From positions 1 to 34,063 of the forward strand of contig JAJZXE010000008.1 of the NCBI GenBank assembly GCA_021802505.1: 34,063 nt of DNA, in the 5' to 3' direction. The stretch comes from Nanobdellota archaeon (GTDB taxonomy: Archaea > Nanobdellota > Nanobdellia > Parvarchaeales > Parvarchaeaceae). The notes beneath the pieces were generated by a model. That model saw only the letters and a program-made list of their open reading frames with translations, was not told the origin of the DNA and searched no databases. Shown one piece after another: positions 1 to 34,063 of the stretch (the stretch's first letter is position 1; each line of letters starts with the position of its first letter). Position numbers and translations under genes: made by a program.

Positions 1-67
1 AAAAAACGCTCACTTTATCTCCCTTTTTAACGGGATTTCCATTCACATTTGAAGCTTCTTCTGCCAT
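1..67 (-). CDS. N-terminal fragment of a cytosolic FKBP-type peptidyl-prolyl isomerase, cut by the window edge
   Basis: Reverse complement from the ATG at 67 reads MAEEASNVNGNPVKKGDKVSVF, matching the start of the FKBP domain in ORF 2030..2557 (NGDNVSVFYTL). A GGAGGTT sequence lies just upstream of the ATG. Confidence 0.6.
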   Translation of the reverse strand, partial: MAEEASNVNGNPVKKGDKVSVF

Positions 68-221
68 TGAACCAACCTCCGATTTAAAATCATTTTAACA
101 ATCAAGTACAGAAAACCATACAAGACTAAAATTTTAAGAGCTTATGGTATATTAAAGTTACTGTTAACTGAACTGTCAGATTAATGTCACTTTATTAATT
201 ATAAGGAGTTTTATGCTATTT

Positions 222-1712
222 TCAGCTGCTTGTTCCCGCTATTGTACCTGTTGCATAGAAGTCGACTGTTCCCGCAACGGTTGTAACATTGTAGTCAAGC
301 TCTCCGCTTGCAATGAATTGCGCACCAGGGGTTGAACATGTAGCCGGAAAGACTGCTGTAAAGCTGCTTCCGGGTGTTACTGTAGATGTACTGAATTTAG
401 TATCTGTTACCGGGAAACTGCCTCCGGTAAATCCGCTCGGTGAAAATAATGTCATATTATCTAGCGTTGCTGAAGTTGCATTATAAGGTAATCCTCCTAC
501 TGAAAAAGCTACTGTTGTTTGTGTACTGTTGCATATCGCTGCAGTGACTGTGAATGGGCTAAACCCATTACTGCTTGCGGTTACGCCTTGCCCGCTCCCG
601 CTGTTTTGCCTGGCAAGATTTATTAAAGATGTCAACTGGGATAAGTTCATGGTGTAAGATCCTGCCGGCATTAAGCTCACTGCGTTTTGCAACGGCGCCG
701 GATTGAATGAGGACTGCAATTTGGCAGAGAATACTATATTCGACAAATTAGCGCCTTTCGAGATGTTCATAGCGGTTAATAGCGCTGATAACTGACTGCT
801 TTCCTTTGACAGATTTAGGATAAAACCGCCGTATAACGGCACGCCGTAGCTGTTTGAAAAACAGAAATCAAAGCTCATTGAAGCGTTCTGCTTGCTTTCA
901 AACGCGCTTGTAGTATTTATATCGACAAGCGAACACGAATTTCCGTTGTAACTAACGTCTTTTACAAATTTAACGGTTAAGTATTTTGACTGGCTTAAAT
1001 TCACCGCACTGCTGCTATTTATCGCACTGCCATTGATGTTTAACAGACTGGAGAGATAGGACAGATTTTCAGCGGCGTTTTTGGCCGTTGAACCTATGCA
1101 AAAAAGCGAACTGTTCTGGGCGGAGCTGTCATTGAGCATAAAGCCTATTGAAGATGCACTTTGATTTCCAGCTTTTGCCAAAAATCCGAAGGGAACGCAT
1201 ATATCGCCGCCGGTTTTATTTGAAATGGCCGTAATGTTTATCTGATCCAGGAAGGAAGGAAAGCTGGATAAATTCACTCCGGTATTTAAAGCTGATATGC
1301 TTTTAATGAGCGCCAATAAGTTTATTCCGACTACGGCTCTCGTGTACGGGGAGTAATGGGCTATATGACCGTTTATCGGTAAACTGAAACTGAAGGATGA
1401 AGAACCGGCTCTGGCGCCGAGGTTCAAAAGCAGGGAATAGGAGAGGTTGAACGGCCCGCTTGTATTGGATAAGCCGGTGACAACGGAGCCGAGCTGCTTG
1501 ATATTCGCGACATTATAATAGGGATTGGATGAACTGGAGATGTGGATAAACGGAACATATCCTTTATAAGAAGCAAAGATAAATATAACGACAATGGCTA
1601 CTATAACCACGGCGATAACCGGCAGAATGTTCCGTTTTTTACCACCTCCTTCGGAGACCGGCGAAGCAACCGGAATCTGCGTTCCGTTGTCAATAGATTG
1701 GTTATCTTGCAT
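222..1712 (-). CDS. Membrane-anchored extracellular/surface protein, Ser/Asn-rich with many N-glycosylation sequons
   Basis: Cytoplasmic N-terminus, KKR, a single TM segment (NILPVIAVVIVAIVVIFIFASY), then a ~430 aa exterior region rich in NxS/T. Confidence 0.75.
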   Translation of the reverse strand: MQDNQSIDNGTQIPVASPVSEGGGKKRNILPVIAVVIVAIVVIFIFASYKGYVPFIHISSSSNPYYNVANIKQLGSVVTGLSNTSGPFNLSYSLLLNLGARAGSSSFSFSLPINGHIAHYSPYTRAVVGINLLALIKSISALNTGVNLSSFPSFLDQINITAISNKTGGDICVPFGFLAKAGNQSASSIGFMLNDSSAQNSSLFCIGSTAKNAAENLSYLSSLLNINGSAINSSSAVNLSQSKYLTVKFVKDVSYNGNSCSLVDINTTSAFESKQNASMSFDFCFSNSYGVPLYGGFILNLSKESSQLSALLTAMNISKGANLSNIVFSAKLQSSFNPAPLQNAVSLMPAGSYTMNLSQLTSLINLARQNSGSGQGVTASSNGFSPFTVTAAICNSTQTTVAFSVGGLPYNATSATLDNMTLFSPSGFTGGSFPVTDTKFSTSTVTPGSSFTAVFPATCSTPGAQFIASGELDYNVTTVAGTVDFYATGTIAGTSS

Positions 1713-1742
1713 AAATTTTATACCTGTACAAACTATATAAGT

Positions 1743-1976
1743 CTATTTATTTTTATACTGCATATAAAACTGTTTGTTTTTCCTGTGGAAACCGAATAAG
1801 GTTAAGATGACCCCTGCTGCAAAAACAAACAGGCTTATAAAAAGAAGATAAGCCCCTATTGATTCTGCCGCTTTTCCCAGAGATTTTATTATTAAGAGAT
1901 CTATAAAAGGCAGGATCAAACCCGCAGTGAAAAGAACCAGACCGGCTGTAACCAGAACATTAAATTTACCTGCCAT
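1743..1976 (-). CDS. Small two-TM membrane protein
   Basis: 77 aa ORF with two hydrophobic segments and a Lys/Arg-rich C-terminus, between same-strand genes. Confidence 0.55.
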   Translation of the reverse strand: MAGKFNVLVTAGLVLFTAGLILPFIDLLIIKSLGKAAESIGAYLLFISLFVFAAGVILTLFGFHRKNKQFYMQYKNK

Positions 1977-2029
1977 TCTAAAATCTGGCAGTTTTAATAT
2001 ATATAATGTATATTCATTGAGAGTTCCGG

Positions 2030-2557
2030 TTAATTATTATTTATTTTAATGACCTTTATGTAAAAACGCAGCGTTTTTCCAGCCAGCGGCGGATTGAAAT
2101 CAACGGTAACATTCGTGGAATTTAAGTAGGTTATAACGCCCGTCTGGCCAGTAGGGGAGCTTACCCGTTCGCCGTCGCTTAAAGACGCATTTTTGAAATC
2201 CGATATCGGGACTGTTATTATCAGAGAAGCGTTAACATTGCCGTACGCCTCGCTCGGAGAAAGCGTTACATTTTTAGTCTGTCCGGCTTTCATACCTAAA
2301 ACAGCGCTGTTAAAACCGGATATCACCTGGCCTGAACCGACTATGAAACTAAAGGGAGTGCTGTTAAAATTAGACTGTATCAAAGTGCCGTTTGCCAGGG
2401 TCAGGGTGTAAAAAACGCTGACGTTATCGCCGTTCTTAATAACAGGCGCAGAATTAATGGAAGAATGAAAAACAAACAGGTATACAAAGGCAAACAATAC
2501 AACCAGCCCTGCTATTACTACAGCAATATTTCTTTTTTTGTTTACAGATTCTGACAT
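2030..2557 (-). CDS. Membrane-anchored FKBP-type peptidyl-prolyl cis-trans isomerase
   Basis: N-terminal TM anchor followed by GDNVSVFYTLTLANGTLIQSN...PFSFIVGSGQVISGFNSAVLGMKAGQTKNVTLSPSEAYG, the characteristic FKBP signature. Confidence 0.92.
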   Translation of the reverse strand: MSESVNKKRNIAVVIAGLVVLFAFVYLFVFHSSINSAPVIKNGDNVSVFYTLTLANGTLIQSNFNSTPFSFIVGSGQVISGFNSAVLGMKAGQTKNVTLSPSEAYGNVNASLIITVPISDFKNASLSDGERVSSPTGQTGVITYLNSTNVTVDFNPPLAGKTLRFYIKVIKINNN

Positions 2558-2657
2558 ACAAAAGAAATAAGGATGAACTTATTTATTAAACTTTCCATAA
2601 ATAATCAGATAAATGCGCTGAAATTCTCTTTTATATGAAACGGAAACCTCGGGTAAT

Positions 2658-3395
2658 TCATCCTTCAAGTATACCGCCGTAACCTTTTATCACCAGAGGA
2701 AGATCGAGCCTGTGGAAAATCGACCATAAAGTGGCGGTATTTGTGGATATTACCGGCAGATTGGTGTGTCTTTCCAACTCTGCTATTATTTTTGCGCTCG
2801 GTAATTCGGCGCAGCTTATCAGTATGCCTTCTGCGTTTTTCAGCTCCAGGCTTTCCACAAGTTTTCTGGTGGTATCATAGCTTATCCTGCCGACTTTCAC
2901 ATTGTCCTCCACTCCTAAAAACTTATAGTCTACGACATCTAATCCGGATCCTTTGAAGTATTTTATCTCCAGATCCGTTACTTTCTTAGTATAAGGGGTT
3001 GCAACCGCGATTTTTCTGATTTTCATGAACTTTATCGCATCCAGAACCGCGGAAGCGCTTATTATAACAGGGGTTTTTGTCGCCTTCTCGAGTCTTTTGC
3101 GCACTATCTTGTGGTAGCCCAGTTTACGGCTGGTTATCGCGATTGTACACCCGTACGCTATGGCGTTTACCTTCGCGTCGGATAGCTGAACCGCTGCGGT
3201 CAATGCTTCATTGTCCATGCGTTTTAATTCACCAGGGTTTACTTTTTTCATGCGCATGCGGGCGGAATATATGTGTATATCATCAGGAAGCATCTCATGG
3301 AACTCGCTTTCCATGTTGATATTTGAAGATGGCACAATCAGGCCTATGCTCGTATTTTTCGGTAAAAATTCAACCCTGATTTTTTCTACCATCAA
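2658..3395 (-). CDS. Maleate cis-trans isomerase / Asp-Glu racemase superfamily protein
   Basis: IGLIVPSSNINMESEFHEMLP start; two conserved cysteine motifs, AYGCTIA and LISCAELPS, typical of the Asp/Glu racemase superfamily. Confidence 0.85.
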   Translation of the reverse strand: MMVEKIRVEFLPKNTSIGLIVPSSNINMESEFHEMLPDDIHIYSARMRMKKVNPGELKRMDNEALTAAVQLSDAKVNAIAYGCTIAITSRKLGYHKIVRKRLEKATKTPVIISASAVLDAIKFMKIRKIAVATPYTKKVTDLEIKYFKGSGLDVVDYKFLGVEDNVKVGRISYDTTRKLVESLELKNAEGILISCAELPSAKIIAELERHTNLPVISTNTATLWSIFHRLDLPLVIKGYGGILEG

Positions 3396-3420
3396 GTAAA
3401 ACGGCTTTGATCAGCAAAGT

Positions 3421-4089
3421 CTATAAATTCTTTTCTTCCCCGGATTCAAAGATTATTACCTTGGATCCTTTTACCATCTTTGCGAATTTCTTTGCGTCCT
3501 GGACTATAGGCGGAAAAGTATTGTAGTGCATCGGAAGCACTTTCTTTGCGCCTATATACTTTGCCGCCATGGCAGCTTCTCTCGGACTCATGGTAAAGAA
3601 ACCCCCTATCGGAAGCATCGCTATATCCGGGTGGTAAAGCTGCTTTATAAGCTTCATATCCGTGAAAAGAGCTGTGTCTCCGGCGTGATAGATTGTATGG
3701 CCGTCAGCCTGTATTATTACGCCGTGTTCATTACCGCTGTGTACTGCGGGGGTAAATGCCACCTTTATCTTTCCGAGGTCTATCAGGTCGCTGCCTATGT
3801 TCATTCCGACAACGTTGCCTTCGGGTATGCCGGCTTTTTGAGCCGCCTGACCGGTCTCGAATATGGAAACGAACTTTGCATGGTTGTTTTTTACTATTTC
3901 AATGGAATCTCCCATGTGATCGAAATGATCATGCGTAACTATTACGTAATCTATTCCTTTGAGATCAACGGGCTTCACTACAGCCTTCGGATTGTTATTA
4001 AGATAGGGATCTATTACTACAGTAGAATCCTTGAATTTTATCAGCCACCCCGCATGACTCAGCCACTTTATACTTACCATTCCAAACAC
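3421..4089 (-). CDS. UPF0173-type metal-dependent hydrolase (metallo-beta-lactamase fold)
   Basis: IDPYLNNNP, VTHDHFDHMGD, HSGNEHG, YHAGDTALF and LPMHYNTFPPI motifs. Alternative start at 4080. Confidence 0.93.
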   Translation of the reverse strand: MFGMVSIKWLSHAGWLIKFKDSTVVIDPYLNNNPKAVVKPVDLKGIDYVIVTHDHFDHMGDSIEIVKNNHAKFVSIFETGQAAQKAGIPEGNVVGMNIGSDLIDLGKIKVAFTPAVHSGNEHGVIIQADGHTIYHAGDTALFTDMKLIKQLYHPDIAMLPIGGFFTMSPREAAMAAKYIGAKKVLPMHYNTFPPIVQDAKKFAKMVKGSKVIIFESGEEKNL

Positions 4090-4102
4090 CCCCTCTAATT
4101 TT

Positions 4103-4669
4103 TTATAGCGGTATTATTCCGCTCGCTGTTACTGCAAGCAAAATAGAGAGAACTCCGGACACAACCAGAAATGCGGACTGTACCGTTGCCTTCATTTTGC
4201 CATGAGTAAGAGCGAAGAAACCGACTTCATCCAATAAGTAGGAGAACAATGTAACTTCAACAATAGCAAAATCCGCGAGACTGTATACCGCATAGCCTGA
4301 ATTCCACGAAAACAGTGCTATCATCGCTATAACATTGAAAACGAAAAGGACCATTGTCATATCTCCTATAAACTGCATGTTCCAGTTGTACAGTAAAGTC
4401 ATACCAAAGGTTATCCACACGAATGAGAATATAAGCATAAGCAATGAGAACATCAGCTCTACGTTTGCAGCGGGATAAGCCGTACCGTAAGGCGTCGTAA
4501 TTATCAGCAATAAAGAAGCTAGGAAGATTGATATGCCTGCCAGGGTGACGATTACTCCGAGGGTTTTTGCCCTTGTTTTATCCTTGCTCACTGTTTTAAG
4601 ATTTATACCCGAAATAATAGCAGCGACCGAAAAAGCAGATATTGCGAATGCAACCGATGCTAATGCCAT
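4103..4669 (-). CDS. Polytopic membrane protein (about 6 TM)
   Basis: ORF track gives 4103..4753; the start is probably the internal ATG at 4669 (MALASVAFAISA), because a TATA-like box (tatataaata, 4691-4700) sits about 26 nt upstream of it. Confidence 0.65.
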   Translation of the reverse strand: MALASVAFAISAFSVAAIISGINLKTVSKDKTRAKTLGVIVTLAGISIFLASLLLIITTPYGTAYPAANVELMFSLLMLIFSFVWITFGMTLLYNWNMQFIGDMTMVLFVFNVIAMIALFSWNSGYAVYSLADFAIVEVTLFSYLLDEVGFFALTHGKMKATVQSAFLVVSGVLSILLAVTASGIIPL

Positions 4670-4805
4670 ACTTTTATGTAAACTTAATTGTATATAAATA
4701 TTATTATACCGCCATAACCTGGTTGTTAAGCTTATTACGGCGTTAATCAGCATCGTTTATTCCGCATAATTAAAAGTTAAATACCGGATAACTCCCAGTA
4801 TATTA

Positions 4806-6044
4806 ATGATAATACCAGAACATTTTCTGTATGTTCTTTACATAGTATTATCGACAACCGTTTCTGTCTGTTCTTCCGTGTACATATTCTCAATATTCTA
4901 TTTCGGCAGGAAAAAAGAGCGGGATAACCACAGCAAAAACACAGGCAACATAACGATATTGATTCCGGTTTACAACGAAGATGTAGGGTTGTTCAACAGA
5001 TGCATATCTTCTGTTAAGAAGCAGAGCACTCCGTTCATCGTCATAGGCAACGGGTGTAACCTTCCGTATAGGAAAATAGCTGAAGGCAACGGCGGCAGAT
5101 TTATTTATCTGCGGAATAATGCCGGCAAGAAATGGGCCCTGGCGGAAGGGATCAAAAGAGTCAACAGCGAATACGTGATGCTGCTGGACAGCGATACCGT
5201 AATACCTAAAAACGCGGCTAGAAGGCTAATACAGAAATTTGATACTGATACCGGCGGCGTCGGTGCAGAAATAAAAATAATAAAAGACAGCAATAAATTT
5301 GTTTATTACCCCTCGGAAATGCTCCAGAGACTGAGGCAGCTGTCCTTTAAAGCGATGTCGCATTTCGGCAGGGTATTGGTATTAAACGGGCAGTGTGCAG
5401 TGTACAGGACGGGGTTAATAAGGGATTTTATACTGTCAAGGGAATTTCTGGAACCGCGGTTCCTGGGCAAAAAAATGGTGATAGGGGATGACATACTCCT
5501 GACCAAACACATAAACGGGAGGGGGTACAGAACAATACTGGCACAGGATGTTATAGCTCGCACAAAGGGACAGGGCTCCTTCAAAAAACTCGTGAAACAG
5601 TCGATCAGATGGTCCCGCTCCGGCTACATAAATTTTATAAAAGGCATAAGGGACTGGAGCCTGTTTAAAAACGGATTTTTCTATTCATTTTCTATGGTAT
5701 ATGTTTATACCCTGCCCGTACTTACACTGTTCCTGATGGTTTTGCGGGGTGGACTACTGTTCAATATAATAGTCAGGAGAGGCATACTAAACGGCGGCAG
5801 GCTCTTCATCCTCTCGTTCACGCACATTCCGAGAATCCTAAATTCGGTCATATTCCCTTACGCGGGTATAAAGATAATCTCAATACTCTCGGTGATAACA
5901 ATGATATACCTGATAATTGAAAAAACCGAGAAGAACAGGGTAAGATTCCTATCCTATGGATCCGTAATACTGCTGGTCATGTTCCTTACGGCAATTTATG
6001 CAGTAATGAGCCTGAATAATCATGACAAATGGCTGACCCGTTAA
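4806..6044 (+). CDS. Processive-type family 2 glycosyltransferase (membrane)
   Basis: ITILIPVYNED, MLLDSDTVIP, GGVGAEI, GDDILLTKHI and QSIRW (QxxRW) motifs plus TM segments. Confidence 0.93.
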   Translation: MIIPEHFLYVLYIVLSTTVSVCSSVYIFSIFYFGRKKERDNHSKNTGNITILIPVYNEDVGLFNRCISSVKKQSTPFIVIGNGCNLPYRKIAEGNGGRFIYLRNNAGKKWALAEGIKRVNSEYVMLLDSDTVIPKNAARRLIQKFDTDTGGVGAEIKIIKDSNKFVYYPSEMLQRLRQLSFKAMSHFGRVLVLNGQCAVYRTGLIRDFILSREFLEPRFLGKKMVIGDDILLTKHINGRGYRTILAQDVIARTKGQGSFKKLVKQSIRWSRSGYINFIKGIRDWSLFKNGFFYSFSMVYVYTLPVLTLFLMVLRGGLLFNIIVRRGILNGGRLFILSFTHIPRILNSVIFPYAGIKIISILSVITMIYLIIEKTEKNRVRFLSYGSVILLVMFLTAIYAVMSLNNHDKWLTR

Positions 6045-6111
6045 TCTGCCGGGGGCTGCTGTACTCGGCATTCATATGAAAGTTTATTAACGGGCGATTA
6101 AATAATTCTTT

Positions 6112-6507
6112 ATGGAAAACAAGGATATAGAACAGCTGCTAAAGGAAGAACCTTTTTTGAGATACATTGGTGTTGAAATAGCAGAATTCAAGGAAGGTTA
6201 TTGCAGGCTGTCAGTCAACCTAAAACACGAGCTTACCAGATCCGGTAATATAATGAACGGCGGGGCCATAGCCGCGTTGGCGGATGCCGCGGGTGGCTGT
6301 GTAGTATACTCTTTAAACAAAAGAAATCATGTGACCGCAGACTTAAGCCTGTCCTTCATGAAACCGATAAAGACGGGGCCGGTGACTGCGGAGGCACGAA
6401 TAGTGAAGACCGGTAAATCACTAACCTTCGTCGATATAAGGATATTTGATGGAAACAGGGTGGAATGCGCAATGGCAAAAGGCACATGGTTTTTCCTTGA
6501 TGTATAA
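6112..6507 (+). CDS. PaaI-like hotdog-fold thioesterase
   Basis: NIMNGGAIAALADAAGGCVVYS and ADLSLSFMKPIKTGPVTAEARIVKTGKS. Confidence 0.92.
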   Translation: MENKDIEQLLKEEPFLRYIGVEIAEFKEGYCRLSVNLKHELTRSGNIMNGGAIAALADAAGGCVVYSLNKRNHVTADLSLSFMKPIKTGPVTAEARIVKTGKSLTFVDIRIFDGNRVECAMAKGTWFFLDV

Positions 6508-6693
6508 AGCATAAAACCAAGGCTGCATACTTTAAACTGTATTCTGGTTTATACTCCAAATTCCTTAATCGCTGCCACTGACTTTATCCAAATCTACTCG
6601 GTTCATATTTCAGCGCATAGCGATTATACAAATATAATGATCACCGGTGCTATTGCAGTAAAAGGTTTAATTGAATTAAAATTTATAATATAA

Positions 6694-7317
6694 ATGGGAT
6701 TGATAATAGCCGTAAGACACGGTTTCAGCGAATCAAATAAGAAGGGCTTCCTAACACATGACATTGAAGGGTATCCGCTTACTACCGAAGGCAAGAAGTA
6801 CCTGATAAACTCCTCTGAGGAATTGAAGAAAATAAAGGGTATAAAGGAGATAACCTCCAGCCCGATACAGAGGGCGAGGGAAACCGCGGAGATAATATCA
6901 AAAATAACGGGATTAAAGATCAGGATGGACGAGAGACTGGCGGAGAGGCAGATGGGTAAATATAATAACACACCATATCCGAACAATAACAAGTACTCTG
7001 CGGAAATGAACTGGCGCTTGAAAGAGGTATTAAGCGGGCATCCGAACGGGTTAGAAAGCTGGGCTAACTTGATGAAGAGAACGGAAAGTTTATTGAAAGA
7101 GATACCAAAAGATGAAAAGGTGATATTGGTTTCGCACGGAGACGTAATAAAGGCAGTGATCGGACATTTTCTGGACCTGGACGAATTTGGGACCTGGGGA
7201 ATAAAGGTAAATCACGGCCATTTCACGATAATCGACACCGCCCGGGACAAGCTGCTGTGCATCGGCGCACCGATAATAACCGACAGTATAATAAATAAGA
7301 TTAAAAATGATTGCTAA
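6694..7317 (+). CDS. Histidine phosphatase (phosphoglycerate mutase-like) family protein
   Basis: AVRHGFSESN (RHG), SSPIQRARETAEII and ILVSHGDVIKAVIGHFL. Confidence 0.93.
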   Translation: MGLIIAVRHGFSESNKKGFLTHDIEGYPLTTEGKKYLINSSEELKKIKGIKEITSSPIQRARETAEIISKITGLKIRMDERLAERQMGKYNNTPYPNNNKYSAEMNWRLKEVLSGHPNGLESWANLMKRTESLLKEIPKDEKVILVSHGDVIKAVIGHFLDLDEFGTWGIKVNHGHFTIIDTARDKLLCIGAPIITDSIINKIKNDC

Positions 7318-7318
7318 A

Positions 7319-7855
7319 TCAATCACTTAAAAGAGAAGCGTATTTCTTTTTTATCCTGTGTATCTTAGATCCGATTACCATGGTGCAGTATGGATTTAAG
7401 GGATTTTTTGCGTAATAGTCCCTGTGATAATCCTCCGCTTCATAAAACTTCTCCAGTCTTTTTACTTCGGTGACTATCGGCTTATCAAAATTCGATCGTA
7501 TCTCATTGATTTTCTCTTCTATAATTTTTCTCTGCCCGTCATTTGTATAGAGTATTATCGACCGGTACTGGTTGCCTACATCACTCCCTTGTTTGTTCAG
7601 GGAGGTTGGGTCGTGCATGTCAAAAAATACGTTCAGCAAAACGGCCAGCCGGATCATTTCAGGATCATATTCCATAAGCAGAACCTCCGCATGCCCGGTA
7701 CTGCCGGTGCATACCTCTTTATAGGTGGGATTTTCAGTTTTGCCTCCGGCGTAACCCGGAGTGGTTTTTAATACTCCCTTGATCATTTTAAAGACGGCTT
7801 CCGTACACCAGAAACATCCCCCTCCAAACGCAATAGACTCGGATTTTTCCGCCAT
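7319..7855 (-). CDS. msrA: Peptide-methionine (S)-S-oxide reductase
   Basis: FGGGCFWCTEAVF, TPGYAGG, GHAEV, DPTSLNKQGSDVGNQYRSII and AEDYHRDYY signatures. Confidence 0.97.
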   Translation of the reverse strand: MAEKSESIAFGGGCFWCTEAVFKMIKGVLKTTPGYAGGKTENPTYKEVCTGSTGHAEVLLMEYDPEMIRLAVLLNVFFDMHDPTSLNKQGSDVGNQYRSIILYTNDGQRKIIEEKINEIRSNFDKPIVTEVKRLEKFYEAEDYHRDYYAKNPLNPYCTMVIGSKIHRIKKKYASLLSD

Positions 7856-7954
7856 ATCTTAATGAACTTAATCTTTTATTATAATTAAAGTTAAGGTATC
7901 CTCAATTGACATGCAAATCCGCTCTTTATAATAATAAAACTACATTAGGGTATC

Positions 7955-8506
7955 ATGAATAATGAAAGAAAAAGCTTTAGCGGTGAAACTTTATTCGATG
8001 GAAAAACCAGCCTGCTTGCCACAGAAAAAGTCAGAAAACTGCTTTCAAAGCCCCCTAAAAGGATATTAACCGGCAGAGAATTTGTGGAAAAAATCAAAGC
8101 GGGAAAATCCAAACTGATATGTGTGGGAGATATGGTAACGTTGACCGCGATAAACGGGGGAGTTATCCCGTCGCTGGCGGTATTTGACGGGAAAACGGAA
8201 AGAACTAAAATCGATGTAAAAACGATAAACCGGACGTACAATAAAAAAATTATAAAGGTTAAAAATCCTCCTGGAGAAATAAGCAGGGCGCTTTATCTCG
8301 CCGTGCTCAAAACGATTGATAAGGAAGGATACGCAATAAAGGTAGAAGGAGAGGAGGATCTGGCTACACTGCTGTGTGTAATTCTGTCAAATACCGGTAA
8401 CCTTATAGCATGGGGAGTGCCTGAAAAAGGGGTGGGATTGCTTAGAGTCAGCGGTAAAAAAAGACTTGAAGCCATCCACATATTAAAGCAGATGAAAAGG
8501 AGCTAG
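7955..8506 (+). CDS. GTP-dependent dephospho-CoA kinase (DUF359 family)
   Basis: CVGDMVTLTAINGGVIPSLAVFDGKTER and KVEGEEDLATLLCVI...WGVPEKGVG motifs. Confidence 0.85.
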   Translation: MNNERKSFSGETLFDGKTSLLATEKVRKLLSKPPKRILTGREFVEKIKAGKSKLICVGDMVTLTAINGGVIPSLAVFDGKTERTKIDVKTINRTYNKKIIKVKNPPGEISRALYLAVLKTIDKEGYAIKVEGEEDLATLLCVILSNTGNLIAWGVPEKGVGLLRVSGKKRLEAIHILKQMKRS

Positions 8507-8715
8507 TACCCTTTCTTAATAGATTTGTAATATTTGTAAACGGCATATCCTGCCGCTATGGAAACTGCTACGGCTAAGCCCAGAAACATTTCTTCCGATT
8601 GAAGATACAAATTATTGATTTGCTGCTGTGCAGACGCATACAGCGGTATAGTGAACGCTGCCGGTCTTAAGGATTTGCCGGATAGGATTTCTTCTATTCT
8701 ACTCATATTTGCCAC
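8503..8715 (-). CDS. Small single-TM protein
   Basis: 70 aa; the likely start overlaps the end of the upstream kinase ORF (8699..9268). One TM (MFLGLAVAVSIAAGYAVYKYY) followed by basic residues. Confidence 0.55.
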   Translation of the reverse strand: MANMSRIEEILSGKSLRPAAFTIPLYASAQQQINNLYLQSEEMFLGLAVAVSIAAGYAVYKYYKSIKKGY

Positions 8716-9268
8716 CGTGTTTCACTTTTTCACCAAGCAGATATCCGGATAATTTATCGACTTCTTCATTATCCAAATCAACAAATAATTGTTTGTATTT
8801 AAAGTCTTTCGGTATATACAGAGGATCTATCAGCTTTACCTTATTGTCATGGGTAAGCATGATATTGTTTCCGCCGACCAGATCTCCGTGCACATAACCG
8901 TTGTCATGCAGCTTTTTTACCGTGCTTTTCAACTGATCAATCACATTATATGCCAGCTCCCTGTTTTTTCTCAGTTTATATGCATACATCGTTATATTAT
9001 CTCCGTGTACTAATTCAAAGGCGTGTATTTTACCACGTTCTGTATTCACTAAGCCCATTGGTTTCACTATGTTTTCCGGAGAAAGATTGTACATCTTTTT
9101 CATCAGTTTTACCTTTTTCTCAGGAGTATACTCTCTTTTGATATCCCTCTGTGCGGTATCTGGAATACCATGCTGCTCAAATACGAAAAGTTCCGTCTGC
9201 AGGCCATCTTCCGGCTTCAAAAACAGATTATTCCCGATAAGTATGCGCTCTAATCCTTTATTTCCCAC
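8699..9268 (-). CDS. Bud32/RIO-like small protein kinase
   Basis: KLHDNGYVHGDLVGGNNIMLTHDNKVKLIDPLYI: HGDLxxxN catalytic loop and an IDP metal-binding motif. No N-terminal glycine-rich loop is obvious. Confidence 0.75.
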   Translation of the reverse strand: MGNKGLERILIGNNLFLKPEDGLQTELFVFEQHGIPDTAQRDIKREYTPEKKVKLMKKMYNLSPENIVKPMGLVNTERGKIHAFELVHGDNITMYAYKLRKNRELAYNVIDQLKSTVKKLHDNGYVHGDLVGGNNIMLTHDNKVKLIDPLYIPKDFKYKQLFVDLDNEEVDKLSGYLLGEKVKHGGKYE

Positions 9269-9349
9269 CTTATGAATAGAGTATAACTAGTATAAATATT
9301 TTACTATTATGCTGTTGTAATTAAATAAATCATAGCTGCCACGGTAAAA

Positions 9350-10093
9350 CTAGTCCTCTCTCCATTTTGAGCGTTTTATCGCAAACACCAGTAAAAACAC
9401 GGATACAGCGGCTAAAATTATCCAGCTCAGTGTTATAAATGAGCCTGAAAAATTCAGCACCCCTATACTTTCCTGGGCTATCATTGCTGAAAAGGTAGTA
9501 GGTGAAAGATAGGCGATATAACGGAACGGCATCGGGACATAAGTTATCGGATAATAAACCGGCGGCAGAGTGGATAAAACCATAGCGATCAGCCCCATAA
9601 ATGCCCAGCCCTCTATTACATCCCTGCTTATTGTCGATATGAAAAAACCAAGGGAGACTGAAAACATAAACGTCAGAAGCATGACAGCCGCCAGAGTCAA
9701 AGCCCCCGCCGCAGAGATATGTATAAAAATGACAGCCAGAACAGACAAAACCAACAGATCCGGTATGGAAAACACCAATTCGGATAAGGCAATGCCCGCG
9801 ATATAAATGGCGGGAGAGACTGGTGAGCTGACCAGCATGTCCTGCAGCTTCATATCATTTCTTAAGTGTGTTAGATCACCCTGTATTGAAATTCCGTTGT
9901 TAACCATTACAAGGATAAATCCTCCGAGTATACCCACGTTAAGCAGCGCCCCATGGCTGACAAAAAAGATTATTATAAGCAGGCCAAACGGCGCCAGCAC
10001 CGTATTTATAAGCATCACCGGAAAATTCTTCATCGCATATACTGCGTTTGCAAGTATGGATGCAAAAAGCTGATTTAATCTATTAATTTTCAT
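9350..10093 (-). CDS. ABC-2 type transporter permease
   Basis: Six-TM ABC-2 pattern; overlaps the ATPase ORF by 11 bp. Confidence 0.88.
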   Translation of the reverse strand: MKINRLNQLFASILANAVYAMKNFPVMLINTVLAPFGLLIIIFFVSHGALLNVGILGGFILVMVNNGISIQGDLTHLRNDMKLQDMLVSSPVSPAIYIAGIALSELVFSIPDLLVLSVLAVIFIHISAAGALTLAAVMLLTFMFSVSLGFFISTISRDVIEGWAFMGLIAMVLSTLPPVYYPITYVPMPFRYIAYLSPTTFSAMIAQESIGVLNFSGSFITLSWIILAAVSVFLLVFAIKRSKWRED

Positions 10094-11012
10094 TTTCAGC
10101 CCCCTTGTTGATATCTCCTATAAACATATAAAATATATCTTCCAGAGACGTGGGATTTGTCGAGAATTTAATACCTTTTTTGATTAATCTTCCGGCAAGA
10201 TTGTTCGCCGATTTTTCATCGGAAAAGACCTGTATAGTCCCATCTTCTTTTCTTATCACCTTTCCCTTGATTCCGGTAATGCCTTTCACCTTCCCGAATA
10301 TCTTTATCGCATACTGATAGCCTACCGCGGTCCTTAAGTCATCGATCGTTCCTGTCTTAAGCACTCTTCCCCTGTCCATTATGGAAATGTAATCTGATAG
10401 CTCCTCTGCCTCCTCCAGGTAATGCGTAGTCAAAATAATTAAATGCTGTTTTTTCAATTCGCTGAGTATCTTCCACAGTTCCCTGCGGGACATGGGATCC
10501 AGTCCAGTAGTAGGTTCATCCAGGAAAAGGATCTCTGCACCTGAAGAGATTGCCAAAGCAACCAATACCTTTCTTTTGGTTCCTCCGGATAATTTCCTAG
10601 GCAGCTTGTCCGCATATTTCTGCAGCTTAAACCTCGAGAGCACTTCCTTCGTCCTGTTTTTGGCTTCAGAAAGGCTTAACCCTCTCCAGAGCAGGTATGA
10701 ATATATATTTTCTTTAGGGGTCATCCACGGTATCAACGCTGCTTCCTGAGGAATAACTGCTATTTTATTGCGGATAAGCTTTGGGTCGTTGATCACGTCT
10801 ATCCCGTCTAAAAACACTTCTCCTCTGGTCGGCGATAACTCGGTGGCCAGTATCCGTATAAAAGTGGTCTTTCCCGCACCGTTCCTGCCTATCAGTGTAA
10901 ATATACCGTTTAAATCCAGGTCAAGATTAATATTTTTCAGGGCCAGCTCCTTCTTCTTTTTTTTATTCCCTTTGTACTGCTTGCTCAGGCCTTTTACCAA
11001 CAACCTTACCAT
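10083..11012 (-). CDS. ABC-2 type transporter ATP-binding protein
   Basis: Walker A IGRNGAGKTT, signature KLSGGTKRKVLV, Walker B ILFLDEPTTGLDP. ORF track start is 11135, but 11012 (MVRLLVKGLSK) fits the ABC N-terminus and the TATA box near 11038. Confidence 0.95.
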   Translation of the reverse strand: MVRLLVKGLSKQYKGNKKKKKELALKNINLDLDLNGIFTLIGRNGAGKTTFIRILATELSPTRGEVFLDGIDVINDPKLIRNKIAVIPQEAALIPWMTPKENIYSYLLWRGLSLSEAKNRTKEVLSRFKLQKYADKLPRKLSGGTKRKVLVALAISSGAEILFLDEPTTGLDPMSRRELWKILSELKKQHLIILTTHYLEEAEELSDYISIMDRGRVLKTGTIDDLRTAVGYQYAIKIFGKVKGITGIKGKVIRKEDGTIQVFSDEKSANNLAGRLIKKGIKFSTNPTSLEDIFYMFIGDINKGAENEN

Positions 11013-11021
11013 CTTAGTATA

Positions 11022-11051
11022 GCATGTGTTATAAATATAAATTATATTGAT
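11022..11051. repeat. Left copy of a 30-bp direct repeat flanking vapBC; also the promoter of the ABC ATPase gene
   Basis: gcatgtgttataaatataaattatattgat; 28/30 identical to 11912-11941 in the same orientation. Confidence 0.85.
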
Positions 11052-11164
11052 AGTCACCCTCAATTCAATAACATGTTGCTGCAATCCAATGTGTTCCCGT
11101 TCTTCGCGTAGGTTTCGTTCAACTAAACAACGCAAAAATCTATAAATAACTTTGCATTAGAATT

Positions 11165-11548
11165 TCAGCTGATTATTACGGAATTTATTCCTGCGATGTC
11201 TCTTATTTTAATGAAATCTTTATCTTTGGTTAAGACTGTTAAACCTCTATCTGATGCCTGGGCTGCGAGTAATACATCCATTGTATTTATTACACTGCCT
11301 TTCAAAGCCAATATTTCATGGATTTCAGCGGCTTTGACTGCGTCCATTGCTGAAAATTCTAGCAGAGGAAATGACTCGAAAAACTGCTTCACCCTTATTC
11401 TCTTAGCTTTATCTTTTATCCCGACAAGAGTCTCATAGATACTTAACACACTTATATTGTTACTTTCATTTGTAGTTATAAACCTATTCACGTCTTCACT
11501 GCCTTTCAATTGTTCAATTATTACCGAAGTATCCAGCAAAACATTCAT
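11165..11548 (-). CDS. vapC: VapC-type PIN-domain toxin
   Basis: NVLLDTSVIIEQL, VLSIYETLVG, TMDVLLAAQASDRGLTVLTKDKDF: PIN acidic residues. ATG overlaps the vapB stop. Confidence 0.92.
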   Translation of the reverse strand: MNVLLDTSVIIEQLKGSEDVNRFITTNESNNISVLSIYETLVGIKDKAKRIRVKQFFESFPLLEFSAMDAVKAAEIHEILALKGSVINTMDVLLAAQASDRGLTVLTKDKDFIKIRDIAGINSVIIS

Positions 11549-11766
11549 AAATCCCTAACTTTAGTGTGCTCTCGGATTTTCTTTACCACCTTTTCTGCTT
11601 CTTTAGATTCCTCTTCTGTCAATGTTCCTTTTATGCTCTCTAAAAGTCTGGTTTTGTACTCTTCAGAGCTCTGAAGCAGTTCTTTAAGCAGTTCGCTGAA
11701 ACTTCTTGTGCCCTTTATTTTAGACAGGTTATTGTATACCTCATCATTTAACATCACCGTTTTCAT
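11545..11766 (-). CDS. vapB: VapB-type antitoxin (archaeal DUF217-like)
   Basis: MKTVMLNDEVYNNLSKIKGTRSFSELLKELL, directly upstream of and overlapping vapC. Confidence 0.85.
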   Translation of the reverse strand: MKTVMLNDEVYNNLSKIKGTRSFSELLKELLQSSEEYKTRLLESIKGTLTEEESKEAEKVVKKIREHTKVRDL

Positions 11767-11784
11767 AAATTAACCTCTTTTTAT

Positions 11785-11794
11785 CTGTATACAG
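11785..11794. promoter_or_regulatory. Perfect 10-bp palindrome, candidate VapBC operator
   Basis: CTGTATACAG between the TATA box (about 11799-11807) and the vapB ATG. Confidence 0.45.
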
Positions 11795-11798
11795 TCTA

Positions 11799-11817
11799 TA
11801 TATAAATACTTTATCAC
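11799..11817 (-). promoter_or_regulatory. BRE/TATA-type promoter of vapBC
   Basis: Reverse complement gtgataaagtatttatata, about 35-50 nt upstream of the vapB start; identical 19-mer at 30574-30592. Confidence 0.65.
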
Positions 11818-11911
11818 ATAAGCTATTCGGTTGCGTAATTCGGTTACAGACAGCTAAAGATAAGCGATAAATCAGATAAATGCCTCTGTGCATGTTGTCG
11901 TACTCCCTACG

Positions 11912-11941
11912 GCATGTGCTATAAATATAAATTATATGGAT
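11912..11941. repeat. Right copy of the 30-bp direct repeat flanking vapBC; also the promoter of the parvulin gene
   Basis: gcatgtgctataaatataaattatatggat; TATA core about 26 nt upstream of ATG 11955. Confidence 0.85.
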
Positions 11942-11954
11942 GAAACGAGATTGT

Positions 11955-12230
11955 ATGGCAGACAAGATAAGGTGTGCACATATACTGGTACAGAAAGAAT
12001 CCCAGGCAAAGGAGATACTGGATAAGATAAAGAAGGGAGAAAGCTTCTCAAAATTAGCGCAGCAATACTCGCTTGATTCATCCAGGAGAAAAGGCGGTGA
12101 TCTGGGTTTCTTCGGCAGAGGAATCATGGTAAAGGAATTTGAAAAAGCCGCATTTTCCCTCCAAAAAGGCCAGGTGTCCGAGATTGTGAAGACGCAGTTC
12201 GGTTACCACATAATAAAAAGACTGGAATGA
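11955..12230 (+). CDS. Parvulin-type (PpiC) peptidyl-prolyl isomerase
   Basis: ADKIRCAHILVQKESQAKEIL..GESFSKLAQQYSLDSSRRKGGDLGFFGRGIMVKEFEKAAFSLQKGQVSEIVKTQFGYHIIKRLE. Start revised from 11940 to 11955. Confidence 0.96.
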   Translation: MADKIRCAHILVQKESQAKEILDKIKKGESFSKLAQQYSLDSSRRKGGDLGFFGRGIMVKEFEKAAFSLQKGQVSEIVKTQFGYHIIKRLE

Positions 12231-12333
12231 CTTACCGCGTTTATTTCCGTGAGATACAAACTTTTGCATGCTGCTTTTAACTTCAATGATTTAAATGGCA
12301 TGTATTAATTAATGAAATGTAATTTATTGGTTT

Positions 12334-13080
12334 ATGGTGAAAAACCTGCCCGAGATAAAGTTAACCGGATTGACTAAAAAAATCAGTAAGAATAATATCT
12401 TAGAGAATGTAAGCTTTGAAATCAAAGGATATGGAATCACCGGCTATCTCGGTCCAAACGGAGCAGGAAAGACCACGACTTTAAAGATCCTTACCAATCT
12501 GATCAGGCCGGACTCAGGACAGGCACTGATAAACGGCATAGACAGCAGGGATTACAAAAAAACACTTAGATACGTGTCCGCACTGGTAGATGTACCCGAG
12601 CCTTATCCCGATATGACAGTAAAGGAATTTCTGTCCTTTATAGGCGGACTCAGGGGAGTAAAAAAAGACATCCTTGACAGCAGGATAAATTCGCTTAAAA
12701 AAGAGCTTTCCCTTGAGGATTTAAACAGGAAATGCGGCGAACTGTCAAAGGGAAACAAACAGAGGGTTGTGATAGCCGCGGTGCTTTTGCCGGATACGGA
12801 TATAATACTGCTGGACGAGCCGACCAGCGGACTGGACCCCGCAGAAAGCCATGATATAAAGGAGCTGCTTAAAAAACTCAAGAAAAGAAAGCTGATCCTG
12901 CTGAGTTCGCATTTGATGGATGAGGTAAAAGAACTGTGCAATTATCTGATCTTAATAGACAAAGGAAAGATTATTGCCACCGGTCCAATCAAACAGATCA
13001 TAAAAAAATTCGGAAAAGGAAGGGGAGAAAAGGGCCTTGAAAGCGCCTATCTGAATATAGTGGGGAGGAACCATGGATAA
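12334..13080 (+). CDS. ABC-2 type transporter ATP-binding protein
   Basis: LGPNGAGKTTT, ELSKGNKQRVVIA, IILLDEPTSGLDP. Confidence 0.95.
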   Translation: MVKNLPEIKLTGLTKKISKNNILENVSFEIKGYGITGYLGPNGAGKTTTLKILTNLIRPDSGQALINGIDSRDYKKTLRYVSALVDVPEPYPDMTVKEFLSFIGGLRGVKKDILDSRINSLKKELSLEDLNRKCGELSKGNKQRVVIAAVLLPDTDIILLDEPTSGLDPAESHDIKELLKKLKKRKLILLSSHLMDEVKELCNYLILIDKGKIIATGPIKQIIKKFGKGRGEKGLESAYLNIVGRNHG

Positions 13081-13837
13081 AACTGCGTTTCTCGCCGTGT
13101 TTTACAGCCAGTTCAGGCGGGGAAAAAGCGCAATGACTGCGTTCTCCCTCCTTTCGGTGATAATAATTACATTGTTTTCATTCCTTTCCGTAAAAGCGGC
13201 ATTTGACAGCAGTGAGTTCTTTGAGAGCCTCGGCCTGATAATATGGCTGATGATAGGGCTGGCTGCTACGAATTTATCCGCTGATGTAGGAGTCATGGAT
13301 TTTAGCGGCAGGACCGGCCTACTGGTGTTATCTCAACCGGTAGACAGAAAGACCATTATAACCGCGAGATTGCTCGCCTGTTTCTCCCTCATGCTACTGC
13401 CGTTACTGATACTTTATCTGTCGGGTTTTCTATCAGGTTTTGCGTTATACAGGATGTATATGCCGGATGCGCTCTTATCCCTCGGATTCGCTTTTTTATA
13501 CGCACTGTCTTTCATTTCATTCATAGTCGGAGTAAGCTCATCTTCAAAGGAGAAATCCACCCCACTTTCCACGGGACTGACATTTTCGCTGCTTGCTGTG
13601 TTTGTATTCGCCGTCTTCGGAAAATTTATCGGGATAGAGCCGTGGTTCTTTCTGCCTTATGCCGGACTGATAATAAGCAGTACAATAACGGTTCCTCACC
13701 CGCTGCACGTGAATCCCGGTAATTACTTCTTTTATTACATGCCTTATGCTTACGAGGCTGCAATAATCATGCTGGTCTATACGGCTATCTTCATCTCCAT
13801 AGCATTTTTTAATTATTCAAGAAGAGAAGTTATCTGA
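13073..13837 (+). CDS. ABC-2 type permease
   Basis: Polytopic; overlaps the ATPase gene by 8 bp. Confidence 0.85.
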   Translation: MDKTAFLAVFYSQFRRGKSAMTAFSLLSVIIITLFSFLSVKAAFDSSEFFESLGLIIWLMIGLAATNLSADVGVMDFSGRTGLLVLSQPVDRKTIITARLLACFSLMLLPLLILYLSGFLSGFALYRMYMPDALLSLGFAFLYALSFISFIVGVSSSSKEKSTPLSTGLTFSLLAVFVFAVFGKFIGIEPWFFLPYAGLIISSTITVPHPLHVNPGNYFFYYMPYAYEAAIIMLVYTAIFISIAFFNYSRREVI

Positions 13838-13881
13838 AGTACTAAACATAATATTAAATTTAATCGGGATTTTAAATAAGA

Positions 13882-14229
13882 ATGGACTTATTTTACGGAT
13901 TTGAAGCCGCGTGGGGAATATTCGAGCTTGTCAACGTTGGAGTCATAGCGGTACTTTCATTATTGATAATCTATATACTGAACAAGCACAGAAAAGACAA
14001 AGCCCCGCTTTTTGCATGGGCAATAAACCTGAAAAAATCGAAAAAGCAGGTGGAGATACTAATGGCTGCAACGGTAATCTCTTTGTTTGTGTTTTCTCTG
14101 TACATAATCGGGGAGTTTTTATCCCTGCTGCCTGTTATTGTGGTTTCGCAGATTATAGGAATAATCGCTTATCTTCTGATATCATACGTCATAGCTCTAT
14201 GGTTTAGGGAGTTTATCAGGTTCATATGA
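13882..14229 (+). CDS. Small polytopic membrane protein (about 3 TM)
   Basis: Hydrophobic ORF downstream of the ABC genes; ATGA overlap with the next ORF. Confidence 0.6.
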   Translation: MDLFYGFEAAWGIFELVNVGVIAVLSLLIIYILNKHRKDKAPLFAWAINLKKSKKQVEILMAATVISLFVFSLYIIGEFLSLLPVIVVSQIIGIIAYLLISYVIALWFREFIRFI

Positions 14230-14546
14230 TACTGGAAATAGAAGGCATACTTTCAATCGCAAGCACCTCATTCGTGCTTTTTTCACTGCTTAGATTTACC
14301 AGATATTTTTATAAAAACACGGTAGTCGCTATATACAGGATTAAGTTATCAAAAAATGTCGTCGGATTGTTTACGCTGTTGCTTTCCGCGAATGTGCTGC
14401 TGTTGATTTTCTACTTCTTCGCAGCGGGTATAAACAACGTGAAGTACGGGATTTTGGGCGTGATAATATATACTGCCATATTCGGATTTTTCTTTCTAGA
14501 GCTTTCTTATGTAATCAAAGGTAATGAAACCGGACGGTTATCCTGA
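14226..14546 (+). CDS. Small polytopic membrane protein (about 3 TM)
   Basis: Hydrophobic ORF, ATGA-coupled to 13882..14229. Confidence 0.6.
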   Translation: MILEIEGILSIASTSFVLFSLLRFTRYFYKNTVVAIYRIKLSKNVVGLFTLLLSANVLLLIFYFFAAGINNVKYGILGVIIYTAIFGFFFLELSYVIKGNETGRLS

Positions 14547-15596
14547 ATTGAATATCTTAAGTAAATCACCGCGGTGTCCTACGATGTTTCCTACGGATGC
14601 TTTTATTAGCCTGTTCATTATGGGTAATCCGATTCCGTGTTCATCAAAACTCTCGATAAAACCGATGTCTACATTAAAGGTATCCAACTTCCTTAAGGAA
14701 GAAAATAAATTTTTGGCTATGCTCCCTAAATCCTTTCTGCTTCCGAGTATTATTACCCTCTCATTCCTGAAGTTTACTGCCGTTTCCTCTGAACACAGCA
14801 GGGCAAACCTCAACTTATTCAGTTTTGCGAGCCTAACCGCTTCAGATATCAAATCGTTGTCGCTGAACAGAACCAGCCTGGTATTCGGAGAATAGTGCCG
14901 GTACTTCATGCCCGGAGACAGGACTTTACCGCTTTTCTTTGTGTCGTTTATTTTCTTTGGTACAATTATTCGCCCAAAGACTCTTTCCAGGTCTTTCAGA
15001 TCGTACGCACCCGGCCTTAAAAGAGTATACGGCTTCCTGCTTAGATTTATGACCGTCGATTCCAGTCCGAATCTTGAACGGCCGCCGTCGATTATTACCG
15101 AGACCCTGCCATTAAAATCCTTGATCGCATGCCTGGCCTCGGTTGCACTTGGAAATGTGGAGATATTTGCACTCGGCGCAGCTATTGGAACGCCGCTTTC
15201 CCGTATCAATTCCAGGGCTATTTTATTGCCGGGCATGCGGACCGCTGCGGTATCCAGCTCAGCGGTCACTATATCCGGCAGCACCTTCTTTTTCAAAACA
15301 AATGTAACGGGCCCGGGCCATACTTTTTTTATTTTATCCAGTAGATTCTGTGAAACGGCTGCAATGGACTGCAGCTGCCTGAAATCGCATATATGCACTA
15401 TTAACGGGTTGTCGGCTGCCCTGTGCTTTACTTCAAATATCTTTTTGCAGGCCTCTTCATCAAAGGCGCTCGCGCCTATCCCATAAACCGTTTCGGTGGG
15501 AAAAACAACCAGTTTTCCTTTTTTTATCTGTTCTGCAGCATACCTTATCTTGTTATGGTCTATATTTTTCTCATTTATTCTTAAAACTCTGGTCAT
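14538..15596 (-). CDS. sua5: L-threonylcarbamoyladenylate synthase (Sua5/YrdC)
   Basis: GKLVVFPTETVYGIGASAFD, KHRAADNPLIVHI, KVWPGPVTFVLK, RMPGNKIALELI, PIAAPSANIST, DGGRSRFGLESTVI, SPGMKYRHYSP; C-terminal Sua5 domain present. Start revised from 15611. Confidence 0.96.
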   Translation of the reverse strand: MTRVLRINEKNIDHNKIRYAAEQIKKGKLVVFPTETVYGIGASAFDEEACKKIFEVKHRAADNPLIVHICDFRQLQSIAAVSQNLLDKIKKVWPGPVTFVLKKKVLPDIVTAELDTAAVRMPGNKIALELIRESGVPIAAPSANISTFPSATEARHAIKDFNGRVSVIIDGGRSRFGLESTVINLSRKPYTLLRPGAYDLKDLERVFGRIIVPKKINDTKKSGKVLSPGMKYRHYSPNTRLVLFSDNDLISEAVRLAKLNKLRFALLCSEETAVNFRNERVIILGSRKDLGSIAKNLFSSLRKLDTFNVDIGFIESFDEHGIGLPIMNRLIKASVGNIVGHRGDLLKIFNSG

Positions 15597-16762
15597 AAAC
15601 TGTATCTCCACCTCCTAAAATTAAGATTATTCAGGATAAACAGCGCCGCTATTATAACGAGTATAAATACGAAAGTGGATTTAAAACCTACCCTGTCTAT
15701 TGAAAATCCCGACAGTGTCGGCAGGATGACGCCGACTGACATCATTATTGCAAAAAAATAGCTGTTCGCCGCGTTTCTAAACCTAGTGCTAAAAGATCTT
15801 CCGATAGTCACGATGGAGGTAGGATAAGCGAGCCCGTGGGGTATACCCAGGATAAGAAATGCGCCTATAAATACTGTGAGGTCTTTAGACAACAGCATTG
15901 TTGTTATCCCTATAAATGTCAAGAGTATGGTAAAATTCATCACGAACTTTAGATTGCTTACGGGTTTAAACGAGAGATAGATTCTGGACAAAAAAGATGT
16001 GAGGAAGAAAAGCGAGAATATCAGCGTGACCAACGAGAAGGATATGGCAAATGTGTCCTTTTCGTATATGCCTGCAAAGGCTATCAAAACCGCAAAAGGG
16101 ATGTTATACGCCATTATATTAAAAAGCGCGGAACGAAACCCGTAATTGGAAAACACCCTTATTTTTACTTTTTTCTTCTTCTCCACCGGAAATCTCAGGT
16201 AAGGGGAAAGAACAAACGAGACCAATCCAAACAGGGCAAATACAAGAAATGCCTGCCGTATGCTTATAAAATTCAAAAGTTCGGATTCTATCATTGGTCC
16301 GATTATAAGACTGAAGCTTAATATGACGGTATAAAGGGACAATATCCTGTTTCTTGTCTTCAGGTCTTTGAAAAGTCCGGCTGAAGTTATTATATTCGGC
16401 ATTAAAAACCCCAGCAACACTCCCATGACCGCGGATAACAGCCATATGCTATAAAAATTGGAAACCCACACCCCTAAAAATACAAGCATGTAAATAAGAT
16501 TTGAAAGTATAAACGCCAGCCTCCTTCTTTCGGCTGACATCCTTGCATTCAGAAAGGCAGTCGTTAAAAATGTGGTGAATGAAAGCAGCGCCGCGATCAG
16601 CCCTACTTCTGTCTGTGAGAACCCGAAGTAGTATCTGACCAGAAGAGGAATGGAGGTGGTGAGCATGTTGTTGCTTGCCCGGATCGAAAAGGTTATAATC
16701 ATTATGGTCAGGACTATGTGTATGAACGAGATTTTTGACTGATTTTTATCTATTTTTTTCAT
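15593..16762 (-). CDS. MFS transporter
   Basis: About 12 TM segments with a central basic loop (RFPVEKKKKVKIRV). Confidence 0.88.
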   Translation of the reverse strand: MKKIDKNQSKISFIHIVLTIMIITFSIRASNNMLTTSIPLLVRYYFGFSQTEVGLIAALLSFTTFLTTAFLNARMSAERRRLAFILSNLIYMLVFLGVWVSNFYSIWLLSAVMGVLLGFLMPNIITSAGLFKDLKTRNRILSLYTVILSFSLIIGPMIESELLNFISIRQAFLVFALFGLVSFVLSPYLRFPVEKKKKVKIRVFSNYGFRSALFNIMAYNIPFAVLIAFAGIYEKDTFAISFSLVTLIFSLFFLTSFLSRIYLSFKPVSNLKFVMNFTILLTFIGITTMLLSKDLTVFIGAFLILGIPHGLAYPTSIVTIGRSFSTRFRNAANSYFFAIMMSVGVILPTLSGFSIDRVGFKSTFVFILVIIAALFILNNLNFRRWRYSL

Positions 16763-16941
16763 ATCTTTTGGAATAAAATTTAAAACGTCAAAAATATTCT
16801 GTGTCCTCTGCCATTTCTACCGCTATAACTTTATTTATGCATGAATATACTTAAATGCTTCTGTTTTAATCTGCCAATAAAATCTTTGTTGGCAAAGTTA
16901 GAATAAAATCCTGAAAATACTCGAGGTTATTACGGATTATT

Positions 16942-17160
16942 TTACTTATACTTTATCTTCATTACTTTAAATAATCCCTTCCACCTGTAAAGAAACAGCC
17001 AGCCGGCGGCAAGATATACTATCCCGATAAAACTCGCTCCGTTAGGCCCGAAATACCTGGTTAAAAAAACGAGGATGAGGATGAAACCAACCATGAAATA
17101 AAGCAAAACCACGGAAAAAAAGATTATCCTCTTATTCCCGCTTAATTCCTCCGTTATCAT
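16942..17160 (-). CDS. Small two-TM membrane protein
   Basis: 72 aa with two hydrophobic segments in an otherwise intergenic area. Confidence 0.5.
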   Translation of the reverse strand: MITEELSGNKRIIFFSVVLLYFMVGFILILVFLTRYFGPNGASFIGIVYLAAGWLFLYRWKGLFKVMKIKYK

Positions 17161-17204
17161 TGCAGTTTAATGCATTTACGTAATAAATCAATTGACTCAG
17201 ATGG

Positions 17205-17218
17205 TAAAGTATTTATAT
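17205..17218 (+). promoter_or_regulatory. BRE/TATA-type promoter of 17241 gene
   Basis: taaagtatttatat centred about 27 nt upstream of ATG 17241. Confidence 0.6.
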
Positions 17219-17240
17219 CTAAAGTAATCACTATTAAAGA

Positions 17241-18338
17241 ATGAAGAATTATATAAATAACGTTAAGAAACGCCTCGGTAAAAGTTCATTTGAAGGCCTG
17301 TGGGAGGGATTTGAAAACGCACTCAAAGATTCATTAAACTGCGGCAGTTATGAAAACGGCAGTCTGGAATGGTTAAAGGAAGTTGCTAAATATCATATAA
17401 ATGAAGACAGCGGATCAGAGTATTGGATTGACCGGGCGAAAGCAAATAATATAACCGCAGGGAAAATCGATGATGCGGACAGCTTAGACGGGCTATTGAA
17501 CCTGCTTGGAGATGCAGATACAGACCTGCTTAAACAGGAAACGGGATATAGGGATTTTTACATGCCTAAGGCTGCAAATATCCAGGACTTATTTAAGAGT
17601 TCGTCTTCGGGAACCACCGGACCAGCGAAAACAGTGTATCACTCCGCTGAATCTCTCACTCTATCGGCTGTAGACGAATACACAGGAATAAAAGCCCAGT
17701 TCCCAGCTGGAAAAATCGCAGGAAAAGTATTGTTAGCGACCGGTCCCAACGGAGCATATCAGAAGGAGCACGAGATCCTCGCAGACATGCTCAATATGGA
17801 TTACATAGGGAACGGTTTCGAAACCAAGGGATTAAAACTGCTCGGTAAGGAAGAGTTCGCCAGAGCGATATCACCGGTAATTAAAAATACGGTAGACGCA
17901 CTTTACAGGGAAGAGGTTGGTTTAATGCCGAACGCGATGGAAATGCTGGGTATCCTGCCAAAAGAATACCTGCAAAAAGTCGATGTACTCAAGTTATCCG
18001 GTACAACGATAACCCCGCAGGGAATAATAGATGCGGAAAAGAACTACAAAAATAAGATCATACCTATGTACGGCCACTACGCCGGAAAATCCTCTATCGG
18101 GTTTTTATCAGAAGACCTGCAGCAGATTGATTATTTCCCGGCTTACCCCGCAACGATAATCAAGATAAACGATAAAAATCAAACTGCAATTGGTTACGGT
18201 GATAGAGGCAGAATAAAACTGATCGTTGCAGAGCCGGAACTTCTTCTGATCAAAGACGAGGACTATGCCGGCAGGGCTAAACCAAAAAGATTCTTCAAAT
18301 CTGTAGATGGATTGTCAGATCCCGGAAGAGATCAGTAA
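17241..18338 (+). CDS. LuxE/PaaK-like adenylate-forming protein (ANL superfamily, short)
   Basis: FKSSSSGTTGPAKTVYHS phosphate-loop motif and LKLSGTTITPQGI...IIPMYGHYAGKSSIGF; 365 aa, ending shortly after a GDRGRIKL-like segment. Confidence 0.75.
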   Translation: MKNYINNVKKRLGKSSFEGLWEGFENALKDSLNCGSYENGSLEWLKEVAKYHINEDSGSEYWIDRAKANNITAGKIDDADSLDGLLNLLGDADTDLLKQETGYRDFYMPKAANIQDLFKSSSSGTTGPAKTVYHSAESLTLSAVDEYTGIKAQFPAGKIAGKVLLATGPNGAYQKEHEILADMLNMDYIGNGFETKGLKLLGKEEFARAISPVIKNTVDALYREEVGLMPNAMEMLGILPKEYLQKVDVLKLSGTTITPQGIIDAEKNYKNKIIPMYGHYAGKSSIGFLSEDLQQIDYFPAYPATIIKINDKNQTAIGYGDRGRIKLIVAEPELLLIKDEDYAGRAKPKRFFKSVDGLSDPGRDQ

Positions 18339-19681
18339 GCGCTTATACCGCGTTTATCGACTATTTTTGCGGATTTAAGGACCTTCGGGTCATAGAAGGG
18401 TATCTTGTCTTTTTCGGTCAATTCCAGCCGTAACAAACCCAATTTTTTCTCAAGGACGTATTTTATTTCCATCTCCTGCTCGGAAAGTTTGCTTATCAGG
18501 TATTCTAGCACTTTGTCTTTACTGCCTTCAAAGGCATTTTTGTAAAAGTAAAAGGTGAGTTTGTCCACCCCGTTTTCCCTTGTTAATTCTGCGTAACCTT
18601 CCCCAAGATTGAATCTCCTGGCAGTCGAGGCTATAACATTGTCTGCGATTATGTCATTTAACTTTGAAACAGAGAAATTTATTAATTTATTTGACCTTCC
18701 CAAAAATTCCAAATAAACGTAATCCTTGTCTATACCCAAAAATTTGACGTTTTCTTTGGTATTGTAATTTATCAAAGGCATATGGATTTTGTTCTTAAAG
18801 CACTTATTGGTTACAATTAAATCGCCGGACAAACCTTTTTTCTCATCATCAAGAGAGTAAATTAATTTGCCGTCCGACAGTATACCGAACTCATTGCCGT
18901 ATCTGCCCAACTTGAATACATAGGTATCTTTTAAAGTATCATCATTTAAGAGACTCTCCGGATAGAACTTGTAGCCCGTCAGCCTTTCAGTCGAAGCGAG
19001 AAAATTTATCAAACCCTTCATCGGCAGAAACTTGTGCAAAAGCCTGGATCTCTCAATATCGGACGGCTCGCCGCCGATGAGTGCATAAACTTCATTCTTC
19101 GATGCGATTTCCCTGAGTTTTCTGCGTCTTTCTTCGTCCAATCCGTATATCTGCCTAAAAAGAAGGGATGGGAAACCTATTAATAGGATTTTTTTATTCA
19201 GATTGGGATTTGCTCCCAGTATCTTGTCTGCATATACAAATAAGTCAAATATATTTTGGCCGGGACCTTGGTCTATTTCTATCGCATTTGAATGGGTGAT
19301 AGAAGAAGAAAGAACTGCGCCGCTTATTGCAGGCCTCGGAGCAGCGATGTTGAAGATTATCGATGGATCCTCGCCCAGAACCTCCTGGTAGATGAGATGG
19401 AAACCATATCCGAATAAATTAAGATCATCATACGTAGTCGGTATTATTTTAGGTTTGCCTGTAGAACCGGAAGTTAAAAACAGTGACAGATTAGCCTTAT
19501 CTTTAGGTATAAACTTATAGAAATTATCGTCCAAAAAATCCTCTCCGGTCAGTATCCTGCTGTTTTCAAGGAAAGAGATTATGACGTTTTTATTTTTAAA
19601 ATCTGCTAACTTATAGTTTTCGGAATAAAAAGCTATCTCCCTTGCCTTCTTCAACGTGTTTTCAATCGATGGTTTTTCCAT
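18332..19681 (-). CDS. PaaK/LuxE-like adenylate-forming enzyme (ANL superfamily)
   Basis: LSLFLTSGSTGKPKIIPTTYDDL P-loop motif and INFLASTERLTGY A5-like motif. ORF track start 19837; 19681 (MEKPSIENTLKKAREIA) starts 1 bp after the upstream gene's stop codon. Confidence 0.8.
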   Translation of the reverse strand: MEKPSIENTLKKAREIAFYSENYKLADFKNKNVIISFLENSRILTGEDFLDDNFYKFIPKDKANLSLFLTSGSTGKPKIIPTTYDDLNLFGYGFHLIYQEVLGEDPSIIFNIAAPRPAISGAVLSSSITHSNAIEIDQGPGQNIFDLFVYADKILGANPNLNKKILLIGFPSLLFRQIYGLDEERRRKLREIASKNEVYALIGGEPSDIERSRLLHKFLPMKGLINFLASTERLTGYKFYPESLLNDDTLKDTYVFKLGRYGNEFGILSDGKLIYSLDDEKKGLSGDLIVTNKCFKNKIHMPLINYNTKENVKFLGIDKDYVYLEFLGRSNKLINFSVSKLNDIIADNVIASTARRFNLGEGYAELTRENGVDKLTFYFYKNAFEGSKDKVLEYLISKLSEQEMEIKYVLEKKLGLLRLELTEKDKIPFYDPKVLKSAKIVDKRGISAY

Positions 19682-19682
19682 A

Positions 19683-20213
19683 TTACTCTGTAACTTTAGA
19701 TATAAATTTACATTCGCTGCTTCCGGCTGCTTTACAATATATTTCCTCTGTCGTGTGTTTTTTTCCGAATAAATTATCAAAAAAGGAAGATAAAACGCCG
19801 GCCAGAAAAAAGCAGACTGGTTCTTTTGCAGCGCCAAAAGTATTTAAGTATGATTCCGCGAAAGGAGAAACGGGTGTGGATGTTATTACAGAATCCTTTT
19901 CAAAAATAAAATTCCATTTTCCAAAACCGCTGGATAGTATAATATTAGATAAAAAGTCAAAGGTCTTTTTATTATCTTCATTAAATATCTTCTTGTAAGC
20001 TTGAACCAATGGCGTTACACTTGAATACCCTGCATCGTATAAATCTTTTTTTTTGCCATATTTCAATAACAGCCCTGCGACTGAAGAAAAGATACCCATA
20101 TTAAGCAAGATTCCGGGCCGGCCCATCAAAAGCAGCCTATTATCCTGAAATTTTACATTTTTAGTCAAAAACATTTCGTTCAAAAAATCCTGGGATGAAT
20201 CGTCATTTGACAT
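19683..20213 (-). CDS. V4R-domain (4-vinyl reductase-like, small-molecule-binding) protein
   Basis: LLLMGRPGILLNMGIFSSVAGLLLKYGKKKDLYDAGYSSV and the C-terminal motif TEEIYCKAAGSSECKFISK, matching the V4R pattern E..C.A.G...C.F. Confidence 0.78.
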   Translation of the reverse strand: MSNDDSSQDFLNEMFLTKNVKFQDNRLLLMGRPGILLNMGIFSSVAGLLLKYGKKKDLYDAGYSSVTPLVQAYKKIFNEDNKKTFDFLSNIILSSGFGKWNFIFEKDSVITSTPVSPFAESYLNTFGAAKEPVCFFLAGVLSSFFDNLFGKKHTTEEIYCKAAGSSECKFISKVTE

Positions 20214-20865
20214 ATATACCGCCTTTGTCTATCCTCATCGGTAACATTGACCTGTCATTGTTCGTCCTCCTCATCTTGATTATCTGCATGCTTCTGTCAA
20301 AATCTCCCCCTAATCCGGTATAAAACAATTTGATCACCGCATCTGATAAGTATTCACCGCTAAAATACATAATATCACTGTCGGAAATCTGCGGCTGCTC
20401 ATCCGTGACTATCGCCGTCACACTCAATTTCTTAAGCTCCGTGACCAGATCCAGCATGAATTTTCTAAATTTACCCTTATCGTCCATGTACATTGAAATG
20501 GCGGACAGAGAATCGATAACTACTCTTGAAACTTTGTTTTCCCTGATCAAGTCCAGTACCCCGAGATACTCAAAATTTATAGGTGAATTAAACGTTATAA
20601 TAAACTTTTTATCCTCCAGTAGTTTCCTAACGTTTTCAAAGCCTATGCTCTCCATGTCCAAGACGATATCTCTTTCCTGCTCTTCAAAGGAAACAAACAG
20701 ACACGTCTGTCCGTTCTTTAGACCCTCATAAAGAAATGACATTCCTATAAGAGACTTTCCGGAGCCCGGTCCCCCTATGATGCTGATTATGGAGCCTTCC
20801 TCAAAGCCGCCGTCTATCTTTGCATCCAGACCGTTTATCCCGCTTTTTATCCGTTTTATTGCCAT
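20203..20865 (-). CDS. KaiC-like RecA-family ATPase (single domain)
   Basis: GINGLDAKIDGGFEEGSIISIIGGPGSGKSLIGMSFLYEG (Walker A), LFVSFEEQERDI (EE catalytic pair), VSRVVIDSLSAISMY (Walker B). Confidence 0.93.
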   Translation of the reverse strand: MAIKRIKSGINGLDAKIDGGFEEGSIISIIGGPGSGKSLIGMSFLYEGLKNGQTCLFVSFEEQERDIVLDMESIGFENVRKLLEDKKFIITFNSPINFEYLGVLDLIRENKVSRVVIDSLSAISMYMDDKGKFRKFMLDLVTELKKLSVTAIVTDEQPQISDSDIMYFSGEYLSDAVIKLFYTGLGGDFDRSMQIIKMRRTNNDRSMLPMRIDKGGIYVK

Positions 20866-20950
20866 CGCTGACCTTTATATAGAATATATAGGTATACTCC
20901 TAATTTAAATAGTTTCTGACTTTATTGTAATTTTTGTAAATATTGTAAAT

Positions 20951-21892
20951 CTAAGGATTGCTTTCCTTGTTTTTTGTCTTTTTCTTTTCGTCTTGAGAAG
21001 CATTTTTATTATTGCTTTTATCGAAAAGTCCCCTTATGCCTTCCACACCCAAAGGAGTAGGAATACTGAAACCCTTGCTGTCAGTCGGAACAAAAACCAT
21101 TAAGTTCTTGCCGTTCAGGCTTATTTCATACATCATATTAAGGGAACGGAGCTGCATCGCGAACAGGTCTCTCTTGTATTTCTCGCTTGCCTCTATTATT
21201 TTATCCGCAGCCAGTGATTCGCTTTCCGCCAGTTTAACCCTTGCCTGTTTTTCCCTGTCCGCAACGGCCACCCTTGCCATTGCATCCTGCAGATCCGGAG
21301 GTATGCTTACGTCGCGGATCTCTACGGATATCGCCTCTATCCCCCAGTCTGTTATTCTTTCCTGTATGAGATTTTTCACGTCTTTTCCTATTACATCCCT
21401 GCCGGCCAGCATTTCGGACAGTTCCGTCTTTCCTATTATGTCACGCAATGCCGTCTGCGCCGCAAGCTGGACTGACTCTTTGTATATCTGAACGTTCAAA
21501 ACCGCACTTTCCGAATTAAGAACTTTCCAGAAGAGCAGTGCATCTACATCCACCGGAACATTGTCTTTTGTCAGCGTCTTCTCTGCCTTAAAGATGGTAT
21601 TTATAACACGTAAATCGAGAGTTACCGGCGTAGTCTGTATAAAAGGAATGATTATGTGTATGCCCGGCCCCATTATCCCGACGTACTTTCCAAATGACAG
21701 AACCGCTTTTCTGTTCCATTGGTTTACTATTCTTATCGCTGCGGCCAGAAACACCAGAAAAAGGAATATTCCTGTGATTAGACCCGCATAGACATTCACG
21801 ATTGAAACGAGATAACCGATTACCGCAGGTATGAAGATCACAAACAAGATGCCCAATGCATCTCCGTTAAAAATTTTCATCTGCACTGACAT
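20951..21892 (-). CDS. SPFH/stomatin-like membrane protein
   Basis: N-terminal TM hairpin; SFGKYVGIMGPGIHIIIPFIQTTPVTLDLRV, DNVPVDVDALLFWKV, LRDIIGKTELSEMLAGRD, WGIEAISVEIRDVSIPPDLQDAMARVAVADREKQARV. Confidence 0.95.
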   Translation of the reverse strand: MSVQMKIFNGDALGILFVIFIPAVIGYLVSIVNVYAGLITGIFLFLVFLAAAIRIVNQWNRKAVLSFGKYVGIMGPGIHIIIPFIQTTPVTLDLRVINTIFKAEKTLTKDNVPVDVDALLFWKVLNSESAVLNVQIYKESVQLAAQTALRDIIGKTELSEMLAGRDVIGKDVKNLIQERITDWGIEAISVEIRDVSIPPDLQDAMARVAVADREKQARVKLAESESLAADKIIEASEKYKRDLFAMQLRSLNMMYEISLNGKNLMVFVPTDSKGFSIPTPLGVEGIRGLFDKSNNKNASQDEKKKTKNKESNP

Positions 21893-21934
21893 AGCAAGTT
21901 AATCAATCCATACTATTTAAGGATATTTTAAAAC

Positions 21935-22195
21935 GTGACATCACCAAACACGGCTAAAGCTGCGGGCTTTCACCCTTTGCCGGAAGTTTTCTACCTTTCT
22001 TAGGGAGGTGTAGTTCCTGTTTCTTTGACGATGCTTGTATCAGCTTTATATGATGTAGAGACCTAATCATGTACTTAATTTATCTACATTTTTGAGGGAT
22101 ATATTCTGTATTTGTAGCCTCTTTTTACTTATATAGTCCCATTCGTTTTCATCCTATGACTTAATAGGACTTAAACCGTGAGTTTTCCTGCTCAC
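21935..22195. mobile_element. Degenerate IS200/IS605-like element remnant or non-autonomous derivative (copy A)
   Basis: Left motif gtgacatcaccaaacacggctaaagctgcgggctttcaccct (21935-21976) and right motif gacttaaaccgtgagttttcctgctcac (22168-22195), both recurring at 23868-23938; no transposase ORF between. Confidence 0.55.
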
Positions 22196-22257
22196 CCTCC
22201 TTACAAAAAGTTTTTATTGTAGATTTTTCTTATAATAATTAACAAAAAGTGTAACTT

Positions 22258-22989
22258 ATGGGAAAAATAATCAACGCAGACGAACTACCGGATTTTTTTG
22301 ATGTAGCAACCCTCGGGAGGGTGTTAGATGGCAGGAGCAAAAGGTCGATAAGATATTCGCTTGGTAAATTGTTGTCCGAACACAAGCTGTTTAAGGTTGA
22401 CAGGCATTTTTACACTAAATCCGGGGATCCTTTTTTTGTCGCGACACTGGCATGCAACGGTTACATCGGTTTATCCTCCGCGCTTTTTATTCTCGGTTTA
22501 AAGGAGGAAATGGATGCAGACGTGTACGTGTGCACCAACACCTACAAACGGCCATTTAGGTTTTTGGACAAGAAAATAACTCCGATAAACGTGTCAAACT
22601 TTTTTTGGGGAACGACCATAGTTGAAAAGGACGGCAGAGAGATACTCGTCTCCACGCTTCCCAAAACCATATTTGACATGTTGTACAGGGTTAAGTACGC
22701 GGATTTCCAATACCTATATAGAGCTCTAGGATATGATACAATGAAGAAGAAGGATTGGGAGGAATTACTGGGGTTTATAACGGACTCCAATACCACAGTG
22801 ATAAGAAGGACCGGCCACCTCCTCGACGGGATCGCTCCGGGGTGGTTTGTGTCCAAATTGAAAGAGATGAGTGACAAAGCGAAGGGGGTTTCGTTCTTTT
22901 ACGGCCATGTTTTTGATAATTATGATAGCAACTGGAAGATTTTTGACGGACTCAACGTGACAAGATGGAAAAATGGAATTAGATTTTGA
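22258..22989 (+). CDS. abiEi: AbiEi-type antitoxin (winged-helix transcriptional regulator)
   Basis: N-terminal helix-turn-helix-like region (DVATLGRVLDGRSKRSIRYSLGKLLSEHKLFKV) and position directly upstream of and overlapping an AbiEii nucleotidyltransferase gene. Confidence 0.75.
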   Translation: MGKIINADELPDFFDVATLGRVLDGRSKRSIRYSLGKLLSEHKLFKVDRHFYTKSGDPFFVATLACNGYIGLSSALFILGLKEEMDADVYVCTNTYKRPFRFLDKKITPINVSNFFWGTTIVEKDGREILVSTLPKTIFDMLYRVKYADFQYLYRALGYDTMKKKDWEELLGFITDSNTTVIRRTGHLLDGIAPGWFVSKLKEMSDKAKGVSFFYGHVFDNYDSNWKIFDGLNVTRWKNGIRF

Positions 22990-23701
22990 GGCGATAGCGT
23001 CCCGCACCGGTATCTCCACTCCGAGAATAAAGGAGAATTTAAAGACTTATGACACAATGATGGAGCTGTTCCCAAGGCTAGAAGCAGAAAAACAGCTGGT
23101 CGGCCTCTACGGCGGCACTGCCATGAACAAAATATATTACGGCAAGGACCAACGGCTATCCTACGATATAGACCTCTTTTGTTACAATTACCCCGATACT
23201 GTCAAAGCGATCGAAAAAATGGGCGGCGTTATGGTAATCGCCCGCTATCATGAGAGGGGTCGCTCAAAAATGAGGTTAAAAGGGATAAATATTGACCTTT
23301 GGGCGGTGCCGAAAAAAACGGATGAAATGCCATCCAAAAAGATACTCAAAGATCTCTTATACTATTACGGATACCTTATACCCCCATTGGCGGTACCGTC
23401 ATACAGTTTGGAATATCTCCTGGCGAGTAAAACGATGGCGATGGCGGACAGAAATATGCTCAAAGATATATACGATCTATGGCGCGGTTTGAAACTCGCC
23501 GTCGATTTGGAAAAATACAAATTTTATATAAAGAAAATAGGGAAAGAACTTGACATCGACGTCTTTTCTTACATACCCGCCCAAATCGCGTTTATGCTCA
23601 AGAACACCAAATACTACGAAAAGGAAAGCATCGACACCACTTATCAGCCGCCAGTTACACTGATGTTAAACGAAGTAAAGGCTGTTTTAGAGTCTATCTG
23701 A
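22973..23701 (+). CDS. abiEii: AbiEii-type nucleotidyltransferase toxin
   Basis: LVGLYGGTAMNKIYYGKDQRLSYDIDLFCY (GGT..DID) and later INIDLWAVPKK acidic motif. Overlaps the abiEi ORF by 17 bp. Confidence 0.85.
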   Translation: MELDFEAIASRTGISTPRIKENLKTYDTMMELFPRLEAEKQLVGLYGGTAMNKIYYGKDQRLSYDIDLFCYNYPDTVKAIEKMGGVMVIARYHERGRSKMRLKGINIDLWAVPKKTDEMPSKKILKDLLYYYGYLIPPLAVPSYSLEYLLASKTMAMADRNMLKDIYDLWRGLKLAVDLEKYKFYIKKIGKELDIDVFSYIPAQIAFMLKNTKYYEKESIDTTYQPPVTLMLNEVKAVLESI

Positions 23702-23867
23702 AACCGACTGTTTCGTCAGCTAAACAAGCCCGAGGAAATAACTGTTTATAGAATCCTCAAAAGTACTCCTGCACTTGTCTATTAATGTCTTTCTACAGTA
23801 TCTCCGAAAAGCTTATTTTGTATGGGCACTAAATTTAGCAAAATCCTTCAATTCGCCAAATTTACCC

Positions 23868-23938
23868 GTGACATTCTCCGCATGGCTAAAGCCGTGGGCT
23901 TCCATTCCCTGATTTAAATCATGAGTTTTCCCGCTCAC
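23868..23938. mobile_element. Short (71 bp) IS200/IS605-end-like MITE/remnant (copy B)
   Basis: gtgacattctccgcatggctaaagccgtgggcttccattccct immediately followed by gatttaaatcatgagttttcccgctcac; both halves match copy A. Confidence 0.55.
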
Positions 23939-23972
23939 ACATTTATAAATACCGAGGATTGTTATTACAGTT

Positions 23973-24473
23973 ATGGAAAAGCCGTTTCCGCTAAACACCA
24001 AGATAGGGCAGATACAGGGCCTGATATCGCTGCTTAAGGAACACGGAGATGAACTATCCCTCGAAGAGTTGTCCGACGAGTCGTTCCAGCAGATTGACGA
24101 CCTTGTAAACATATTGGATGCATGCAGGATATTAGGATTCATAAAAATACAAAAGAACATGATAGTGCTAAATAAAACCCTGGAAAAAAGGAATTCGCAC
24201 GAGATAAACCATGAAATAAGCAGGAAGATCTCCGGAATGGAACCGTTTTCAATTATAATAAAAGAAATAAGAAAAAACAAGGGAATATCCACAACAGAAC
24301 TGTTTCATATACTCATAAACAGAGGATTGATCAGCTACAGGGACAATATGGCGGGTATAGAGGCATTCAAGAGGGATCTGCTGGTAATAGGCATAAGGCT
24401 TAATTTGATTTCATATGATCATGAAAATGATGTGTGGCACCTGCCTACTAAAAGGTTAACCGGCAAAAATTGA
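23973..24473 (+). CDS. Stand-alone AAA-associated C-terminal domain (AAA_assoc_C-like) protein
   Basis: NTKIGQIQGLISLLKEHGDELSLEELSDESFQQIDDLVNILDACRILGFIKIQKNMIVL resembles the domain normally fused C-terminal to NitT/TauT-family ABC ATPases. Confidence 0.7.
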   Translation: MEKPFPLNTKIGQIQGLISLLKEHGDELSLEELSDESFQQIDDLVNILDACRILGFIKIQKNMIVLNKTLEKRNSHEINHEISRKISGMEPFSIIIKEIRKNKGISTTELFHILINRGLISYRDNMAGIEAFKRDLLVIGIRLNLISYDHENDVWHLPTKRLTGKN

Positions 24474-25202
24474 GTATATCTCGTCCACCTTTTTCCTGAA
24501 GAGCCTGCTGCCCTTATCCCTCGGTCTTTTTATCTCGATGGTTTCTATTTTTTTGACGTAAGTCGGTTTGTTCGAAAGGACTACTACCTTATCGGACATC
24601 TCTACTGCCTCTTCAATGTTGTGCGAGACCATTACTACGGATTTCGGCAGTGCCTTCCTGTCCTTTAAAACCTCTATAACGGTTTTACGGAGGCTGTTTG
24701 CGGTAAGTTCATCCAAAGAACTGAACGGCTCATCCATCAGGAGAAGCTCTGGATTAGATACCAGAGCCCTGGCGAGCCCCACCCTCTGCTTCATCCCCCC
24801 GCTTAAAACGTTCGGATAGGCGTCCTCAAAACCCGTCAATTCCAGCCTGTTCAGCATCTCCAGAGAAATCCGCTCTCTCTCCTCTTCCCGCATGTTCTTT
24901 GATGCAAGGCCCAGCTTTACGTTCTCCAGGTTGGAAAGCCACGGAAGAAGCGCAAAATCCTGAAAAACGAATGATATCTTATTTGATGGGCTGGCTACTC
25001 TGGAGTTATCCAGGAATATCCTCCCGCCGCCTGCGCCGATGAGACCGGCCATTATGCGCAGAAGAGTGCTCTTTCCACAGCCTGAAGGACCTATAATCGA
25101 GATAAACTCGAATTCTCTGGAAGAAAAAGAGATGTTGTCAAGTATGGTAACGCTGCTTTTAGGATAAGAAAACTTTATATTTTCGACTTTTAAAAATACC
25201 AT
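24456..25202 (-). CDS. NitT/TauT-type ABC transporter ATP-binding protein
   Basis: IGPSGCGKSTLLRIMAGL, FVFQDFALLPWLSNLENVKLGL, NVLSGGMKQRVGLARAL, LLLMDEPFSSLDELT. Confidence 0.95.
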   Translation of the reverse strand: MVFLKVENIKFSYPKSSVTILDNISFSSREFEFISIIGPSGCGKSTLLRIMAGLIGAGGGRIFLDNSRVASPSNKISFVFQDFALLPWLSNLENVKLGLASKNMREEERERISLEMLNRLELTGFEDAYPNVLSGGMKQRVGLARALVSNPELLLMDEPFSSLDELTANSLRKTVIEVLKDRKALPKSVVMVSHNIEEAVEMSDKVVVLSNKPTYVKKIETIEIKRPRDKGSRLFRKKVDEIYSIFAG

Positions 25203-25203
25203 A

Positions 25204-26703
25204 TTAAGAATAAACAGAATTTACTTTGTTATATAGCCTGCGCCATACGAAATAGTTTATAAGTATTATCATTACAACCATATTTGCCAGCAGAACTCCC
25301 ATTAAAAGAAGATTGCCGTCCGCCAGCGCAACGTTCAGTGCCTTACCCATACCCACACTGACGGAAGTCAGTACCTTTCCGTTTCCTACCGAGAAATACT
25401 CGGCTACTATGCTTGCATTCCATTCCGCCGCTATGCCCGTAACGGCGCCGGTTATCACGCCGGGAATCACTGCCTTCAGGTATATTTTCTTCCATGCGAT
25501 AATCCCGTTTAAGTGGAATATCCTTTTGACTTCGTCAATGTTTGACGGCAGATACTTTGTAGTCGCAACGATGCTGAATATGACATACCACAAACCGCTT
25601 AAAAAATATATTATAAACGCCAGCAGATTGGAATTCCCATACGCCACTTCGGCGATCGCCGGCAGCAGTATGGTCGCGGGTATCGATGCTATTATCTGGA
25701 AGACCAGCATATACTTCTTTATCTTTTTGGAAAGGAATATTACGTGGATGCTGAGCGGTATGGAGACCAGAAGTATGGCCAGAAAAGCGCCCCATACCCT
25801 CAGAAATGAAAAGGCGAGAGAAAGCACCGAATAACCCTCATATTTTATTAGTGTATAAGCGAGCGAGATATTTACAAAATGAACGAGTTTTATTGCTGTG
25901 AATGCAATAACAGCGGCAATAATAACATAGACGACATAGCGCGATACCCTTAAAAGCAGGTCTTTGTTCTTAATTTTAAACTTAGAAAATTTCATCGATA
26001 ACCCGTTAAATGTAAACCTGTCTCTTTTTCTTTTTTTGTACTCATTTATATAAAAACGGTTTGCAAACCTGTCAAAACCCTCGAAGAGAAGCAGGCGGGT
26101 GGCTATTACGAACATTACAAAGACGATTATCGAGTATACATACAGATAAAAGTTGCCGGTCGCTGCGGCTCTTACAAACTCCACTCCTATGCCGTGCACT
26201 ACAGCATAATTTTTCGTGCCGGTTGAGAAGATTTCACTGGTCACCAGATAAAAAAGGCCTATCGCCCAGGACAGACTCATCTGCTCCGACAGCCTGGGCA
26301 GTGCTGCGGGCACAAAAATCTTTTTCAGCCTCTGGTATAAGTTCAACCCAGCTATCCTGGAAAGCTCACCGTATTCCGACGGCAGGGAGATTACGGCCTG
26401 GTATACCCCGAATATCAGGTTCCACAGCATGCTGGTTATTATTAAAAATATGACGGCAGCGTTTATCCCTATTGATCCCGGCAGATAGAATACAAACAAA
26501 TATATTGCAAACGGGAAGAATGCGAGTATCGGCAGGGTCTGCAAAACATCTACCAGCGGCATTATGAGCCTGTTGAGAATCCTAGACCTGGCGACAGCTA
26601 TGCCGGTAAACAGGCCTATCACCATTGAGATCGCCAGCGCTATCAGCATCCTGGCCCAGGAATAACCCGTATCCAAAATAACCGAAAAAATCATTGATAA
26701 CAT
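25204..26703 (-). CDS. ABC transporter permease with two fused binding-protein-dependent permease domains
   Basis: Two EAA-like loops: ELSRIAGLNLYQRLKKIFVPAALPRLSEQ and EVKRIFHLNGIIAWKKIYLKAVIPGVITG; 499 aa. Ends 1 bp from the ATPase start. Confidence 0.9.
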   Translation of the reverse strand: MLSMIFSVILDTGYSWARMLIALAISMVIGLFTGIAVARSRILNRLIMPLVDVLQTLPILAFFPFAIYLFVFYLPGSIGINAAVIFLIITSMLWNLIFGVYQAVISLPSEYGELSRIAGLNLYQRLKKIFVPAALPRLSEQMSLSWAIGLFYLVTSEIFSTGTKNYAVVHGIGVEFVRAAATGNFYLYVYSIIVFVMFVIATRLLLFEGFDRFANRFYINEYKKRKRDRFTFNGLSMKFSKFKIKNKDLLLRVSRYVVYVIIAAVIAFTAIKLVHFVNISLAYTLIKYEGYSVLSLAFSFLRVWGAFLAILLVSIPLSIHVIFLSKKIKKYMLVFQIIASIPATILLPAIAEVAYGNSNLLAFIIYFLSGLWYVIFSIVATTKYLPSNIDEVKRIFHLNGIIAWKKIYLKAVIPGVITGAVTGIAAEWNASIVAEYFSVGNGKVLTSVSVGMGKALNVALADGNLLLMGVLLANMVVMIILINYFVWRRLYNKVNSVYS

Positions 26704-26783
26704 ACTTTAACGAGAATTTTAAACCATTTTTATCTTTCTAATGGCTGAAAATGTGTTCTTTTGCCATTTTTTTATGACCGTGG

Positions 26784-28049
26784 TTAAATCCTGTTCCCGA
26801 AATCGGCTATCTTTTCACCGTCATGGTATGCAAGATTAAAAACAAGCACCGAGGAAAGGGTAAAGGCTATGCTGATTATAAAAGTAAGCAGATATCCGAA
26901 GTAAAACGAAATAAAACCGGATAAAAGAGCACCTATCACCCCGGATAAACCTATTATCGCAGACCACAGCCCTATATAGTGCGCTTCCATTTTTCCGGAG
27001 ATATTAACATAGATTATAACGGATGCGGAGATGTTCCATAGCGCATATCCCAGCCCCGCCACAAAATACGAAAAAAGATTTATATAAAGGACGGCGGTCA
27101 AAGATAGCACCGAAATAATCGCAATGAGATAAGATCCGGATCTTATAAGCGTGGAGAACCTGTAATAATGCCTCAGGGTATTTCTGGCTTTTCCGGTCAT
27201 GAAAAAGCTGTATATCAGTATCTGTCCGGCCCCGTTCAGCATGCTTATAAGGAAGATATCGGAATATGAAATTCTGAATGAATATAAAAACGGTATGTAT
27301 GACGTGTTGAACAGGTATATGCCAAAATTTACCAGAGAGATCGCTGCAAACATGGTAAGTATGCGCATGCTCTTCTTTCTTCTTCTTACCTGGGCTATCT
27401 GTATTATAAGGTGATGTCCGGCCAGTATCTGCGGAAATTTGCTTATTGAATTCAGGATCGGAAATAACTTATGGAGGGTACTCTCTTCATTTACAACAGG
27501 TTTATTTCTTTCCCTGCTTACAAAAGCGAAGGTCAGCAGTAAAGAAGCTATATTAAAGGCGAAAAGAATAAGAAGATACCTTGATATGACATCGCTGAAA
27601 AGCAGTATACCCGGGATGTACCCGATGACATTGCCGACTATGCTCATAAGGCCGTACACACCGTAATAGGACCGCAGGACGGTATTTCTTCTCTTATTCA
27701 TTATAAGCATATTTATCGCCGGGGAAGACGCGGTAAGAACGAAGGCATAAGCCGCATACATTACTATTGCGAGAGCTATGCTGCGGATGAAATAAAGGAG
27801 AAATATGACGGGTATAACGCCTATAACAGAGGATATAATGAACATCCTCAGTCTCTTAAGCCTCTGTGTAAGTTCTCCCCACAGCAATGAAGCGGGAATG
27901 ACTGCGAGAGAATAAGCCATTGTAGCAAGGCTGACATCTATCACGTTTCCATGCAGATCCAGGATGTAAAGCGGGATGATGACGCTGAAACCGGAGGATA
28001 CTGCGGCTATTGGAAATATTATGGACAGCCAGTATTTATCCTTCTTCAT
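26784..28049 (-). CDS. MFS transporter
   Basis: About 12 TM segments; LLWGELTQRLKRLR loop 2/3-like motif. Confidence 0.88.
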   Translation of the reverse strand: MKKDKYWLSIIFPIAAVSSGFSVIIPLYILDLHGNVIDVSLATMAYSLAVIPASLLWGELTQRLKRLRMFIISSVIGVIPVIFLLYFIRSIALAIVMYAAYAFVLTASSPAINMLIMNKRRNTVLRSYYGVYGLMSIVGNVIGYIPGILLFSDVISRYLLILFAFNIASLLLTFAFVSRERNKPVVNEESTLHKLFPILNSISKFPQILAGHHLIIQIAQVRRRKKSMRILTMFAAISLVNFGIYLFNTSYIPFLYSFRISYSDIFLISMLNGAGQILIYSFFMTGKARNTLRHYYRFSTLIRSGSYLIAIISVLSLTAVLYINLFSYFVAGLGYALWNISASVIIYVNISGKMEAHYIGLWSAIIGLSGVIGALLSGFISFYFGYLLTFIISIAFTLSSVLVFNLAYHDGEKIADFGNRI

Positions 28050-28131
28050 ATAGTATTTTGAATTATTTTGGAGGTATAAATACTATGTTTAAACAGAAAG
28101 GCTAATATAGTAACCTGTTTCTTAGTAAATT

Positions 28132-29478
28132 ATGCCGGAACATTTCTATAATGGAAAAGAGGCGGAGATACTTATTGATTACATAGATGATTACCGGCTG
28201 GATAATATAAAGAAAGTCGCTACGGAAGTAAAGAGGCACTTTATTCCTGTAGGGGAGCTGGTGAAAACGCCCGCTTCCTTAAAATATAAGGACTATAATC
28301 TTATGTGGAACAGGGACAGCGCATACTCTTCTTATTACATAACAAGATTTATAGAGAACAGCAGAAAAAGCAGCCTTGATAAAATTTTAGGGGAAGACAT
28401 AGCTGAATTAAAAGATTTGAACGCAAAGCTGATAAACACGCTGTGGGAAGCCCTTGATCACGAGGTTAAAAAGATCAGGATGAACGGATACGAGAAGGAC
28501 ATATCAAAGTTGGAGTCAAAATTAGGAGGTAATCACATCCTCTCAAGGTTTGATGTTGATGAAAACGGCGTGAAACGGGCGACAAACGACGTAAATGAGG
28601 GCAAAACAACAAGAAGCTGGACCATGCAGTACGACTCCGCACCGCTGATAATTATGGCAACAGAAGAATATGTAAGAAACTTCGGCACGGAAGGAATAAA
28701 CGGATCGGTAAAAAAAATAAAGAACGACCTGGATTTTATTACGCGGTATATGTATAATTTTTATAACACACCGTGCGCAGACGCATGGGAACAGTATTAT
28801 TTTTATGAGAGGGAGAATACGCAGAACGGACAGATTTACGTCGGAAAGACCATCGATTCTTACACAGTATCCTCGGTTTATAGAGGTATAAAAGGCGCGA
28901 AGAATCTAGCAGGATTGCTCGGAATAACACTGGGTGATGCTGACGAAAAAGAAATTGCTTCCTTTATTCTTTCAAATTTTATAGCGACGGACGAAAAAAA
29001 GGGAGAATTCCTGGCCAAGTCCAAGATAGAATACGGCGAGAGCATGCTGGGAGTCGGCGCGGAGGAGATAGAGATATTCAATACGTTTAAACCGGAGGGC
29101 CTGGAAAAATACGAAAGAAATACGGTGGACATAATAAAAAATGAGCTTTTCCAAGGAGACTCCTTGCCGATAAGATACAGATTTTTTGGAAAGTACAGAG
29201 GGACGCTAGATAAGTATTTTGGGAGGGGAGCGTGGTTCCACCTCGGCCTTCAGTATGCGATGTATCTCGCTGACAGAGGGATGAATGAGCAGGCTAACCA
29301 GATAATAAACTATGTTGAACAGAGAATAAACAGTGACGGGTCAATACCTGAGCAGGAAATATTTGAGAAGAAGAGAGTCGATGACCCGGATAAGTTCTTT
29401 GAAAAAAACGGCAACTCCACGATAAGCTGCCTTCTCTGGGCCGAAACGGCATACCTCGCGGCCGCAACCCTGCTTTAG
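28132..29478 (+). CDS. GH15-like (glucoamylase-type) glycoside hydrolase, short
   Basis: LMWNRDSAYSSYYI (WxRD), SWTMQYDSAPLII, CADAWEQYYFYER, and SDGSIPEQE...STISCLLWAETAYLAA, resembling the GH15 PEQ..W motifs. Confidence 0.7.
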   Translation: MPEHFYNGKEAEILIDYIDDYRLDNIKKVATEVKRHFIPVGELVKTPASLKYKDYNLMWNRDSAYSSYYITRFIENSRKSSLDKILGEDIAELKDLNAKLINTLWEALDHEVKKIRMNGYEKDISKLESKLGGNHILSRFDVDENGVKRATNDVNEGKTTRSWTMQYDSAPLIIMATEEYVRNFGTEGINGSVKKIKNDLDFITRYMYNFYNTPCADAWEQYYFYERENTQNGQIYVGKTIDSYTVSSVYRGIKGAKNLAGLLGITLGDADEKEIASFILSNFIATDEKKGEFLAKSKIEYGESMLGVGAEEIEIFNTFKPEGLEKYERNTVDIIKNELFQGDSLPIRYRFFGKYRGTLDKYFGRGAWFHLGLQYAMYLADRGMNEQANQIINYVEQRINSDGSIPEQEIFEKKRVDDPDKFFEKNGNSTISCLLWAETAYLAAATLL

Positions 29479-29514
29479 TGATAGATTTTAAAGCCCGTAG
29501 ATACAAACAATATC

Positions 29515-29949
29515 ATGATAAACAAACAGGTAGTTATCATAGGATTCGATGGATCTAAATATGCGGATAAAGCGATAGACTTTGTGCTGGATAATTTTGA
29601 CAGAAACAGCACTATCTATCCTGTATATACAGAACAGGCGATAACTCCCATATATCTTTCCAACCCAACGTTGTTTGTTGATGACAGCGTAATCAAAAAA
29701 ATAAGGAACGGGGCAAAAAACAAGCTGGACGAGCGCATAAACTACATAAAAAAGAGGGGATTCAAAGCAGAGTATACCTACCGCGAAGGTTACCCTCCGG
29801 ATCAGATAATAAAAGAAGCAAAGAGAAGGAACGCAGATATTATAGTAGTGGGAAGCCGCGGGATGGGAAGATGGAAGGGCGCAATGCTTGGATCGGTAAG
29901 CCGAACTCTTGCGACAATCAGCAGGATACCCGTGCTTATAGTAAAATGA
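29515..29949 (+). CDS. Universal stress protein (UspA family)
   Basis: VVIIGFDGSKYADKAIDF and ADIIVVGSRGMGRWKGAMLGSVSRTLATISRIPVLIVK (GxxGxG..GS ATP-binding motif). Confidence 0.96.
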   Translation: MINKQVVIIGFDGSKYADKAIDFVLDNFDRNSTIYPVYTEQAITPIYLSNPTLFVDDSVIKKIRNGAKNKLDERINYIKKRGFKAEYTYREGYPPDQIIKEAKRRNADIIVVGSRGMGRWKGAMLGSVSRTLATISRIPVLIVK

Positions 29950-29950
29950 A

Positions 29951-30448
29951 TCAGAGCAGATATTCCCAGAGATAGTAATCCTGCTTGCCCCAGTGTTTCT
30001 TTATCTTTCCTATTTTTTTGAATCCCAGCTTTTTAAGGAATTTCCTCGATTCCTTATTTGACACCAGTGAATCGCACAGCAGGTTGTAAACTTCATTTTT
30101 CCTGGCGTATTCTATGAGCTCTTCAATGATTGCTTTGCCGATTCCCTGCCTTCTGTACTGACTGTCGGTTATAAGCCAGTCTATCCAGATAAGATTCCTT
30201 GCGTAGAATTCTGCAGAACACACTCCCAAGGTATTTTTATCGGCGGAATCCGCGGAAAAAAGCAGATAACTGCTCTTTTTTAAGTTGGAAGGAGTATACC
30301 ACTCCAGTTCTTCCTTCTTACTCTGACGGTTTTCAAACTGATCCGAAGCTATCCATTTCCGTATAAACCGTATGATTTTTTCACGGTCTTTAGTTTTCTG
30401 TGCGAGAGCCGTCTTAAATGGCACTCTTTCCTTTATAGTAAACTTCAT
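29951..30448 (-). CDS. GNAT-family N-acetyltransferase
   Basis: WIDWLITDSQYRRQGIGKAIIEELIEYARKNEVYNLLCDSLVSNKESRKFLKKLGFKKIG. Start revised from 30535 using a TATA-like ctttatattct upstream. Confidence 0.92.
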   Translation of the reverse strand: MKFTIKERVPFKTALAQKTKDREKIIRFIRKWIASDQFENRQSKKEELEWYTPSNLKKSSYLLFSADSADKNTLGVCSAEFYARNLIWIDWLITDSQYRRQGIGKAIIEELIEYARKNEVYNLLCDSLVSNKESRKFLKKLGFKKIGKIKKHWGKQDYYLWEYLL

Positions 30449-30573
30449 AAAACAATACAGTAGATAAGGTAGAATATAAAGCTTTCTCAAACTCAGTCGC
30501 GGGATTAAAAAGCACTCAGAACTGGGTGCAGACAAACCAGCTAAATAACTATAATTTTTATTATTTTTAAATA

Positions 30574-30592
30574 GTGATAAAGTATTTATATA
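30574..30592 (+). promoter_or_regulatory. BRE/TATA-type leaderless promoter of 30613 gene
   Basis: gtgataaagtatttatata about 26 nt upstream of ATG 30613. Confidence 0.65.
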
Positions 30593-30612
30593 CGTTAAAA
30601 TCTTAAAAGTAT

Positions 30613-31539
30613 ATGAATTTAAGCAATGAAGCGGGCAGTTATAAAAAAAGCATGCTTGCTGTTAAACCGGCAAAAGGAGAAGATTCGCTGTATAAATACC
30701 TATCCAAATATTTAGATAAAGCCTACAAACAAGGCTACTCTTACACCGATATCTACACGAATAAGGATAAAAATGACATAGAGCTTATTTTCGGGAACTA
30801 TGAAAACAATAAAGAATATTATAGGATAACTGTCTCGGATCCTATTTACGGTACAGAACCAGCTGCTAAAAATGTCAAAAGCGGCGTAAAACTTGAAAAA
30901 CTGATAGATTACAGTGAAGACGAAAAAACAGTGAAAGAGGCTAAAACTTTATTTGAAAAAGGGAATTTAGAGCTTACTCCAAAAGGATATCTTAATTTTC
31001 TAGAAAAAATATACAATGAAAATAAGGATAGTTCCCTTCCAAAAATAAAGAATTATGACTTTAGAAATCTAGCGCTTTACTCGTTTGCCGCCGCATACGG
31101 TGCTACTATAGTGACAGCGGCCGATAACAGTTCACTGGTTAACAATGCCTATTACGGTTTTCTCCATTTGGGTATGCTCGCAGCCCCGTTTATTCCATTG
31201 CAATTCAGCAAAAAAACAAGATCTTTGCCGCAGATGATTAGTCTAGCGCTTGTTTCATGGGCGGCTAACAGCATATCTTATTATCCTGTTGGTATGATTA
31301 TGGGACATACGGCCGGCAACCTTACGGATATTATTAACTGGTACAAATTTCAGATAGGATTAGGCAGCGGGAGCTACGTAGATAAATACGGCCCCATATC
31401 CTTAACAGTAAGTTCTCATGCAAAGGCACTGTCTTATGCAGGAAGAGTGGGCTTAGCTGGAATTTTATCCCAATTTGGCAAAATTTCGGGTAAAATAAAA
31501 AACAGCAGGAAGGTGGTTGAAAATGGAAAAATGGAATAA
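30613..31539 (+). CDS. Uncharacterised protein with soluble N-terminal half and C-terminal TM region
   Basis: 308 aa ORF with a strong promoter; hydrophobic segments from about residue 155 onward. Confidence 0.65.
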   Translation: MNLSNEAGSYKKSMLAVKPAKGEDSLYKYLSKYLDKAYKQGYSYTDIYTNKDKNDIELIFGNYENNKEYYRITVSDPIYGTEPAAKNVKSGVKLEKLIDYSEDEKTVKEAKTLFEKGNLELTPKGYLNFLEKIYNENKDSSLPKIKNYDFRNLALYSFAAAYGATIVTAADNSSLVNNAYYGFLHLGMLAAPFIPLQFSKKTRSLPQMISLALVSWAANSISYYPVGMIMGHTAGNLTDIINWYKFQIGLGSGSYVDKYGPISLTVSSHAKALSYAGRVGLAGILSQFGKISGKIKNSRKVVENGKME

Positions 31540-32212
31540 ACTTGAAGAACTCATAAAATATAACGGAAAAGGCGGGAAGTACATAGATGTAGCGGATCTT
31601 GATAAAAATGATCTTATAAACCAGGGGTACAACGTGTGCGATGAAAAAGAGTACACTATAAGAACAGCCGCTTATATTGCACTTTTAAATCCAGTGTACT
31701 CGGATTATGCACAGAACCTGGTATTAAAGAGGGATTTTGAGTATGAATTCAAAAACCTGGAGAAAATAAATGAGATAATACCAGATAACAGCGTAAAACC
31801 GGTGGCATTTGTACGAGATGACTCTGTTTCGAATGGTTATATACGGGGATACATAACTAAAACAGGTAAAGTTACAAACCTAAAGGAATTGATTAAAGAA
31901 AACTCCATGGATTTCACTTCAGATAATATACTGAAAATAGAAAATACTCTGGAAAAAATAACGGACAGATTTAAAAAAACGGGTATGTACAACAGATTAC
32001 CAACTAGTATTTTCTCAGTTGAAAATATATATTTAAATGAAAAAAAAGCAGTCGTCCTGCTGAATGTTAATTATCTGCTGGATTTTTCGGAAAAAAACGA
32101 GAAAGTCCTGGACAATGAGCTTAATAAGACGATAAAGTATCTTGATAAGATTAAACGTAAAAATGTAAAGCATTCAAACAACGGCAGAAACAGCAACGCT
32201 GCGCCATATTAA
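31523..32212 (+). CDS. Uncharacterised protein, possible degenerate kinase-like fold
   Basis: Overlaps the preceding gene; start probably MEKWNKLEELI at 31523 (ORF track 31517). LVLKRDFEYEFKNLEKINEII...KPVAFVRDD...GYIRGYI and SIFSVENIYLNEKKAVVLLNVNYL resemble kinase N-lobe and catalytic-loop topology without HRD/DFG. Confidence 0.6.
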   Translation: MEKWNKLEELIKYNGKGGKYIDVADLDKNDLINQGYNVCDEKEYTIRTAAYIALLNPVYSDYAQNLVLKRDFEYEFKNLEKINEIIPDNSVKPVAFVRDDSVSNGYIRGYITKTGKVTNLKELIKENSMDFTSDNILKIENTLEKITDRFKKTGMYNRLPTSIFSVENIYLNEKKAVVLLNVNYLLDFSEKNEKVLDNELNKTIKYLDKIKRKNVKHSNNGRNSNAAPY

Positions 32213-32387
32213 ATGTTTTTAAATTATATTTCGCAGTGCACTTATTGCGCAGCAGATTCGTTTTTACTTCCAAATGCCCGAGATTAACTTAATCCCGGCT
32301 ATTCTAATATCTATTACCTTGCATCGGATTATGCGTTATTGATCAAGAATGAAATAAGATTGTTTATTATATTCTTCTAAGTGGATA

Positions 32388-34063
32388 TTAAGTCAGTTCG
32401 GCCATCGTATCTCCGCAGTAAGCGTATCCCCCGCCGTCTGTAGTTATGGATATGGAATAGATCCCTGTGGATAGGGACGTGAGCGTTGAATCTAATTGCG
32501 GACAGTAAGAAGCGGTACTGCCGGAAACGTATGACGCGCCTGCATAATTAGTGAGGTAATAATTTTCGGATGTTGCCCCTCCAGATGCATAGTAATAGGC
32601 ATCTGCGCCGCCGCCGTTCCACGTGAAATATTTACTGTATGTACCGGAATTACCTGAGTTGACATTAACTCCTGCAGCTTCTAATGAACCGAATGATATA
32701 GAGGGCATTGCTCCATTAGGAGGATAATCTCTGGCGAACATCCAGTTGTAAGAAACGTTATATCCATATGAACCACCAAAGCTTGTCCATGATACCATAG
32801 TAACATAAAGATTGCTGCCGGAAAAAGTGAATCCAGTATTCACACTAGCAGAATCGCCAGTACCACTATTAACATATTGTGGAAGACCTCCAACGTATGA
32901 ATAATAAGTAGATGAACCGTCATATCTCAATTCCGCGTAATTCCAGTTGCCGTTTACACTTCCCAGTTCGTTGTTGCCCTGTGAATATTTACCATTATTC
33001 TCATACACACATGTTCTGAGACCTCTTGCAGTTGAACAACTTACGGTTAAATACTGACCATAATCATAGTCCTGAAACAATAAATAACACCCACCACTAC
33101 CGCAACTTGTGCTCTGTCCACCAGACTGCGTACCAATCGCCCAAACTGGCGGCGAATTTTGACCACTGCAGCTACTTCCACTGCAGGCGGGAGACGGAGG
33201 AATGTAACTCAGATTTCCCAAGCCTATAACTCCATTATCGGATCCTTCGGCGTTTTTTATATTAAAATTAGCTTCTACTATTGCCGGACCATTTGATAAG
33301 GATGAGGCATTATAAACTGTGTCAGGATATCCGGCATATCCAACAGGGAAAAAAGCCCCGATATCATAGAATGCATTTATAGAGCCGCTATATGAACCAG
33401 GATAGCTAACCCCTGTTGATTGAATTATACGGCCGCTGGACTCATCTACGGATGTTGCAAAATCATTTGATTTTGTATTGCCGTTTGCGTATACATTAAA
33501 TATATTACCGCCGTTGTCATATTCTCCATATGTCGGGGAAAGCTGTGGTGCTTCTCCTACTGTATTCCCATTGAACAAGTTAGCTGAAGGCGCAGCAAAA
33601 CCCATATAAATTACTTCCGAAGAGGATGCACCTATGGAGTTGAGTTTAAGCCAGTAAACAGTCTTTGAATAGCTGTTATTTCCCATTTCAAGCCATGAGG
33701 GGATTATCTGACCATTGCTATAAAAGAATTCCACATTCTGCATGTTTGAGGCTTCATAATAACCGAAATTAGGAGCATTAATGATAACGCGCTGCTGAAA
33801 ACCGTTAGGGGTAGATGACCCCTGTGCATTTGAAATTGTTATAGGAACATAATATATTACTCCTGATGGAGGTGTGACTCCATTTGTAGAGTAACTCACA
33901 CTTGCCGAGCTTCCTGCAAGTAGTGAAGTCGGGCTGTTGGTCTGTATAAACTTCTCACTTACGCCGTTTAATAAATCCTTTGGAACAAGAACAGGGTATA
34001 TCCCTGGTATATTATTGAACTTTATTGGATTTGCTGCTGTGTTTTCCGCGTTATTAAAGACCA
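32388..34063 (-). CDS. DUF2341-like secreted/surface protein, N-terminus beyond the window edge
   Basis: IYYVPITISNAQGSSTPNGFQQRVIINAPNFGYYEASNMQNVEFFYSNGQIIPSWLE...YWLKLNSIGASSSEVIYMGFAAPSANLFNG. The reading frame stays open from the GTG at 33899 to the window end (…NAENTAANPIKFNNIPGIYPVLVPKDLLNGVSEKFIQTNSPTSLLAGSSAS). Confidence 0.85.
   Translation of the reverse strand, partial: VFNNAENTAANPIKFNNIPGIYPVLVPKDLLNGVSEKFIQTNSPTSLLAGSSASVSYSTNGVTPPSGVIYYVPITISNAQGSSTPNGFQQRVIINAPNFGYYEASNMQNVEFFYSNGQIIPSWLEMGNNSYSKTVYWLKLNSIGASSSEVIYMGFAAPSANLFNGNTVGEAPQLSPTYGEYDNGGNIFNVYANGNTKSNDFATSVDESSGRIIQSTGVSYPGSYSGSINAFYDIGAFFPVGYAGYPDTVYNASSLSNGPAIVEANFNIKNAEGSDNGVIGLGNLSYIPPSPACSGSSCSGQNSPPVWAIGTQSGGQSTSCGSGGCYLLFQDYDYGQYLTVSCSTARGLRTCVYENNGKYSQGNNELGSVNGNWNYAELRYDGSSTYYSYVGGLPQYVNSGTGDSASVNTGFTFSGSNLYVTMVSWTSFGGSYGYNVSYNWMFARDYPPNGAMPSISFGSLEAAGVNVNSGNSGTYSKYFTWNGGGADAYYYASGGATSENYYLTNYAGASYVSGSTASYCPQLDSTLTSLSTGIYSISITTDGGGYAYCGDTMAELT

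Follow-up and report, generated by a model that had tools for sequence, protein, structure and literature searches.

Several described systems share parts with the four-gene cassette reported here, which encodes a KaiC-like ATPase, a V4R protein and two proteins of adenylate-forming fold, ANL1 and ANL2. In the aromatic-responsive (XylR-type) activators DmpR, MopR and PoxR, a V4R domain with a Cys-Glu-Cys-Cys zinc site is associated with a P-loop ATPase, as in the cassette; in DmpR, phenol binds the V4R domain and is required for the attached AAA+ domain to hydrolyse ATP (PMC7264223). The V4R of these activators is fused to AAA+ and DNA-binding domains, whereas that of the cassette is a free protein encoded next to KaiC and has no counterpart of their His/Trp pair.

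The KaiC of the cyanobacterial clock has two tandem KaiC domains and the partners KaiA and KaiB; the cassette KaiC, in contrast, is one domain of 220 aa, and neither KaiA nor KaiB was found among the genes examined beside it. KaiC-like ATPases have reportedly been proposed as hubs of archaeal signal transduction by Makarova, Galperin and Koonin (2017). As that proposal is cited in later papers, the cassette is alike in its single-domain KaiC, intact ATPase motifs and linkage to a sensor gene, but differs in its V4R input and in the adenylate-forming proteins of the operon.

For the remaining two genes, comparison can be made with three groups of enzymes. EhpF, of D-alanylgriseoluteic acid/phenazine biosynthesis, is a lidless ANL N-domain similar in length to ANL2, although the two are only ~15% identical and the cassette has neither phenazine genes nor a dedicated aldehyde-dehydrogenase partner. 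The PaaK phenylacetate-CoA ligases, the PaaK-like AMP-ligases NatL2 and ClxA and the GH3 acyl-amido synthetases have core motifs and a lid in common with ANL1, which is nevertheless very divergent from them and falls below the Pfam and NCBIfam cut-offs. The LuxE/LuxC acyl-protein synthetase and reductase share the logic of carboxylate adenylation, and such genes occur at nanoarchaeal V4R loci elsewhere, but the ANL proteins of the window lack PF04443 and no LuxC tracks the cassette. No description of the KaiC/V4R/ANL1/ANL2 set was found in the literature searched on its components, a partial sample, and KaiC was not mentioned in the Parvarchaeota genome papers examined; the four-gene combination looks undescribed, while every component comes from a known superfamily.

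Gene layout and host

The window (contig C27), the whole stretch of 34,063 nucleotides that was analysed, belongs to a Candidatus Parvarchaeota (DPANN) genome of 763 kb that is 84% complete. The four ORFs (Table 1) have the coordinates and spacing given in the first-pass annotation: KaiC and V4R overlap by 11 bp, V4R and ANL1 are separated by 1 bp, and the convergent ANL1 and ANL2 overlap by 7 bp. The distance of TATTTATATC from the ANL2 ATG fits expectation for a leaderless archaeal transcript. A sigma-70 promoter scan did no better than shuffles, and a sigma-70 model is not apt for archaea.

Table 1. Features of the cassette and its putative promoters (positions in the window).
Feature	Position	Strand	Description	Basis
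ANL2	17241..18338	+	365 aa; EhpF-like, lidless, predicted adenylate-forming fold	ORF, Foldseek, profile
ANL1	18332..19681	-	449 aa from ATG; PaaK/GH3-like adenylate-forming ligase with C-terminal lid	ORF, profile
V4R sensor-fold protein	19683..20213	-	176 aa	ORF, Pfam, profile
KaiC-like ATPase, single-domain	20203..20865	-	220 aa	ORF, Pfam
Putative promoter region of the KaiC-V4R-ANL1 operon	20866..20950	-	A+T-rich; TTTAAATTA and TATATA-like stretches	By-eye reading
Putative ANL2 promoter	17205..17240	+	TATTTATATC ~27 nt upstream of ATG	By-eye reading

An ANL2 profile search matched five named contigs, and the named carriers are MAGs assigned to Candidatus Parvarchaeota and 'Nanoarchaeota'; a contig scan with V4R alone gave no match. 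The carriers are tiny, acid-loving archaea. A phage origin was rejected, as relatives of ANL2 were absent from viral contigs and PHROGs yielded generic ATPase matches for KaiC and one weak match for V4R. Assignment to a defence system was also rejected; for KaiC, the matches returned by PADLOC were all of generic ATPase type.

The KaiC and V4R proteins

Pfam bore out the identities first proposed for these two proteins: KaiC matched PF06745 with 160.8 bits (cut-off 26.6, E 4.4e-47), and V4R matched PF02830 with 48.1 bits (cut-off 31, E 1.2e-12). Walker A (GGPGSGKS), the catalytic glutamate pair E61/E62 and the Walker B residue D118 of KaiC were invariant or nearly so across 13 sequences. The cassette KaiCs formed one clade, apart from the other sampled KaiCs of the order (100/99), and lay in different clades from most other V4R-paired KaiCs; a single ancient KaiC-V4R pair was therefore rejected, and the pairing seems to recur.

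Within the 176 aa of V4R, the V4R match stood alone, with no fused AAA+ ATPase or DNA-binding domain. Its profile matched that of MopR (5kbe, E 6e-8), and its best solved relatives are sensors; a match to BchJ, a link to bacteriochlorophyll synthesis, was also obtained (E 5.7e-4). The zinc-site residues C134, E157, C160 and C168 align with C155, E178, C181 and C189 of MopR, and this Cys-Glu-Cys-Cys set was invariant in 13 of 13 sequences. At the positions where, in MopR and DmpR, a His/Trp pair anchors the phenol hydroxyl (PMC7264223, PMC10715001), neither residue was conserved, so the ligand of the cassette V4R is probably other than the phenol of those proteins.

The two ANL proteins

Divergence is very high in both ANL families, and the two proteins fell under all Pfam and NCBIfam cut-offs. 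For ANL1, Pfam gave sub-threshold matches only (GH3, 0.0011; AMP-binding, 0.019); the best profile match was PaaK2 (2y4o, E 1.5e-5), with GH3/JAR1 also matched, and remote ANL1 homologues, tied to ANL1 by hhalign (E 7.7e-18), were PaaK-like (E 5.9e-51). Homology extended across the N-domain and the lid and took in the core motifs A3, A5, A7, A8 and A10, with the P-loop, E232, D/E310, R329 and K436 all kept. At ~30% identity, A3, the A5 Glu, the A7 acid (Glu instead of Asp in some of the sequences), the A8 Arg and the A10 Lys were retained in 12 of 12 ANL1s, which argues for selection on ANL1 catalysis. The predicted structure was poor (pLDDT 53) and unusable by itself; its fold matches included PaaK-family ligases. 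By its sequence, ANL1 is a PaaK/GH3-like protein of the ANL superfamily with a catalytic lid.

ANL2 had no Pfam match. Its AlphaFold model was of moderate confidence (pLDDT 67, pTM 0.72), residues 300-365 being unreliable, and the five best Foldseek matches of that model in the PDB were EhpF (3hgu, E 1.3e-11). EhpF was also the top profile match (E 1.9e-4) and was matched directly by a remote ANL2 homologue (E 4.4e-6). The P-loop SSGTTGPAK (residues 122-130) is present and D341 is conserved, but in the conservation alignment YGHYAG occupies the position of the A5 Glu. That glutamate is usual in most ANL enzymes; the motif roles used here are those of general superfamily knowledge. The lid and the A10 Lys are missing because the protein, like EhpF, ends after the N-domain. 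With an ANL N-domain, no C-terminal lid, and EhpF as the closest fold and profile, ANL2 resembles an EhpF-like lidless protein of adenylate-forming fold, adenylation itself being only predicted; with neither a lid nor the A5 Glu, it is perhaps not a full enzyme.

The first-pass annotation had called the pair LuxE/PaaK-like. Profiles, remote homologues and predicted fold upheld the adenylate-forming part of that description, and a LuxE identity was rejected, since neither protein matched PF04443 at E 1. Its further view, that a lux or PKS/NRPS pathway does not explain the locus, stood, with LuxE unmatched and no LuxC partner tracking the cassette.

Conservation of the cassette

V4R and ANL1 occurred in the same 13 of the 32 genomes of the order, ANL2 in 11 and the cassette-type KaiC in 15; the co-occurrence of V4R and ANL1 gave a Fisher p of 3e-9, a value that assumes independent genomes, which these are not. 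Four genomes lacked some of the pieces (G002, G020, G027 and G030), in each case at a contig end that falls within the cassette or directly beside it. G013 alone had KaiC-V4R-ANL1 with no ANL2 seen, in an assembly that is 66% complete; the truncated ORF that follows ANL1 at its contig end was not ANL2-like, and an ANL2 remnant was rejected.

Ten close genomes share a syntenic region and do not count as independent evidence, but four other flanking contexts (G005, G013, G002 and G001/G003) keep only the cassette core. In G001 and G003 the genes form a co-directional four-gene operon, ANL2-KaiC-V4R-ANL1; in G005, ANL1 lies between KaiC and V4R, while a different contig carries ANL2 at its end. 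A remote version was present in G043 and G053, the two genomes sampled for another order, which keep V4R-ANL1 and an overlapping, convergent ANL2; profile comparison established the kinship of their ANL1 and ANL2 (E 7.7e-18 and 5.9e-21, respectively). In G053 no KaiC adjoins V4R, and a small wHTH-like gene takes its place; the remote version thus does not require KaiC. No further ANL2 was found in the class (378 genomes) or in the phylum (371 genomes).

Pairwise divergences of V4R and ANL1 were strongly correlated (r 0.97). Between G005 and the genome of the window, identity was 86% for the aldehyde dehydrogenase but 60% for KaiC, 45% for ANL2, 36% for ANL1 and 32% for V4R, and the G005 cassette proteins were about as distant from those of the window as are the cassettes of another genus. 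Together with the different location, this divergence suggests, on the basis of one proxy protein, that the G005 cassette was replaced or horizontally transferred; the aldehyde-dehydrogenase tree is a rough species proxy, in which the G013 row is a wrong or very distant paralogue.

The first-pass annotation had read the four genes as one module, and when loss of the neighbourhood was looked for in relatives, the arrangement proved to be kept in 13-15 of the 32 genomes and in several other flanking contexts. The arrangement exceeds chance, and the four genes are one conserved module.

V4R genes elsewhere in the class

Loci outside the order were chosen by V4R alone and held 19 V4R ORFs, 10 of which had a KaiC gene within 1 kb, mostly co-directional. 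Many V4R-KaiC loci had no ANL genes, and two of the pairs (L162, L163) adjoin PAS/HAMP proteins. At three loci (L151, L155, L158) the neighbours of V4R were a LuxC/aldehyde-dehydrogenase gene and a gene of AMP-binding or LuxE-like type, two of the three also having FIST, and another (L154) brought V4R, CBS, KaiC, FIST and aldehyde dehydrogenase together. Through these two kinds of neighbour, V4R is tied in the class to KaiC on one side and to the activation or reduction of carboxylates on the other, and the cassette of the window unites both themes.

Discussion

Our preferred reading, held tentatively and somewhat short of even confidence, is that the locus is a conserved 'activate and sense' cassette, in which ANL proteins activate a carboxylate and a V4R sensor gates the KaiC ATPase, in the manner of a split DmpR. 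ANL1 would turn a carboxylic acid into an acyl-adenylate and transfer the acyl group to a nucleophile, CoA or other, and ANL2 would make or hold a second acyl-adenylate or share the substrate of ANL1 and act jointly with it. The zinc-site V4R would bind a hydrophobic, perhaps aromatic, acid or product of ANL1/ANL2; its occupancy would switch the ATPase encoded by the adjoining KaiC gene, much as the V4R of DmpR gates the attached AAA+ domain, and KaiC would pass the state of V4R on to the cell. We infer the substrate class, the coupling of V4R to KaiC, the output and the way in which the two ANL proteins share the work; an acid that is aromatic or bulky and hydrophobic is mildly favoured by the matches to PaaK, NatL2, ClxA, GH3, EhpF and MopR. 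This reading draws on the linkage of the genes within the order and in the distant family, the PaaK- and EhpF-like assignments, the zinc site aligned with MopR, the V4R-KaiC pairs outside the order and the precedent of DmpR. Against it weigh the incomplete active site of ANL2, the missing His/Trp pair of V4R, the lack of a KaiC beside V4R in G053 and the scattered arrangement in G005. V4R may instead hold or carry a ligand, or a degenerate ANL2 may serve in signalling.

A bolder version places this 'split DmpR', with its free zinc-V4R gating KaiC and its PaaK-like and EhpF-like acid-adenylating machine, within a broader V4R network of nanoarchaea, of which it would be one branch; the network would also employ LuxE/LuxC-like and FIST proteins to make or sense small signals of acyl or aldehyde type, perhaps exchanged by DPANN cells and their hosts; we regard this as speculative and rather unlikely. 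Much the same may be said of an enzyme complex in which V4R passes a hydrophobic substrate or intermediate from one ANL protein to the other and KaiC uses ATP to regulate the complex or serves as its scaffold. The 1-bp V4R-ANL1 gap and convergent ANL2, the remote V4R-ANL1-ANL2 set without an adjacent KaiC, the correlated divergence of V4R and ANL1 and the BchJ match all fit such a complex, but at many loci devoid of ANL genes KaiC is the sole partner of V4R, whose best solved relatives are sensors such as MopR. It is quite unlikely that the locus serves signalling only, with V4R and KaiC doing the work and the ANL proteins, altered in their catalysis, binding ATP or acyl groups as sensors or adaptors for the level of adenylate or acid: the retention of the catalytic residues by ANL1 speaks against this, as does the ordinary PaaK-like nature of the remote ANL1s, even if the absence of the lid and A5 Glu from ANL2 and the divergence of both families below curated cut-offs point that way.

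We consider improbable a reductive route from acid to aldehyde, of the LuxE/LuxC or EhpF/EhpG type, with its reductase encoded elsewhere in the genome. ANL2 resembles EhpF, whose gene lies beside ehpG, which encodes an aldehyde dehydrogenase (PMC11278526), and other nanoarchaeal families place V4R with AMP-binding/LuxE-like and LuxC/aldehyde-dehydrogenase genes; against this, the single aldehyde dehydrogenase of the window genome belongs to a kind that nearly every genome of the order has, whether or not it carries the cassette, as would be expected of a housekeeping enzyme. A dedicated reductase for the Parvarchaeota cassette is not supported. That the four are separate genes, kept adjacent by the general synteny of close genomes, is barely credible. 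The nearest clade is indeed syntenic across the whole region, and its genomes prove little for that reason, but the core is kept in the four other flanking contexts, gene order differs in two genomes, and three of the genes are kept in a distant family.

KaiC proteins have been put forward as major archaeal signalling hubs, with inputs known for few of them. The recurring V4R-KaiC pairing is a concrete candidate for a ligand input to KaiC, to which the cassette adds enzymes that possibly make or consume the ligand. The genomes that carry it are of ~0.4-0.9 Mb and have little metabolism to spare, and a dedicated four-gene acid-handling unit in such genomes calls for explanation.

Genes flanking the cassette and related frames in other genomes

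The SPFH/Band 7 gene next to the cassette KaiC is retained in the close clade, and it does not adjoin the cassette in other flanking contexts. No AbiEi/AbiEii pair was found at the corresponding place in syntenic relatives, which argues that this type IV toxin-antitoxin pair is probably a recent insertion. Frames of about 345-390 aa in several relatives resemble the weakly V4R-like frame of the window genome; extra aldehyde dehydrogenases occur in tandem in genomes G006, G009, G012, G013, G016 and G017, mainly cassette-free genomes, with G013 carrying the cassette as well.

Coordinates of cassette-flanking genes, V4R-associated genes and V4R clusters
Feature	Location	Remark
SPFH/Band 7 protein	window:20951-21892	same strand as KaiC, directly upstream
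AbiEi/AbiEii pair	window:22258-23701	just past Band 7 gene
353-aa frame	G000:C16:11986-12657	window genome (L002, L003); two weak V4R-like stretches
Winged-helix-like protein	L147:3412-3711	
Winged-helix-like protein	L149:2733-3005	
Winged-helix-like protein	L152:8943-9224	
Winged-helix-like protein	L160:11895-12266	
Winged-helix-like protein	L158:2618-2866	
~155-aa protein	L150:4896-5381	
~155-aa protein	L151:8281-8748	
~155-aa protein	L154:10451-10945	
~155-aa protein	L158:2868-3332	
V4R cluster	L155:7424-13751	
V4R cluster	L158:3372-7784	
V4R cluster	L151:7775-13068	
V4R cluster	L154:7821-13715	

V4R and KaiC genes at other loci

The pairing of V4R with KaiC recurs in families that lack ANL genes (loci L152, L153, L154, L156, L157, L162 and L163); at some of these loci the order is V4R-KaiC-V4R, and PAS/HAMP proteins adjoin two of the pairs. 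A small winged-helix-like protein of 80-100 aa is conserved (35-54% identity; five copies tabulated) and possibly serves as a transcriptional output. A Pfam scan of the L147 copy returned no match. V4R or KaiC often follows its gene immediately. Close to V4R at four loci lies a conserved protein of ~155 aa (37-53% identity), three copies of which were scanned against Pfam, yielding no convincing family.

In four clusters from unrelated nanoarchaeal families, V4R is accompanied by FIST, AMP-binding/LuxE-like and LuxC/aldehyde-dehydrogenase genes, and those of L155 and L151 additionally encode a protein that resembles PanE or Ldh and contains a receiver-like domain. These four clusters may represent acid-to-aldehyde signalling or metabolic operons.
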